A stretch of DNA of 64,000 nucleotides from assembly GCF_001696605.3 (NCBI RefSeq), contig NZ_CP031716.1, positions 2,294,001 through 2,358,000 of the forward strand. Direction: 5' to 3'. The position numbers were made by a program, and so were the translations under genes. Source of the stretch: Acinetobacter wuhouensis. Its GTDB lineage: Bacteria; Pseudomonadota; Gammaproteobacteria; Pseudomonadales; Moraxellaceae. Every line of letters begins with the position of its first letter. The stretch's first letter is position 1. The notes below the pieces were generated by a model, which ran no database searches, was not told where the DNA came from, and saw only the letters and a program-made list of their open reading frames with translations. Of the stretch, positions 1 to 64,000 are shown in pieces.

Positions 1-346
1 TACCATCCAAGGGTGACAAATGCCCACCCAAAACATGATATTTCCCTTTAAAACTACCACTTTGTTCAATTGCCATAACATCAGCCGGCGACTCAACCAC
101 ACAAAGCAACTGGTCATCACGCTCTGTAGAACAGCAAATATCACAGACTTCATTTTCAGTCAGTGAATGGCAAATACCGCATTCATGAATATAAGAAGTT
201 GCTTCATTCAACGCATGCGCCAAACCAATCGCACCTTCTTTATTCTTCATGATTAAATGCAATGCCATACGTTGAGCCGATTTTGGCCCAACACTTGGCA
301 ATATTCGTAAGGCTTGTACGAGCTGATCGAAACGGTCGCTAAACAC
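1..346 (-). CDS. recR: Recombination mediator RecR, N-terminal part (cut by window edge)
   Basis: RecR acts with RecO (and RecF) to load RecA on gapped single-stranded DNA in the cytoplasm. The first 115 codons are present and the gene runs off the left edge. It opens with V-F-S-D-R-F-D-Q from a GTG start, then the helix-hairpin-helix region ([16 protein letters not shown], about residues 16-31). A four-cysteine zinc motif follows (Cys56, Cys59, Cys68, Cys71), and the Toprim domain begins near residue 79. It starts 10 bases after ybaB, the usual ybaB-recR pairing, so the two are probably cotranscribed. The GTG start is chosen because it gives the canonical N-terminus and no closer ATG exists. 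Confidence 0.95.
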
Positions 347-356
347 CTATACTTCC

Positions 357-686
357 TTAGAATAAACCTGAAAGACCTGGTGGTAAGCCCATACCTGAAT
401 TTGCAGCCTTCATTTTTTCTTCTGAAATCGCTTCAGCTTGACGTGCAGCATCATTCATTGCTGCAGCGATCAAATCTTCGATCATATCCGCATCATCTTG
501 CAAAAGTTCAGGATTGATTTCGATACGTTTAACCACGTTACGGCAAGTCATTGTTACTTTAACTAAACCGCCACCCGCTTCAGCATGAACTTCAGTTTGT
601 GCAAGCTCTTCTTTGGCTTTTTGTACGTTTTTTTCCATGTCTTTTTGCATGCGTTGAGCTTGCTGCATGAGCATATTAATGTTCAT
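357..686 (-). CDS. ybaB: YbaB/EbfC family nucleoid-associated protein
   Basis: This is a small (109 aa) DNA-binding protein of the YbaB/EbfC family, which binds DNA as a tweezer-like dimer. It has an N-terminal helix rich in Met, Gln and Lys (residues 1-35). A central beta region contains the family segment [10 protein letters not shown], and a second helix with many acidic residues follows. The C-terminus is Gly/Pro/Met-rich ([12 protein letters not shown]), typical of the family. It lies directly upstream of recR. In many bacteria dnaX precedes ybaB; here dnaX is about 20 kb away (20216-22375), so that part of the operon is split. Confidence 0.95.
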
Positions 687-728
687 AAATTACTCCGAAC
701 AAAAGTCCTTTGATTCAAATACTAACTC

Positions 729-765
729 AATGGTTTAGATCAGACTCAATCCGATCTAAACCATT
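729..765. other. 13-bp stem-loop between metZ and ybaB
   Basis: A perfect inverted repeat, AATGGTTTAGATC (729-741) and GATCTAAACCATT (753-765), flanks an 11-nt loop. It lies 3' of metZ and 5' of ybaB, both on the minus strand. No T-run follows on the minus strand, so it is a weak terminator at best. It could equally be an attenuator or an mRNA-stabilising hairpin. Confidence 0.5.
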
Positions 766-797
766 TTCTAAAATTAATTCGTCAATTCGTGCCTATC

Positions 798-1985
798 TTA
801 AATTAAATCTAGGCCATGAGAAAGGTCACCAATAATATCATCGATGTTTTCCAAACCAACTGATACACGAATCAACCCTTCAACAATACCCGCTGCTTGT
901 TTAGCTTCCGCTGACATACGACCATGTGAAGTTGTCGCTGGATGTGTAATTGTTGATTTAGCATCACCTAAGTTACTAGTAATTGAAAGGAAACGAGTAT
1001 TATCAATGACGGTCCAAGCACCTTGACGTTCACCTTTTACAACAAATGATACAACACCACCAAAGCCTGATTGTTGCTTTTTAGCCAATTCATGACCTGG
1101 ATGATGTGGCAAGCCAGCAAAATAAACTTTTTCAACTTTTTCATGTTGATCTAGCCATTCTGCTAATTTTTGTGCACTTTCACAATGCGCTTTCATGCGC
1201 AGATTGAGAGTTTCTAAACCTTTTAAGAAGATCCATGCATTAAATGGACTCATCGAATTACCTAAGGTACGAATTACCCCGTTAATTTCTTCTACAAGCT
1301 TGTCTTTACCAACAACTGCACCACCAAGCGCACGACCTTGACCATCAATATATTTTGTTGATGAATATACGATTAAGTCTGCACCAAACTTAATCGGCTG
1401 CTGCAGCACAGGCGTACAGAATGTGTTGTCTACAGCGAATAATGCATCGTTTTCATGGGCAATATCCGCAATTGCCTGCATATCACCCACTTGAGCCAAT
1501 GGATTTGATGGCGTTTCAATAAACAATAAGCGTGTATTTGGACGAATCGCCTGTTTCCATCCTTCAAGATCATCTAAATCTACAAAAGTAACATCAACAC
1601 CAAACTTAACGACATATTTTTCAAATAATGAAATGATTGAACCAAATACAGCACGTGAACAGATTACATGATCACCAGCTTTTAAATATGCCATACACAC
1701 TGCATGCACAGCCGCCATACCTGAACTTGTTGCCACGGCACGTTCTGCGCCATCCATAATCGCCAAACGTTTTTCAAAAGTTTGAACTGTAGGATTGGTA
1801 TAACGTGAATAGGTATTCCCTTGAATTTCACCAGAAAATTTAGCAGCAGCATCAGCAGCGCTTTCGCATACAAATGATGAGGTTAAATAGATCGGCTCAC
1901 TATGCTCACCCTCAAAACCACGGGTATGCCCTGTACGAATGGCTAAAGTATCAAGTTGGTATTCAATGTCGTCGTGCTGGCTCAT
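798..1985 (-). CDS. metZ: O-succinylhomoserine sulfhydrylase (PLP enzyme)
   Basis: This enzyme makes homocysteine from O-succinylhomoserine and sulfide in methionine biosynthesis, in the cytoplasm. The 395-aa protein is a full-length Cys/Met-metabolism PLP enzyme. SRYTNPT lies near residue 60, ATSSGMAAVHA near 85-95, and the PLP-binding lysine is Lys211 in YSSTKYIDGQGR. The segment KYIDGQGRALGG and the overall length fit MetZ better than cystathionine gamma-synthase or beta-lyase, though the split inside this family is made by similarity. The start is ATG at 1985. I saw no SAM riboswitch in the 123 bp upstream. Confidence 0.9.
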   Translation of the reverse strand: MSQHDDIEYQLDTLAIRTGHTRGFEGEHSEPIYLTSSFVCESAADAAAKFSGEIQGNTYSRYTNPTVQTFEKRLAIMDGAERAVATSSGMAAVHAVCMAYLKAGDHVICSRAVFGSIISLFEKYVVKFGVDVTFVDLDDLEGWKQAIRPNTRLLFIETPSNPLAQVGDMQAIADIAHENDALFAVDNTFCTPVLQQPIKFGADLIVYSSTKYIDGQGRALGGAVVGKDKLVEEINGVIRTLGNSMSPFNAWIFLKGLETLNLRMKAHCESAQKLAEWLDQHEKVEKVYFAGLPHHPGHELAKKQQSGFGGVVSFVVKGERQGAWTVIDNTRFLSITSNLGDAKSTITHPATTSHGRMSAEAKQAAGIVEGLIRVSVGLENIDDIIGDLSHGLDLI

Positions 1986-2108
1986 TTCAACTACTCAGTC
2001 CTAAAACTGCCTTTGTAAAATATTGCCAACATTTTGAGCGTCCAATGTATTTAAGGTCAAGGTAAAATGTAAAATTATCGCTTACACTTCGGACAAATCT
2101 GCTTAAAA

Positions 2109-3218
2109 ATGAGACAAACATCGCTTATGGCAAGAGTATCGACAAAGTTTCAAGAACGAAAGGCTAAATTAAAAAATCTGTCTACGCGAATTTTTAATGG
2201 AAAGTCACTCGTCCTCTCACAAAGTACACCTTATGATGTGATTGCTGAACACGATCAAACCAAGGTGCGCTTCTACGCAGCCCCTGAAAAAAAATTTAAA
2301 GAACCACTCGTCTTTACTGCTCCCTTATCTATCAATATGGCGATTTATGACTTATATCCATATCGTTCATTGATTAAATATTATACCGAACAAGGTTTTG
2401 ATGTTTATTTACTAGATTGGGGAAAACTAACTTTCCAAGATAGACACTTAAACTTCTTATATTTTATTGATGAATCAATGCCTTATTGTATTGAAAAAAT
2501 TCGTGAACATTCTCAAAGTGAACAAATTTCATTACATGGTTGGAGTATGGCAGGCATTTTTGTATTGCTTTATACCGCGATGCAAACGCCGAATTATGTT
2601 AAAAATTTAATCGTTCTTGCAAGTCCAATTGACAGTTATGCCTCTGGTGGCATTGGTAAACTCTATAAAAGAATAAATAGTTTAATTATTAAAAATAAGA
2701 AAATTAAAGATACCCTATACAAAGGTGGTTTACCCAAAAAATTCATTCATTCACCAGGTCTTTTAAATGCTATTGGCTTTAAAATTTTAGACCCTAAAGG
2801 TTGGTATGAAGGTCATAAGCAGTTACTTCTTAATCTTGATGATAAAGAACTGTTACATGAGCATGCGACACTTGGCAATTTTTTAAATCATATGGTGGAT
2901 TATCCAGGCGGTATTAATCAAGATATGTTGTTTAATGTCTGGCTACAAAATCCATTAAAAAATGGCTCAATCCAACTTAGTAGCAACATCATCGAGCTTA
3001 AAAATATCAATTGTTCACTCTTGGTCGGTGCTGGTAAAGGTGACCAAATGGTAACAGCAAATGCAGTTAAGCCTTTAAGCGAATTGACAAATAGTACTGA
3101 TGTCACGTTTACTCTTATTCCTGGAGGACATTTAGGTTTGATGTCGAGTCAAAAAAGTGCCGATGAATTTTGGCCTAAAATGTCTGAATGGTTAGCACAA
3201 CGATCAAGCAAAATTTAA
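2109..3218 (+). CDS. PHA-synthase-like alpha/beta hydrolase with serine nucleophile
   Basis: The 369-aa protein has the layout of short PhaC-type alpha/beta-fold proteins. The strand-turn region YLLDWG lies near residues 100-105. The nucleophile elbow is GWSMAG with Ser146, and the likely acid and base are Asp312 (AGKGDQM) and His341 (GGHLG). True polyhydroxyalkanoate synthases have Cys in a G-x-C-x-G-G box; here it is Ser and the box is altered, so an esterase or thioesterase role is as likely as polymer synthesis. No signal peptide is seen. A second in-frame ATG at 2127 could be the start. It lies 21 bases before the next dehydrogenase gene and is probably cotranscribed with it. Confidence 0.7.
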   Translation: MRQTSLMARVSTKFQERKAKLKNLSTRIFNGKSLVLSQSTPYDVIAEHDQTKVRFYAAPEKKFKEPLVFTAPLSINMAIYDLYPYRSLIKYYTEQGFDVYLLDWGKLTFQDRHLNFLYFIDESMPYCIEKIREHSQSEQISLHGWSMAGIFVLLYTAMQTPNYVKNLIVLASPIDSYASGGIGKLYKRINSLIIKNKKIKDTLYKGGLPKKFIHSPGLLNAIGFKILDPKGWYEGHKQLLLNLDDKELLHEHATLGNFLNHMVDYPGGINQDMLFNVWLQNPLKNGSIQLSSNIIELKNINCSLLVGAGKGDQMVTANAVKPLSELTNSTDVTFTLIPGGHLGLMSSQKSADEFWPKMSEWLAQRSSKI

Positions 3219-3239
3219 AAGCAGGCTTAAGAGAGAATT

Positions 3240-4112
3240 ATGAGTACAACAGTTGCATTTATTGGATTAGGCGCGATGGGTTACCGCATGGCAGCGCATC
3301 TACCTAAACATTTCGATACGGTTTATGTATGGAACCGTAATTTCGAAAAGGCCAAACAACATGCAACAGAGTATGCTACGACAGCTGTTGAAATATCCCA
3401 AGCCGTACAAGCCGACATCATTTTTTCATGCTTACCGACCAGCTTAGATGTTGAGAATTTAATTCAAGATTTAGAAATTAAATCAGGTGCTATTTGGGTG
3501 GATTGTACTAGTGGTGTGCCTGAGTCTGCGCGTAAACTTGCTTCAACACTTGCTCAAAATAATGTTCAATTTCTTGATGCACCTGTGAGTGGTCAAACCA
3601 TTGGGGCAGAAAATGCCACATTGACCTTTATGGTTGGTGGTCAAAAAGAAGCCTATGAGCAAGCACTTCCTGCAATGCAAGCACTCGGTAAACTGATTAA
3701 ACATGTCGGAGATTCAGGTGCTGGCTTTGCAGTTAAAGCTGTGAATAATATGATGATGGCAGTACATCTGTGTGCCGCTGCTGAAGGTTTTACCACTTTA
3801 AAAGCACATGGTGTTAACTTAAATGAAGCTTTAGATTGTATTAATGCTTCCAGTGGTAAAAGTGGTGTAACTGAATCTGTTTTACCTCAACGTGTTTTCA
3901 ATCGAAGCTTTCCCCTCACCTTTGCACTCCCCTTACTTGCCAAAGATACTGGAATCGCTGTTGATTTAGTCCGTGAAGCCAAATTATCCACTCCAGTCAT
4001 CAGTTTGACTCAAAATTTAATCAATGTTGCCAATAATCTTGCCGAACCGGATAGTGATTTTTCGAGCGCTGTAAAAATGTACGAATCATGGAGTAAAATT
4101 ACATTAGATTAA
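3240..4112 (+). CDS. NAD(P)-dependent beta-hydroxyacid dehydrogenase family
   Basis: This is a member of the 3-hydroxyisobutyrate / tartronate semialdehyde reductase family (290 aa). The N-terminal Rossmann motif is FIGLGAMG (residues 8-14), followed by VWNR. The substrate-binding signature DAPVSG is at 113-118, the catalytic lysine is Lys166 (AVKAVNNMM), and Asn170 follows. The C-terminal helical domain is complete. Family members oxidise or reduce small beta-hydroxyacids; the substrate cannot be read from the sequence. It follows the PhaC-like gene by 21 bases in the same direction, with a GAGAGAATT ribosome-binding region before the ATG. Confidence 0.85.
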   Translation: MSTTVAFIGLGAMGYRMAAHLPKHFDTVYVWNRNFEKAKQHATEYATTAVEISQAVQADIIFSCLPTSLDVENLIQDLEIKSGAIWVDCTSGVPESARKLASTLAQNNVQFLDAPVSGQTIGAENATLTFMVGGQKEAYEQALPAMQALGKLIKHVGDSGAGFAVKAVNNMMMAVHLCAAAEGFTTLKAHGVNLNEALDCINASSGKSGVTESVLPQRVFNRSFPLTFALPLLAKDTGIAVDLVREAKLSTPVISLTQNLINVANNLAEPDSDFSSAVKMYESWSKITLD

Positions 4113-4192
4113 TTTTTCGCCATTGAATAATAATAGTTACACCCTATAATCTAATCAAGTGACACGTGAATATGTCAATTTGAGGTAATACA

Positions 4193-4459
4193 ATGAATAA
4201 GTATGTTATCGCGGCATTATCCGCTTTATCTATTTTTGTGGGTACACAAGCATTTGCTGACAATGCTCAGGAATGTAAAAAATTACAGGATGACTCCAAT
4301 GTCATTTATGCATCAAAAGGCTTCTGTTTTAAAGATCCTGAAGCAAAAGCTAAATATGGTAATGACAATTGTTATACAAGTAAGCCTAAATTTTCTGAAA
4401 AAGAGCAACAAAAACTTGACTCTATAAAGGAACGTCAGAAAGAATTGAATTGTAAATAA
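4193..4459 (+). CDS. Small exported YARHG-domain protein
   Basis: This 88-aa protein has a clear signal peptide (MNKYVIAALSALSIFVG, cleavage probably after TQAFA near residue 22), so the mature product of about 66 residues is periplasmic or surface-exposed. The mature part matches the YARHG domain pattern: YASKGFCFKDPEAKAKY, then a Lys/Phe-Ser-Glu segment and a C-terminal helix. Four cysteines (mature C-E-C-K, CF, CY and the penultimate Cys) could form disulfides. The function of YARHG domains is not known to me. It sits between the dehydrogenase and the HIT gene and has its own short upstream region. Confidence 0.7.
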   Translation: MNKYVIAALSALSIFVGTQAFADNAQECKKLQDDSNVIYASKGFCFKDPEAKAKYGNDNCYTSKPKFSEKEQQKLDSIKERQKELNCK

Positions 4460-4484
4460 CATTCGACAATTTAAGGAAATGAAT

Positions 4485-4901
4485 ATGGCTTACGATGATC
4501 AGAATATTTTTGCACGAATTTTACGGGGTGAACTTCCTGCAATAAAAGTATATGAAGATGATCAAGTCCTTGCTTTTATGGATATCATGCCACAAGCAGA
4601 TGGGCATACATTGGTGATTCCGAAGACACCCGCTGTAACTTTACTCGATTTAGATCCAGAAGCAGTTGCCTATACCATTAAAATTGTACAAAAAATAGCG
4701 CAAGCGATTGAAACAGGATTAGGGGTAACAGGCATTGTTTTAATGCAACTTTCTGGTACTTCTGCTGGACAAACAGTTCCGCATGTTCATTTTCATCTGA
4801 TTCCAAGTTCTGTTCATGAATTAGGAAAACATGCTATACAAATGGGTGATCAAGATAAAATTAAAGCTTTTGCTGAGAAAATTAAAGCTGCGCTCAACTA
4901 A
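4485..4901 (+). CDS. HIT family nucleotide hydrolase/transferase
   Basis: This histidine-triad protein has 138 aa from the chosen start. It has the N-terminal FARILRGELP segment, FMDIMPQADGHTLVIPK in the middle, and the catalytic triad HVHFHLIP (His100, His102, His104). HIT enzymes hydrolyse or transfer nucleotides from AMP-linked substrates such as AMP-lysine or Ap4A; the substrate here is unknown. The start was moved from ATG 4479 to ATG 4485. The AAGGA ribosome site at 4473-4477 is only 1 base from the first ATG but 7 from the second. A strong hairpin terminator follows. Confidence 0.9.
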   Translation: MAYDDQNIFARILRGELPAIKVYEDDQVLAFMDIMPQADGHTLVIPKTPAVTLLDLDPEAVAYTIKIVQKIAQAIETGLGVTGIVLMQLSGTSAGQTVPHVHFHLIPSSVHELGKHAIQMGDQDKIKAFAEKIKAALN

Positions 4902-4925
4902 AAAGTTAAATAATTAAATATCTTA

Positions 4926-4960
4926 AAAAAAGAGGCTCATCGAGTCTCTTTTTTATTTTT
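4926..4960 (+). terminator. Intrinsic terminator after HIT gene
   Basis: An A-run is followed by an AAGAG-g-CTC / GAG-t-CTCTT hairpin (one mismatch) with a 3-nt loop, then a T-rich tail. It ends the HIT transcript and insulates the porin gene. Confidence 0.75.
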
Positions 4961-5123
4961 GAAAACATTCATATAAATTTCGTCATTAAACTGTCATTTA
5001 TTCTTCACTTATATGTAACAAAGTTTGCAGATACTGCATGCAAGTTAGTAAGCAACTGAACGAAAGACTTACTAAATAAAAAAAGCAACAGCAAACCCTT
5101 GAACATGTTTTGGAGAAATCTCA

Positions 5124-6221
5124 ATGAAAAAAGTGCTACTCGCTGCAGCAATCGCCACTCTTAGCTTAAGCGCAGCTCAAGCAGCGCCTACATTGTATGG
5201 TAAGCTCAACGTATCTTTAGATCAAATTGACAAAAATGGCTTTAAAGATGAAAGCGTTACAAAATTAAACTCTAACTCATCACGTATTGGTGTTAAAGGC
5301 GAAGAAAAATTAACTGATAAATTATCAGCTGTTTATTTAGCAGAATGGGCAATCTCTACTGATGGTTCTGGTTCAGATACTGACCTTAATGCGCGTAACC
5401 GTTTCCTAGGTGTAAAAGCTGATGGTGTTGGTACATTAAAATTTGGTAAGTATGACTCTTATTTAAAAACTGCTGCTGGAAGCAACCAAGATATTTTCAA
5501 CGATCACACTGAACTAGATATGACAGCTATCTTAGCTGGTGAAGATCGTCTAAATAACGTAATCGGTTTTGAATCTGATAAAAAATTACTTGGCGGTTTA
5601 GCATTTAACATCATGTTCCAACAAGGTGAAGAATCTGAAACTGCAAATAGCGCTACTTTAGGTAATAAAGGTAGCCGTAATGGTTTTGGCGACGGAATTT
5701 CTGGTTCGATTACTTACGACAATAAAGATTATGGTATCGCTGCTGCTGTAGCTGCAAACCATTCAATTGCATCGAAATACAGTGCCTACAACCTTTCTGG
5801 TGTCTACACTGATGCAGTACGTGTAACGGGTTCTATCGACTTAAAAACTGCAGGTATTGATGGTTTAGTATTTGGTGCTTTATGGCAAACAGCTCAACCG
5901 ACAGATGATACTGTTGCAACAAGCTCTGGTACTCCTGCTGTAGTAACATCTTATAAAGGTCTACAAGAAGATTCTTTTGGTGTAACTGCTGCATATGCGA
6001 TCCCGTCTACACCAATCAAATTAAAAGCTGAATATATCTCAGCAACAACAGAATCAAATGGTCGTGATGATCGTCAACAAGATATCTACGGTATTGGTGC
6101 TGATTACAACATCAATAAACAAGCACGTGTTTACGGTGTTGTAGCTCAACAAAAACGTGATTGGTTAGTAAAAGATGATAAGAAAACTGTGATCGGTTTA
6201 GGTATGGAATATAATTTCTAA
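5124..6221 (+). CDS. Outer-membrane porin (Gram-negative general porin type)
   Basis: The protein is a 365-aa beta-barrel porin. A signal peptide (MKKVLLAAAIATLSLSAAQA) is cleaved before APTLYGKLNVSLDQ, the classical first porin strand. The body alternates polar and hydrophobic residues, with many Gly-Asp-Asn turns. It contains NSNSSRIGVKGEEKL and RNRFLGVKADGVGTLKFGK, both typical of trimeric diffusion porins. It ends in YNF, the C-terminal aromatic signature recognised by the BAM machinery. It has its own promoter region of about 150 bp and a strong terminator, so it is monocistronic. Substrate preference cannot be inferred. Confidence 0.9.
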   Translation: MKKVLLAAAIATLSLSAAQAAPTLYGKLNVSLDQIDKNGFKDESVTKLNSNSSRIGVKGEEKLTDKLSAVYLAEWAISTDGSGSDTDLNARNRFLGVKADGVGTLKFGKYDSYLKTAAGSNQDIFNDHTELDMTAILAGEDRLNNVIGFESDKKLLGGLAFNIMFQQGEESETANSATLGNKGSRNGFGDGISGSITYDNKDYGIAAAVAANHSIASKYSAYNLSGVYTDAVRVTGSIDLKTAGIDGLVFGALWQTAQPTDDTVATSSGTPAVVTSYKGLQEDSFGVTAAYAIPSTPIKLKAEYISATTESNGRDDRQQDIYGIGADYNINKQARVYGVVAQQKRDWLVKDDKKTVIGLGMEYNF

Positions 6222-6244
6222 TACTGAACAAATCACAGTTAATA

Positions 6245-6277
6245 AAACGGTAAGTCTAGGCTTACCGTTTTTTTATT
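6245..6277 (+). terminator. Intrinsic terminator after porin
   Basis: A perfect 10-bp stem AAACGGTAAG / CTTACCGTTT with a 6-nt loop is followed by TTTT. Confidence 0.9.
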
Positions 6278-6302
6278 TAAAATTAAGTAAAAAATGCAAC
6301 GA

Positions 6303-6848
6303 CTAAATAACTAACTTTGTCCGAAATCCACGTGAAGAATAATAAGACTGCGCTCCATTATGGTATGTAAATACCTCTCCATAACGATAATCACAAAAAA
6401 TCGCACCTCCTAAACTCCTAATTGATTCAGGTGTTTGTACCCAGCTCGATGTTTTAAAATCAAAATGGAAAATAGATTGTAAATCGCGATATTCTTGCTC
6501 TGTTAGAAGTTGTGACCCAATTTGCTTTACACAAGAGATCACACTATTTTGGGGAACATGATCTTTTCGACTCTTTAACGCTTCATCATCATAACAAAAA
6601 CTTCTGCGTGGCTTAGGGCTTTCAACACTACAATCATAGAATGTAATGACATTAGATTTTGAATCCATGACAACAACATCAGGTTCACCACCCGTTTGCT
6701 CCATTTGAAATAAAGCATTCAATTTTTCAGGGTTTAGTAGTAATTGCTCATAAACCGATGCCCATTCTAGAGTAGAGTGACGAAACATATTCGCCTCAAA
6801 TCTCTTTTTTAGAAGCTCCAGAGTCTGATCTACCAATTCTTTATCCAT
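6303..6848 (-). CDS. DUF4256 family protein
   Basis: This 181-aa soluble protein has the recognisable DUF4256 pattern. It includes LKKRFEANMFRH (about 13-24), the strongly conserved QTGGEPDVVVMD (about 50-61), YDCSVESPKPRRSFCYD, and a C-terminal SLGGAIFCDYRYGEVFTYHNGAQSYYSSRGFR. No enzymatic function is known to me. The Glu/Asp, Cys, His and Arg clusters look like a small-molecule binding or catalytic site. It is convergent with the porin terminator and is the first gene beyond the distal end of the rRNA operon. It is probably transcribed alone. Confidence 0.75.
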   Translation of the reverse strand: MDKELVDQTLELLKKRFEANMFRHSTLEWASVYEQLLLNPEKLNALFQMEQTGGEPDVVVMDSKSNVITFYDCSVESPKPRRSFCYDDEALKSRKDHVPQNSVISCVKQIGSQLLTEQEYRDLQSIFHFDFKTSSWVQTPESIRSLGGAIFCDYRYGEVFTYHNGAQSYYSSRGFRTKLVI

Positions 6849-6916
6849 AATTTAATTCCAAAATAATGAATAACCCAATTTCGGTATCCTTTTGAAAGAC
6901 TACATTTAAAATAAGC

Positions 6917-7245
6917 CTACCATTTCTCAAATTGTAAATTATCAATATCCTCAATTTGAATCATGGCATCCAATTCGTGAACTATTTGTAATGCACCCAT
7001 CATTGTTGTATTTTTTGTATACGAACCATCAAGTTCAAGTATAGGAATATCAACCAAGATAGAATAATCTTGATTAACCATAAACTGTATACACAAATCA
7101 TTCTGATCAATAATTCCTAAAAAATTATCTTTAATTAACAAGATCTGTTTCATAAATTGAATTATTTCTTCTTTTGATGCAGTTACTTCATTATCAGCAA
7201 GAATTTCTTCACCTTCATAATCCGTAAAAAATATTGATATCGCAT
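6917..7245 (-). pseudogene. Small unknown gene, apparently frameshifted at a T6 tract
   Basis: The uninterrupted ATG reading frame is 78 codons (ATG at 7153), but coding-like sequence in the same frame continues upstream for 33 codons without any ATG, GTG or TTG. It includes TDYEGEEILADNEV. An ATG at 7245 lies in another frame, and the two join if one base is added to the six-T tract (A6 on the plus strand, 7226-7231). That would give a 109-aa protein beginning MRYQYFFTDYEGEE. The 78-aa part contains FLGIIDQNDLCIQFM and LVDIPILELDGSYTKN. The family is not recognised. It may be a decayed gene, a phase-variable tract, or a sequencing error. Confidence 0.5.
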
Positions 7246-7313
7246 TTTTATCTTAATTTGATTTATAAAATATAATATGTCACTGATAATATTTACAGTA
7301 CATAAATAATTTA

Positions 7314-7353
7314 AACAAAAAAACACCCCAATCTCTTTAAAGACTGGGGTGTT
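7314..7353 (-). terminator. rRNA operon terminator
   Basis: On the minus strand, AACACCCCA pairs with TGGGGTGTT around an inner TCT/AGA extension and a short loop. The stem is followed by a run of seven Ts. It lies about 10 bases beyond the 3' end of 5S rRNA. Confidence 0.9.
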
Positions 7354-7362
7354 GAATTTAAA

Positions 7363-7478
7363 AGCTGGCGATGACTTACTCTCACATGGGTAACCCCACA
7401 CTACCATCAGCGCTAAGAGGTTTCACTTCTGAGTTCGGGAAGGGATCAGGTGGTTCACTCTTGCTATTGTCGCCAGCA
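7363..7478 (-). rRNA. rrf: 5S ribosomal RNA
   Basis: This is a roughly 115-nt 5S rRNA read on the minus strand. The terminal helix is GCTGGCG at the 5' end pairing with CGCCAGC at the 3' end. The internal CCTGATCCCTTCCCGAACTC and GAAGTGAAAC segments are canonical for loops B and C. Ends are approximate to 1-2 bases. Confidence 0.95.
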
Positions 7479-7673
7479 AACTGTTTATGATTAATCACTT
7501 GGTCTTATTTAACTGTATTTACAGTGTGTGCCTAGCTTTGGTCAAATGAGTTATTAACAGGATAATTTGAGTTGGTAATTGTATCTAGCTTTTGAACTAA
7601 ATCAAGGTCAATCATTACTGATTGTTTGGTTTTGAATCGATTGATGCATACAACACAACTGTTTGGGTGTTGT

Positions 7674-10570
<2,897 letters not shown>

Positions 10571-10995
10571 ACCCCAAACAGTCGCTTGTTCCTACAAGTA
10601 GAACAATCAACATTACAGTTTGAAGTACTGTGCACCTAAGCACCGTACAGCTTCAATCTAAATTCATATACCAAAACGCTTGATTCAGTTTAATCGCTAG
10701 TAACTCAATTTCTCTTAATCATTCAAACATGTCACTTGCGTGTCATATTCTTATGTTTAATTGAAATGAGTATGAACAATTTATTTCAACTCAAATATAT
10801 TCTGTTAATGATTAACTACCATCTCGTCGATGCGTAGTAAACTGTGATAAATCACAGAAGTTAACAAGACGCGTATAATACGCCGACTTCTTATTAATTT
10901 CTATAATCTAGGACTTCGTTCGATTAAAGCCTGCGCAAAGCATAGCTTTTTGCTTAAATTTTAAGGAAAAGCGTTGCTTTTCTATTCTTAAAATT
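10571..10995 (-). other. 23S to tRNA-Ala spacer with processing stems
   Basis: This is the internal transcribed spacer of the rRNA operon. Next to tRNA-Ala (10956-10996) is a nested hairpin: outer arms AAATTTTAAG and CTTAAAATTT, inner arms GAAAAGC and GCTTTTC with a GTT loop. It is probably a cleavage signal for releasing the tRNA. Next to 23S, the plus-strand segment at 10559-10584 (contains CCCCAAACAGTCG) is the complement of the distal flank at 7660-7683 and forms the RNase III stalk. No open reading frame is credible here. Confidence 0.7.
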
Positions 10996-11071
10996 TGGTG
11001 GAGACTAGGAGAGTCGAACTCCTGACCTCCTGCGTGCAAAGCAGGCGCTCTACCAACTAAGCTAAGTCCCC
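10996..11071 (-). tRNA. alaT: tRNA-Ala (anticodon TGC)
   Basis: A 76-nt cloverleaf includes an encoded CCA end. The acceptor arm is GGGGACT / AGTCTCC, the D-arm contains AGTTGGTAGAGC, the anticodon loop is TTTGCAC, and the T-arm contains GTTCGACTC. It sits in the 16S-23S spacer, the usual partner of tRNA-Ile. Confidence 0.97.
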
Positions 11072-11144
11072 AGCTTAAGACCAATATATCTAATTTTCTG
11101 TATTCTATATTTAAACTCTCATTCAAATATTTCGTTAGTCAGAA

Positions 11145-11221
<77 letters not shown>

Positions 11222-11280
11222 TCAGATACATCAATGAAGAACAACTTGTTGTGGATTCTTACCAATCGTCAATCTTTCGT

Positions 11281-12819
<1,539 letters not shown>

Positions 12820-13160
12820 AAATCATTAGTGACTTAAGGTCACAATTCTGGCTCATCAATTTTCTGACAAATTCTCTCAAATAAACTTCGAGTAATTTAA
12901 ACCAATCAATCAATGATAATATTTCGATCAATCAATTAGTAAAAATCCACACAAGTTGTTCTTCATATTCTCTTAATGAATTATTTATCACCTCGTCAGT
13001 GATAAATAAGACGCAATAAACATTCAACAACTTAACCCTGTAAGCTAAGTTCGTTTGCTGTATCGCGTCGGGATGCAGTGCATTCTATAGATTTTCAAAA
13101 CTAACGCAAGCCCTATTTTCAACAAAAACCACCGTGTGATTATTTTTCAAACAAAATGCA
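12820..13160 (-). promoter_or_regulatory. rRNA operon leader and probable P1 promoter
   Basis: The best promoter on the minus strand has -35 TTGCGT (13104-13109), a 16-bp spacer and -10 TAGAAT (13082-13087). It is followed by GCACTGCATCCCG, similar to the GC-rich discriminator of rrn P1 promoters. The AT-rich stretch at 13111-13160 could act as an UP element. Within the leader, 12939-12966 is the near-perfect complement of the spacer after 16S (11235-11262) and would form the 16S RNase III processing stalk, with one mismatch and one bulge. I did not find a confident boxA. Confidence 0.6.
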
Positions 13161-13233
13161 CTAAAAATGACATTATTCATCTATTTTTTAGTCAATTTAT
13201 TTAAATCAAAACTATAACATCTATTTAAAATTA

Positions 13234-14265
13234 TTATTCATAGTAGTCCCCACCTGATTGGGCATGTAAAAAAGCAGGGATAAGACCTGTGAGTGCTGCA
13301 CGAATATCTGCACGCTCATTGATGAGTTGGTGTGAACCTTCTTCTAAGATCAATAAAGTTTGCAATCTGAATTGACGACGAACAAAATCAATATTGTATT
13401 TCCAATCAACAGTCTGATCTTGTGCACCTTGGGCCAACCATACAGGAATACGACATTTCGGGTAATCCTCCATTTCCTGCATCCATTTAGACATCGCTAA
13501 AATCCAATCCATCCCCATCATTCTCGGTTGTAAAGGATCCTTTAAACGAACAAAACGTAAAAATTCTGGATTATGATTATTTCTTTTGAAATGACGTGGC
13601 ACTTCTTTTTTTATTCGTCGAATAATGCCTAAACCAATCGAGTTATGCCACCACGCTGTTTTTGCAGGACGCACCAAAGGTGAAAGCAATAATACTCGCT
13701 CTACAATTGGGTTTTCACGTTTTTGCGCATATTTAAGTAAATGATGCATCCAAATCGCACCACCAGTACTTTGTCCAATTCCCAACCAAGGCTTTGGCAA
13801 TTGTGTTGAATTTTTAACATATTGATAAACTGAATGTAAAACCTGCTGATAGTGATCAAAGTCTTTAATATTTGCAGGTGACCCATCACTTAAACCATGC
13901 CCAGGCAAATCATAGGTGATGACACTAAAGCCTTGCTCTAATATTTCTTTGATAATCGGTTGATAAATACCACTATGTTCTAAGTAGCCATGAAGTAAAA
14001 ATACACTGCCTTTTATTTTTTCAGTTTTTGGTTTAAACACTTGTACATGAAGCTTAAACAAAGGCATTTTGATATAGCCTTGCCAGTGCTGACAATCTAG
14101 CTGATCAAAACCATACAAACGTTGATAAGACTTAATTTCTTTATTGGCAATATATTCACGATTTAAATTTAATGCTTCTAATAATAATGGTGTGGTATCT
14201 CGATTTGGTACAGGTAAATCAAGTTGCTTTAAAATCGTTGGATTTAAAAATGGAATATCTGCCAT
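13234..14265 (-). CDS. Alpha/beta hydrolase, monoacylglycerol-lipase-like
   Basis: The protein is 343 aa. The oxyanion-hole segment is HGYLEHSGIY (92-101), close to the HGxxEHSxRY motif of monoacylglycerol lipases. It is followed by YDLPGHGLSDG (118-128). The nucleophile is Ser166 in GIGQSTGG, the probable acid is Asp283 (AQGAQDQ), and the base is His312 (EEGSHQL). It probably hydrolyses monoacylglycerol, lysophospholipid or another short lipid ester. No signal peptide is visible, so it is cytoplasmic or membrane-associated. Its ATG overlaps the stop of the upstream YdcF-type gene (TAATG), so the two are translationally coupled. Confidence 0.8.
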   Translation of the reverse strand: MADIPFLNPTILKQLDLPVPNRDTTPLLLEALNLNREYIANKEIKSYQRLYGFDQLDCQHWQGYIKMPLFKLHVQVFKPKTEKIKGSVFLLHGYLEHSGIYQPIIKEILEQGFSVITYDLPGHGLSDGSPANIKDFDHYQQVLHSVYQYVKNSTQLPKPWLGIGQSTGGAIWMHHLLKYAQKRENPIVERVLLLSPLVRPAKTAWWHNSIGLGIIRRIKKEVPRHFKRNNHNPEFLRFVRLKDPLQPRMMGMDWILAMSKWMQEMEDYPKCRIPVWLAQGAQDQTVDWKYNIDFVRRQFRLQTLLILEEGSHQLINERADIRAALTGLIPAFLHAQSGGDYYE

Positions 14266-15449
14266 TAAGGCACCTCTCTACAGCCACTTGATCCGAACAA
14301 CATATCGCGGATTGTTGCTAATGTTTCGTAATTTGCACGACGGCTATGATCATAATTTTGTTTACTTGGTTGCCATTCACTAAGTTGCGTCGGCATTGGC
14401 GCATTAACTGGAATGGTTTCTATACCACTTAGTGCAAATAATCGTCTTGTTCTAGGCATATGATAACGATCTGTGACTAATAGTACTGTTGGCGCTCCAC
14501 CTTTCTTTTGTAAAAGTAATGAACTAAAACGTGTATTTTCACAAGTGTTCATACTGCGGTTTTCAAGCAGTTTTGCTTCCACTCCACGTTCTGCTAACCA
14601 TTTTTGCATATAAGGTGCTTCTACACCGCTCAAAACGATGGGGAGTTTATTTTGCTTTTCCAATGCTAAAGTTGTTTCCAATCTTAATCGTGTATATTCA
14701 TTTACAATAATATCTTTTTGATTTTTATCGAGTGTTAATCCACCACCCAAAACAACAATTGCGTAGGGTTGACTTGATTTTAAACTCTCTCGATTTTGTT
14801 TATTCGCATCAGAACCATTTTCAACAACGTCAGTGACTTGTGAGCTCGCCAATTCTGCATCAACCGCAACCGTATCTCCCACCAATAATGCTTCATCGAT
14901 TTGATGGGTTTTTAAGAATTTCAAATATTCATCCATTAAAGCTTTATTGTCTTCACTATTTAAATCCAATAACGCTTTAACAGTTTCGCTTGACTGATCA
15001 CTCACAACACCAGAAGCTGCCACCTCTGAGCTTGCTTGCTCAGAACTGACTTGTTCTGAAAGCAAAGGAATAACAGGTTTATCCTGCTCTTGTTCTTCAC
15101 TTTTTTGTTCTTGGGAAATTTTTTCTTGTAAGGCTTTATATCTCAGTTGTAGCACCATTAAATCTTGTGCATTTTTACTTTTTATTTCCTCATCTAAAAG
15201 TTTCAAATACGCTTGACGTGCAATCCATAAGTCAGAACCCGGTTCAAGTGTATTTTCTTCTGACAATGCTGCCTTTTGTTGACTTTGCGCTGCAACCTGA
15301 TCTACTTCAACAGGAACGACATGATTTAGAATTTTCACCATCATATTGGAGTAAAATGGTGTATACCAAAAAACCACCAGACAGCTCAATAAGACAAATA
15401 GTATCGCAACTATTCGTACAAATCTGACCATCCAATGTTGTTTCACCAT
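14265..15449 (-). CDS. YdcF/DUF218-domain membrane-anchored protein with acidic linker
   Basis: This is a 394-aa protein. One N-terminal membrane segment lies at about residues 10-28 (VRIVAILFVLLSCLVVFWY). A long Glu/Gln/Ser-rich, probably coiled or disordered periplasmic linker covers about 50-200. The C-terminal DUF218 domain (about 225-385) begins with YAIVVLGGGL and contains PIVLSG, NTCENTRFSS and LLVTDRYHMPRTRRLF. DUF218 proteins include SanA and ElyC, which affect envelope integrity. It lies 12 bases after murB on the same strand, so an envelope role is plausible. The linker is much longer than in E. coli YdcF. A second Met at residue 7 is a possible start. Confidence 0.75.
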   Translation of the reverse strand: MVKQHWMVRFVRIVAILFVLLSCLVVFWYTPFYSNMMVKILNHVVPVEVDQVAAQSQQKAALSEENTLEPGSDLWIARQAYLKLLDEEIKSKNAQDLMVLQLRYKALQEKISQEQKSEEQEQDKPVIPLLSEQVSSEQASSEVAASGVVSDQSSETVKALLDLNSEDNKALMDEYLKFLKTHQIDEALLVGDTVAVDAELASSQVTDVVENGSDANKQNRESLKSSQPYAIVVLGGGLTLDKNQKDIIVNEYTRLRLETTLALEKQNKLPIVLSGVEAPYMQKWLAERGVEAKLLENRSMNTCENTRFSSLLLQKKGGAPTVLLVTDRYHMPRTRRLFALSGIETIPVNAPMPTQLSEWQPSKQNYDHSRRANYETLATIRDMLFGSSGCREVP

Positions 15450-15461
15450 AAACTTACTCTA

Positions 15462-16490
15462 TTAATGGTTTTGAATTAAACCTTGCTCATTAAAAAGCAC
15501 AGGTTCAGGTTCTAAATGTACACCAAATTTATCATAAACATCTTTTTGTACCGCTTGAAAAGTTGCTTTCACATCTTTCAATGTTGCATCAGCATAATTT
15601 ACCAGTACTAAAGCTTGTTTATGAAACATACCCACTTGCTCAAGTCGTTTACCTTTCCAACCTGACTGATCAATCAACCAACCTGCGGCAATTTTAACTT
15701 GATTATCTTTTTGAGGATAATGTGGAATATTAGGGAATTTTTCAATTAATTGTGTAAAATCTTGTTGATTAATAATTGGATTTTTAAAGAAACTCCCTGC
15801 ATTTGGAAATTCTTTTGGGTCTGGTAATTTACTTTGGCGAATCTGAATTACTTGTTTTTGCAAGTTTTCAGGCGTAATTTCATCCCCCATAGCAGCTTTT
15901 AAGTCACCATAATTCATTTTTAAATCAGCATGTTTTAATAATTTAAAAATAACATGGGTGATCACATAACGATTTGGATCATCTTTAAAAATGCTATGTC
16001 GGTATGAGAATTGACAATCAACCGCCTGAATGTGCTGTGTTTGCTTACTTTGACGATCATAAACTTCAACAGATTCAATAAACTCGCCTGCTTCAACACC
16101 ATAAGCACCAATATTTTGTACAGGTGACGCGCCAACTAAACCCGGAATCAATGCGAGATTTTGTAAACCATACATTTTCTGTTCCGTCGTCCATAACACA
16201 AAATCATGCCAAACTTGACCCGCCCCCACTCTGAGGGTTGCAGTATTTTCATCTTCTGCGAATAACTCAATACCTTGAATATCTATCGCGATCACAAGTG
16301 CATGAATCTGTTCAGGAAGCATCATATTACTGCCTCCTGAAAGGAGTAAAACATTTAAATTTTGCTGTTGAGCAAACTGCAAAGCTTCTTCAAGTTCAAT
16401 AACTGATTGAACTTTAACAAAATGAGAAGCGGTTGCGCTCAAATTTAAGGTATTGAATGGCTTTAGTTGAACCTGAGATTCAATATTCAT
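15462..16490 (-). CDS. murB: UDP-N-acetylenolpyruvoylglucosamine reductase
   Basis: MurB reduces UDP-GlcNAc-enolpyruvate to UDP-MurNAc with NADPH and FAD, an essential cytoplasmic step of peptidoglycan precursor synthesis. The 342-aa length and sequence fit type I MurB. The FAD-binding segment is [10 protein letters not shown] (49-58), with [19 protein letters not shown] (115-133). The catalytic serine is Ser233 in NAGSFFKNP, and the C-terminal glutamate lies in LEPEPVLF. It is followed closely by the YdcF-type gene and preceded by the phosphatase gene on the same strand. Confidence 0.95.
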
Positions 16491-16569
16491 TATCTAAATT
16501 ATTTCCTAACGATGTTCTAAAGCAATTTGCTAAAATCACCTTGTAAAATGATAATTAAATTTCAATCAA

Positions 16570-17082
16570 TTATTTATATTGAAATTGCTGTTGCAAAACA
16601 TTGACCCAAGCTTGGCTACTTGACTCGCATTGATCAATCACGCGTTCAAAACCGTCTGCTTCACCATAATAAGGATCAGGTAAGGCTTGTTGTGGATACA
16701 GCTGATCATGTTTACTCATCAATGCAATTGTAGACCTGATTTGACTTGCACTAAACTGTCGAATAGCTTGTTTTAACAAATCTTGGATATCATCGAAGTT
16801 TTCATGATCCATCGCTAAAATTAAATCAAAGTCCAAAAAATCCTGTGTTTTTAGCTGTCTAGCTCTTAAAGAAGAAAGATCATAGCCTCTTTTTATTGCA
16901 TGTTTTTGACTACGACTATCTGGAGCTTTATTCGGGTGATAATTACTTGTTCCCGCCGAATCAACAATAACATTTAATTGTTTTTCATCACAAAAATGTC
17001 GTAACACCACTTCAGCTGTTGGAGAACGACAAATATTTCCCAAGCACACACATAAAACTTTGTATGGCGTTTTGGATGACAT
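16570..17082 (-). CDS. Low-molecular-weight protein-tyrosine phosphatase
   Basis: This 170-aa cytoplasmic phosphatase has the P-loop C-x5-R as CLGNICRS (Cys13 to Arg19) close to the N-terminus. The general acid Asp136 is in LPDPYYG. The segment DSAGTSNYHPNKAPDSRSQK is typical of the family. LMW-PTPs in Gram-negatives often act with capsule-regulating tyrosine kinases (Wzb type), but no capsule gene is near, so a housekeeping LMW-PTP is more likely. It lies 79 bases upstream of murB on the same strand and may share its transcript. Confidence 0.9.
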   Translation of the reverse strand: MSSKTPYKVLCVCLGNICRSPTAEVVLRHFCDEKQLNVIVDSAGTSNYHPNKAPDSRSQKHAIKRGYDLSSLRARQLKTQDFLDFDLILAMDHENFDDIQDLLKQAIRQFSASQIRSTIALMSKHDQLYPQQALPDPYYGEADGFERVIDQCESSSQAWVNVLQQQFQYK

Positions 17083-17202
17083 AACAACCTCAAATGATCA
17101 TTTATTTTATAAAGTCTTATGTTAAGTTATTTAGCAAGCGAATCCTATAGAACTGTAAAACAATAATGTTTAATTTGTGATGATAGATTAAGGATAATAC
17201 AC

Positions 17203-18357
17203 ATGAGTCATTTTCAATTTCAGACTGTCGCCAATATCATTTCAGGGGTAGGTTCGATTCAAGAACTTAAAAATATTTTAGCCCATAAATATCAGAAAGC
17301 CTTAATTGTCACCGATGCAGGAATGATTCAACATTCACTCCATTTACCTATTTTAGAAATATTAGAACAATCTCAAATAGAGTATGAAATTTATTCAGAA
17401 GTTCAAGCTGATCCTGCTGAGAGCATTGTGCTATCTGCCGTTGAGTTTGCTAAACAAAGAAATGTAGATGTGGTGATTGGTTTTGGTGGCGGTAGCTCAA
17501 TGGATGTTGCCAAACTGATTGCAATATTGGCAAATCCAAAACAAACTCAGACCATTCAAGAAATCTATGGTGTGAATAATGCCCAAGGTCCTCGTTTACC
17601 TTTGATTTTAATTCCTACTACAGCGGGGACTGGTTCTGAAGTAACACCTATTTCTATCGTTACCACAGGTGAAACCACCAAAACAGGCATTGTTGCACCC
17701 ATCTTATATGCTGATGTAGCAATTTTAGATGCAACATTCACCACAGGCTTACCTGCACATATCACCGCGGCAACAGGTATAGATGCGATGGTGCATGCAA
17801 TCGAAGCTTATACTTCAAAGATTAAAAAGAATTTTTATGCAGACATGCTTGCCAAACAAGCACTCAAACTGTTGAATAAAAATTTAAAATTAGTTTTAGA
17901 AAATGGTTCAAATTTAGAAGCACGTCAAAATATGCTACTGGGTTCGATGCTTGCTGGTCAGGCTTTTGCCAATGCGCCAGTCGGTGCTGTGCATGCACTT
18001 GCCTATCCTTTGGGTGGGCATTTTCATTTATCGCATGGGCATACCAATGCTCTCGTTTTACTTGAAGTATTAAAATTCAATGCGCCTGAAGCAAAAACAC
18101 ATTATGCAGAACTGATGCAATGGCTGAATCCATATAGTAAAGGCAGTACCGAAGGTTTATGTGATCTCTTTATTGATCATATACAAAGCCATTTAGACCA
18201 TAGTGGTTTAACCTTAAAACTACGTGATTTAAATGTACAAGAACATCAACTTGAAACTTTGGCGAATGATGCAATGTTACAAACACGACTTTTGCAAAAT
18301 AATCCAAGAGTAATGCAACAAGAAGATGCTCTGAAAATTTATCAAGCGATTTATTAA
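17203..18357 (+). CDS. Iron-containing (group III) alcohol dehydrogenase
   Basis: This 384-aa Fe-ADH family oxidoreductase has the NAD-binding loop GFGGGSSMDVAK (94-104) and IPTTAGTGSEVTP (138-149). The four expected metal ligands are Asp194, His198, His264 and His278, in GIDAMVHAIEAY and AVHALAYPLGGHFHLSHGH. It probably oxidises a primary alcohol or reduces an aldehyde with NAD(H). It is divergent from the phosphatase and followed by 400 bp without a gene, so it is likely monocistronic. A second, only distantly similar family member is at 28305-29477. Confidence 0.88.
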   Translation: MSHFQFQTVANIISGVGSIQELKNILAHKYQKALIVTDAGMIQHSLHLPILEILEQSQIEYEIYSEVQADPAESIVLSAVEFAKQRNVDVVIGFGGGSSMDVAKLIAILANPKQTQTIQEIYGVNNAQGPRLPLILIPTTAGTGSEVTPISIVTTGETTKTGIVAPILYADVAILDATFTTGLPAHITAATGIDAMVHAIEAYTSKIKKNFYADMLAKQALKLLNKNLKLVLENGSNLEARQNMLLGSMLAGQAFANAPVGAVHALAYPLGGHFHLSHGHTNALVLLEVLKFNAPEAKTHYAELMQWLNPYSKGSTEGLCDLFIDHIQSHLDHSGLTLKLRDLNVQEHQLETLANDAMLQTRLLQNNPRVMQQEDALKIYQAIY

Positions 18358-18696
18358 CACCGTTCTTATAGTAAGAAGGTAAAGCTTTTTGATGAATTAA
18401 GACTCATCAATAAGCTTTTATCCCCTAAAGTTCAAACGCATCCAGACTTAACCTCCCAATCAAGCAACAACTAACTGCTTCTTTATTAATCTTTTCTCAT
18501 ACTATGAAAATAACATTAAGTTGAAATTACAGCCAAATATTCATCTATTTTTTAACCATTTAAAATAAAGCACATTTTTAGACATTTAATAATAAGTATT
18601 ATATTTTCAGTAATTTATTACAAATCAATAAATTAATTACATCTTAACTGATTGTTTTTTAATTTATCTTTCATTTAATTTTTAAAATAATTACTC
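18358..18696. other. AT-rich intergenic region with one inverted repeat
   Basis: No gene is seen. An imperfect inverted repeat lies at 18381-18419 (AAAGCTTTTTGATGA against TCATCAATAAGCTTT), 24 bases after the alcohol dehydrogenase stop. It has no clear T-tail and may be a weak terminator or an RNA 3'-end stabiliser. The rest is very AT-rich and probably contains upstream elements of the ompW promoter. Confidence 0.4.
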
Positions 18697-18732
18697 TAGA
18701 ATCGCTGCCCATCTTAATCGGAAAATTAAGAT
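18697..18732 (+). promoter_or_regulatory. Probable ompW -10 element and 5'-leader hairpin
   Basis: TAGAAT (18697-18702) is a good -10 hexamer. Transcription would start near 18709, just before a perfect inverted repeat, ATCTTAAT (18711-18718) and ATTAAGAT (18725-18732), with loop CGGAAA. A hairpin at the 5' end would stabilise a porin mRNA; as DNA it could be an operator. Confidence 0.4.
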
Positions 18733-18758
18733 CACTTACAGCATCGGAAAATCATTCT

Positions 18759-19568
18759 ATGAAAAAACTCAGCATCGCGATCTTACCTTTAGTCGCATTC
18801 AGCTTAAATACGGTTACACATGCAGCAACTTCAGATGGCAAAACATTTGGTGTATCAGCTGGTTGGTTACATGTAATGCCACAAAGTAGCGGTCAAGGTG
18901 TCTATGGTAAAACTGGTAATTCACCATTATTAGGAGCTATGGCAAATCTACAAGCAGCCAATCCTGATGCTGGTTTTGAAGTACAAGACGCTGATACAGC
19001 AGGATTAATGCTTGATTATTTTGTGAATGATAACGTTTCATTAGAATTAACTTTGGGTGTTCCGCCTGAGATGAAGCTTGCAGGCAAAGGTGCTATTAAG
19101 CTTGGAAATGAAACGATACTTGATTTAAATCAATTTGATAAAGCGGCAACGACTGATGCCTATACACCTACGATTTCTGCACGTTACCACTTTGGGTCAA
19201 TTAACAATAAAATCCGCCCTTATGTAGGTGCAGGCTTAATGTATGCACACTTTTCAAATGTAGAAACTGATTCTGCAATTAATGATGCATTAAAAGCTAC
19301 TAAACTCGCCCCATTCAATCCACAATTGGGTAAAGTTAAAGTTGATGATGCTGTAGCACCAGTTGCAATGTTAGGTATTGATTACAGTATCAATAAAAAT
19401 TGGTATGCAACAGCGTCAGTTTCTTATGCTCATCTCACAACAAAAGCTAAATTAAATGTCAACGGCACAAACCCATACACTGGTGGTTCGATGACTTTAA
19501 TTTCAGGTCAAAGCGACATCGAAATTAAACCAATCGTGACTTATTTGGGTCTAGGTTACCGTTTCTAA
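18759..19568 (+). CDS. ompW: OmpW family outer-membrane protein
   Basis: This 269-aa 8-stranded barrel protein has a signal peptide (MKKLSIAILPLVAFSLNTV, cleavage near THA-ATSDGK). FGVSAGWLHVMPQSSG in the first strand matches OmpW. NVSLELTLGVPPEMKLAGKG and TISARYHFGS are also family-like, followed by RPYVGAGLMYAHFSN and a final YRF with C-terminal Phe. OmpW proteins form narrow hydrophobic channels for small lipophilic molecules. It is longer than E. coli OmpW because of an extended loop around 95-125. A strong terminator follows. Confidence 0.9.
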   Translation: MKKLSIAILPLVAFSLNTVTHAATSDGKTFGVSAGWLHVMPQSSGQGVYGKTGNSPLLGAMANLQAANPDAGFEVQDADTAGLMLDYFVNDNVSLELTLGVPPEMKLAGKGAIKLGNETILDLNQFDKAATTDAYTPTISARYHFGSINNKIRPYVGAGLMYAHFSNVETDSAINDALKATKLAPFNPQLGKVKVDDAVAPVAMLGIDYSINKNWYATASVSYAHLTTKAKLNVNGTNPYTGGSMTLISGQSDIEIKPIVTYLGLGYRF

Positions 19569-19590
19569 TTGATTTTCATCAATTAAGCTT

Positions 19591-19625
19591 AAAGCCTATT
19601 CGCTTAAATTGAATAGGCTTTTTTA
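19591..19625 (+). terminator. Intrinsic terminator after ompW
   Basis: AAAGCCTATTC / GAATAGGCTTT stem (11 bp) with a 9-nt loop, followed by TTTT. Confidence 0.9.
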
Positions 19626-19706
19626 TGTCATAAATAAAACTAAAAACTTGAATCTATGTGACAAGTTGGTTAAAACATAAAGATAATATCCAAATGTAAA
19701 ACTCAA

Positions 19707-20141
19707 ATGAAACCTGAAATAAAAAATCGTACGGATTACCCTTTTCTCTTCCCGATTCAAACCCGCTGGGCAGATAACGATATTTATGGGCATGTGAATA
19801 ACGTGACTTATTATAGTTATTTCGATACTGCTGCGAATGCTCTACTCATTCAAAAAGCAGGCTTTGATATTCATCACTCACCAATTATTGGTTTAGTGGT
19901 CAATTCATCATGTAATTTCTTAGAAGAACTGACTTATCCAGAAATCATTGAAGTCGGCGTTGTAATTGCTAAAATCGGAAATTCTTCATTGACTTACGAT
20001 CTCGCCATTTTCAAACAAGGAAAAGGTGAAGCATCTGCACAAGGTCAATTTGTCCATGTATTTGTAGAACGTGAAACTAAAAAAAGCACCTCGATTCCAC
20101 AAGAAATGCGAGATGCTTTAAAAAATTATTTAATCAAATAA
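19707..20141 (+). CDS. Acyl-CoA thioesterase, hotdog fold (YbgC/FadM type)
   Basis: This is a 144-aa single hotdog domain. The N-terminal active-site region TRWADNDIYGHVNNVTYYSY (residues 19-38) is the YbgC/4HBT signature. The catalytic Asp is Asp23 or Asp25, and GHVNN marks the start of the central helix. It probably hydrolyses acyl-CoA thioesters in the cytoplasm; chain-length preference is unknown. It stands alone between the ompW terminator and a terminator shared with dnaX. Confidence 0.85.
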   Translation: MKPEIKNRTDYPFLFPIQTRWADNDIYGHVNNVTYYSYFDTAANALLIQKAGFDIHHSPIIGLVVNSSCNFLEELTYPEIIEVGVVIAKIGNSSLTYDLAIFKQGKGEASAQGQFVHVFVERETKKSTSIPQEMRDALKNYLIK

Positions 20142-20160
20142 ATAATACATCAATAAAAAT

Positions 20161-20181
20161 GCCTGACTAAGTACAGGCTTT
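20161..20181. terminator. Terminator between thioesterase gene and dnaX
   Basis: A 5-bp GCCTG / CAGGC stem with an 8-nt loop is followed by TTTTTT on the plus strand. The complement also carries a T-rich flank, so it can serve the convergent dnaX transcript as well. Confidence 0.7.
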
Positions 20182-20215
20182 TTTATGACTTCATATCCAT
20201 ATTAAGCAGACTCAA

Positions 20216-22375
20216 TTACTTCAGTTGTATATTTTCCAACTGTCCATCAAATGCTTCCATTAAACTTTTTACAATAGGCTCTTGATGAAGCATTTCAGAT
20301 GCACGATCAAATGCACGAACCTTCCGCTCACGTTGCATCATAAACGGCGTAATTGTCTCAACTTCACCATATTGCACATTAAATACGGTACTTGACCATT
20401 GTTGTTTTAGTGATGCCTCAAGATCATGTTGAGTCTGGTTGAGTAAGTTCTCATATTGTTTTGAAGTTTGAAACGTAGATTGACCATTAATCGTACCGAT
20501 CATCAAACCATGTTGTGCCAATTCTTGCACAGCAGGAGAAAGCGAACTATTTCTAAACCAATATTCCCACTTATCCACTGTCCACTCACCTTCAAGAATT
20601 TGAGGCTGTAAGCTTAAAATTTCTTGTGGCGTTTGATGATGACTCGATTGAACTGCATGTGTTGTAGTGACTTGAGTCTGAGTGCTTTCAAGTTGTGAAT
20701 GATCTTGCTGAACTGTTTGAGCATGTTTCTGAACAGCATTTTCAACAGCTACACTTGAATCAACAATTTCACGATCAGACTCAGGTGCTAAAAAGAAAAC
20801 ATCTTGAGTTTGATCCTGCACCACAGGTTGAGGTGATATTTCACCACCAAATAAAGTCAAACTTGGTTCTGCCGCTTCAACTTGCACGACTTGCTGTATC
20901 TGCTGTGTTTCGGAATTAACAATAACACTTTGAACGTCCGCAACAATCTGTTCATTTTCAGCTTGTTCTAAATGCTGAATATTTTCATTCTGTACATTCG
21001 TAAATTGATCATTTGAGTTCTCAACTTCTTCATCTAAATAATCATCACTACTTGGCTCAGGATCAGCAACAGATTGCTGTGCCAATTGTTCTTCTACTTC
21101 TTCTAAATCTGGATCAAAAGATGATGAGTCTTGTGATTGAACCTCTTGAACTGGTACTGCTTGCACCGCTTCACGATTTAACGGTGGACTGTTTAAAGAC
21201 GAACTATTTTCAATAACAACATTTGATTCAATTTGCTGAGAAACTTGTTGCTGGAAAACTTGCTGTTGCGAAACCACAACTTCATTGACTTGAATTGGTC
21301 TAAATGCCAATAAACGCAACACCGTCATTTCAAAGCCTTGCTCTTGTGTAACAGCAAGTTGTAACTCTGCTCGACCTTTACATGCGATTTGGTAATACAA
21401 TTGTAAGTCCTGAGCGGAAACCAATTGCGACAATTGCATAATTTTCTGATTAATTTCAGCACTATATTTCAGACTTAAATCAGGCAGATATTGCAACATT
21501 GCCAATTCATGCAAAGTCGAGATAAATTGATCTAAAACCAATGAAACATCTAAAGCTTGCTGTCTAAATTGCAGTAATAATTGGCTGACACGTTCACGCT
21601 GATTTTGATGAATTGCTAAGATCAAATCATAAATAATGGTGCGATCAATCAACCCCAACATTTCTTTAACATCTTGGTGATGAATTTCACCTTGACCATA
21701 AGCGATCGCTTGATCCGTCAAAGATAGTGCATCACGCAATGAACCTTGCGCAGATTCAGCAATTTGCCAAATCGCATCTTGTTCAGATTGAATTTCTTCT
21801 TTATTAAGAATATTAGTGAGGTGATGAGTAATTTCATCAACAGCAAGTGGACGTAAGGTAAATTGCAAACAACGTGAAATTACTGTGATCGGCAACTTTT
21901 GCGGATCTGTCGTTGCAAATAAAAATTTCACATGCTCAGGCGGTTCTTCCAATGTTTTTAACAAAGCATTGAATGAATGCGTTGACAGCATATGTACTTC
22001 ATCGATCAGATAAACCTTGAAACGACCCTGAGTCGGTGCATAAGGTACGTTATCCAAGAGTTCACGAGTATCTTCAACTTTGGTGCGTGAAGCAGCATCG
22101 ATCTCGATCAAGTCAATGAAACGCCCTTCATTAACAGCTTTACAGGTTGCGCACACTTCACACGGCGTAGAAGTCACACCAGTTTCGCAGTTTAAACATT
22201 TTGCTAAAATACGTGCAATTGTGGTCTTACCTACGCCACGTGTTCCCGTGAACAGATATGCATGATGTAAACGTCCACGATCTAAAGCACTGGTTAACGC
22301 ACGTGATACGTGGTTTTGTCCAACCAATTCATTAAAATTGCGTGGGCGATATTTACGTGCAAGTACCTGATACAT
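20216..22375 (-). CDS. dnaX: DNA polymerase III subunit tau (and gamma)
   Basis: The clamp-loader ATPase holds the replisome together. The 719-aa protein has Walker A GTRGVGKT (44-51), zinc ligands Cys63, Cys72, Cys75 and Cys78, Walker B LIDEVH (123-128) and the SRC motif (Ser167-Arg168-Cys169). A helical domain III runs to about 365. About 210 Gln/Glu/Ser/Val-rich residues (about 370-580), probably disordered, then lead to a C-terminal domain for DnaB and alpha contact. No A-AAA-AAG slippery heptamer was seen at the gamma position, so a separate gamma form by frameshifting is not supported. It is not next to ybaB-recR. Confidence 0.93.
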   Translation of the reverse strand: MYQVLARKYRPRNFNELVGQNHVSRALTSALDRGRLHHAYLFTGTRGVGKTTIARILAKCLNCETGVTSTPCEVCATCKAVNEGRFIDLIEIDAASRTKVEDTRELLDNVPYAPTQGRFKVYLIDEVHMLSTHSFNALLKTLEEPPEHVKFLFATTDPQKLPITVISRCLQFTLRPLAVDEITHHLTNILNKEEIQSEQDAIWQIAESAQGSLRDALSLTDQAIAYGQGEIHHQDVKEMLGLIDRTIIYDLILAIHQNQRERVSQLLLQFRQQALDVSLVLDQFISTLHELAMLQYLPDLSLKYSAEINQKIMQLSQLVSAQDLQLYYQIACKGRAELQLAVTQEQGFEMTVLRLLAFRPIQVNEVVVSQQQVFQQQVSQQIESNVVIENSSSLNSPPLNREAVQAVPVQEVQSQDSSSFDPDLEEVEEQLAQQSVADPEPSSDDYLDEEVENSNDQFTNVQNENIQHLEQAENEQIVADVQSVIVNSETQQIQQVVQVEAAEPSLTLFGGEISPQPVVQDQTQDVFFLAPESDREIVDSSVAVENAVQKHAQTVQQDHSQLESTQTQVTTTHAVQSSHHQTPQEILSLQPQILEGEWTVDKWEYWFRNSSLSPAVQELAQHGLMIGTINGQSTFQTSKQYENLLNQTQHDLEASLKQQWSSTVFNVQYGEVETITPFMMQRERKVRAFDRASEMLHQEPIVKSLMEAFDGQLENIQLK

Positions 22376-22510
22376 GAAAGCTCCTCATTATGGCTATAAG
22401 GATACTGTTTTTTTGATGATTAGTGAATGAAGAACTATAGAGTTATTTCTTATGAGAGATAATTCGATCAATTTCTTCAAACCCTGCCTGTATCCATGCT
22501 CTCAATTAAA

Positions 22511-23785
22511 TCAAAACCAGCCTTTACTACCTTTAACCAATCTATCTGCACAACGCAAAGTTTCTTGAGTCAGTCCCCATAGACGATAATCCCCTGTAAT
22601 CGAACCAATGGCAAAGTTATGCGTATAAGCAAAACTCAGTTCACGTTGCGGGTCGCACCAAGCACCTGAACCATTATAACCAATATGCCCAAAACCTTTT
22701 TTCACACGTTTCCCCATCGTAATGACACGATGATAGCCCAGACGCCACTTCATCGGGATTGGCATCACACGGTCACGTTTAATCGATTGGATCTGGCTTA
22801 ACTCAGCGAAAATTTCGGGACGAATAAATACCTTACCGTCCCATTCACCTTTATTTGCCATCATCGCATAAATTTTCGCTAAACTATTTGAACTAAATAC
22901 GCCATTGGCAGCAGGAATAATCGCTTGCAAACCTTGATCACTAAAAAAGCTAAAATCACGCATGCCTTTAGGCACCATCGCATCTAAAAAATCTTGCGGA
23001 TTTTGCCCTGTCATTTCCGCTAATTTATCTGAGAAGGATGCTTTTTTTTGTTTGCTTTTAGGTTTTTTTGATTCCGCTTGGGCTGGTGCTGTACTTTGCT
23101 TTTTTGGAATTAATCGCGCAACACGAGACAACTCATGCGCAGGCACACCAAAATAAGCACCATCTAACTGTAAAGGTTCAACCAAATACGTTTGCATTAA
23201 ATCTGTTAATGTTCGCCCCGTTGCTTTTTCTAATACACCACCCACCAACCAGCCAAAAGTAATGGCTTGATAAGCAATATCTTCACCGATTTTAAAGCGT
23301 GGTGTCGCCTGTTCCATGACATTCAGCATGTGCTGCCAATCCGCCATTTCAACAGCACTTTCAATGATATTACGAATATCATATAAACCACTTTGATGAC
23401 TCAGAATATGGCGTAAAGTCATTTTTTCCTTACCATTTTGCCCAAATTCAGGCCAATAATTTACAACAGGAAGATCATAATCAACCAAGCCCTCACTCAC
23501 TAAAATATGTGCAAGTGTAGCCAAAATGCCTTTACCCGTGGAATAACAGACAGAAAGGGTTTGATCATTCCATTGTTCTGTTTGAGATTTTTTACCCGTA
23601 TAAATATCGACAACTTTTTGACCTTGAAAATAAACGGTCAGTGCAGCACCACCATGCTCAATCCGACCATCCTGTAAACGACTAAATTGAGTTGCTAAAT
23701 CTTGAAAACGCTCATCTACAACGCCTTGATAATTTTTGGTATTTGCAAAAATAATATCCGTTAAACCACTCATCGTCCTGCCCAT
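22511..23785 (-). CDS. Serine hydrolase, beta-lactamase/EstB family
   Basis: This class-C beta-lactamase-fold esterase has 424 aa from the chosen ATG. The S-x-x-K motif is CYSTGKG (Ser82, Lys85), with HILSHQSGLYD following near 130-140. A KR-rich insertion (about 230-250) precedes the C-terminal GFGHIGYNGSGAWCDP, which supplies the third motif. EstB-type enzymes hydrolyse short acyl esters. No signal peptide is seen. A longer frame begins at TTG 23794, and a further ATG lies at 23773 next to AGGA with short spacing; the exact start is unsure. It is 80 bases after the MaoC gene but separated from it by a terminator. Confidence 0.8.
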   Translation of the reverse strand: MGRTMSGLTDIIFANTKNYQGVVDERFQDLATQFSRLQDGRIEHGGAALTVYFQGQKVVDIYTGKKSQTEQWNDQTLSVCYSTGKGILATLAHILVSEGLVDYDLPVVNYWPEFGQNGKEKMTLRHILSHQSGLYDIRNIIESAVEMADWQHMLNVMEQATPRFKIGEDIAYQAITFGWLVGGVLEKATGRTLTDLMQTYLVEPLQLDGAYFGVPAHELSRVARLIPKKQSTAPAQAESKKPKSKQKKASFSDKLAEMTGQNPQDFLDAMVPKGMRDFSFFSDQGLQAIIPAANGVFSSNSLAKIYAMMANKGEWDGKVFIRPEIFAELSQIQSIKRDRVMPIPMKWRLGYHRVITMGKRVKKGFGHIGYNGSGAWCDPQRELSFAYTHNFAIGSITGDYRLWGLTQETLRCADRLVKGSKGWF

Positions 23786-23814
23786 TCTTATCAATTTTCG
23801 TTTACTTTTTTATT

Positions 23815-23849
23815 CCAAAAAAAAGCCTAAATCATCTCGACTTAGGCTT
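23815..23849 (-). terminator. Intrinsic terminator after MaoC gene
   Basis: Read on the minus strand, AAGCCTAA pairs with TTAGGCTT across an 11-nt loop, followed by eight Ts. Confidence 0.85.
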
Positions 23850-23865
23850 CCTATACTATGGTAAA

Positions 23866-24720
23866 TTATATTGCTTTGACTATACCTGAAACATGCGGTT
23901 TTTGTGATTTTTGATTACGGATCAAGAAATCTGTAGTTTTTCCTGTTTCAGCTGTTAAAAACTCTACGGTTGATGGCAAATACATCGGTAGTTTAAAGAA
24001 AACATCGGCTTCATAAGCATCTGCCAAATTCAAACTTGCCAAGACACGTGCTTTACTCCACATTCCGTGAGCAATTGCTTGTTTAAAACCAAACGCTTTA
24101 GCCGTTACAGCATGAATATGAATCAAGTTGAAATCACCAGAAGTCATTGCATAACGACGACCTGTATTTTCAGAAACACTCCAAACTGCTTGTACTTGAT
24201 AATTCGGCTCTTTCGTTTCTTTGGCTTTTTCAGCAACAGAGCCATCCATCTTTTGGCGTGCAAGATAAGTCGTTAAACCTTCCATCACCACTTCATTACC
24301 CACTTTTGCTGTGGTAATAAAATCAAACTGCACACCTTTATCATGTGGCTTTAACTCGCCAAATTTACAAGATAAAGTCAGTTGCTCATTGACACCCACT
24401 TTACGGGTTTGTTTGATCTGATTACGAATATGCACCAAACCTAAGATTGCAAATGGAAATGCTTCTGTTGTCATCATATGCATTTGCAAACTTTGCGATA
24501 AAACCGCTAAATAAATCGCAGGAATATATCCATTATTTTTAAAACCACACACTTCGTTGTAGGCTTTTAAATGTTTTTGATCGACTTTGAACGAATCCAC
24601 CACATATTCAACTTGCGGTAGAACCTTTTCACCTTTCGGTTTTTTAAAAATCAAACCTTGTATTACTTTTGGATAAGCTAAATAAGGTTTTGGAAGTTGA
24701 CTAAAATGGCGAGTATTCAT
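23866..24720 (-). CDS. MaoC-like (R)-specific enoyl-CoA/acyl dehydratase
   Basis: This 284-aa double-hotdog protein of the MaoC/hydratase-2 family catalyses hydration or dehydration between trans-2-enoyl and (R)-3-hydroxyacyl thioesters. The catalytic hydratase-2 motif is in the second half: Tyr190, Asp196 and His201 in RRYAMTSGDFNLIHIHAVTA, then AFGFKQAIAHGMWSKA. The N-terminal half is a degenerate hotdog. It lies downstream of the long FabG on the same strand and opposite the thiolase. This is the gene content of an acyl-thioester elongation or degradation set and resembles mycobacterial HtdX. Confidence 0.85.
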   Translation of the reverse strand: MNTRHFSQLPKPYLAYPKVIQGLIFKKPKGEKVLPQVEYVVDSFKVDQKHLKAYNEVCGFKNNGYIPAIYLAVLSQSLQMHMMTTEAFPFAILGLVHIRNQIKQTRKVGVNEQLTLSCKFGELKPHDKGVQFDFITTAKVGNEVVMEGLTTYLARQKMDGSVAEKAKETKEPNYQVQAVWSVSENTGRRYAMTSGDFNLIHIHAVTAKAFGFKQAIAHGMWSKARVLASLNLADAYEADVFFKLPMYLPSTVEFLTAETGKTTDFLIRNQKSQKPHVSGIVKAI

Positions 24721-24820
24721 ACTAAACCTTTGAATTTTTCTAATCTATCTGATGGATTACTTCTCCTTAACAAACATTAAGGAAAAAGTTGGAAAGGCGA
24801 AATGTATCGGAACTAAACTC

Positions 24821-24854
24821 CACCTCTCCCTAACCCTCTCCTTCAAGGAGAGGG
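24821..24854 (-). repeat. REP-like palindromic element, copy 1
   Basis: A perfect 10-bp palindrome, CCCTCTCCTT (24834-24843) and AAGGAGAGGG (24845-24854), is followed on the minus strand by TTAGGGAGAGGTG. The same layout occurs at 37012-37045. Both resemble the widespread CCCTCTCC...GGAGAGGG-TAGGG-GAGG intergenic elements of proteobacteria. It lies between the FabG and MaoC genes. Confidence 0.65.
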
Positions 24855-24868
24855 AATAAAGCGACTGA

Positions 24869-26260
24869 TTAAGCCCCTAACAAGCTCTGACCGCATACAC
24901 GTACAACGTTACCATTTAAACCTGTAGATGCTGTAGATGCAAATAATGCAATCGTTTCAGCAACATCAACTGGTAAACCGCCTTGGCTCATAGAATTCAT
25001 ACGACGACCTGCTTCACGGATTGCAAAAGGAATCGCAGCAGTCATTTGAGTTTCGATGAAACCAGGGGCAACAGCATTAATCGTAATACCATCTTTCAAC
25101 ACAGGTGCAGTAAATTTAACTAAACCAATCACACCTGCTTTAGATGCTGCGTAGTTAGTTTGACCTAAGTTCCCCGCAATACCTGAGATCGATGATACAC
25201 AAACGATACGACCATTTGCATTCAAGCCATCATTTGACAATAAATAGTCATTAATACGTTCAGCAGCAGACAAGTTAATGTTGATCACAAGATCCCATAA
25301 CTCAGGCTTCATATTTGCCAAAGTTTTGTCACGTGTAATCCCTGCATTATGAACGATAATGTCTAAACCGCCTTGAGCCGCAGCAGCAGTTTTGATTTTC
25401 TCACCCGCATCCGCAGCTGTAATATCAATCGCTAATGTAGAACCACCGATTTCACCAGCAACACGATCAAGGTCAGCTTGTTGTGGTGGAACATCTAAAC
25501 AAATAACATGTGCGCCATCACGAGCCAATACATGTGCAATCGCTTCACCAATACCACGACTTGCACCTGTCACTAAAGCTGTTTTGCCAGCTAAAGGTTT
25601 TGCCCAATCAACATCGATAACATTGCCTTTAGATACACGAATCACTTGACCTGATACATAAGCAGAACGTGGAGAAATCGCAAAACGTAAAGTTGATTCT
25701 AAGTTTTGACCTGCATCCGCATCCACAAGAATCAAATCAGCAGCGATACCTTTTTTAAATTCTTTACCAACTGATTTTACAAAACCTTCTAGTGCACGTT
25801 GTGCAATTGCTTGTTTGATCGTCGGTGCAGTTTCAGGTGTTAAACCAATCACAATCACACGACCAGAAGTTGCAATTTGACGTGCAACTGGATTAAAGAA
25901 TTTATAAAGTTCATCTAATTGTTCTGAGTTTTGAATACCAGAAGCGTCGAAAACCACTGCTTTGAATTTAGACTCTTTATCACCTTCGTTAAATGCACCC
26001 ACATTTAAACCAGACTTTGCAGCAGCTTGTTGTAGTTCTGCGTTATTTCCTGCATAGGTATTTGCATGGATATTACTGAGAACCTGTGCAATTTCACCTG
26101 AAAATTGGCTATTTGGTGCCGCACCAAATAAAACAGCACCTTTTACAACCGGTGTAGGCGACTCAAAACGTTCGATTTGAATCGGTGATGGTAAACCCAA
26201 ATTTTTAATGACAAATTTACCAATTGGAGATTTTGCAAATGCTTGGTATTGGTCAGACAT
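24869..26260 (-). CDS. High-molecular-weight FabG-type 3-oxoacyl reductase
   Basis: This 463-aa protein is nearly twice the usual FabG length. The C-terminal half is a complete short-chain dehydrogenase: TGASRGIG (231-238), NAG (305-307), Ser357 in VSSISG, and Tyr370/Lys374 in NYAASKAG. The N-terminal 200 residues form a degenerate Rossmann-like domain without the cofactor motif. This two-domain layout is that of mycobacterial FabG4, which reduces 3-oxoacyl-CoA with NADH. It is divergent from a thiolase (start 26500) and followed by a MaoC dehydratase. This supports a reductase, dehydratase and thiolase team acting on acyl-CoAs. Confidence 0.88.
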   Translation of the reverse strand: MSDQYQAFAKSPIGKFVIKNLGLPSPIQIERFESPTPVVKGAVLFGAAPNSQFSGEIAQVLSNIHANTYAGNNAELQQAAAKSGLNVGAFNEGDKESKFKAVVFDASGIQNSEQLDELYKFFNPVARQIATSGRVIVIGLTPETAPTIKQAIAQRALEGFVKSVGKEFKKGIAADLILVDADAGQNLESTLRFAISPRSAYVSGQVIRVSKGNVIDVDWAKPLAGKTALVTGASRGIGEAIAHVLARDGAHVICLDVPPQQADLDRVAGEIGGSTLAIDITAADAGEKIKTAAAAQGGLDIIVHNAGITRDKTLANMKPELWDLVININLSAAERINDYLLSNDGLNANGRIVCVSSISGIAGNLGQTNYAASKAGVIGLVKFTAPVLKDGITINAVAPGFIETQMTAAIPFAIREAGRRMNSMSQGGLPVDVAETIALFASTASTGLNGNVVRVCGQSLLGA

Positions 26261-26499
26261 GTTTCTTATCTCTCATCTAATTAATTGTATATGGAACCTA
26301 AGCGATCTTTTAACTTCAATGCAATCTCAGATACTTATCATACAAATGTTCCATAAGTTTCAGTTTAATAATACTTGAGTTGCAATAATGATGACTTGAC
26401 CTGAAAGAATATGCAAATGTCATTATAGTCAATTCAGCCCATAGATGATTATGTTAATGTAACACTTAAGAAAATTGCGAACATGCTTGGAAAAGCCTT
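26261..26499. promoter_or_regulatory. Divergent promoter region, FabG and thiolase genes
   Basis: This 239-bp gap must hold the start sites for both divergent genes. It is AT-rich. I could not single out a confident -35/-10 pair or a regulator palindrome. Confidence 0.4.
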
Positions 26500-28035
26500 A
26501 TGAGCAAAACAACTCAAGAAAATTCAAACGTTGAAAATACTGCGACAGAGACTGTGTCAAATACATCAAAACCTCGTGCCCGTACGAGTAAAAATGTTAA
26601 CACAAACACTACAGCAGCGACTGCAACAAGTACGACAAAAAAACCGACTCGTACAACTACAACAGCGCCACGTAGTAAAGCAGCAACCACAACGGTTAAA
26701 AAAGTCACTTCTTCATCTTCTAAAACTCAAACTTCTGGTCAACAGGACAAAACTATGAGTCAAAATACTGTACGTCGCGTTGCAATCATCGGTGGTAACC
26801 GTATTCCTTTTGCACGTTCAAATGGTCCATATTTCAAAGCTTCTAACTCTGACATGCTCACAGCAGCATTAAACGGTCTAGTAGAACGTTTTAATTTACA
26901 AGGTCAGCGCTTAGGTGAAGTGGTTGCAGGTGCAGTATTGAAACATAGCCGTGACTTTAACATGACACGTGAATGTGTACTCAGCACTCAACTTGCACCT
27001 GAAACCCCTGCTTACGATATTCAACAAGCATGTGGTACTGGCTTACAAGCAGCGTTCCTTGTTGCAAATAAAATTGCACTTGGTCAAATCGAAGTGGGTG
27101 TTGCAGGTGGTGTAGATACAACTTCTGATGCACCGATTGCGTTTGGTGATGGTTTACGTAAAGCTTTACTTGAACTTAACATCGCAAAAACAGGTAAAGA
27201 TCGTTTAAAAGCTTTAGCAAAAATCAATGTTAAAGATTTGATGGATGCACCGAAAAATGGTGAGCCACGTACTGGTTTGTCAATGGGTGATCACCAAGCA
27301 ATCACGGCTTTAGAATGGGGTATTCCTCGTGAAGCGCAAGATGAGCTTGCAGCAACTTCACACCAAAAAATGGCGAAAGCTTATGAAGAAGGTTTCTTTG
27401 AAGATCTAATCACGCCATTCTTAGGTTTAGAAAAAGACAATAACTTACGTCCAGATTCTTCTGTAGAAAAACTTGCAAAACTTAAGCCTGCTTTTGGTAA
27501 AGGTGATACTGCGACAATGACAGCGGGTAACTCTACTCCACTGACTGACGGTGCTTCTGTGGTACTTTTAGCATCTGAAGAATGGGCTAAAGCCAATGGT
27601 CATGAAGTTCTTGCTTACTTAACTTTCACTGAAACAGCTGCTGTAGACTTCCTTGGTAAGAAAGAAGGTTTATTGATGGCGCCTGCTTATGCTGTTCCAC
27701 GTATGTTGGATCGCGCAGGCATCAAACTTCAAGATTTTGATTATTATGAAATTCATGAAGCTTTTGCATCACAAGTGCTTTCTACTTTGAAAGCTTGGGA
27801 AGATCCTAAATTCTGTAAAGAACGTTTAGGTTTAGATGCACCATTGGGTTCAATCGATCGTAGCAAATTAAACGTAAAAGGTTCTTCTTTAGCTGCGGGT
27901 CACCCATTTGCTGCGACAGGTGGTCGTATCCTTGCTACTGCTGCAAAATTGATTAACCAAAAAGGTTCAGGTCGTGTACTCATTTCGATCTGTGCTGCGG
28001 GTGGTCAAGGTGTAACAGCGATTGTAGAAAAATAA
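26500..28035 (+). CDS. Acetyl-CoA C-acyltransferase (thiolase) with disordered N-terminal tail
   Basis: This thiolase has 511 aa. The core begins near residue 86 with MSQNTVRRVAIIGGNRIPF. The acyl-accepting Cys178 is in QQACGTGLQ, the catalytic His is in YEIHEAFASQ, and the second Cys is in ICAAGGQG, all intact. The first 85 residues are a Thr/Ser/Lys/Ala-rich, basic, low-complexity tail reminiscent of histone-H1-like tails. A second ATG at 26755 has a good AGGA site with 7-base spacing and would give a canonical 426-aa enzyme, so two products are possible. The closest known arrangement is FadA2 beside FabG4 and HtdX in mycobacteria. Confidence 0.88.
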   Translation: MSKTTQENSNVENTATETVSNTSKPRARTSKNVNTNTTAATATSTTKKPTRTTTTAPRSKAATTTVKKVTSSSSKTQTSGQQDKTMSQNTVRRVAIIGGNRIPFARSNGPYFKASNSDMLTAALNGLVERFNLQGQRLGEVVAGAVLKHSRDFNMTRECVLSTQLAPETPAYDIQQACGTGLQAAFLVANKIALGQIEVGVAGGVDTTSDAPIAFGDGLRKALLELNIAKTGKDRLKALAKINVKDLMDAPKNGEPRTGLSMGDHQAITALEWGIPREAQDELAATSHQKMAKAYEEGFFEDLITPFLGLEKDNNLRPDSSVEKLAKLKPAFGKGDTATMTAGNSTPLTDGASVVLLASEEWAKANGHEVLAYLTFTETAAVDFLGKKEGLLMAPAYAVPRMLDRAGIKLQDFDYYEIHEAFASQVLSTLKAWEDPKFCKERLGLDAPLGSIDRSKLNVKGSSLAAGHPFAATGGRILATAAKLINQKGSGRVLISICAAGGQGVTAIVEK

Positions 28036-28054
28036 TTTTCCTGCAATCTATGTA

Positions 28055-28088
28055 TGAAAAAAGCATCCTTTTTAAGGGTGCTTTTTTT
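28055..28088 (+). terminator. Intrinsic terminator after thiolase gene
   Basis: AAAAAAGCATCC pairs with GGGTGCTTTTTT (one G-T pair) across a 6-nt loop. The stem ends in a T-run. Confidence 0.85.
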
Positions 28089-28304
28089 GTCGTTTAATTC
28101 TAGAAAATGATATTACTATGAAATCTATTTTTTAAAGTAAAAATATTATTCATAAATTTCAAAAAGATATAAGATGAAAATCTTCAATATAATTTGGTAG
28201 GTGTTTCGTAGGTTTTAAAAAAAACCTTCAACCAAGATACTCAATCTCAAGGTGATCAACACCTGATGGAATGATGAAATAACAATGGTAGAAGGAATCG
28301 CACC

Positions 28305-29477
28305 ATGGCTTTTAAAAATATTGCAGATCAAACAAACGGTTTTTATATCCCTTGCGTATCACTTTTTGGACCTGGTTGTGCCAAAGAAGTTGGTGTAAAA
28401 GCGCAAAATTTAGGGGCGAAAAAAGCACTTATCGTCACTGATGCTGGCTTATTCAAATTCGGCGTTGCAGACATTATTGTCGACTATCTAAAAGAAGCAG
28501 GTGTAGACAGCCACGTTTTCCCAGGCGCAGAACCCAACCCAACGGACATTAACGTACACAACGGTGTAAATGCTTATAATGAAAATGGTTGCGACTTTAT
28601 CGTATCTTTAGGTGGTGGTTCATCTCATGACTGTGCTAAAGGTATTGGCTTAGTCACAGCGGGTGGCGGTCATATCCGTGATTATGAAGGGATTGATCAA
28701 AGTAAAGTGCCAATGACACCGCTTGTTGCGATCAATACAACAGCGGGTACTGCATCAGAAATGACGCGCTTCTGTATCATCACTAACACTGATACTCATG
28801 TAAAAATGGCGATTGTTGACTGGCGCTGTACACCACTTGTTGCTATTGACGATCCTAAGTTAATGATTGCAAAACCTGCTGCATTAACTGCTGCAACAGG
28901 TATGGACGCATTAACTCACGCTGTTGAAGCTTATGTATCTACTGCTGCAAACCCAATCACAGATGCATGTGCTGAAAAAGCAATTAGCATGATCAGTGAA
29001 TGGTTAAGCCCTGCTGTTGCGAATGGTGAAAACCTAGAAGCACGTGATGCAATGGCATATGCACAATACCTCGCAGGTATGGCATTTAACAACGCTTCAT
29101 TGGGTTATGTCCATGCAATGGCGCACCAATTAGGTGGTTTCTACAACCTACCACACGGCGTATGTAATGCAATTTTATTACCGCACGTATGTGAATTTAA
29201 CCTCATTGCATGTCCAGATCGCTATGCGAAAATTGCACAGCTAATGGGTGTAAACACAGATGGTTTAACTGTGACCGAGGCTGCATTTGCTGCTATCGAA
29301 GCGATCCGTGAACTTTCTGCATCAATCGGTATCCCTAGTGGTTTAGCTGAGCTTGGCGTGAAAGCTGAAGATCATGCTGTAATGACTTCAAATGCTCAAA
29401 AAGATGCTTGCATGTTGACCAACCCGCGTAAAGCAACGGATGCTCAAGTGATCGGTATCTTTGAAGCCGCGATGTAA
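28305..29477 (+). CDS. Iron-containing alcohol dehydrogenase (ethanol/primary alcohols)
   Basis: This 390-aa group III alcohol dehydrogenase of the YiaY/AdhB type has the NAD loop SLGGGSSHDCAKG (101-113) and NTTAGTASEMTRF (144-156). The metal ligands are Asp201, His205, His270 and His284 (GMDALTHAVEAY; GYVHAMAHQLGGFYNLPHG). It converts primary alcohols to aldehydes with NAD+. The start has a strong AAGGA site. With the ExaC-type aldehyde dehydrogenase at 33094 it would turn an alcohol into an acid. The GAF regulator at 31540-32721 lies between them and is a natural candidate controller. Confidence 0.9.
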   Translation: MAFKNIADQTNGFYIPCVSLFGPGCAKEVGVKAQNLGAKKALIVTDAGLFKFGVADIIVDYLKEAGVDSHVFPGAEPNPTDINVHNGVNAYNENGCDFIVSLGGGSSHDCAKGIGLVTAGGGHIRDYEGIDQSKVPMTPLVAINTTAGTASEMTRFCIITNTDTHVKMAIVDWRCTPLVAIDDPKLMIAKPAALTAATGMDALTHAVEAYVSTAANPITDACAEKAISMISEWLSPAVANGENLEARDAMAYAQYLAGMAFNNASLGYVHAMAHQLGGFYNLPHGVCNAILLPHVCEFNLIACPDRYAKIAQLMGVNTDGLTVTEAAFAAIEAIRELSASIGIPSGLAELGVKAEDHAVMTSNAQKDACMLTNPRKATDAQVIGIFEAAM

Positions 29478-29529
29478 TCGTTACTCCCATTCAGTTTAAA
29501 TTTTACTACTGTTTCACTTCTCTACTTTT

Positions 29530-29562
29530 GGGAATATCGCTTCGGTGATATTCCCTTTTTTT
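29530..29562 (+). terminator. Intrinsic terminator with TTCG tetraloop
   Basis: GGGAATATC / GATATTCCC stem closed by a C(TTCG)G tetraloop, followed by a run of Ts. It ends the alcohol dehydrogenase transcript. Confidence 0.9.
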
Positions 29563-29662
29563 ATTTCAATTCTCAAAATGACAACATATATTGTCAAAAA
29601 TACAAACTATGCTTATGATGCTTAAAACACCGTTAAAATAATTCAATACAGAGAATCTAAAA

Positions 29663-30502
29663 ATGGCAAATGAGAAAATAATCGTCATTACAGGTGCGAA
29701 TACCGGCATCGGGCTAGCAACTGCAGAAACTTTTGTCAAAGATGGGCATCATGTGATCATTGCATGTCGCAACCCTGCAAAAGCGAAGATTGCGCAACAG
29801 CAGTTACAATCCTTAAATAAAGGACAAGTTGATGTGATTGCTTTGGATTTAAATAGTCTCGAGCAAGTTAATCAAGCCGCCAATGAAATCATTGCCAAAT
29901 ACGAAAAAATTGATGTTTTAGTGAATAATGCAGGCATGATGACACCCGAGCTAGAAGCCACAGTCGATGGTTATGAAAAGCAATTTGGCGTGAACTATCT
30001 CGGCCCTTTCCTCTGGACCATGAAACTGCTTCCTTTAGTTAAAAAAGCTGAACATGGTCGCGTGATTAATCTAGCATCAATGATGCACGTTTTAGGTTCA
30101 ATCAAACCAGAGCACTTTAAAGCCGATCACATCAAAAAATATAATGGCGTAATCAGTTATGGCAACAGCAAACTTGCCAACCTTTTATTCAGTAATGCTT
30201 TAGCCAAACAGCTTGAGGGGACAAATGTCACCAGTAATGCGCTACATCCCGGTGGTGTAGATTCAGAAATCTATCGTGAACTACCGAAATGGCAATATGC
30301 TATTATCAAACTTGGATTGATTCCACCAACAAAACCTGCTGAACTGATTAAGAAAATCGCTTTTGATCCGAAATGGGCAAAACGCAATGGTGATTATGTG
30401 AGTCTGCAAACGCCTGCTTTTAAATCCGCAAAGGCAAAGAACAAACAACTTGCACAACAACTTTATGATCAGTCTTTACAAATGGTCAGCACGTACCTTT
30501 AA
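29663..30502 (+). CDS. Short-chain dehydrogenase, retinol-dehydrogenase-like
   Basis: This 279-aa classical SDR has the cofactor motif GANTGIG (11-17) and ACR after strand 2, which suggests NADP. NNAG is at 88-91, and the active site is Ser139 (LASMMH) with Tyr166 and Lys170 (SYGNSKLANLL). Similarity is to the retinol dehydrogenase / WW-domain oxidoreductase-like group, which usually acts on lipophilic alcohols; the natural substrate is not known. It is followed after 38 bp by an alpha/beta hydrolase gene in the same direction, probably one transcript. Confidence 0.85.
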   Translation: MANEKIIVITGANTGIGLATAETFVKDGHHVIIACRNPAKAKIAQQQLQSLNKGQVDVIALDLNSLEQVNQAANEIIAKYEKIDVLVNNAGMMTPELEATVDGYEKQFGVNYLGPFLWTMKLLPLVKKAEHGRVINLASMMHVLGSIKPEHFKADHIKKYNGVISYGNSKLANLLFSNALAKQLEGTNVTSNALHPGGVDSEIYRELPKWQYAIIKLGLIPPTKPAELIKKIAFDPKWAKRNGDYVSLQTPAFKSAKAKNKQLAQQLYDQSLQMVSTYL

Positions 30503-30540
30503 TTTTTATAAATTAACTTTCATATTCACAGGGAAATCAA

Positions 30541-31503
30541 ATGACTACAGCACAATTGAAGTATCAACCTGATATACTTGGCTCAGGTTATGAACAATTA
30601 ACCATCAACCTCCCTGATGACTATGAGGGTAAAGTCACAGCAACCTTGGTACGTAAAAAGGCATCGCAAACAACAAACAAAGCCGTGTTATATATCCATG
30701 GATTTATTGATTATTTCTTTCAAACAGAAATGGCAGAACAATTTAACCAACATGGTTATGACTTTTATGCACTCGATCTGAGAAAATACGGTCGCTCATA
30801 TTTACCACATCAAAAATATTATTACGTGCTGAACTTGAATGAATATGATGCTGAAATCACTCAAGCTTTAGAGATCATTGGACAAGAAGGTCATAACAGT
30901 GTGCTTTTATCTGGACACTCTACAGGTGGTTTAATTACAACACTCTATGCTGCACACTATCCAAATCATCCATTGATCAAAGCACTGTGGTGTAACAGTC
31001 CATTTTATGATTTTAATATGCCTGCATGGAAGAAAAAACTTGCTTTGCCACGTCTAGCCGCACTAGGTAGACATTTACCAAAACTAAAATTCCCAAGTGA
31101 GTTGAATAAATGGTATGTACCAAGCCTGCATCAAAAATTTCATGGTGAATGGAATTTTGATTTAAATTGGAAAAAGGATTCCTATCCTTTCGCCTACCTC
31201 AGTTTCGTTCATGCTATTTTTGAAGCACAGAAAGAAATCCATGCAGGCGCACAAGTGAATGTTCCCACCTTAATTATGCATTCACATAAAACCAGTTATC
31301 CTAAAAAATTCAATCGGGATGCTCAAACAACTGACGTTATTTTAGAAGTTAAAGACATTGTAAAATATGGAAATAAATTACAAGGTGATGTCAATGTCAT
31401 GACAATTCAAAATGGATTGCATGATTTAGTATTATCTGCGCCAGATGTGCGCACAAAAGTTTATGCTTCTCTTTTCCAATGGCTAGAACAAAAAGAAATC
31501 TAA
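30541..31503 (+). CDS. Alpha/beta hydrolase (lysophospholipase-like)
   Basis: This 320-aa serine hydrolase has the oxyanion segment LYIHGFIDYFFQ (50-61), then LDLRKYGRS. The nucleophile is Ser127 in LLSGHSTGGL, and the catalytic His is in NGLHDLVLS near the C-terminus. No signal peptide is present. It resembles the serine aminopeptidase S33 / lysophospholipase group. It follows the SDR gene in an apparent two-gene operon, consistent with a two-step conversion of an ester and its alcohol, but that is inference. It is convergent with the regulator gene. Confidence 0.78.
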   Translation: MTTAQLKYQPDILGSGYEQLTINLPDDYEGKVTATLVRKKASQTTNKAVLYIHGFIDYFFQTEMAEQFNQHGYDFYALDLRKYGRSYLPHQKYYYVLNLNEYDAEITQALEIIGQEGHNSVLLSGHSTGGLITTLYAAHYPNHPLIKALWCNSPFYDFNMPAWKKKLALPRLAALGRHLPKLKFPSELNKWYVPSLHQKFHGEWNFDLNWKKDSYPFAYLSFVHAIFEAQKEIHAGAQVNVPTLIMHSHKTSYPKKFNRDAQTTDVILEVKDIVKYGNKLQGDVNVMTIQNGLHDLVLSAPDVRTKVYASLFQWLEQKEI

Positions 31504-31539
31504 ACCATTTAGTTGAAACAACCCTTCGGCTGCTGCGCA

Positions 31540-32721
31540 TCACTGTTCATCTTTATATTTAAGCAGAACTTGATGTGCAGGATGCCCTTCAGGTGTTAAC
31601 TCAATCAATCGCTCAACTGCATCAATTGCTTCTGGAAAGTGTGCAAGGTGTTTCAACAATACATCCGTTTCATTGGCTTTAAAGATCGCTTCACTTAAAC
31701 GTGACTCTAAACAATCGCGCCAAGCACATAAGAATGGACTTTCTGTTTTTGCTAAAAATACGCCTTTACACAGTTTTAAAGCAGATTCGGTATAACCTGA
31801 ATCCAGCGCATTCTCTGCTTGCAGAAAATCAGCCTCAACATGTGCCAATAAACGATAAGGGCGAGAGCCTAACATTCCCCCTAAAATATCGCGTAATTGC
31901 GACATTTCAGCTTTTAGAGTCCCCACACTCACCTTTCGCTCACCATAAAGTGATTGATGTAAATTTTCTAAATTCATGCCCTGAGGACATAAAGCGAGAA
32001 TGGTCAGAATTTCAATTTGGCGTGGTGTGAGTACGACAATTTTGCCATTAAATAAAACTTGCGGAACTGCAAAAGCACGGATAAATAAATGTTGTTGCTG
32101 ATATTCCAATAATGCTGACTGGATAATCGAAGCGCAGCGCTCTGCGGCTAACAGCCCTAGACTATTGTGATTATTCCATGTGGTTGAAAGATCAATCACA
32201 CCCAATACTTGTTTTGAATAAGGATCAATAATGGGAGAGGCATAACAAACCCAATCATGCACAGACGACATGAAATGTTCGCTGGAAAATACACAGCTTG
32301 ATTGTTGGGTTTTCAATGACAAAGCCAGTGCATTGGTTCCTACCAAATCTTCACGCCACTGCCCGCCAGCCACGAAATGAACACGTTCTGCAGCACTGCG
32401 CATTTGCCCACTGGCTGCCGACCAAATAATAGTACTACCGATATCACCGACAGCAGCAACCATGGAAGACTGCTCTGCAATATGTCTAAGTTCATCACCA
32501 CAATGTTCTATGGCTTTTTCAAGTACTGATTTACGCTCTGCTTTGACATTCATCAGCGGTGCAGCATCACGATCTTTAGGAATCGCAGCAGATTTTGAAC
32601 GTTGCCATGAACTTGCGATGCTTTGACCGAGCTGATCTGCATGTTTTAAAGACAAACTGCTACTTTGGCGTAATTGCTCAATTAGATTTCGCTTATGGGT
32701 TAACTCTTTCTGGCTCAACAT
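31540..32721 (-). CDS. GAF-domain transcriptional regulator, AcoR-like sensor with winged-helix/BTAD-like C-terminus
   Basis: In this 393-aa protein, the N-terminal half matches the sensor part of AcoR-type activators: SIASSWQRS near 30-38, and a GAF domain (about 75-215) with REDLVGTNALALSL and VLGVIDLST. Where AcoR carries a sigma-54 AAA+ ATPase and a Fis-type helix-turn-helix, this protein instead has VVLTPRQIEILTILAL (about 228-243) and a winged-helix-like segment to about 300. A helical TPR/BTAD-like tail follows. It should therefore work with sigma-70 promoters. It is divergent from the aldehyde dehydrogenase and probably senses an alcohol or aldehyde. Confidence 0.75.
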   Translation of the reverse strand: MLSQKELTHKRNLIEQLRQSSSLSLKHADQLGQSIASSWQRSKSAAIPKDRDAAPLMNVKAERKSVLEKAIEHCGDELRHIAEQSSMVAAVGDIGSTIIWSAASGQMRSAAERVHFVAGGQWREDLVGTNALALSLKTQQSSCVFSSEHFMSSVHDWVCYASPIIDPYSKQVLGVIDLSTTWNNHNSLGLLAAERCASIIQSALLEYQQQHLFIRAFAVPQVLFNGKIVVLTPRQIEILTILALCPQGMNLENLHQSLYGERKVSVGTLKAEMSQLRDILGGMLGSRPYRLLAHVEADFLQAENALDSGYTESALKLCKGVFLAKTESPFLCAWRDCLESRLSEAIFKANETDVLLKHLAHFPEAIDAVERLIELTPEGHPAHQVLLKYKDEQ

Positions 32722-33093
32722 ACGCTACATTCCTATGTAAATTGGCTAAATTTCCCAAATCCTTTCTTCTTTATTTTTTTATTCCAGTAACTATGTTTAT
32801 AAATTACTTTATCACACTAACACAACTCCCTTAGCCCTCGTCAACACAACTACTACCAAAGCGTTAGAATATGGCTAAAATTTATTTTTCCACTGGCTTT
32901 TTCGACCAACAAGAAAACATTGTCAAAGATTAAAGCATAGCCCAAATCCTCTTAAATTTTCGTCCAACCTTTCTCCTACCTTTGCCTCTCTATGCTCAAT
33001 TCATCATGTAAAGAATGACTTTCGTCATACATGCAATTTTAAACATCATGCCTATTTCATTCAGTGCATGAAAATAAGTAAAGGGATATTCTT
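32722..33093. promoter_or_regulatory. Divergent control region, regulator and aldehyde dehydrogenase
   Basis: This 372-bp region has no gene. It must hold the promoters of the regulator (minus) and the aldehyde dehydrogenase (plus), which starts after AAGGGATATTCTT. A TGGC at 32894 lacks the GC partner of a sigma-54 promoter. No convincing operator palindrome was found by eye. Confidence 0.4.
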
Positions 33094-34605
33094 ATGCGTT
33101 ATGTAGATCCAAACCAACCTGGTTCAAAAGTACAATTCAAAGCTCAATATGAAAACTTTATTGATGGAAAATGGGTTCCACCTTTAAAAGGTGAATATTT
33201 TGATAATATTTCTCCAGTAGATGGTAAAGCATTTACCAAAGTTCCTCGTTCTTCTGCAGAAGACATTGAACTTGCTCTTGATGCTGCGCATAAAGCAAAA
33301 GCGAGCTGGAACAGTTCTTCTCCGACCACTCGTTCAAATATTTTATTAAAAATTGCAGATCGCCTAGAAGAAAATCTTGAACTTCTTGCAGTTGCTGAAA
33401 CTTGGGACAATGGTAAACCTGTCCGCGAAACGCTTGCAGCAGATATTCCGCTTGCGATTGATCACTTCCGTTATTTTGCTGGCTGTATCCGTGCGCAAGA
33501 AGGCGGTATTTCTGAGATTGATGAAGATACGATCGCTTACCATTTCCATGAGCCTTTGGGTGTAGTGGGTCAAATCATTCCTTGGAACTTCCCAATTTTG
33601 ATGGCGACATGGAAACTTGCACCAGCTTTGGCTGCAGGTAACTGTATTGTCTTGAAACCTGCTGAGCAAACACCTGCAAGTATTTTAGTTCTCGTTGAAT
33701 TGATTCAAGATTTACTCCCAGCTGGCGTACTGAACGTAGTCAATGGTTTTGGTATCGAAGTTGGTCGTCCACTTGCTACAAATCCACGTATTGCGAAGAT
33801 TGCATTTACTGGTTCAACTGCGGTTGGTCAGCAAATCATGCAATATGCGACTGAAAACATCATTCCTGTAACATTGGAACTTGGCGGTAAATCTCCAAAC
33901 ATCTTCTTTGAAGATATCATGGACAAAGATGATGAATTCCTAGACAAAGCGCTTGAAGGTTTTGCAATGTTTGCATTAAACCAAGGTGAAATTTGTACTT
34001 GCCCATCACGCGCCTTGGTTCAGGAAAGCATTGCTGACAAATTCTTGGAAATGGCAGTTGAGCGTGTAAAACGTATTAAAACGGGTCATCCACTGGATAC
34101 AGATACCATGATCGGTGCGCAAGCATCTCAAGAGCAACAAGACAAAATCTTGGGTTGTATCGCTACAGGTCGTGCGGAAGGTGCGCAAGTGCTTACAGGT
34201 GGTGGCGATCGTCACGAAGTGGGCGAAGGTTTCTATATCGAACCGACCATTTTCAAAGGCAATAACAGCATGAAAATTTTCCAAGAAGAAATTTTCGGAC
34301 CTGTACTTTCTGTTGCAACATTCAAAGACTATGATGAAGCAATCAAAATCGCCAATGATACAATTTATGGTCTAGGTGCAGGCGTTTGGTCTCGTTCAGC
34401 ACATACGTCTTATCGCGCAGGTCGTGCGATTCAGGCGGGTCGAGTTTGGACTAACTGTTACCACATCTACCCTGCGCATGCTGCATTCGGTGGTTATAAG
34501 AAGTCTGGTATCGGTCGTGAAAACCACAAAATGATGCTTGATCATTATCAACAAACTAAAAACTTACTTGTAAGCTACTCAACCAAAGCAATGGGCTTCT
34601 TCTAA
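33094..34605 (+). CDS. NAD-dependent aldehyde dehydrogenase, ExaC/AldB type
   Basis: This 503-aa aldehyde dehydrogenase oxidises short aliphatic aldehydes such as acetaldehyde to acids. [10 protein letters not shown] (161-170) supplies the catalytic-site Asn. FTGSTAVGQ (238-246) is the cofactor loop, Glu262 lies in LELGGKSPN, and the catalytic nucleophile is Cys301 in [11 protein letters not shown]. The C-terminal [20 protein letters not shown] is typical of the ExaC/AcoD group. It is divergent from the GAF regulator and followed by a strong terminator. Together with the iron alcohol dehydrogenase at 28305 it makes an alcohol-to-acid route. Confidence 0.92.
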
Positions 34606-34630
34606 ATTTTAGAACTAAATTAAATATGAA

Positions 34631-34661
34631 ATAAAGCGAACTTCGGTTCGCTTTATTTTTT
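34631..34661 (+). terminator. Intrinsic terminator with TTCG tetraloop, after aldehyde dehydrogenase
   Basis: ATAAAGCGAA / TTCGCTTTAT stem closed by C(TTCG)G and followed by TTTTT. Confidence 0.92.
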
Positions 34662-34734
34662 ATGTCGCGAATTAAAAACAGATGTTACACACTTTAAAAA
34701 CTATGCGCCTTTCAAACTGTTTTAGAGCATACTC

Positions 34735-34930
34735 GGCGGAGTCTTATGTCGAAAGTTTTAATTTCAGGGTTAGCCTGCGGCTCGCCCTACTTTTTTTTCG
34801 GAAAAAGTAGGCAAAACCATTGTCATTCGCAAAACTCGTCAATTACCATCTTTTGATTGATATATCGCGGAAACATTAACTTACAGATGTAGTCCTGCCT
34901 CAAACAGTTGCGAATGACGTTACCGCGTAT
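34735..34930 (+). repeat. Structured intergenic repeat, copy A
   Basis: First of three related elements of about 200 bp (others at 37749-37974 and 43501-43697). It runs from CGGAGTCTTAT to CCGCGTAT. It contains a small hairpin AGCC-TGC-GGCT near 34772. A 26-nt hairpin at 34786-34811 has arms CCTACTTTTT and AAAAAGTAGG with loop TTTCGG. A long-range helix joins GTCATTCGCAA (34822-34832) to TTGCGAATGAC (34908-34918). It lies between convergent genes. A 36-codon reading frame (MSKVLISGLACGSPY...) crosses it but is closed by a stop in copy B, so coding is doubtful. No transposase is associated. Confidence 0.85.
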
Positions 34931-34991
34931 CCAATTTTATTGAGAAACAAAAAGTGTTTTAACTTACTGCATAACATTTTTAAAATAAAAC

Positions 34992-35879
34992 TTAAACCTT
35001 CTGCGCAATCTCTATAAACGCCTTTGCAATTGGACTGATCTGCTTTTTATTCTTTACTGCCAAACCGATTGAACGCTTAATATTGGGTGATAAAGGCAAT
35101 TTCTGCACATTGGGAAATAACGTCATCAATTCCTGATTCAATGCCATATCCGCCACAATCGAAATCCCTGCATGATTATTCACCATATTAATAATGGTTA
35201 AAATCTGCGAAAAATGACACTTAATTTTAGGGCTTAGATTAGCTTTTCTAAACATTTCAGTAACATGACTTTGACTGCCTGCTGAAGTCATTAAAAATGG
35301 ATGCTCGACTAATTCCTGCAAACTCACGGCACTTTGCTTTGAAAGTTCATAAGATTTTGGAATCAAAGCCACAAAAATATCATTCATCACAGAGAATGTA
35401 TCAAAGCGCTCATCAGGCAACACCACAAACCCCACATCAATACGGCGCTCCTGAATCCATTGTGCAATATCTTTGTCTGTACCCTCTTTGATAAATACTT
35501 CAATATTGGGATATTCAATGCTAAATTTTTCTAAAATCAGTGGAATCAGCACATTGGATGAAGATGCACCAAAAGAACCAATACGCAATGTACCCGAATG
35601 AAAACCATGAATATCCGAAATTTCTTGTTTTAATTGATTGGAAATATTAAGAATTTCCTGCACATGTAACAACAGACGAGCGCCTGCTTCAGTGAGTTCT
35701 ACTTCGTTATGATCACGATGGAATAAGGTCACTGCCCAATCTTGTTCCAAACTTTTAATTGCATGAGAAATCGCAGATTTCGAAATTTGCAAATGATGTG
35801 CCACGACTGTAAAACTTTTCTGCTCTGCCAAAAGCGCAAAAATACTTAATTGGGTAAAAGTCATGCACACATTGCTCAT
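34992..35879 (-). CDS. LysR family transcriptional regulator
   Basis: This 295-aa regulator has an N-terminal winged helix-turn-helix (FTQLSIFALLAEQKSFTVVA, then SKSAISHAIKSLEQ, about 7-50) and the standard linker ending TEAGARLL. The effector-binding domain (about 90-290) begins LRIGSFGASSSNVLIPLILE. It is divergent from an AEC-family transporter gene, the usual LysR arrangement with its target. The ligand is unknown. The gene ends 62 bases from repeat copy A. Confidence 0.9.
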   Translation of the reverse strand: MSNVCMTFTQLSIFALLAEQKSFTVVAHHLQISKSAISHAIKSLEQDWAVTLFHRDHNEVELTEAGARLLLHVQEILNISNQLKQEISDIHGFHSGTLRIGSFGASSSNVLIPLILEKFSIEYPNIEVFIKEGTDKDIAQWIQERRIDVGFVVLPDERFDTFSVMNDIFVALIPKSYELSKQSAVSLQELVEHPFLMTSAGSQSHVTEMFRKANLSPKIKCHFSQILTIINMVNNHAGISIVADMALNQELMTLFPNVQKLPLSPNIKRSIGLAVKNKKQISPIAKAFIEIAQKV

Positions 35880-35911
35880 GAGTAAAAACTCATTTTACCA
35901 TGAAGTATTAT

Positions 35912-35924
35912 TAGGAATATCCTA
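35912..35924. promoter_or_regulatory. Candidate LysR operator palindrome
   Basis: TAGGA-ATA-TCCTA lies in the 117-bp gap between the divergent lysR and transporter genes. Dyad symmetry and position fit a LysR recognition half-box, but binding is not shown. Confidence 0.4.
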
Positions 35925-35996
35925 TACTCAAATTCAGCTATCAATTGTCACAAATGAATTGTTTCAGCCCAATTCAGTAAGGATCAGGCAGCGCAC

Positions 35997-36914
35997 ATGT
36001 TACAAATGATCAATATTCTATTTTCACCGATTGCACTGATTGCCTTGGGATTCTATCTATTCCAATCGCGTACTTTGGATGAAAAATTTTGGAATGGTGC
36101 TGAAAAGCTGAATTATTATGTACTGTTTCCCTCATTGCTGTTTAGTTCATTGGCGAGTGCCAATATGCACATGGGACACCTCGACAGCATTTTGATGGTG
36201 ATTTTTGCCATGATGGCGATCATCATTGTCAGTACCTATATTTTTGCTAAACTGAATAAAAGCCCAGATGCACATTTCGGGGTATATATCCAGAGTCTGA
36301 TTCGGTTTAATACTTATATTGGGCTTTCGATTGCAACCACACTACCCAACCCTGAAATTAGAAGTATTTTGGTCAATATTTTGGCAATCGCCATTCCTTT
36401 TGTAAATGTAGTGTCCATTCTTTCACTGACACCGAAAAATCAATTAAATATCAAAAATATTGCGATTTCATTGATCAAAAACCCTTTGATTAATTCCTGT
36501 ATTCTTGGCATTGCTTTTAACCTATTACAGATTCCGATTTGGACGGGTTTTCAAAGTTTATTACAGGCATTTTCAAGTAGCAGTCTAATGTTAGGCTTAC
36601 TGTGTGTTGGTACGGCAATTCAATTTAAAGGCGTGCAAGCCTATTTCAAAACCGCATTCATCATTAGCTTGGCAAGATTGTGTATCATTCCAATCGTGAC
36701 ATTTATCGTATTGCAATTTTTTTATCTGAATTACGCAGCTGTCATCGCGATCATGATTTTCTTTTCTATCCCGACTGCTTCAGCCTCGTATATTTTAACC
36801 AAGTTACTGAATGGTGATTATCAACTCATGGCTGCTGTGATCAGCTTACAGACGATTTTGTCAGTATTTACATTGGCGATCATGTTGGCTTTGCTTCAAA
36901 GTTATTATTTTTAA
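35997..36914 (+). CDS. AEC family transporter (auxin-efflux-carrier type permease)
   Basis: This 305-aa integral inner-membrane protein has about ten hydrophobic segments in two sets of five. It starts IALIALGFYLFQSR, has central TYIGLSIATTLPNPEI, and ends SIPTASASYILTKLLNGDYQLMAAVISLQT, the most conserved part of the AEC family. Members export or import small organic acids such as malate or malonate, or amino-acid derivatives; the substrate is unknown. It is divergent from the LysR gene that probably controls it. The next possible start is Met4. Confidence 0.88.
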   Translation: MLQMINILFSPIALIALGFYLFQSRTLDEKFWNGAEKLNYYVLFPSLLFSSLASANMHMGHLDSILMVIFAMMAIIIVSTYIFAKLNKSPDAHFGVYIQSLIRFNTYIGLSIATTLPNPEIRSILVNILAIAIPFVNVVSILSLTPKNQLNIKNIAISLIKNPLINSCILGIAFNLLQIPIWTGFQSLLQAFSSSSLMLGLLCVGTAIQFKGVQAYFKTAFIISLARLCIIPIVTFIVLQFFYLNYAAVIAIMIFFSIPTASASYILTKLLNGDYQLMAAVISLQTILSVFTLAIMLALLQSYYF

Positions 36915-37011
36915 AACTGATTCAGTAGCTTACATATTCATCTACATGATAAATTGATATTGTTATTTAGAATTTTAGATTCAAAACATATCCAAAAGAA
37001 TATCGGAAGTT

Positions 37012-37045
37012 CCTTCTCCCTTTGGGAGAAGGCTAGGATGAGGTT
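37012..37045 (+). repeat. REP-like palindromic element, copy 2
   Basis: CCTTCTCCC (37012-37020), TTT, GGGAGAAGG (37024-37032), then CTAGGATGAGG and a T-run. It has the same layout as 24821-24854 but the opposite orientation. It lies between the convergent transporter and isomerase genes, and the hairpin plus T-run could terminate the plus-strand transcript. Confidence 0.65.
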
Positions 37046-37054
37046 TTTTAAATA

Positions 37055-37651
37055 CTATTCAACCGCTTGCAATGCATGTTCCACAAAATGTAAGTGATCA
37101 ACACCCCAATACATTTCATCCCCCACAAACCACGTTGGCGCACCAAAAACACCTCGTTCAATGGCTTCCTCAGTCACTTGTTTAAGCTGATTTTTAACTT
37201 GATCATCGGCAAGCCATGTTTGTACCTGATTAATATCAAGTTCCAGTGATTGCGCCAATGTAACCAGTTCATTCATATCATTTAAGTTTTTCGGCTGTCC
37301 AAACATTGCATCAAATAAACCTTGCAACACTTTTTGAAAATTTTCAGGCTGATACAGTTGCACGGCTGTAATCAAACGCATCAGGTTCAAGGTATTAATC
37401 GGGAAATACGGATTCATTTGCACAGGAATATTCCAAAGTTTTGACCATCTGCCCAAATCAATCATCGAATAACGTGCTTTGGCAGGAACCGCCATCGGAC
37501 TACTATTCCCTGTTGCCTTAAAAACACCGCCCAATAACATCGGTTTCCAAATAATTTCTGCTTGATGTTGCGTCGCAATCTGCTGAATACGGTAAAAACC
37601 CACATAACTATATGGACTACCAAAATCAAAATAGAATTCCACTTGTTTCAT
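37055..37651 (-). CDS. DsbA-family 2-hydroxychromene-2-carboxylate isomerase-like protein
   Basis: This 198-aa thioredoxin-fold protein of the HCCA isomerase / kappa-GST group has the N-terminal signature EFYFDFGSPYSYVGFYRI (5-22) with the catalytic-type Ser12 and no CxxC. The helical insertion is complete, and the C-terminal AIERGVFGAPTWFVGDEMYWGVDHL (about 165-188) is characteristic. HCCA isomerases use glutathione in naphthalene breakdown, but most chromosomal members have unknown substrates. No aromatic degradation genes are near. It is inside the segment flanked by inverted repeat copies A and B. Confidence 0.85.
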   Translation of the reverse strand: MKQVEFYFDFGSPYSYVGFYRIQQIATQHQAEIIWKPMLLGGVFKATGNSSPMAVPAKARYSMIDLGRWSKLWNIPVQMNPYFPINTLNLMRLITAVQLYQPENFQKVLQGLFDAMFGQPKNLNDMNELVTLAQSLELDINQVQTWLADDQVKNQLKQVTEEAIERGVFGAPTWFVGDEMYWGVDHLHFVEHALQAVE

Positions 37652-37748
37652 TTTGCTTTCCTTATCATTTAAATCGAATCAATTTCCTTAAATTACTATC
37701 TGCTATTACATCGTAATGTAAAAAACTTATTAACCTTGATGAATATTG

Positions 37749-37974
37749 ATACGCAATAACATCATCCGCAACTGTTCGAGGCAGGGCTACATCTGATACA
37801 TACTGTTTTTGCGACGCAATTAATCAATATTTAGTAGCTGACGAGTTTTGCGGTGAGGAGCAACGCTCCGCAAGGTGGTTTTCTTGCGAAGCTTCGCTTC
37901 TCATTTTCCGAAAAAAAAGTAGGGCGAGCCGCAGGCTAATCCTGAAATTAAAACTTTTGATATAAGACTCCGTC
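37749..37974 (-). repeat. Structured intergenic repeat, copy B (rearranged centre)
   Basis: In minus-strand reading it matches copy A from CGGAGTCTTAT through AGCCTGCGGCTCGCCCTAC and the T-run. It matches again from GCAAAACTCGTCA to GCCTCGAACAGTTGCGGATG and GCGTAT. The 3' arm of the T-rich hairpin is replaced by about 45 bp that carry their own palindromes (GCGAAGCTTCGC at 37886-37897 and GGAGC-AAC-GCTCC near 37857). The long-range helix is reduced to about 6 bp (CCGCAA/TTGCGG) but still pairs after base changes. It lies between the isomerase and SDR genes, inverted relative to copy A. Confidence 0.8.
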
Positions 37975-38056
37975 TAAAACGTTAAATAATTTTAGCTTTT
38001 AACTTCAAATACTTACGAAATTTAAATTTTTTCATTCAATTAATCATCAAACAGTA

Positions 38057-38800
38057 TCACCACTTTTCAATCCAAGGACGTAAATCCAATTCATGCGTCC
38101 ATGCATCACGAGGTTGTTGTGCAATATGCCAATAATTTTCCGCAATATGCTCAGGATTTAAAATACCATCCTGATCTTTCTTTTCATACAAATGCGGAAA
38201 CGTATTCTTAATAAAATCAGTATCAATCGCGCCATCCACCACTACATGCGCCACATGAATATTTTGTGGACCAAGCTCACGTGCCATACTTTGTGCCAAG
38301 GCACGAAGCGCATGTTTTGCCCCTGCAAATGCAGCAAAATAAGCAGAACCACGCATACCTGCGGTTGCACCTGTAAAAATGATTGTACCTCGTTGACGAG
38401 TCACCATTCGTTTAGCCACTTCACGTCCAACAAGGAATGCCGCAAAACATGCCATTTCCCAAATCTTAAAATATTTACGTGCTGTTTCTTCTAAAATACT
38501 GCACGGTACATTCGCACCAATATTAAAAACTAAAACATCAATTTCACCAATATTCGCTTCAATCTCTTCAATCAGTTGAATAACCTCTTCCTCCTTACGT
38601 GCATCGGATGCAAAACCATAAGCAACACCGCCAAATCCTTCTATTTCTTGAATCAAAGGCTGTAACTTATCCGCATTACGGCGTGTCATACAGCTAATAT
38701 ATCCACCTTGTGCAAAACGTTTTGCAATTGCACCACCTGTGGCATCCCCCGCACCAATCACGAGTGCCACTTTATTTCCCTGCTGTTTTAATTCATTCAT
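38057..38800 (-). CDS. Atypical SDR oxidoreductase lacking the catalytic tyrosine
   Basis: In this SDR-fold protein (247 aa from ATG), the cofactor motif is VIGAGDATGGAI (14-25), with FNIGAN replacing NNAG. The YxxxK position reads FAGAK, so the usual catalytic Tyr is Phe158 with Lys162 kept, and the catalytic Ser is replaced by Thr/Gly (FTGATAG). It may bind NAD(P) with a changed or lost reductase activity. A longer frame begins at GTG 38812; ATG 38800 is preferred because GTGAG precedes it at 7 bases. It is divergent from a TetR gene with an operator-like palindrome between them. Confidence 0.8.
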   Translation of the reverse strand: MNELKQQGNKVALVIGAGDATGGAIAKRFAQGGYISCMTRRNADKLQPLIQEIEGFGGVAYGFASDARKEEEVIQLIEEIEANIGEIDVLVFNIGANVPCSILEETARKYFKIWEMACFAAFLVGREVAKRMVTRQRGTIIFTGATAGMRGSAYFAAFAGAKHALRALAQSMARELGPQNIHVAHVVVDGAIDTDFIKNTFPHLYEKKDQDGILNPEHIAENYWHIAQQPRDAWTHELDLRPWIEKW

Positions 38801-38853
38801 TATTGTGCTCACTTTAAACGAACAATACGGTTGTTAAATTACCCATTAATAAA

Positions 38854-38887
38854 ATAACGATCGTTATCATAACGATTACTATGTTAT
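38854..38887. promoter_or_regulatory. Candidate TetR operators between SDR and tetR genes
   Basis: A perfect 14-bp palindrome, ATAACGA-TCGTTAT (38854-38867), is followed by a second imperfect dyad, ATAAC...GTTAT (38869-38887), which repeats the ATAACGAT half-site. Position between divergent genes and palindrome size fit a TetR-family autoregulatory operator. Confidence 0.6.
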
Positions 38888-38981
38888 AATTCCCCAACAT
38901 CGTCAAGCTTAATTTATAATCAAATAATTTAAGCTCATGACAATAATTATATTTATTCCGTTGAATATGTGAGATAGCACA

Positions 38982-39551
38982 ATGCGTTATAAATCAGGCT
39001 ATAAAGCTGAGAAACGTCAAGAGTTATTGGACATCAGTGGTCAAATTGCCAAAAAAAATGGCTTTAGTGCCACAGGTGTAGACAGTTTTATGAAAGCTGC
39101 AGGTGTGACCAGCGGTGCTTTTTATTCTCACTTTTCATCTAAATCTGATTTATTCAAAGCTTTGATTGAAAATGAATTACAACACAGTCTTCAAATGTGG
39201 CAAGACAATCCACATCAAGAGGATGCTGAAGCGTGGATGGACTTTGAACTCAATCGCTACCTGTCAATTTCTCATGTAGATCGTCCTGATCATGGCTGTG
39301 TATTGCCGACTTTAGCCAGTGAAGTTGCTCGTTCTGAGATTGACATAAAACAAGTGTATCAAGCTGAACTGCTCCGCGGTCAGCACCTTTTTATGAAACA
39401 TTTGGGCAGTGAAGAAAAAGCATGGGCGGTGATGTGCCAATTGGTCGGAGCAATACTGATGGCACGTAGCATGACAGATGAATCGATCAAATTGTTGATT
39501 TTAGAATCAAGCAAACAGTGTATTAAAGCCATGTTGCAAAAGGCATCATAA
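38982..39551 (+). CDS. TetR/AcrR family transcriptional regulator
   Basis: This 189-aa repressor-type protein has an N-terminal helix-turn-helix at about 10-55 (RQELLDISGQIAKKNGFSATG, then AAGVTSGAFYSHFSSKSDLF, the typical recognition-helix signature). It has a C-terminal helical ligand-binding domain with RPDHGCVLPTLASEVAR. It is divergent from the atypical SDR gene, with palindromic sites between them, so it probably represses both itself and the SDR. Confidence 0.9.
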   Translation: MRYKSGYKAEKRQELLDISGQIAKKNGFSATGVDSFMKAAGVTSGAFYSHFSSKSDLFKALIENELQHSLQMWQDNPHQEDAEAWMDFELNRYLSISHVDRPDHGCVLPTLASEVARSEIDIKQVYQAELLRGQHLFMKHLGSEEKAWAVMCQLVGAILMARSMTDESIKLLILESSKQCIKAMLQKAS

Positions 39552-39617
39552 TTTTATATTTAAGCTCACTATAAACTGCTATAAATACGCTATATTCCTT
39601 ATAAAACCGTATAAATC

Positions 39618-40334
39618 ATGACTGCTCCAACATCTGCTTTGCCTAAAACGATCTATGCAATTCAACATTTAGCTTTTGAAGATTTGGGTATTCTTGAAGA
39701 TACCTTTTATGAACACGATTATCGGGTTCGCTACTTTGAGGCAGGTGTTGATGATTTAAAGAAAGCCTTTGAATTTGAGGGCTTGGTGATTATTTTAGGT
39801 GGTCCGATTGGGGTCTATGAAACAGAAGACTATCCATTTTTAAATGATGAAATTGCCTATTTAAAACAACGTTTAGCAAAAAACTTACCCACGATTGGGA
39901 TTTGTTTGGGTGCACAACTGATTGCCCATGCTTTGGGGGCAAAAGTTTATGCAGGACACCAGAAAGAAATTGGTTGGTCTAAATTAAAGATTCAAAATAT
40001 TCCAAATAATCCGTTATTGCCTTTGGAAAATACTGAAGTTTTGCATTGGCATGGTGATACTTTTGATTTGCCTGAACATGCTGAATTATTGGCGAGTTCA
40101 GAAATCTACTCGAATCAAGCTTTTAGAATCGGACAAAATATTTTAGCGCTGCAATTTCATGTCGAAGTGGCTGCTGACAGTATGGAAAAATGGCTCATTG
40201 GTCATACGTGTGAATTACGCAAAGCTGAAATCAACATTCCACTGTTACGTGATGACAATGAAAAATATGCGCCTATTTTAGAGACCAAATCTCCGCAGGT
40301 TTTAGCGAACGTTATGAACCAGTTAAGTTTTTAA
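39618..40334 (+). CDS. Class I glutamine amidotransferase-like protein
   Basis: This 238-aa protein is related to the GMP-synthase glutaminase domain. The nucleophile elbow is GICLGAQLIAHALG with Cys96, and the His-x-Glu pair is His181/Glu183 in LQFHVEV, so the triad is complete. LILGGPIGVYE (59-69) is the oxyanion strand. No synthetase domain is attached. Stand-alone members include gamma-glutamyl-polyamine hydrolase-like and uncharacterised enzymes; the substrate here is unknown. The gene follows tetR by 66 bases and may be cotranscribed. Confidence 0.85.
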   Translation: MTAPTSALPKTIYAIQHLAFEDLGILEDTFYEHDYRVRYFEAGVDDLKKAFEFEGLVIILGGPIGVYETEDYPFLNDEIAYLKQRLAKNLPTIGICLGAQLIAHALGAKVYAGHQKEIGWSKLKIQNIPNNPLLPLENTEVLHWHGDTFDLPEHAELLASSEIYSNQAFRIGQNILALQFHVEVAADSMEKWLIGHTCELRKAEINIPLLRDDNEKYAPILETKSPQVLANVMNQLSF

Positions 40335-40348
40335 TTTTTCATGTGATA

Positions 40349-40378
40349 AAAAAGCACTCAAATTGAGTGCTTTCTTTT
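40349..40378. terminator. Bidirectional terminator
   Basis: AAAGCACTCAA / TTGAGTGCTTT perfect 11-bp stem with a 1-nt loop and A/T runs on both sides. It lies between the convergent amidotransferase and yceI genes. Confidence 0.88.
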
Positions 40379-40397
40379 AAATATCTGTTTTACAAAA

Positions 40398-40976
40398 TTA
40401 TTTTGCCACAGAAGCTTCAGTTGTAATGTTTACAGTGATTTTATCACCCACGTTTGGAACATAAGCACCTACACCAAATGCAGAACGATCAAATGAAGTC
40501 GTTGCATTGAAACCTACTGTTTCTGCTTTAGTCATTGGGTGCGCACCTGTTTTATTTAAAACAGCATCTAAAACAACAGGTTTAGTCACATCTTTCACAG
40601 TTAAATTACCTGTGATTTTGTATTTGTTTTTACCTAAAGCTTGAACTTTAGTACTTTTAAAAGTGATGTTTGGATATTTTTCAGCATCAAAAAAATCAGC
40701 TGTTTTTAAGTGCTCATCCAAAGCTTTAACGTTTGTATTTAAGCTTGATAATGGAATCGTTACATTCACAGAAGAATCTGCAGGTTTAGCTGTATCTACA
40801 GAAATCGTTCCCTGAATGTCACTAAAGTTTGCAGACGGTGTAGAAAAACCAAAGTGATTCCAAGTAAATACAGTTGCAGTATGCGTAGGATCAATTTTGT
40901 AGTCTACTGGTTTAGCGACAGTAAAAGTTGCTACAGAAGCGATCGCTAAGCCTAGTGTTAATGATTTAAAGTTCAT
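40398..40976 (-). CDS. yceI: YceI family periplasmic lipid-binding protein
   Basis: This 192-aa protein has a signal peptide (MNFKSLTLGLAIASVATFTVA, cleavage before KPVDYKIDP). The mature domain is a lipocalin-like barrel: YKIDPTHTATVFTWNHFGFS, then NITFKSTKV and KITGNLTVKDVTKPV, diagnostic of YceI. The family binds isoprenoid or polyprenoid chains in the periplasm. It is probably monocistronic, ending at the bidirectional terminator. Its 5' region is shared divergently with the OsmC-like gene. Confidence 0.92.
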   Translation of the reverse strand: MNFKSLTLGLAIASVATFTVAKPVDYKIDPTHTATVFTWNHFGFSTPSANFSDIQGTISVDTAKPADSSVNVTIPLSSLNTNVKALDEHLKTADFFDAEKYPNITFKSTKVQALGKNKYKITGNLTVKDVTKPVVLDAVLNKTGAHPMTKAETVGFNATTSFDRSAFGVGAYVPNVGDKITVNITTEASVAK

Positions 40977-41249
40977 GTTCTTAATCTCTCTTTAGAATGA
41001 TTGCTATTCTATACGCTTCACATTTTAATTCACTGTTATTGCTAATACGTTATGTTGCATATATGCAACGATTCTACACCCTGAATCACCTCAGGTTTTA
41101 AACCTATGTTTTCACATAAAATACTGACAATATGAATAAACAAGAAGTAGGATTAAATTAAAGTCAGAAAATAGATCAAGAAATTACACTAGAGTTTTCA
41201 TCTAATTTTCGTTATCTATAGTATTAAATATTCTATTTGGTAAATTTGA

Positions 41250-41660
41250 ATGGTTCATTCCGCACAAGCGCTCAGCATCCAAACACCTTATCGTGTCACA
41301 CTTAGCAATCCTCAAGGTCATACGTGGTATGCCGATGAACCTTTGGATAAAGGTGGTAAAGATACCGCACCAAATCCGATGCAAATTTTACTCTCAGCTT
41401 TAGGCGCATGTACTACGGTGACTTTAGAAATGTATGCCAACCACAAGGGCATTCAACTCGACCATGTGCAAGTTGATTTGGCTTTGAACCCTGAGGGTGA
41501 TCCCGAAGCTGGTCATAACAATATCGTGAGAAAAATCACATTAAAAGGTCAATTCACTGAAGATCAACACAAACGCCTATTAAAAGTCGCTGAAAGTTGC
41601 CCTGTTCACAAATTATTAACCTCAAATATTCAAATCCAGTCTGAATTAATTGTTGAATAA
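41250..41660 (+). CDS. OsmC/Ohr family peroxiredoxin-like protein
   Basis: This 136-aa OsmC-fold protein has the two conserved cysteines of the family, Cys54 in LLSALGACTTVTLEMY and Cys117 in AESCPVHKLL. They form the thiol-peroxidase centre that reduces organic hydroperoxides. It aligns better with the YhfA/OsmC-like group than with Ohr. It is divergent from yceI. No clear ribosome site precedes the ATG, so the start could be slightly different. Confidence 0.88.
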   Translation: MVHSAQALSIQTPYRVTLSNPQGHTWYADEPLDKGGKDTAPNPMQILLSALGACTTVTLEMYANHKGIQLDHVQVDLALNPEGDPEAGHNNIVRKITLKGQFTEDQHKRLLKVAESCPVHKLLTSNIQIQSELIVE

Positions 41661-41815
41661 TTGAAAACTTAAGCCAATTATCAACATATTATTCAGCACT
41701 GAATAATTGAGTTTACATTCGGTTTAAACTGACAATATCAAGACGTTTAATTCAATTGCCAGTTTAAATCGGAACCATCACATTTGAACGATAATACCCG
41801 CATTTTAGGCGATAT

Positions 41816-41929
41816 TTACATAAAATAGTTTGTTAAAAAATAACCCGCTACAACACCAATAAATGAATACAACACCATGATAAAGAAGACAAAACTAGTT
41901 TTATTTTTCTTTCTTAAAAACTTCATCAT
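41816..41929 (-). CDS. Small single-pass membrane protein (37 aa)
   Basis: This short frame reads MMKFLRKKNKTSFVFFIMVL then YSFIGVVAGYFLTNYFM and a TAA stop. It has six basic residues in the first ten, then about 25 hydrophobic residues, a classic small inner-membrane protein with a positive-inside N-terminus. The ribosome site is weak (GAGA about 9 bases before the ATG pair). It is alone in a 528-bp gap between the OsmC-like gene and the mechanosensitive channel gene. Function unknown. Confidence 0.5.
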   Translation of the reverse strand: MMKFLRKKNKTSFVFFIMVLYSFIGVVAGYFLTNYFM

Positions 41930-42188
41930 ATTGAAGGTCTCACATTTCAAAAATAAAAAGATATTTTAGTATAACTGCCCAGCAATGCGTAGGTGCACTT
42001 CTTCACAAAGAAACTATAACAGATGTGGAAATTCACGGCATATCTGTTATATACATTTTAGCTGTAAGCAATCTTAAGTAAGTTCATTATTTCTGTGCAA
42101 ACAATGTAGCGCAAACGTTATCAATCAAGATATTGTCATTAATTATCAATAGAATAACCACATTTGACAATATAAGAGGTTTTTACTT
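41930..42188. promoter_or_regulatory. Upstream region of channel gene with 9-bp inverted repeat
   Basis: An inverted repeat, ATAACAGAT (42016-42024) and ATCTGTTAT (42042-42050), may be an operator or hairpin. The AAGAGGT at about 42172-42178 is the ribosome site for the TTG start at 42189. No further gene was seen. Confidence 0.4.
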
Positions 42189-43460
42189 TTGGAAAAGTTT
42201 GCTTTTATCCAAAACATTCAAGATTGGTCTGATCAATATCCTTGGTTAGAAATGCTCACTTCACTGGGGATCCTGATTGGTTTCGCTTTATTGGCAAACT
42301 TTGTTGCTAAACAAGTTGTTGTGCGTGGCATCCGAAAGCTGATTGAAAAATTAAAATTCGCCAATAGCGACATTTTATCTCAGCATAGTGTCATTCGCCG
42401 CATTGCCAATATTGTTCCCGCCATTGTAATCATTAATGGTATTGTCACTGTTCCACATTTATCAGAAAAAATGATTTCAGTGGTACAAATGCTTGGTCAA
42501 GCCTTTATTTTTGTGACAATTGCGTTGGCAATCAGTGAATTTCTCAGTATTTTCAATTTAGTCTACCAAAAAAATCCTAAGTCTCGTAATAAGCCAATCA
42601 AAGGATATTTACAGTTAGTCAAACTGATCATTTATATCGTTTGTGGCTTATTGATTTTAGGCACATTCCTGAAAAAAGATGTATTCAGTTTACTTGCAGG
42701 CTTTGGTGCAATGGCTGCGGTATTGATGTTGGTATTTCAAAATACCATTTTATCACTTGTAGCTTCAGTTCAAATCTCATCTTATGACATGGTACGCATT
42801 GGTGATTGGATCGAAATGCCTTCTTTAAATGCTGATGGCGATGTGATCGATATGTCACTTCATACCATAACCGTACAAAATTTTGATAAGACTTTTACCA
42901 CCATTCCCACCAATAAATTGGTCACGGATACATTTAAAAATTGGCGTGGGATGAAACAAGTTGGTGCGAGACGTATCAAGCGTTCTATTTTTATTGATCA
43001 AAATAGTGTGCATTTTTTAAGTGCACAGGAGCAAAATAAATTTAAAGCATTTTTATTGCTGGATTCCTATCTGAATGAAAAACAAAACGAGCTGAAAGCG
43101 TTTAATCAGCAATTTTTAAATGATGCAATGCTTAACCAACGTCGTTTAACCAATATTGGAACCTTTCGTGCTTATGTAACAGCCTATTTGAAGCAACATT
43201 CAGGCATTTCACAAACGCAAACTGTGATGGTACGTCAAATGCAACCGACCAGTGAAGGTTTACCTTTGGAAATTTATGCATTTGCTAACACCACGATTTG
43301 GGGTGATTATGAGATGATTCAATCTGATATTTTTGATCATCTGATGGCGATCTTACCTGAGTTTGGTTTAAAAATTTATCAAGCACCTTCTGGCTCTGAT
43401 TTGCAAGCGATGTTTCAGCAAAATCATGTTGTGAATCACGATCAGCATTTTTCGTCTTAA
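42189..43460 (+). CDS. MscS-family mechanosensitive channel, YbdG-like
   Basis: This 423-aa inner-membrane channel has transmembrane helices at about 20-40, 75-90, 96-112 and 140-160. The pore helix region, LLAGFGAMAAVLMLVFQNTILSL, is followed by a cytoplasmic beta domain (VRIGDWIEMPSLNADGDVIDM, then HTITVQNFDKTFTTIPTNKL and FKNWRGM). That segment is the hallmark of the YbdG/MscM subgroup. It protects cells from mild hypo-osmotic shock. The start is TTG with AGAGG about 9 bases upstream; the next ATG (codon 19) would remove part of the N-terminal segment before the first membrane helix. Confidence 0.87.
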   Translation: MEKFAFIQNIQDWSDQYPWLEMLTSLGILIGFALLANFVAKQVVVRGIRKLIEKLKFANSDILSQHSVIRRIANIVPAIVIINGIVTVPHLSEKMISVVQMLGQAFIFVTIALAISEFLSIFNLVYQKNPKSRNKPIKGYLQLVKLIIYIVCGLLILGTFLKKDVFSLLAGFGAMAAVLMLVFQNTILSLVASVQISSYDMVRIGDWIEMPSLNADGDVIDMSLHTITVQNFDKTFTTIPTNKLVTDTFKNWRGMKQVGARRIKRSIFIDQNSVHFLSAQEQNKFKAFLLLDSYLNEKQNELKAFNQQFLNDAMLNQRRLTNIGTFRAYVTAYLKQHSGISQTQTVMVRQMQPTSEGLPLEIYAFANTTIWGDYEMIQSDIFDHLMAILPEFGLKIYQAPSGSDLQAMFQQNHVVNHDQHFSS

Positions 43461-43500
43461 TAAATAACCTGTGTTCGAAGTGGATTTTCACCAACTTTCG

Positions 43501-43697
43501 ATACGCGGAATCGTCCTTCGCAATTGTTTGAGGCAGGACTAAACCTACAGGTTAATGTTTTTGCGATAATTTTGATATGTTTCGGTATGTGTCGAGTTCT
43601 GCGAAGGACAATGGTTTTGGTTACTTTTGCCGAAACAAAAGTAACTCCAACCGAAGGTTAATCCCCGATATATGAACAAAAACAATGAGACTCCGTC
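43501..43697 (-). repeat. Structured intergenic repeat, copy C
   Basis: In minus-strand reading it shares the frame of copy A: GACGGAGTCTCAT at one end, CCAAAACCATTGTC in the middle, AGTCCTGCCTCAAACAATTG and CCGCGTATCG at the other end. The hairpin at 43620-43645 has arms GTTACTTTTG and CAAAAGTAAC, changed at three pairs relative to copy A with pairing kept. The long helix is GTCCTTCGCA / TGCGAAGGAC (43513-43522 with 43600-43609), again with a compensating change. The small hairpin is AACC-TTC-GGTT instead of AGCC-TGC-GGCT. It lies between the channel gene and a small minus-strand gene. Confidence 0.85.
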
Positions 43698-43823
43698 ACA
43701 ATGAACTTTATATAAATTATTAAAATAACTTATCAAACTCACATTAAATATCCACTGCACTTAGTTTGGGTGCAATGAGGGTTTCGTTATTCTGATTTTA
43801 AATTTTTTATTACACATAAAACT

Positions 43824-43844
43824 AAAGCCCCTTTCGGGGCTTTT
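43824..43844 (-). terminator. Terminator with GAAA tetraloop
   Basis: AAGCCCC / GGGGCTT stem with a GAAA loop on the minus strand, followed by TAGTTTT. It ends the small gene at 43850. Confidence 0.8.
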
Positions 43845-43849
43845 CAATC

Positions 43850-44065
43850 TTATAGCTTCTCAACCAAGATTCGGTCAATTTGCTTTAAACCAGTTTGCTT
43901 TTCATGGTTCTTACGACGAATTTTAATCAACTTGTCTTCTTGAAAATCCTGAAGTAACAACTCTACAGCAACCATTGATTCAAGTGGTAAATCTTGTCCA
44001 ATCCACTTTTGCTCACCTGCATCCATTAAAGTGATTTCGTCACTAATTTGCTCATAAAGGCTCAT
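43850..44065 (-). CDS. Small acidic/basic hypothetical protein (71 aa)
   Basis: This is a cytoplasmic protein of unknown function. It has an acidic N-terminal half (MSLYEQISDEITLMDAGEQK) and a hydrophobic central helix (SMVAVELLLQDF). The Lys/Arg-rich C-terminus includes KIRRKNHEKQTGLKQIDR. The family is not recognised. The start was set at ATG 44065, where GAGGA precedes at 4 bases, rather than at the in-frame ATG 13 codons upstream. It is monocistronic with its own terminator. Confidence 0.65.
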   Translation of the reverse strand: MSLYEQISDEITLMDAGEQKWIGQDLPLESMVAVELLLQDFQEDKLIKIRRKNHEKQTGLKQIDRILVEKL

Positions 44066-44235
44066 ATTTTCCTCACTTATGGAATTTAATCCATCATATC
44101 TCATGAAAACGAAATGACGCAGGACACTATATACCTTTTAATAAAAACTGCCAGCTCTTTCCTCTCTATTTCAGCATCATCATATAAGCTTTTAAATTAA
44201 AACAATTTTATAAATCTTAAATCACCTATTTTAAT

Positions 44236-44760
44236 TCATGAGCAAGTCACTGGAGTCAACAATAAATCAGCATTCCGATTTACAAAATGGTATGGGGCAC
44301 CATAAGCATCTGCGTTGAATTGGATTTTTTTTGCACTTAATATGGCTTGTTTAAATTTTTCCAATTCTACAGCACTTTGCAAAAATGGATTTCCATAACT
44401 CTGACCATCCAAAGCAATATCAAGATCATTCTGCTCTGCATTTAAACGATCAAGCCCACGATGATCCTCTATCACAAATTTACTTTTTTCATCTGGTTCT
44501 ATGCAATTCAGGCTCAAATTTAAAATCGCCCTTTTATCATTCATATTGATCAACATTTTATCGCTGGCTTTCTGATATTTTCCAGGATATTCAAGCTCTA
44601 CATAAGTCCAATGCCCTATAGCGACCTTTGATAAAATGGTTTGCTCAAATTTTCCTTTATCATCCCACTGAACTTTGATTGTTTTTTCAAAAGCTTGCAC
44701 TTGGGTCAATGCATTCAATCCAATCAAAGTACCGATCATAAATGACTTTAAACGAATCAT
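44236..44760 (-). CDS. Exported hypothetical protein (174 aa)
   Basis: The signal peptide (MIRLKSFMIGTLIGLNALTQVQA) is cleaved before FEKTIKVQW, so the mature protein of about 150 residues is periplasmic. The sequence alternates short beta-like stretches (WTYVELEYPG, RAILNLSLNC) and ends with a Cys (TPVTCS). Two cysteines in the mature part could form a disulfide. The family is not recognised. It is upstream of the tkt terminator and transcribed alone. Confidence 0.7.
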   Translation of the reverse strand: MIRLKSFMIGTLIGLNALTQVQAFEKTIKVQWDDKGKFEQTILSKVAIGHWTYVELEYPGKYQKASDKMLINMNDKRAILNLSLNCIEPDEKSKFVIEDHRGLDRLNAEQNDLDIALDGQSYGNPFLQSAVELEKFKQAILSAKKIQFNADAYGAPYHFVNRNADLLLTPVTCS

Positions 44761-44880
44761 AAGATTGTCCTTTTTATTTTTGTTCCCATAAAATATAAAC
44801 TGCGCTGTAGCAAAGCATGGTAACCATTTGTATTTCTTTTCAAGCCAAAGTCAAATAACGATACTTTTAAACTTTTTTGC

Positions 44881-44912
44881 AAAAAAACGCTCCAATTTTG
44901 GAGCGTTTTTTA
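44881..44912. terminator. Terminator downstream of tkt
   Basis: AAAAAACGCTCCAA / TTGGAGCGTTTTTT stem with a very small loop and T-runs on both strands. It ends the tkt transcript. Confidence 0.9.
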
Positions 44913-44935
44913 AACAGAAAATTTAATGATTTAAA

Positions 44936-46924
44936 TTAAGCTGTTAATTCTTTTACTGCTGCAACAACAGCTTCAGTGGTAATACCGAAGTGTTGATACA
45001 AATCTTTCGCAGGTGCAGATTCGCCATAAGTCGTCATACCTATCACACGACCATCAAGACCTACAAATTTCCACCAATAATCTACATGTGCAGCTTCAAC
45101 CGCAACACGCGCACGAATGTTTGACGGAAGAACAGCTTCACGATAAGCAGCATCTTGTTTCACAAATTCTTCAGCACATGGCATAGACACAACACGTACA
45201 CCTTCAAGTTGCGCATACGCTTCCATTGCTAAGCCCACTTCTGAACCTGTTGCGATAATGATCGCTTTCAACTCGCCTTTTTCTTTAGCCAATACATAAC
45301 CACCTTTCGCAACGTCCGCAATTTGTGCTTCTGTACGTGTTTGGAATGCTAAGTTTTGACGAGAGAAAATTAACGCTGTAGGACCTTCTTTACGTTCTAA
45401 AGCAGATTTCCAAGAAATAGACGCTTCTACAGTGTCACATGGACGCCAAGTATTTAAATTTGGAGTACCACGTAAAGATGCAATTTGCTCAACAGGTTGG
45501 TGCGTAGGACCATCTTCGCCCAGACCAATTGAGTCATGCGTATACACATGAATCACACGTTGTTTCATCAATGCAGACATACGTACTGCATTACGCGCAT
45601 ATTCCATAAACATCAGGAATGTAGCAACATAAGGAATGAAGCCACCGTGTAAAGCGACACCATTGGCAATCGCAGTCATACCGAATTCACGTACACCATA
45701 ATGTACATAATTACCCGCAGCATCAGACTCAACGCCTTTTGCGCCTTTCCAAAGTGTCAGGTTTGAACCCGCTAAATCAGCAGAACCACCTAAAATTTCA
45801 GGCAATAACGGCGCAAATGCTTGGATTGCATTTTGGCTTGCTTTACGTGTTGCGATGGTTTCGCCTTTTGCATTCACTTCCGCAATATAAGCATCTGCTT
45901 TTGCAGCGAAATCAGCAGGTAAATCACCTTCTAAACGGCGTTTAAGTTCAGCCGCTTCAGTTGGATATTTTGCAGCATAGGCAGCAAAAGTTTCATTCCA
46001 AGCTGCTTCAGAAGCAGTACCCTTAGCTTTGGCATCCCAAGATGTATAAACATCTTCAGGAATTACAAACGCTTCTTCTGTCCAGCCTAAAGCTTCACGG
46101 GTTAATGCAATTTCATCATTACCCAGTGGTGCACCATGGCAATCTTCTTTACCTTGTTTATTTGGTGAACCTAAACCGATCACAGTTTTACACATGATCA
46201 ATGTTGGTTTAGTAGTTTCAGCTTTTGCTTCAACTGTTGCAGCACGAATTGCATCAGCATCATGACCATCAACTTTAAGCACTTGCCAACCATACGCTAA
46301 GAAACGCTGTTCTGTATCGTCAGAGAACCAACCTTCTACTTCACCATCAATTGAAATGCCGTTGTCATCATAATAAGCAACAAGTTTACCTAGACCCAAA
46401 GTCCCTGCCAATGAACATGCTTCATGAGAAACACCTTCCATTAAGCAACCATCACCTAAGAAACAGTAAGTGAAATGATCAACAACTTTGATGTCTTCTT
46501 TGTTGAATTGAGCAGCTAAAGTTTTTTCAGCAAGTGCAAAACCAACTGCATTGGCAATACCCTGACCCAACGGACCAGTCGTAGTTTCGATCCCAGGTGC
46601 ATAGCCCAATTCTGGATGACCTGGCGTTTTAGAATGTAATTGACGGAAAGATTTTAAATCTTCGATTGAAAGATCATAACCAGTCAAATGTAATAATGCA
46701 TATTGAAGCATTGAGCCATGACCATTTGAAAGTACAAAACGGTCACGGTTCGCCCATTGTGGATTTGTTGGGTTGTGGTTTAAAAACTCACGCCATACCA
46801 CATCAGCGATATCTGCCATCCCCATTGGTGCGCCTGGATGTCCAGAATTTGCTTTTTGCACAGCATCCATTGCGAGTACACGAATTGCATTGGCAATACG
46901 ACGTTCATTCAGCGGGGTTGTCAT
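44936..46924 (-). CDS. tkt: Transketolase
   Basis: This is the thiamine-diphosphate enzyme of the non-oxidative pentose phosphate pathway, moving two-carbon ketol groups between sugar phosphates. The 662-aa length is standard. The N-terminus has [15 protein letters not shown] with the catalytic-type His29. The ThDP-binding motif begins with [10 protein letters not shown] and continues [11 protein letters not shown]. The pyrimidine domain has [35 protein letters not shown] and the C-terminal ATGSEVGLA. It has its own terminator and is probably monocistronic. Confidence 0.96.
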
Positions 46925-47096
46925 AAATCTCAGTCCAATAATGGGTTAATAAATGTAGAAGATGAATACAAATTCAATAACGATCTATTGTCTTAAAAAA
47001 ATATGTAAGCGTAAAGACTAATAATCTATATTTAACGTGCTTACACACAAGAGAACAAAAAATAGGCAAAATTTAGCAAAAAATCTAATTTCTTAG

Positions 47097-48254
47097 TCAA
47101 CCTAAAATATCTTTTGAGAAACGAATTTGATTTCGACCCTCCGCCTTTGCTTGATACAAAGCGATATCAGCACTATTTAAAGCATCTTTTACATTGATAC
47201 CTTGATAAAGGAATGCAATTCCCATACTCGCAGTTACATTAAAGGTCGAATCATATGTTAAAGGATGCTCAATTTCAGCTAAGGCAGTGATACAACGTTC
47301 TGCAATCGTTCTAGCTTTCTTTTCATCTGTATCATTCAATATAATCAGAAACTCTTCACCACCATAGCGTCCCAAAATATCAGTGCTACGAATATTCGCT
47401 TTCAGTACTTCTGCTGCAGAAATAAGAACTTGATCACCAATCAAATGCCCATAACGATCATTTACTTGCTTAAAATGATCCAAATCTAGCATCAAAATCG
47501 CATGCTTTTTCCCACGATCTAAGTGTTGTAAAATTTCAGTGAGCTTTCTTCGATTATAAACATCCGTTAATGCATCAAATTGTACCAAATGTGCAATATA
47601 ACTCTCTCGTTCACGCCATTGTTTTAAGATCAACAGTAATAGTAAAATACAAATGATTATTATTGGGAAAGTAAAATACGCAATTGAACCCATCCAAAAG
47701 CCATTTAAATATTCTGGCGTTCCAATGGTTTCAAAATTAAATAATGGCGCATTTACTAAATTCCCTTTTATGGTTTGATCACTGATCACACCAATGGTTA
47801 TTGCTAAACTTGTAATAACAGAGAGCATCACCCGTACGTTAAATAGAATAAATCCTACAAACAAATAACAGACAGCATTAGTCATAGTATTCGGACTAAA
47901 TACACCCGCCATATAAGCGTCAAAAATCAGTGTGAGTCCAAAAACATTGACAGAAAGATAAGGTAAAATAACCTCACCTTTCCTTGATTTGGAGATTAGT
48001 AATAATCCAACAATAAAAAGTACTGCAACAAATATCTCAAAAAATTCGATATATAGCTGTAATCTAACTTCTGATAAATGAACAAAAATCTGCACTTCAG
48101 GTGTCAGAAAAATATATGCTTTCCAAATAATCCAAAGAACTTTAATTTGAATAAAAAGTATAAAAACCAAAATACATTTCTGAATAGGATTCCAATTCAG
48201 AATCTTAAAATCATTTCCCATACGACTAGACAAAAAATGAACCAAAGATTGCAT
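47097..48254 (-). CDS. Membrane-bound diguanylate cyclase (GGDEF)
   Basis: This 385-aa protein has about six transmembrane segments (27-47, 70-88, 100-120, 124-142, 145-158, 190-211). It then has a GGDEF domain with the active-site motif RYGGEEF (GGEEF at 298-302). The inhibitory I-site RxxD (RSTD, 289-292) lies at the standard distance, so the enzyme should make c-di-GMP and be product-inhibited. MLDLDHFKQVNDRYGH (255-270) is the metal and nucleotide site. No EAL domain is present. It is divergent from metK. Confidence 0.92.
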   Translation of the reverse strand: MQSLVHFLSSRMGNDFKILNWNPIQKCILVFILFIQIKVLWIIWKAYIFLTPEVQIFVHLSEVRLQLYIEFFEIFVAVLFIVGLLLISKSRKGEVILPYLSVNVFGLTLIFDAYMAGVFSPNTMTNAVCYLFVGFILFNVRVMLSVITSLAITIGVISDQTIKGNLVNAPLFNFETIGTPEYLNGFWMGSIAYFTFPIIIICILLLLLILKQWRERESYIAHLVQFDALTDVYNRRKLTEILQHLDRGKKHAILMLDLDHFKQVNDRYGHLIGDQVLISAAEVLKANIRSTDILGRYGGEEFLIILNDTDEKKARTIAERCITALAEIEHPLTYDSTFNVTASMGIAFLYQGINVKDALNSADIALYQAKAEGRNQIRFSKDILG

Positions 48255-48726
48255 ACAAAAAAAATCGCCTAAATCAGGATGCTTGTTATTTATTCAGTAT
48301 AATACATCTGCAATCTTTCACGAATTAAATATCTAAAATTTATAGTTTTTTAAATAGCATAAAAATAACAAGGTTTCACACAAAGTAATAAAAATGAGTC
48401 AAATTACTCATTTTAAAAATAAAACAGCACCTATTTTAAAAATTAAATTCATTTCTAAAACCCAGCACTAAAAAAATATATCACTTAATTCTAGGATAAT
48501 TTTTTAGGACTTTTTATCCATGATAAATATAAACTCATTTCAAAATCGAAATCGCATCTCTATTTAAAGAATTAAAGAGCTCTTAATAAGAAAAATTGAT
48601 ATGTTTATTCGTTTTAAAACCATCTAATTGAAATAATTTCATGCATTTTGGCTAAGATGTGCTAGTGCTTAGACTGAAGTCGATGTAACATAACGCGTCT
48701 TTATAAATTACTGCGATAGGACTTTC
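48255..48726. other. Intergenic region upstream of metK
   Basis: This 472-bp AT-rich gap has no credible gene. A hairpin with arms AAAATGAGT (48391-48399) and ACTCATTTT (48406-48414) is visible. The metK promoter should lie in the last 100 bp. I looked for SAM-sensing riboswitch cores and did not see one. The GGDEF gene promoter is presumably at the other end. Confidence 0.4.
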
Positions 48727-49893
48727 ATGCGCGAGTATGCTGTTTTTACTTCGGAATCTGTGAGCGAAGGTCATCCTGACAAAATGGCTGACCAAATCAG
48801 TGACGCTATCTTGGATGCAATCTTAAAAGAAGACCCATATGCAAGGGTTGCATGCGAAACATTAGTAAAAACTGGTGCTGTCGTACTTGCGGGTGAAATC
48901 ACAACAACTGCAAACGTAGATTTTGAAGCAATCGTACGTCATACAGTGAATGGTATTGGCTATCATCACACAGACTTAGGCTTTGATGGTTCTACGTGTG
49001 CTGTGATCAACATGATTGGTAAACAATCACCAGAAATTGCACAAGGTGTAGACCGCCAAAAACCTGAAGATCAAGGTGCGGGTGACCAAGGTTTAATGTT
49101 TGGTTATGCAAGCCGTGAAACTGATGTTTTAATGCCTGCGCCTATTTCATATGCACATCGTTTGATGGAAAAGCAAGCTGAATTGCGTCGTAATGGCACA
49201 CTTCCGTGGTTACGTCCAGATGCGAAAAGCCAAGTCACTTTCGCTTATGAAAATGGCAAACCAGTTCGTTTAGATGCTGTTGTACTTTCAACTCAGCACG
49301 ATCCTGAAATTTCACAAGCGAATTTAAAAGAAGCTGTGATTGAAGAAATCGTGAAGAAAATCATTCCAGCTGAAATGTTCCATGCAGAAACCAAATTCCA
49401 CATTAACCCAACAGGTTTATTTGTGATCGGTGGTCCTGTAGGTGACTGTGGTTTAACAGGTCGTAAGATCATCGTAGATACATACGGCGGTATGGCACGT
49501 CACGGTGGTGGTGCTTTCTCTGGTAAAGATCCATCAAAAGTTGACCGTTCTGCGGCTTATGCAGGTCGTTATGTTGCAAAAAATATTGTTGCAGCTGGTC
49601 TTGCAGATAAATGTGAAATCCAAGTGTCTTATGCCATTGGTGTTGCTGAACCAACATCTATTTCAATCAATACTTTCAATACAGGTAAAGTATCTGATGA
49701 GTTAATCGTTCAATTGGTTCGTGAACATTTTGACTTACGTCCATACGGTATTACTCGTATGTTGAACTTAATCCAACCAATGTATAAGCAAACAGCTGCT
49801 TATGGCCACTTTGGTCGTGAAGGTTCTGATACAGCCTTTACTTGGGAAAAAACAGACAAAGTTGAAGCATTAAAAGCTTCTGCAGGTCTGTAA
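48727..49893 (+). CDS. metK: S-adenosylmethionine synthase
   Basis: This enzyme makes S-adenosylmethionine from methionine and ATP in the cytoplasm. The 388-aa protein is complete. [20 protein letters not shown] (9-28) holds the ATP-site His and Asp, and [11 protein letters not shown] (near 118) supplies the methionine loop. The P-loop-like [20 protein letters not shown] lies near 259-278. It is divergent from the diguanylate cyclase and ends at a strong terminator, so it is monocistronic. Confidence 0.97.
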
Positions 49894-49937
49894 TTCATAC
49901 AAAATCCATCATTCTTATCCTAATTTGAAGTGATGAC

Positions 49938-49970
49938 AAAAAAGCCCAATCTATTTATTGGGCTTTTTTA
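49938..49970. terminator. Terminator after metK
   Basis: AAAAAAGCCCAAT / ATTGGGCTTTTTT stem with a 6-nt loop. A- and T-runs allow function in both directions, though gpx ends about 110 bp away. Confidence 0.92.
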
Positions 49971-50077
49971 ATTGTAAATTCATTACAATCTATAAAATAG
50001 TTCAAATCTATAAGTGCATCGGGATGATCACAAGTTCAATTTAAAAAAGTAAATTATTTCAAATAGCTTCGCTTTCA

Positions 50078-50560
50078 TTAACCAGCCAAAGCACTTTCAA
50101 TGTCTTTTTCTAAATCTTCAGGTTTAGTCGTTGGCGCATAGCGGTTAAGTACTTCACCTTTTTTATTGATTAAAAATTTAGTGAAATTCCATTTTATACC
50201 ATTGCCCAAAATTCCCTTACTGTTATTGGTTAAATAACGGAAGATCACATGCGCGCTTGGGCCTTTTACATCAACCTTGGCGAACATCGGGAAACTCACC
50301 CCATAGTTACGTTGGCAATATTCACCGATTTGCTCGTTTGAACCAGGGTCTTGCCCTCCAAACTGATTACATGGAAAACCCAAGACTTCAAAACCCTGAT
50401 CTTTATATTTTTCATAAAGTTTTTCTAAGCCTGCAAATTGTGGAGTAAATCCACATTTACTCGCAGTATTTACGATCAATAAAACTTTCCCTTCATAATC
50501 TGAAAAAGATTTATTCTCGCCCTCTAACAGTTCAGCGTCAAACTGATAAACATTTGTCAT
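50078..50560 (-). CDS. Glutathione peroxidase-family thiol peroxidase
   Basis: This 160-aa protein reduces hydroperoxides with a thiol donor. The peroxidatic residue is Cys36 (NTASKCGFTPQ), in place of selenocysteine. The second Cys64 in GFPCNQFGGQ and the Trp/Asn in KWNFTKFL complete the family tetrad. The start was moved to ATG 50560, which overlaps the msrB stop in an ATGA junction, with GAGGA upstream. The longer frame only adds residues encoded inside msrB. Coupling with msrB makes a small oxidative-stress repair operon. Confidence 0.9.
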   Translation of the reverse strand: MTNVYQFDAELLEGENKSFSDYEGKVLLIVNTASKCGFTPQFAGLEKLYEKYKDQGFEVLGFPCNQFGGQDPGSNEQIGEYCQRNYGVSFPMFAKVDVKGPSAHVIFRYLTNNSKGILGNGIKWNFTKFLINKKGEVLNRYAPTTKPEDLEKDIESALAG

Positions 50561-50976
50561 GGATAAGTTTCCTCGTCGCCTTTTTCTTGTGTTTTTAATT
50601 CTAATGAAGCTGAATTCACGCAATAGCGTAAACCCGTTGGTTGAGGTCCATCTTCAAAGACATGCCCCAAATGCGCATCACAGTGATGACATACGATCTC
50701 AACACGTTCCATACCATGTGAGTGATCATCATGTTCTTCTATAGCAGAATTGTTGATGGCTTTAAAGAAGCTTGGCCAACCACAACCACTATCAAATTTT
50801 GACTCTGAAGTGAATAGTGGCTCTCCACAGCACCGACATACATAAGTCCCATTCTGCTTGGTATTCCAATATTTTCCAGTAAATGCAGGCTCAGTCCCTT
50901 TTTGACGAGTAATTTTAAATTCCTCTGGTGATAACTCTCTTTGCCATTCTCTGTCTGTTTTATTGAGTTTTCCCAT
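50557..50976 (-). CDS. msrB: Peptide-methionine (R)-S-oxide reductase
   Basis: MsrB reduces methionine-R-sulfoxide in proteins. In 139-aa numbering the zinc ligands are Cys47, Cys50, Cys96 and Cys99 (CRCC and CHHC). The catalytic cysteine is Cys119 in RYCVNSASL, and GCGWPSF holds a second Cys65 that may resolve the sulfenic acid. The start is ATG 50976, because AAGGA lies 7 bases before it, not the ATG seven codons upstream. The 3' end overlaps gpx by four bases. Confidence 0.94.
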   Translation of the reverse strand: MGKLNKTDREWQRELSPEEFKITRQKGTEPAFTGKYWNTKQNGTYVCRCCGEPLFTSESKFDSGCGWPSFFKAINNSAIEEHDDHSHGMERVEIVCHHCDAHLGHVFEDGPQPTGLRYCVNSASLELKTQEKGDEETYP

Positions 50977-51204
50977 GATTATTTCCTTTACTATCATGCT
51001 ACTTAAAATAGGTTAATCGTATATTTACGTTATTCATCTTAAAATTTCTAGTCCTAAGTTCACAATTTACAAAAGACTTACATCAGAACCAGTAGCAAAA
51101 AGAAAGCAATACAAGAATTAAAGTAAGCAAATTAATTCAATTGGTGCTTTTTTGTGAGCAATTTTAGTGTTAATCTAAGCGCTGTTCTTGCTCAGGATTA
51201 GAAA

Positions 51205-52635
51205 ATGTCGCAAAAAAAGAGCGTTATTTTTAAAAATCTGCTGCCTGTGATTCGACAATATCAACAGGATGGATTTACCCATGAAAAAATTGTTGCCTTA
51301 CTTAGAGACGAACATAATCTTGATCTCGTAACAACTGAAACATTTAAAAGTTATTTATATCGTTATGCAAAAGTGAACTCCACTCTTTCCGAGAACCTCA
51401 AAATGCCGAACAGTATCCAAACCCCACGCGAAATAAAAAAATCGTCTAAGCTCGAGCATGTATGCTACGACATCCGTGGACCTGTGTTACGAGCGGCCAA
51501 TGAGATGGAAGAAGCGGGTCATAAAATTATCAAGCTCAATATTGGCAACCCTGCCCCATTTGGCTTTGAAGCGCCACAAGAAATTATCAATGATGTGGCT
51601 TTAAATCTACCAAATGCAATTGGTTATACTGACTCAAAAGGGATTTTTCCTGCACGTAAAGCAATCTGTCAGTATTATCAACAGAAAGGCATTCTCAATA
51701 TGCATGTCAATGATGTGTATGTCGGGAATGGCGTATCAGAACTGATCGTAATGGCGATGCAAGGTCTATTGGATGATGGCGATGAAATGCTGATTCCAAT
51801 GCCTGACTATCCACTGTGGACTGCTGCAGTGAATCTTTCAGGCGGTACTGCGATTCACTATAAATGTGATGACCAAAATTACTGGTACCCTGATATTGCA
51901 GATATGGAAAGCAAAATCACCCCGAATACGCGCGGGATCGTGATTATTAATCCAAATAACCCAACAGGTTCAGTTTATCCACGTCATGTTTTAGAACAAA
52001 TTGTTGCACTGGCTAAGAAATACGATTTGATTTTATTTGCAGATGAAATTTATGACAAAATCGTTTATGACGGTATTGAACATGTATCTGTTGCTGCGCT
52101 TGCAGGTAATCAATTATGTATTTCATTTAATGGCTTATCTAAAGCGTATCGTATTGCTGGCTATCGTTCAGGTTGGATGGCGATCACAGGTGATAAATCT
52201 CGTGCTGCCGACTATATTGAAGGTTTAGACATGCTCGCTTCTATGCGCTTGTGTGCGAATCATCAAGCACAGTATGCGATCCAAACAGCACTTGGTGGTT
52301 ATCAGTCGATCAATGATTTGATTCGTCCAGGTGGTCGTTTATACGAACAACGCAATATTGCATGGGAAATGTTGAATGATATTCCAGGCGTGAGCTGTGT
52401 AAAGCCTGAGGGTGCAATGTACTGTTTCCCTCGCCTAGATCCTGAGATTTATCCGATCGAAGATGATGAAAAATTCATGTTAGATTTCTTAAAAGCAGAA
52501 AAAGTGCTTTTGGTTCAAGGTACAGGTTTTAACTGGCCAACGCCTGATCATTTCCGTGTGGTGTTCTTACCTGCTGAAAATGAATTACGTGAAGCGCTTA
52601 CTCGCTTAAGTCGTTTCTTGGCTAAAATGCGTTAA
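51205..52635 (+). CDS. alaA: Alanine aminotransferase (AlaA-like) with N-terminal HTH-like extension
   Basis: This is a class I/II PLP aminotransferase that interconverts pyruvate and alanine with glutamate. The core starts at KKSSKLEHVCYDIRGPVLRA (78-97), matching the start of E. coli AlaA. It continues with LNIGNPAPFGF, INPNNPTGSVYP (248-259) and the PLP lysine Lys313 in NGLSKAYRIAGYRSGW. About 70 extra residues precede the core. They include VIRQYQQDGFTHEKIVALLR and TTETFKSYLYRYAK, which look like a small helix-turn-helix of plasmid-type regulators. It is monocistronic with a terminator. Confidence 0.88.
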   Translation: MSQKKSVIFKNLLPVIRQYQQDGFTHEKIVALLRDEHNLDLVTTETFKSYLYRYAKVNSTLSENLKMPNSIQTPREIKKSSKLEHVCYDIRGPVLRAANEMEEAGHKIIKLNIGNPAPFGFEAPQEIINDVALNLPNAIGYTDSKGIFPARKAICQYYQQKGILNMHVNDVYVGNGVSELIVMAMQGLLDDGDEMLIPMPDYPLWTAAVNLSGGTAIHYKCDDQNYWYPDIADMESKITPNTRGIVIINPNNPTGSVYPRHVLEQIVALAKKYDLILFADEIYDKIVYDGIEHVSVAALAGNQLCISFNGLSKAYRIAGYRSGWMAITGDKSRAADYIEGLDMLASMRLCANHQAQYAIQTALGGYQSINDLIRPGGRLYEQRNIAWEMLNDIPGVSCVKPEGAMYCFPRLDPEIYPIEDDEKFMLDFLKAEKVLLVQGTGFNWPTPDHFRVVFLPAENELREALTRLSRFLAKMR

Positions 52636-52655
52636 CTCTCCAACAATTAAATAAT

Positions 52656-52681
52656 AGGCACTCCACTGAGTGCCTTTTTTA
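52656..52681 (+). terminator. Terminator after aminotransferase gene
   Basis: AGGCACTC / GAGTGCCT stem with a CACT loop and a TTTTTT tail. Confidence 0.9.
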
Positions 52682-52829
52682 CGTTTTCTATATTGTATTT
52701 TCGATTTACTCTAACAACACTTTTCAATTATAAATTTGAATGATTATTCAAAAAATAACATTTTTAAATAGATATGGGCAAAAGACCATTTTTTATATTA
52801 AGTTAAAAATCGGCATAGAAAATGCTTGA

Positions 52830-53927
<1,098 letters not shown>

Positions 53928-53962
53928 TTTTAAGATTCGAATATAAAGTCTGGAATTTAAGC

Positions 53963-53995
53963 AAAAAACCGTCAATGAATTTGGCGGTTTTTGCT
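53963..53995. terminator. Bidirectional terminator after asparaginase gene
   Basis: AAAAAACCGTCAA / TTGGCGGTTTTT stem (one T-G pair) with a 5-nt loop and T-rich tail, between convergent genes. Confidence 0.85.
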
Positions 53996-54021
53996 TTTAT
54001 CAATTCTTTTATTTACATCAA

Positions 54022-55332
54022 CTATGAATCAACTGACAAATCCAATTGATCAATAATATAAAGTGTATTGCTATCGATAATGTTCTTTTCTTGATCTAAA
54101 TATTTTTGTTCTAAAACACCATCGGTTTCAGAAAAGCCATAGTCATCATCATTCAAAACCGCCAAATGTTGCGTATCAATCACCCATAGACCTTCAACTT
54201 TATCATGTGGATACTGCAAACGCTCTGCCAAATCCACCACTATTTTTTTTGCAACTGGATGAATACCGTGTTGAGCTAAACCCTCCCAACCCGAACTTAA
54301 AACATACTGCTCTATCGTTTGCCCATCAATCAATAAACCCAGATTTTCATCTTGCTGAAAAGCTTCATTATTTTGGATACTTTCTAAATCGGTTGCATTG
54401 CGAATATCTATTTTATAAACACGTTTAAACGCTTGCGGATTATCTTTATAAAAATCGTCATCACGTTCTGCAACTAGAAACTCGTTTGAACTTAATGCTG
54501 TGATTGCCGTATTTGAATAAGCAATTCCCTCTTGTTTGTATAAATATTGCGAAACTTGTTTATTTTCAAGGTTAATCATCACAATACGCACAAGGTCTGA
54601 TTTCGAAAATGATGAATCAGGATTACTCATCGTGGATTGCATAATCCCCACTAGAGTTTTCTGATCTGGTGTGATCGTTAAGCCTTCCATACCTCTATTT
54701 TGACGACGATTGGCAAATTCTAAGGGTAATAAATAGTCTGATTTTCGTCGTGTATCTTGTTCATAAGCATTGATGCGATCTATTTCGATGCCATTTGCAT
54801 CAAAATGCACAATATGTGGACCATATTCATCACTCACCCAGAACGTGCCATCTTTTAATGCCACCAATCCTTCTGAGTCCAAACCATATTCATCTGTGCC
54901 ATATTCTAAGACTTGCCCATGCTGATCGTATGCGATTTCTTTGGTCGCGCCAAAATGCTGATTAGGTAATCCTGTAATATTTCGGCCTGCTGGATCTTTA
55001 AGTAGGATTTCTTTGATTTTTTCAATCGTGCCATTTTCATGTAGCTGGAATAGCCCAATTTTAGGCGTATAACTTGGATCTAAAAATATTTTTCCTTTAT
55101 CTCCATTTACATCATAAGTGGTATTTGGACCACGATCTGTGAGTGCATAAAATTGATTTTTTTCAGTTGGATGGGGTGATATTTCAGAGCCAAAACCGCC
55201 ACAACGAATTTCTATAAAATTTCCTGCTTTTGCACCATCTGGGATATTATGAATGTTTAAAATATCGTAAGGTAGACGAACGCCTTGTTTAAATTTTTTA
55301 TATAAAGATTCTTTATTTGTATTGTGTATCAT
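54022..55332 (-). CDS. Phytase-like esterase domain protein (DUF of the PF13449 type)
   Basis: This 436-aa beta-propeller-like protein is recognised by the family pattern: GGFGSEISPHP near 55, YALTDRGPN near 70, DSEGLVALKDGTFWVSDEYGP (about 161-181), and NRGMEGLTITPDQKTL. The acidic Asp/Glu clusters could bind metal. The family is called esterase-like activity of phytase, but activity is rarely tested. Unusually for the family, no signal peptide is present. The start is ATG 55332 because AGGAG lies 5 bases before it; the longer frame begins nine codons earlier. Confidence 0.75.
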   Translation of the reverse strand: MIHNTNKESLYKKFKQGVRLPYDILNIHNIPDGAKAGNFIEIRCGGFGSEISPHPTEKNQFYALTDRGPNTTYDVNGDKGKIFLDPSYTPKIGLFQLHENGTIEKIKEILLKDPAGRNITGLPNQHFGATKEIAYDQHGQVLEYGTDEYGLDSEGLVALKDGTFWVSDEYGPHIVHFDANGIEIDRINAYEQDTRRKSDYLLPLEFANRRQNRGMEGLTITPDQKTLVGIMQSTMSNPDSSFSKSDLVRIVMINLENKQVSQYLYKQEGIAYSNTAITALSSNEFLVAERDDDFYKDNPQAFKRVYKIDIRNATDLESIQNNEAFQQDENLGLLIDGQTIEQYVLSSGWEGLAQHGIHPVAKKIVVDLAERLQYPHDKVEGLWVIDTQHLAVLNDDDYGFSETDGVLEQKYLDQEKNIIDSNTLYIIDQLDLSVDS

Positions 55333-55501
55333 AAATACTCCTATTCTTTCTTTTGACATTTTTCATCTTTAATTCAATATAGTTGATCCCCTCAATAATT
55401 ACAGCAATCATTTAAAAAGTTATTTGTTTTAACGTATTAATAGTAACGCCTTAAAAAAACTGCTAATTTATCGTATAAATTATCATGTACAATTTTTAAA
55501 A

Positions 55502-56287
55502 ATGAAACTTGAAGATGTTCGTCATTATATCGATGTAATTGCAAGTGAAGGTTTAGTTGAGAATGTATGCTTCGATTACTTAGACCCTTTATTTGGAGGA
55601 ATTTTGGAAGATGAAGAAATATCCAAAAAGTTTGTAAGTATCACCAATACGCATGAAAAATTTATAGAATTATTAAAAAATGATGAAGATATATGGCAAC
55701 TTTTTAATGAGGGCTGTATGAATTGGCAAAGTAGCCTTGTAGCAATGGCTCATAGTCAATTCGCAGAGGTTCGTAAAAAAGCTGCCGAAAACAGTAAATT
55801 GATTGCTCATGAGCTAATGAATGATCCTGAACCAACTGTTCGAGTAAGTTGTTTGTGGGCATCCGATAAAATCGTTGAACAATTAATAAATGATCCTCAT
55901 GAATTTGTCCGCGCAGTATGTTCCACCAAAGATGAATCAATTGGCTTAAAACTCATGAATGATCCTTCAGTAATGGTAAGAGAATGGTGCGCTAAAGCAT
56001 GGATAAGCTGTGCCCAGCAGTATGTCGATGATCCAAGTGATAAAGTCAGGAAATCAGCAATATATCAACATTATAACCATCTAGCCGAACTATATATGAA
56101 TGATCCACTTTCAGAAATTAGAGGCTTATGTGCAAGTAAAAACAAATCGTGTGCATTAAAGCTAAAAGATGATCCAGATTGGAAAGTACGTATGCAAGTA
56201 TTACACCATCTAACTGAATTAGCTAAATATTATTTAAATGATGAAAATAAAAATGTTAGAGATTTAGCAATGAGATATTATAAATAA
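55502..56287 (+). CDS. LRV/HEAT-like repeat protein of unknown function
   Basis: This 261-aa protein is a solenoid of about eight 23-residue repeats with consensus NDPxxxVRxxC. The DP positions are near 108, 131, 154, 177, 201, 224 and 247, with an earlier degenerate unit at 85. Cysteines recur at 117, 140, 163 and 210 in the same repeat position. The first 70 residues are an unrelated acidic region. It resembles leucine-rich-repeat-variant proteins and probably binds another protein. It stands alone with a very AT-rich upstream region, no clear ribosome site and no signal peptide. It may be an acquired gene. Confidence 0.65.
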   Translation: MKLEDVRHYIDVIASEGLVENVCFDYLDPLFGGILEDEEISKKFVSITNTHEKFIELLKNDEDIWQLFNEGCMNWQSSLVAMAHSQFAEVRKKAAENSKLIAHELMNDPEPTVRVSCLWASDKIVEQLINDPHEFVRAVCSTKDESIGLKLMNDPSVMVREWCAKAWISCAQQYVDDPSDKVRKSAIYQHYNHLAELYMNDPLSEIRGLCASKNKSCALKLKDDPDWKVRMQVLHHLTELAKYYLNDENKNVRDLAMRYYK

Positions 56288-56371
56288 AAATTTTAACTTT
56301 CACTTAAATACACATGAATCAAGTCCTAAAAAATATTTCTAAAGTAAATTCTGATTTGTAAAAATTCAAAT

Positions 56372-56396
56372 AAAAAAGAGGCTTTCGCCTCTTTCA
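56372..56396 (-). terminator. Terminator after tsaD, GAAA tetraloop
   Basis: Minus-strand AAAGAGGC-GAAA-GCCTCTTT stem followed by a T-run. It also has A/T flanks on the plus strand. Confidence 0.88.
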
Positions 56397-56413
56397 TTTA
56401 TTAAACTCGAATT

Positions 56414-57424
56414 TTATTCAGGCTTAGTCAATTCTGTCATTGGCCAACGAGGTGTAGTTGTTACAGACAAACCATCATGTTGCCCAGCTTTCAAACGCTG
56501 AAAACCAGCGAAAGCAATCATGGCACCATTGTCAGTACACAATGCAGGTTCTGCATAATAAACAGTCGCTTTAATCTTAGCTAAATCAGATTCCAATCGC
56601 TCACGTAAGCGCTTATTCGCACTCACACCACCTGCAATCACCAAAGTTTTCAAACCTGTTTGTTTCAATGCTTTTACAGATTTTTTAACTAAAGTATCTA
56701 CTAAGGCTTCTTGGAAAGATGCTGCGATATCAGCGTCACGATTTTCACTATCTAATTTTTTCAATTGAACTGAAACGGCTGTTTTTAAGCCACTAAATGA
56801 AAATTGTAAGCCTTGATGCAACATTGGACGTGGAAATTCAAAGGCATTTTTATCACCTTGTTCTGCCAAGCGAGAAATATTTGGGCCACCTGGATAAGGA
56901 AGTTTCAACATTTTTGCAACTTTATCAAAAGCTTCACCAGCAGCATCGTCAATTGACTCACCGAGGATTTCGTACTCACCGATACTGTGCGCAGCCATCA
57001 ACTGTGTATGTCCGCCAGAAACCAATAAAGCGACAAACGGAAATTTAGGCGGTGTTGCAGATAAAAGTGGTGCAAGCATATGACCTTCCATATGATGCAC
57101 ACCAATCGCAGGTTTATTTAAAGCAAAAGCCAAAGTTCGACCGAACAAAGCACCTGTCATCAACGCGCCCATAAGACCTGGTCCACGCGTATAAGCAACT
57201 GCATCAATCTCAGATTTTTTCACACCACTTTGTTCAAGCAATTGATTAATTATAGGAATAAGTTTACGCACATGGTCACGAGATGCCAACTCAGGTACGA
57301 CACCGCCATATTCTGCATGCAATTTAATTTGACTATATAGCACTTGTCCTCTTAAGCCGACTTCACTGTCATAGAGCGCCAATCCTGTTTCATCACATGA
57401 AGTTTCTAAGCCCAGAACGATCAT
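56414..57424 (-). CDS. tsaD: tRNA N6-threonylcarbamoyladenosine synthase subunit TsaD
   Basis: TsaD transfers threonylcarbamoyl to adenosine 37 of ANN-reading tRNAs, together with TsaB and TsaE. The 336-aa length is exactly typical. It begins [20 protein letters not shown]. The metal ligands are in HMEGH (111-115), with [10 protein letters not shown] following, then [13 protein letters not shown] and the C-terminal [14 protein letters not shown] and CTDNGAMIA. The start is ATG 57424 because AAGG lies 7 bases upstream and the N-terminus matches the family; the frame extends 42 codons further upstream. It is divergent from rpsU, a common arrangement. Confidence 0.96.
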
Positions 57425-57569
57425 TAAATTGCCTTTTACCCGTTTCAAAATATTGCCAGAGCTATTATAGACTTGTGATATGAGATGTAAATGAGTAAAA
57501 TACTGACCTTCACTTGTGATCAAGGGTAATTCGACCCTGATCTTATCCATAACTTAATGAGGATTCTTC

Positions 57570-57785
57570 ATGCCACAAGTTAAATTGAAAGAAGGCGAAC
57601 CAGTAGACGTAGCTATCCGTCGTTTCAAACGTTCATGCGAAAAAGCGGGTGTTTTAGCTGACGTTCGTAAACGCGAATTCTACGAAAAACCTACTCAAGA
57701 ACGTAAACGTAAAAAAGCTGCTGCTGTTAAACGCTACCAAAAGAAATTGGCGCGTGAATCAGTACGTACTACTCGCCTTTACTAA
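57570..57785 (+). CDS. rpsU: 30S ribosomal protein S21
   Basis: This 71-aa very basic protein has the S21 pattern [20 protein letters not shown] and [20 protein letters not shown]. It helps the 30S subunit engage mRNA. An ATGAGGATTCTTC ribosome region precedes the ATG. It is followed after 39 bases by yqeY, the standard rpsU-yqeY order. dnaG and rpoD do not follow in the next genes here. Confidence 0.97.
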
Positions 57786-57824
57786 GATTTATTTGTGATT
57801 GATTGACTAACCTGGACAAGATAA

Positions 57825-58271
57825 ATGACTACTTTAAAAAACCAAATAACTGATGTTTTGAAAGCCGCTATGCGTGCGAAAGAAATGGATAAGTTAACGG
57901 TAATACGTAGTCTACAGGCAGCAATCAAGCAAATTGAAGTCGATGAGCGCATTGAGCTTGATGATACTCAGGTTCTTGCGGTCATTGAAAAGCAAATCAA
58001 ACAACGCAAAGAGTCGGTTAAAGCCTTTTTAGGTGCTAATCGCGAAGATTTAGCTAGTAAAGAACAAGCCGAAATTGAGGTTTTATCTCAGTTTCTACCT
58101 GAAGCTATGTCAGAGGACGAGCTTGATTCTCTCATTGCGCAGACTATTGAAGCGCAAGGTGCTACTAGCATGAAAGATATGGGTAAGGTGATGAATTCTC
58201 TACGTCCGATCATAGCCGGACGTGCCGATCCTGCACAAGTTTCTGCAAAAATTAAAGCAAAACTTGGCTAA
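57825..58271 (+). CDS. yqeY: GatB/YqeY domain protein
   Basis: This 148-aa protein is related to the C-terminal tRNA-binding domain of GatB. It starts with helices (TTLKNQITDVLKAAMRAKEM) and contains TVIRSLQAAIKQIEVDER. The C-terminal YqeY part includes SMKDMGKVMNSLRP and GRADPAQVSAKIKAKL. It possibly contacts tRNA; its precise role is unclear. Cotranscribed with rpsU. Confidence 0.93.
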   Translation: MTTLKNQITDVLKAAMRAKEMDKLTVIRSLQAAIKQIEVDERIELDDTQVLAVIEKQIKQRKESVKAFLGANREDLASKEQAEIEVLSQFLPEAMSEDELDSLIAQTIEAQGATSMKDMGKVMNSLRPIIAGRADPAQVSAKIKAKLG

Positions 58272-58321
58272 TCCCCACATCGCAAATCTTGATTTAAATA
58301 TTTATATTTAAATAAATTCTG

Positions 58322-58416
58322 TTTGATTTGGTCTATTTAACGATTTGAATAAAATTATTTTGCAATGAAATAATTAAGTTTCAAATAGATACGTTAAATA
58401 GTCCAGATTCATCAAA
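58322..58416. repeat. 95-bp near-complete palindrome
   Basis: The outer arms start TTTGAT and share CTATTTAACG (58333-58342) with CGTTAAATAG (58392-58401). The inner arms are ATTTGAA...AATTATTT (58343-58360) and AAATAATT...TTTCAAAT (58368-58386), with a 7-nt loop TGCAATG. It would fold into one long interrupted hairpin. It lies between the convergent yqeY and a small exported-protein gene. It could be a terminator-like structure or a MITE-type insertion. Confidence 0.6.
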
Positions 58417-58567
58417 TCCTCTATTCAATATTTTTTTCTCAATCATTTATTATAAATTTTTATTTCTATTTGACTGATATTCCAAATTCAACAACATCAA
58501 TATTATTGCTAATAAACCTCTGCAATTTTAAATATTTTCAAATTATCAATATTTTACTTCTATTAAC

Positions 58568-58930
58568 TTAAAGCAAATCACACTGAATATTATATTTTTT
58601 TAGCAATTGCATTTCAGGTGATAGCATCACTTTATCAATTACATTTTGCTTGGTCATGGATTGCACTGAAAGCGGTAAATATTGACGATTTTGATCAGAC
58701 ACCTGATACATATCATCAACATATTTCTTAACAATGCCACAAAACTGTTGCTGTTGCTGGGGTGAAAATTGCGTGATTTTCGGATCTAAACTTCGTAGAA
58801 AAAACTTCATATCCGCACTGTATTGATTCGATATTTTTTCAACGGCACGCACATATTGATCTGGTACACCTGTAGCAATAGCAAGCTGAGCAGACATAGC
58901 AAGAATCAAAGTAAATATTATTTTCTTCAT
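58568..58930 (-). CDS. Small exported hypothetical protein (120 aa)
   Basis: The signal peptide MKKIIFTLILAMSAQLAIA is cleaved before TGVPDQYV, giving a mature periplasmic protein of about 100 residues. It is mostly helical, with a glutamine run (QQQQQFCG) and two cysteines (FCG and the near-terminal QCDLL) that may pair. The family is not recognised. ATG 58930 is used; a frame beginning with TTG three codons upstream is unlikely. Confidence 0.7.
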   Translation of the reverse strand: MKKIIFTLILAMSAQLAIATGVPDQYVRAVEKISNQYSADMKFFLRSLDPKITQFSPQQQQQFCGIVKKYVDDMYQVSDQNRQYLPLSVQSMTKQNVIDKVMLSPEMQLLKKYNIQCDLL

Positions 58931-59029
58931 ATGAATCAAACAGTTTTATTGAATTTTAAAAAACTTAGATTAACCTGTTTATAACAGAATAGAAAGTAAA
59001 TTTTCTTTAATGGTTTAGATGATCGTATT

Positions 59030-60472
59030 TTAGATTTTCAACTTACGTTCGTCTTGCATAACTTTTAAGCGTACGTCAATTCGAGCGCTCATGGCATTGT
59101 TTTCTTTCGCCAAACGTTGCGCATGAAGTAAAGACTTAATGGCATTCTCTTCATCCCCAGACCAATATTGTACCTCTGCACGATTACGCAAAACATTGAC
59201 AGTACGCATTGGATTATTTTTATCTAAATTTGCAGCTTGTTGGAGTAACTGCCACCCCATAATGTCTTTACTATTTTTATTCACAAAACGATTCACCAAC
59301 TGTTCAGCTTCTTTAGACTTCTGTTGTCGTATATAAACTTCTGCTAATTTATAACTTAAAGCTCTATTTTCTGGTGTTATTCGCTGTTTACTGATAATCG
59401 TTTGATATGCATCATCAATTTTATTTTTACCCAAATCAATATCGGTTTGAATGAGTGTAATTAATGCATGATCCGTGTTGATTTTTTTAGCCAAATCAAT
59501 TTGAGTTTGTGCATTTTCATAATCACCCTGCATGAGATAAAACTCACTCAAAGCAATCAATCCTGCTATATTTTTATTTCTCGCAATCGCTTGTAGCTGG
59601 CGCTCTGTTGCCTGATTAGACACCACAGCTGTGTACCATTTAATAATATCAAAATCATATTGCAGATTACGATAAGGAATCCGCGGAAATTGGTTTGCTC
59701 TGAGTCTTGCTTCACTCATACGCTCAGTTGTCAGTGGATGAGTAAACCAAAAGTCTGGTAAATAGCTTAAGCGACTCGTTGCTCGATTCATGGTTTCAAA
59801 AAAATCAGCCATGCTTTCAGGATTAAAACCTGCACCGTACATAAACTGCATACCGATGCGATCTGCTTCACGCTCTTGGTCACGGCTATAACTCAGTTGC
59901 TTATCCATGATGGCAGCTTGCGTTCCCATCATCACAGCACCACCAATATCACCATCGGCTTGTGATGCAATCGCCGCACCCACCAGAATGCCTGCCAATG
60001 CAAGTAAGCCCTGCCCTTTAAATGCTTCCTGAGAACGGCTGTAATGACGTTGTGTTACATGCGCAATCTCATGCCCCATTACACTTGCAACTTCATCCAT
60101 ACTCCCAGAAGCTGTGACCATCCCAGTATTTAAGGCAAATAATCCTCCAGGGACTGCAAAAGCATTGATCTGTGGATCTTTGATCACCACCAATCCAACA
60201 GGCTGTCCAAGTTGAGTTTGGCTTAAAATACGCGAGAAAACCTGCATAAACTGATCTTCGAGCCATGGATCTTGAATCACAGGCATTTGTTGCTGAACTT
60301 GACGATAGACTTTTTCACCAATCACTTTTTCTTTTTGTTGATCAATAAAACCTACGCCACCACCAATTTCAGGCACATCAAATTGAGCTCCTACCTTATT
60401 TTGATAAAAATCATTTGCAGAGCTCAAACTTGTACTCAAACATAGACAAAGACTTAATAAGGTTTTGTTCAA
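59030..60472 (-). CDS. bepA: BepA-like periplasmic M48 metalloprotease with TPR domain
   Basis: This 480-aa protein resembles BepA (YfgC), which degrades or helps assemble outer-membrane proteins such as LptD. The signal peptide is MNKTLLSLCLCLSTSLSSA. The zinc site is HEIAH (134-138) with the third ligand in READRIGMQF near 208, and NAFAVPGG lies at 103-110. The C-terminal 180 residues are TPR-like helices (ALSEFYLMQGDYENAQTQID). The start is TTG at 60472, the only in-frame start giving the signal peptide. It lies about 140 bases downstream of ghrB on the same strand. Confidence 0.88.
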   Translation of the reverse strand: MNKTLLSLCLCLSTSLSSANDFYQNKVGAQFDVPEIGGGVGFIDQQKEKVIGEKVYRQVQQQMPVIQDPWLEDQFMQVFSRILSQTQLGQPVGLVVIKDPQINAFAVPGGLFALNTGMVTASGSMDEVASVMGHEIAHVTQRHYSRSQEAFKGQGLLALAGILVGAAIASQADGDIGGAVMMGTQAAIMDKQLSYSRDQEREADRIGMQFMYGAGFNPESMADFFETMNRATSRLSYLPDFWFTHPLTTERMSEARLRANQFPRIPYRNLQYDFDIIKWYTAVVSNQATERQLQAIARNKNIAGLIALSEFYLMQGDYENAQTQIDLAKKINTDHALITLIQTDIDLGKNKIDDAYQTIISKQRITPENRALSYKLAEVYIRQQKSKEAEQLVNRFVNKNSKDIMGWQLLQQAANLDKNNPMRTVNVLRNRAEVQYWSGDEENAIKSLLHAQRLAKENNAMSARIDVRLKVMQDERKLKI

Positions 60473-60566
60473 AGGAATTGCTCTTTTACTCTAACTATTT
60501 GAATATAACATCGAATTTAGGATAGATTTGCAATGAAGTGTAGTTTTGTTTTAACCAATAATATCA

Positions 60567-60599
60567 AGGAGGTTTTTACAATATTGTAAAGCACCTCCT
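60567..60599. other. Long hairpin containing AGGAGGT, between ghrB and bepA
   Basis: AGGAGGT (60567-60573) pairs with ACCTCCT (60593-60599) around a perfect 16-bp palindrome TTTACAATATTGTAAA (60575-60590). The result is a near-continuous 15-bp stem. It has no T-tail. It lies 3' of ghrB and about 95 bases upstream of bepA, and may be a processing or attenuation hairpin. Confidence 0.55.
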
Positions 60600-60610
60600 C
60601 TCCCACATTT

Positions 60611-61576
60611 TTAAAATTGTGGGTTAACCAAATAACGCGGTGTGCGATCTTCCAAAGCATCGATTAAATTTTGATATGCCAATTCAGCCATTTTCTTACG
60701 TGTTTCTGCTGTTGCTGAACCAATATGAGGTAACGTCACGACATTATCCAATTTGAATAATGGCGAGTCTTGCAAAGGTTCTTTTTGATATACATCTAAA
60801 CCTGCTGCAAAAATCTGTTGATTACTTAAAGCATCGATCAAAGCCTGCTCATCCACCACCGAACCACGTGCAATATTGACAAAAACTGCATGTTTTTGCA
60901 TCAGTGATAATTCATGCTCACCAATCAACGCCTTAGATTCTGAATTTAAATCCACAGCAACAACTACGAAATCTGATTGCTGTAATAAATCCTCTAAGCT
61001 TCGATATTGCGCATTGAATTGTTGAGCCACTTCTATTTTTTCACGGCGATTATGGTAAAGGATATTCATATTAAAACCATGAAAACCACGTCGTGCAATT
61101 GCAGCACCTATATGACCAAGACCAATAATACCTAAAGTTTTGCCGAATATATCTTGACCGAATTGTGCGGTACCCACTGTACGCTTCCACTCACCTTGCT
61201 TTGTCCATTGATCAAGCGAAGGTACTTTACGTGCTGCACTGACAAGTAGCGTAAATGCTAAATCTGCTGTGGTTTCTGTGAGTACATGTGGTGTATTCGC
61301 CAACCATATTCTTTTCTGATTTAAATACTGAACATCATAATTGTCATAACCCACGCTCACAGATGAAATAATTTTTAGCTTTTGAGCAGTCGCCAAGTTC
61401 GATTCATTTAATAGTCGCCCTGCTCCAATCATGGCATCGGCTTCGACCACTTCCTTGAGAATTTGTTCATTCACATCACCCTGTTTCGGGTTAATTACCA
61501 CAACTTGATATTGCTGTTCTAAGCGTGCCTGAACGTCTGAATCAATCTGACTAAAAACAATGACTTTTTTACTCAT
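60611..61576 (-). CDS. ghrB: 2-hydroxyacid dehydrogenase (glyoxylate/hydroxypyruvate reductase GhrB-like)
   Basis: This 321-aa D-2-hydroxyacid dehydrogenase has the NAD(P) motif GIIGLGHIGAAIARR (149-163). The catalytic residues are Arg237 (NIARGSVVDE), Glu266 (YQKEP) and His284 (LPHIGSATAETR). Length and sequence resemble E. coli GhrB, which reduces glyoxylate, hydroxypyruvate and 2-ketogluconate. The start was moved to ATG 61576, which gives the normal N-terminus MSKKVIVFSQ and has AGGGA nearby; the longer frame starts with TTG. It sits 61 bases downstream of the HolD-like gene. Confidence 0.88.
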   Translation of the reverse strand: MSKKVIVFSQIDSDVQARLEQQYQVVVINPKQGDVNEQILKEVVEADAMIGAGRLLNESNLATAQKLKIISSVSVGYDNYDVQYLNQKRIWLANTPHVLTETTADLAFTLLVSAARKVPSLDQWTKQGEWKRTVGTAQFGQDIFGKTLGIIGLGHIGAAIARRGFHGFNMNILYHNRREKIEVAQQFNAQYRSLEDLLQQSDFVVVAVDLNSESKALIGEHELSLMQKHAVFVNIARGSVVDEQALIDALSNQQIFAAGLDVYQKEPLQDSPLFKLDNVVTLPHIGSATAETRKKMAELAYQNLIDALEDRTPRYLVNPQF

Positions 61577-61637
61577 ATCCCTGAACATCTCGTTAATGAC
61601 TATGTCTAAAATAATAAGTTTTTTATCCAAATGGTAT

Positions 61638-62336
61638 TTATTTCTGCATAAACTGCCATAAGCGACGCTTTAAAATAGGTTGTTCAATCATTTCTTGCAA
61701 ACTTGCCAATTGAATTACATCACTCTGATTTAAATGCGTTAATTGCCCTAAACTAATGATTTTACGCTCTTGACGTAGTCCATCGATGAAGCCTTGAATA
61801 TACATCGATGCACCTCGACCATCTTGAAATTGAAGCATTGGAAAAGGCCACTTAAGCTCAAAATACTGACCAAAAGCCGCACGTTGGATATTTCCCCATA
61901 AAGTTTTTTGATCATCATTCAGCTGAGTAGCATCCACAAAGATTACGCAATGTTCTATTTGATAAGCTTGAATTTCAAATGACGCGATTTGTAGGGCGGG
62001 TTCAACGCTGATCGCCGTTTGTTTTTGAATTTGTTCTGCAGAAGTGATCTCTTCTGTCTGTTGCGTTTCAGCATTCACTTTAAGCAGTGAAACTTCTGAT
62101 TGAACTGCGCTTTCACGGCGTACTATGACATTTTCTGTGTTTTTAGTGAATGCTGTTGTGGAATGATTAAAGTCTTTAAATTCAACTGTTGTTGCAATTT
62201 CAGCTTCATTTTGAGCAACATCACGGTATAAAGTATTTTGATAATGACGTGTTTGAACATCGACCTGAGGAATCCAAAGGTCTATTCCCATTGCAGCTAA
62301 AATACTACGCTGATGCTCTGCTAAATTCACATTCAT
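61638..62336 (-). CDS. Possible DNA polymerase III psi subunit (HolD-like)
   Basis: This is a 232-aa protein without a signal peptide. The N-terminus, HQRSILAAMGIDLWIPQVD (8-26), matches the L-xx-MGI-xxW pattern of HolD psi subunits, which bind chi and link the clamp loader to SSB. A Glu/Thr/Val-rich linker (about 45-120) follows. The C-terminal alpha/beta domain (IEHCVIFVDATQLNDDQKTL, then ISLGQL) is similar in layout to the larger psi-like proteins of pseudomonads. Psi proteins diverge strongly, so this is a probable but unproven call. It would partner DnaX, encoded at 20216-22375. Confidence 0.5.
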   Translation of the reverse strand: MNVNLAEHQRSILAAMGIDLWIPQVDVQTRHYQNTLYRDVAQNEAEIATTVEFKDFNHSTTAFTKNTENVIVRRESAVQSEVSLLKVNAETQQTEEITSAEQIQKQTAISVEPALQIASFEIQAYQIEHCVIFVDATQLNDDQKTLWGNIQRAAFGQYFELKWPFPMLQFQDGRGASMYIQGFIDGLRQERKIISLGQLTHLNQSDVIQLASLQEMIEQPILKRRLWQFMQK

Positions 62337-62492
62337 TACGATTCAGAAATTGGATATTCAAAGTTAATTAAAGTCACTAGTGTAACGGTCTTTTCTCTAG
62401 TTTAGAGATGAGGTTTAAAGAAAATTTTGAAATAAAATGATGGATCAAAATTGATGCATGCAGATCAATTGCCTGGCCATTTTATCCTAACG

Positions 62493-62705
62493 CTATAATG
62501 ATGTAACAAGAATGCCGTACTTTGCGGTTAAATACATCCCTGAACGAATAATATCTATACCATTGGCATGATGTACTTTCAGTTCTTGGGTCAAAACATC
62601 AAAATGTAAGGCATCAAAACAATCTTGATGCTGAGATAACCAACTTAAAGTATCTGCAAGCTGCTCATCTACAATATAACTCTCAGTAGAAAAATCTTTA
62701 GCCAT
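62493..62705 (-). CDS. Small hypothetical protein (70 aa)
   Basis: This cytoplasmic protein has predicted helix-strand content: helices around STESYIVDEQLADTLSWLSQ and strands HFDVLTQELKVHHANGIDII and SGMYLTAKYGILV. The family is not recognised. The ATG at 62705 is used; the frame extends three codons upstream only through a TTG. It is followed on the same strand by the HolD-like gene 157 bases later. Confidence 0.55.
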   Translation of the reverse strand: MAKDFSTESYIVDEQLADTLSWLSQHQDCFDALHFDVLTQELKVHHANGIDIIRSGMYLTAKYGILVTSL

Positions 62706-62985
62706 ACAGCTCAAATATGTAAAAAAGAAATATTGTAGCTTAAATCATATAAGAGTGAGTGGATTAATATGGAATTGTTTAATTTGATCAAATGTAAATT
62801 GAATGAAAAGGTCTAAATAAATGAATAAAACCCAATCTCATGAATATTATTGTTATTTAAATCTCAAATTCGTTTGAACTATTTTGAGTACATATGATTT
62901 TGAAATTATTTCAAATATCACCATAGTTCAGTCATGTGCCATGAATGATTTCATATGGTGATATTTTTACACTTCGTTTAGAAAA
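62706..62985. other. Gap with 12-bp palindrome at 62913-62966
   Basis: AAATATCACCAT (62913-62924) pairs with ATGGTGATATTT (62955-62966), and an inner TCATG-TGC-CATGA hairpin lies at 62932-62944. The structure is just downstream of the small zinc-ribbon-like gene and probably terminates it. The remainder (62706-62912) shows nothing I can name. Confidence 0.5.
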
Positions 62986-63090
62986 TTAATGATGGGCACC
63001 ACACTTACGGCACTCTTTTATCACACTATTTTTTCCAATTTCATATTCAAAACTATGGATACACAATAATTTTCTAATCATCTGAAACAT
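62986..63090 (-). CDS. Small zinc-ribbon-like protein (34 aa)
   Basis: This short frame is MFQMIRKLLCIHSFEYEIGK then NSVIKECRKCGAHH and a TAA stop. It has an excellent ribosome site, AAGGAG, 7 bases before the ATG. The pattern L-C-x-H-S-F-E-Y ... E-C-x-x-C-G-x-H is that of short prophage- and chromosome-borne proteins with a CxxC zinc knuckle. Cys, His, Cys and Cys residues could bind one zinc. Function unknown. It is followed by a palindrome that may be its terminator. Confidence 0.65.
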   Translation of the reverse strand: MFQMIRKLLCIHSFEYEIGKNSVIKECRKCGAHH

Positions 63091-63473
63091 TGCAAAACTC
63101 CTTCTGACTATTTCGTCGTAAACGATAGTTTCATCCTAAAACATCAATACCTTAGCAAGGTATAAGATATATTTATCACATTTTATTCTAAAAATGTAAA
63201 CTTTATTTTTCATTCTTTAGTAGTATATTCCAAACGTTTTTTCACATTAATTTCGATAGATTTTTTTCATATTACGATAATTCTTAAACTATTGTTTTTA
63301 TTGGTTAATAATTCACATAATCTAAAAAAATATTTGTCTTTTTTCTTGATTTAATCCGACTTTTATATAGGATGAAATAATAGCTTTTTCTATTTGAATC
63401 ATCTTTTCCCAATAGAAAGCTTTAGAAAAATTAATATTCAATATTTATCAATATGATTATAAAGGAATTTTAT
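63091..63473. other. AT-rich intergenic region upstream of acyl-CoA ligase
   Basis: About 380 bp holding the promoters of the divergent small zinc-ribbon gene and the ligase. The sequence is extremely AT-rich with T-tracts. Apart from the two ribosome sites I see nothing definite. Confidence 0.35.
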
Positions 63474-64000
63474 ATGCAAGGACGTATGATGCAACAACCA
63501 CTGTTAATCAGTAGCCTGATTGAACATGCGACTCGTTATCACAGTGATACAGCGATTATTTCAAAAAATACTGATGGTACGATCACCACAACCAATTGGG
63601 CTCAAGTTGCTGAAAACTCAAAACGCTTTGCCAACGCCTTATCTGATTTTGGACTCACACTTGGTGATCGTGTTGCCACAATTGCATGGAATAATCATCG
63701 ACATCTTGAATCGTGGTATGCCATCTCTGGAAGTGGTCTAGTGTGTCACACCATTAACCCACGTTTATTTCCAGAACAACTTATTTTTATTATCAATGAT
63801 GCTGCCGATAAAGTGGTGCTGTTTGATAAAACATTCCTACCTTTGATCAAAGCTGTTAAACCACACACACCTACAGTCGAACACTTTGTCTATCTCGGTG
63901 CTTTTGATCAAGATGTTGCTGATGCAATTCCTGATGTTAAATTTTATGATGTATTGATTGCGAACCATTCTGCACAATTTGAGTGGCCTGAATTAGAAGA
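63474..64000 (+). CDS. Medium/long-chain acyl-CoA ligase, N-terminal part (cut by window edge)
   Basis: The first 175 codons of an AMP-forming acyl-CoA synthetase are present. MQGRMMQQPLLISSLIEHAT is the characteristic start of the AlkK-like / 3-methylthiopropionyl-CoA ligase group. It is followed by ALSDFGLTLGDRVATIAWNN and YAISGSGLVCHTINPRLFPE, the conserved A2-A3 region. The AMP-binding and adenylation motifs lie beyond the window. It activates fatty acids for beta-oxidation. The ATG has AAGGA at 7 bases. With the acyl clusters upstream, it fits a lipid-using lifestyle. Confidence 0.88.
   Translation, partial: MQGRMMQQPLLISSLIEHATRYHSDTAIISKNTDGTITTTNWAQVAENSKRFANALSDFGLTLGDRVATIAWNNHRHLESWYAISGSGLVCHTINPRLFPEQLIFIINDAADKVVLFDKTFLPLIKAVKPHTPTVEHFVYLGAFDQDVADAIPDVKFYDVLIANHSAQFEWPELE

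Follow-up and report, generated by a model that had tools for sequence, protein, structure and literature searches.

What kind of sequence is repeated between the genes of this part of the Acinetobacter wuhouensis genome, and why do its copies keep pairing where their bases differ? The first-pass annotation of the window (the whole stretch of 64,000 nucleotides analysed here) described a three-copy repeat with compensatory changes in three helices, and proposed either a structured RNA family or a non-autonomous element mobilised in trans. The core copies A (34735..34930, + strand), B (37749..37974, − strand) and C (43501..43697, − strand) were found where it placed them, and A and C show the helices with compensatory changes as it described them. 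The observation is confirmed, yet it was too small, and the interpretation is partly supported: A, B and C probably belong to an old family of MITE-like elements in the Moraxellaceae, non-autonomous and mobilised in trans, whose core would be selected as a structure at gene ends. A strict motif derived from the copies matched the window three times against none expected (100 shuffles), and BLAST searches of the same genome gave 43 and 47 matches (40 of 61 and 40 of 67 candidates scored), merging to at least 43 places rather than three.

A covariance model was built from 52 cores, including A and C, whose matches in the window are therefore by construction (34765-34918, 173.2 bits and 43513-43666, 165.6 bits). 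B, left out of the model, was matched at 37761-37944 with 78.9 bits (E = 3.3e-17). No other match in the window was clear, the next one having E = 0.033. Searches of Acinetobacter and other Moraxellaceae showed the family to be widespread, with matches in 128 of 149 Acinetobacter genomes and in seven of the 16 Moraxellaceae genera sampled; the hospital species A. pittii and A. nosocomialis are among the named matches. The exact motif also matched outside Acinetobacter at 10 of 114 loci (six Brucella, a Rhizobiales record, Colwellia, a Chloroflexi MAG and Psychrobacter), which were taken as chance from their context (nine of the 10 contexts inspected) and dropped, together with four loci cut by the end of a stretch. 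Spread by plasmids or phages was rejected, as copy A matched only four records of a plasmid collection, all of 1.0–4.1 Mb and none a true plasmid, and the exact motif had no match among viral contigs; for copy A, the lack of a true-plasmid match is odd for an active element.

The core has three helices. In A they are P1 (AGCC/GGCT, 34772..34782), P2 (CCTACTTTTT/AAAAAGTAGG, 34786..34811) and the long-range P3, with its 5′ arm GTCATTCGCA at 34822..34831 and its 3′ arm TGCGAATGAC at 34909..34918, all on the + strand and all recovered by the covariation test, P2 and P3 also by the covariance model. The model places P2 of C (GTTACTTTTG/CAAAAGTAAC) at 43620..43645, and the 5′ and 3′ arms of its P3 at 43600..43609 (GTCCTTCGCA) and 43513..43522 (TGCGAAGGAC), on the − strand. 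The small hairpin P1 is compensated, as first described, but it overlaps a second covarying hairpin, TCG-GCT-CGA, and the two cannot coexist.

Covariation was assessed with our own R-scape-like script and a tree-based null in 68 of 130 cores, after removal of two duplicates and of 60 cores above 200 bases in length, the majority of which contain inserted modules. Five covarying pairs stood out, at scores where the null expects 0 to 0.13 pairs, helix cells were paired in 98.2% of cases versus 34–48% with slid helices, and on a tree 88 double changes stand against 12 changes that give G-T, 17 that give A-C and 26 that give another mismatch, hence the covariation exceeds what relatedness would give. 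Pairing is retained across genera with different letters, and P2, which has a short loop, is the most perfect helix, being Watson-Crick in 1073 of 1080 cells (108 cores with a complete P2). The unpaired motifs GCAAAACC, GCAAAACTCG and CTCAAACA are likewise conserved and recur across genera. A coding repeat was rejected, as the frame is not kept and the best frame is open in only 15 of 108 cores. Copy B is more than the copy with broken coding first described: a longer hairpin module, also present in other copies, takes the place of its stretch AAAAGTAGG..GTCAT, and its outer ends have decayed. Copies of the family swap modules with one another.

Such pairing might instead have arisen as a side effect of templated repair (quasi-palindrome correction through strand switching) or of copies exchanging sequence, the fold itself being under little selection. 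The double changes (88, against 55 single changes off Watson-Crick), the perfection of the short-loop P2 and the swapping of modules would all fit this, however P3 covaries although its arms lie about 77 bases apart, and does so with other letters in other genera, while the conservation of the unpaired motifs also speaks against it. Orthologous copies cluster by site, which argues against frequent exchange: in four ortholog groups, the closest core is the orthologous one in 9/9, 7/7, 6/7 and 5/6 cases (for group G1 a loose pattern with 89 loci gave way to a stricter one with 10, L071 being left out of this count). We regard a by-product of repair or exchange as unlikely.

Whether the fold acts as RNA can be probed through its wobble pairs, the near-lack of which offers a simple test of RNA versus DNA origin for covariation in repeats. 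The family helices contain 21 G-T and 31 A-C pairs, versus 68 and 21 in terminator hairpins (Fisher p = 2.7e-5); wobble is thus scarce and without bias to the drawn strand, unlike an RNA of that strand. Rfam release 15 contained no family above its gathering cut-off, copy A giving weak matches only (E = 0.74 and 1.2), and a known RNA family was rejected on this ground. In having compensated helices and conserved loop motifs the elements resemble Rfam structured RNAs, and they differ from them in wobble and in the absent match, so that a structured RNA on the drawn strand, one of the two original proposals, is unsupported.

The alternative to it is an RNA from the complementary strand (an sRNA or 3′-UTR element), spread by transposition and with its fold selected as RNA. 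The wobble lean varies by helix (G-T : A-C as drawn, 11:7 in P1 and P2 together and 10:24 in P3), and in P3 it is towards the complementary strand (p = 0.024, or 10:29 and p = 0.003 when redundancy is cut more loosely). In 65 of 103 tandem contexts that strand also runs in the direction of the genes (65:38, p = 0.010), although these counts contain related loci and are not independent. Both biases would fit a complementary-strand RNA, as would the unpaired motifs shared among genera, but P2 is almost without wobble, Rfam holds no match, and scans of A and C found three and one promoter-like matches versus 1.1 and 1.3 in shuffled sequence. Taken with these points, an RNA of this strand seems rather unlikely to us.

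The evidence for mobility lies outside the core. The ends given in the first-pass annotation are the limits of a core of about 196 bp within an element of about 280–310 bp, and elements A and C reach further out, with inverted repeats. A full element consists of a hairpin-rich core of about 200 bp and two end regions of about 55 bp with inverted repeats, spanning 280–372 bp in the TIR search, false matches aside. Element A (34678..34981, + strand, 304 bp) has A-type ends, the left inverted repeat being ACAGATGTTACACA (search pattern ACTGATGTTACGCA; 34678..34691, + strand) and the right one decayed (34968..34981, − strand), without a perfect 5-bp duplication. Element C (43466..43745, − strand) has the C-type ends AATGTGAGTTTGA / TCGAACACAGGTT (element strand) and lies between two direct repeats of AAAT, at 43462..43465 and 43746..43749, which were found by the TIR search, are present in the letters and form its target-site duplication.

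Four end types (A, C, K and M) were found on this one core, with target duplications of 5, 4, 10–13 and 3 bp respectively, in a TIR table of 70 rows that includes A and C of the window, and in which the left end of L010, from the same genome, is doubtful. Perfect duplications flank 9 of 25 A-type elements (0.79 expected from mis-paired flanks) and 6 of 9 C-type elements (0.88 expected likewise), counts that retain at least two false matches, L152 (A) and L119 (C). For the K type they flank 14 of 27, all 14 distinct elements, versus about 0.08 expected, and for the M type 7 of 8 versus 3.57, which is weak and barely above the control. The four end types and their differing duplications suggest that one core travels with several unrelated transposases. 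If this is truly so, the core must benefit either its own spread or the host. One possible account, with the balance against it, is that the hairpin core is a selfish or domesticated DNA unit, found across the family and bound to no single transposon, which took on, one after another, the ends of four or more unrelated transposition systems and was kept at gene 3′ ends as a functional structure after these decayed.

Mobilisation in trans, the other original proposal, is supported by the inverted repeats, the target duplications and an autonomous partner for one end type. This partner is an IS4-family insertion sequence with K-type ends, sharing 18 and 38 end bases with the elements, and its transposase carries the domains Nterm_IS4 (E = 4.2e-24), DDE_Tnp_1 (E = 7.8e-20) and NF033592 (E = 3e-70). 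Intrinsic terminators are the insertion targets of both the insertion sequence and its K-type passengers. From the shared ends, duplications and target, the IS4-family element probably supplies the transposase for K-type ends; IS1182, an earlier idea, was superseded by its discovery. The K-type transposase had no match in the window's own genome. Pattern searches for A-type ends in this genome and three others gave no autonomous partner among the matches listed, which were lone ends, chance similarities, structured elements or a second family of cores. No partner emerged for the C-type ends either, whose occurrences were listed. The 5-, 4- and 3-bp duplications point to other transposases for the A-, C- and M-type ends. 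In each case transposases supplied in trans would act on the ends they recognise, mobilise the element and leave a duplicated target, with insertions ending up downstream of genes.

The elements are indeed positioned downstream of genes: 156 of them lie in 52 convergent, 103 tandem and one divergent context, whereas 107 of 546 other gaps are divergent (p = 7e-12). In two ortholog groups in which recognised ends are absent, core identity is 0.74 and 0.77 versus 0.35–0.47 in the flanks; a fourth group has a small contrast (0.60 versus 0.40–0.49), and a third, of close species, has none (0.89 versus 0.84). The comparison of orthologous loci proposed in the first-pass annotation covered 35 loci of relatives in which the left-hand neighbour gene of A or C has a homologue, and gave a single model match, about 1.2 kb from that gene. 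Conservation of the core in place after its ends have decayed suggests that the core itself is selected. Its most likely role would be that of a portable gene-end structure, bringing the hairpins P1, P2 and P3 to gene 3′ ends, where by analogy with REP/BIME they may act as DNA or be read from either strand, and not as an RNA of the drawn strand.

The family fits the description of MITEs in being short, without a transposase or conserved reading frame, and with terminal inverted repeats and target duplications. MITEs are generally identified through their ends, and conserved ends, not a conserved middle, are the usual pattern; this family inverts it, the ends varying while the middle stays. An ordinary neutral MITE family, with a core that has no function beyond transposition, would account for the inverted repeats, the duplications and the insertion sequence partner, but it is hard to reconcile with this reversal or with the way end-less copies in two ortholog groups stay conserved where they are, and we consider it improbable.

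Like the Acinetobacter MITEs described in PMC6382973, which include two on plasmids, of 439 and 502 bp, the present elements are short and non-coding, with inverted repeats, target duplications and probably a transposase in trans. MITEAba12 measures 111–114 bp, its 16-bp ends resemble those of ISAba12 and its duplications are of 9 bp (PMC6382973); compared by this published description, our elements differ in length, being longer, and in duplications, have four end types on one core and are conserved in that core. With the REP/BIME of enterobacteria and pseudomonads they share hairpins, an extragenic position, often at gene 3′ ends, and high copy number (described in part in PMC1525189), however they are much longer and have transposon ends and target duplications. 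ISRm22, an IS4-family insertion sequence, targets hairpins in REP elements (PMC1525189), and by that account resembles the K-type partner in its transposase family and palindromic target; the targets here are instead intrinsic terminators, with duplications of about 12 bp and structured passengers. A description of the family was not found in the parts of the open literature searched; overlap with the A. baumannii sRNA groups of Kroger 2018 is possible.

Located at gene ends in most sampled Acinetobacter genomes, the elements may affect transcription. An intrinsic terminator in the core was rejected; by eye, P2 lacks a T run after it on both strands. Terminator scans of A and C gave one weak match at each core edge, at 34733-34752 and 43505-43521, the latter overlapping a P3 arm of C.

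The three copies, A (34735–34930, plus strand), B (37749–37974, minus strand) and C (43501–43697, minus strand), align with one another over their length, and the helices that the first-pass annotation had drawn for A and C are present as it gave them. A covariance model trained on 52 cores, with A and C in the training set, recovered A, B and C in the window and no further clear match. The count of three holds for the window, but not for the A. wuhouensis genome (3.96 Mb), where there were at least 43 matches to A (40 of 61 candidates scored) and at least 47 to C (40 of 67), merging into 43 places when starts at most 450 bases apart were joined. Searching Acinetobacter and other Moraxellaceae, as that annotation had proposed, with this 52-core model gave matches in 128 of 149 Acinetobacter genomes, with copies per genome being lower bounds (at most 20 candidates scored in each), and in 43 of 149 genomes and 7 of 16 genera of a family sample. 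When named genomes were scanned with a strict motif, at least 114 loci matched, 104 of them from many Acinetobacter species; the other 10 were taken as chance.

Inspection by eye of 21 loci from other genera showed the fold kept with different letters, the long-range helix P3 reading, for example, TGTGACGCAA/TTGCGTCACA or CGCTGGCA/TGCCAGCG, while GCAAAACC, GCAAAACTCG and CTCAAACA or near variants recurred. In two genera the middle of about 77 bases had shrunk to a short hairpin, and in two others the middle of P3 was an internal loop. Replacement modules within the core (TGAGAAGCGAAGCTTCGC... and GCGCCATGACTGGCTCATGCC) also recur and are exchanged between copies (loci L010, L016, L027, L050, L056 and window copy B).

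The proposed covariation was borne out on many copies. For 68 of 130 cores, a tree with ancestors reconstructed by parsimony and shuffling along each branch supplied the null, above which five pairs covaried; at their scores the null yields an expected 0, 0, 0.08, 0.10 and 0.13 pairs. Two of the five lie in hairpin helix P2, one in hairpin helix P1 and one in P3, and the fifth (43–51) crosses P1 and therefore marks an alternative hairpin. When 52 cores were aligned on sequence alone, pairing held in 98.2% of cells, compared with 88.6% after shuffling and 34–48% after sliding, and 116 cells showed double changes where shuffles gave 34. A tree built for 108 cores carried 88 Watson-Crick double changes. 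A further 12 changes led to G-T, 17 to A-C and 26 to other mismatches, and 16 started from non-Watson-Crick states.

Groups of copies at orthologous gene ends were compared with 45 bases of flank on either side. In two groups, whose copies lack recognised ends, core identity was 0.74 (10 loci) and 0.77 (7 loci) against 0.35–0.47 in the flanks. A third group, of close species, gave no contrast (0.89 against 0.84, 9 loci), and a fourth gave 0.60 against 0.40–0.49 (10 loci). The ortholog was the nearest core in 9/9, 7/7, 6/7 and 5/6 cases across the four groups, the last two of which occupy, by eye, the spacer of a single gene pair with the element oppositely oriented. There are compensated changes within groups, such as CATCCGCA/TGCGGATG to CATCTGCA/TGCAGATG at locus L536. 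As the core is conserved at fixed sites (two groups) and across genera, it appears to be under selection.

A structured RNA on the drawn strand, one option of the first-pass annotation, would be expected to show there in wobble pairs. The 296 model matches were reduced to 162 by removing 34 on length, 10 with gaps in P3 and 90 redundant ones; rows for P1 and P2 entered the count only with at most one departing pair (145 and 150 rows), a rule that treats G-T and A-C alike. P2 was Watson-Crick in 1493 of 1500 cells (G-T 4, A-C 2; 1073 of 1080 without this filter, 108 cores) and P3 in 1560 of 1620 (G-T 10, A-C 24), with 7 G-T and 5 A-C in P1. The total of 21:31 holds no G-T excess on that strand, whereas terminator-like hairpins at the same loci, chosen by criteria equal for both pairs, gave 68:21 among 107 with one departure (Fisher p 2.7e-5). 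A looser redundancy cut (197 rows) gave 22:41 overall and 10:29 in P3, and a separate count of 108 cores gave 17:20. These counts make an RNA from the plus strand unlikely. In P3 by itself the balance tips towards the complementary strand (p 0.024; 0.003 under the looser cut).

Simple ORF calls placed 156 of 208 matches (six others overlap a call, the remainder being duplicates or without flanks): 52 were convergent, 103 tandem and one divergent, against 107 divergent among 546 other gaps at the same loci. In tandem contexts the drawn strand ran against gene direction 65:38 (p 0.010), in tests which include related loci and are not fully independent. From this position and the absence of strand bias, we infer that the core may act as a gene-end structure, by analogy with REP/BIME elements and their functions as given in PMC1525189.

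Comparison of flanks showed the unit first drawn to be a core: the whole element is longer and bounded by one of four types of terminal inverted repeat, which were scored by script with mis-paired flanks as control. K-type ends (TAATGCTGATCAGTTAAG) had perfect 10–13 bp duplications in 14 of 27 cases, with about 0.08 expected; the 14 are distinct elements. A-type ends (ACTGATGTTACGCA) had perfect 5-bp duplications in 9 of 25 (0.79 expected; the 25 include a false match, L152) and C-type ends (AACGTGAGTTCGA) perfect 4-bp duplications in 6 of 9 (0.88 expected; the nine include a false match, L119). For M-type ends (TACCATTCTTGG) the perfect 3-bp duplication in 7 of 8 is weak evidence, since the target is TWA and the expectation hence high (3.57). 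Window copy C is C-type with AAAT on either side, copy A is a decayed A-type and the ends of B are decayed; L465, from another genus, has C-type ends with ATTT on either side (by eye). In relatives, 19 loci carrying a homologue of A's left-hand gene and 16 carrying one of C's left-hand gene yielded a single model match between them, L565, which lies about 1.2 kb away from the end of the gene. Element pairs in opposite orientation, about 100–130 bases apart, occur at L511, L521, L453 and L454. At two A. sichuanensis contig ends (L331, L333), A-type element starts continue into ...AGCCACTGCGTCTTGC, perhaps a further repeated core variant.

A partner for the K-type elements came from A. lwoffii: in one genome, sequence identical to the K-type right end occurs within about 90 bases of at least eight contig ends, and one such stretch shares 38 bases with a K-type element before diverging. 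Close relatives on plasmids are 1.39-kb insertion sequences (IS) with a 434-aa IS4-family transposase; like K-type elements, these copies lie within intrinsic terminators, and they have palindromic duplications of 12 bp (e.g. CACTGTAAAGTG). The IS of a variant transposase (72% identical) has as its left end the exact 18-base left end of K elements, and that of another (38%) has the end CAATGCTGTTCACTTAAG, which in a different genome forms two inverted pairs 289 bases apart, as end matches alone. Shared ends, duplications and target give good support to K-type elements being moved by the IS4-family transposase, as judged from sequence, and duplication length suggests that other mobilisers exist. 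Of 119 Acinetobacter genomes, 18 had a match to the transposase, counting fragments and distant relatives; the A. wuhouensis genome had none. IS4-family IS in intrinsic terminators, with palindromic duplications of about 12 bp, were seen at L236, L237, L238, L264 and others, with many copies in several genomes.

Three elements of the A. wuhouensis genome (L176, 563001–563372; L186, 1528291–1528667; L179, 3088069–3088454) carry A-type inverted repeats around a different hairpin-rich core, with helices, by eye, of GTTGGACAT/ATGTCCAAC, GGCGACA/TGTCGCC and TTACTTTG/CAAAGTAA; this second core family had no Rfam match. Given the ends shared by IS and K-type elements and the A-type ends on another core, ends and cores are modular. 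Elsewhere in the window, an rRNA operon (5S, 23S, tRNA-Ala, tRNA-Ile, 16S) occupies 7363–12819 on the minus strand.
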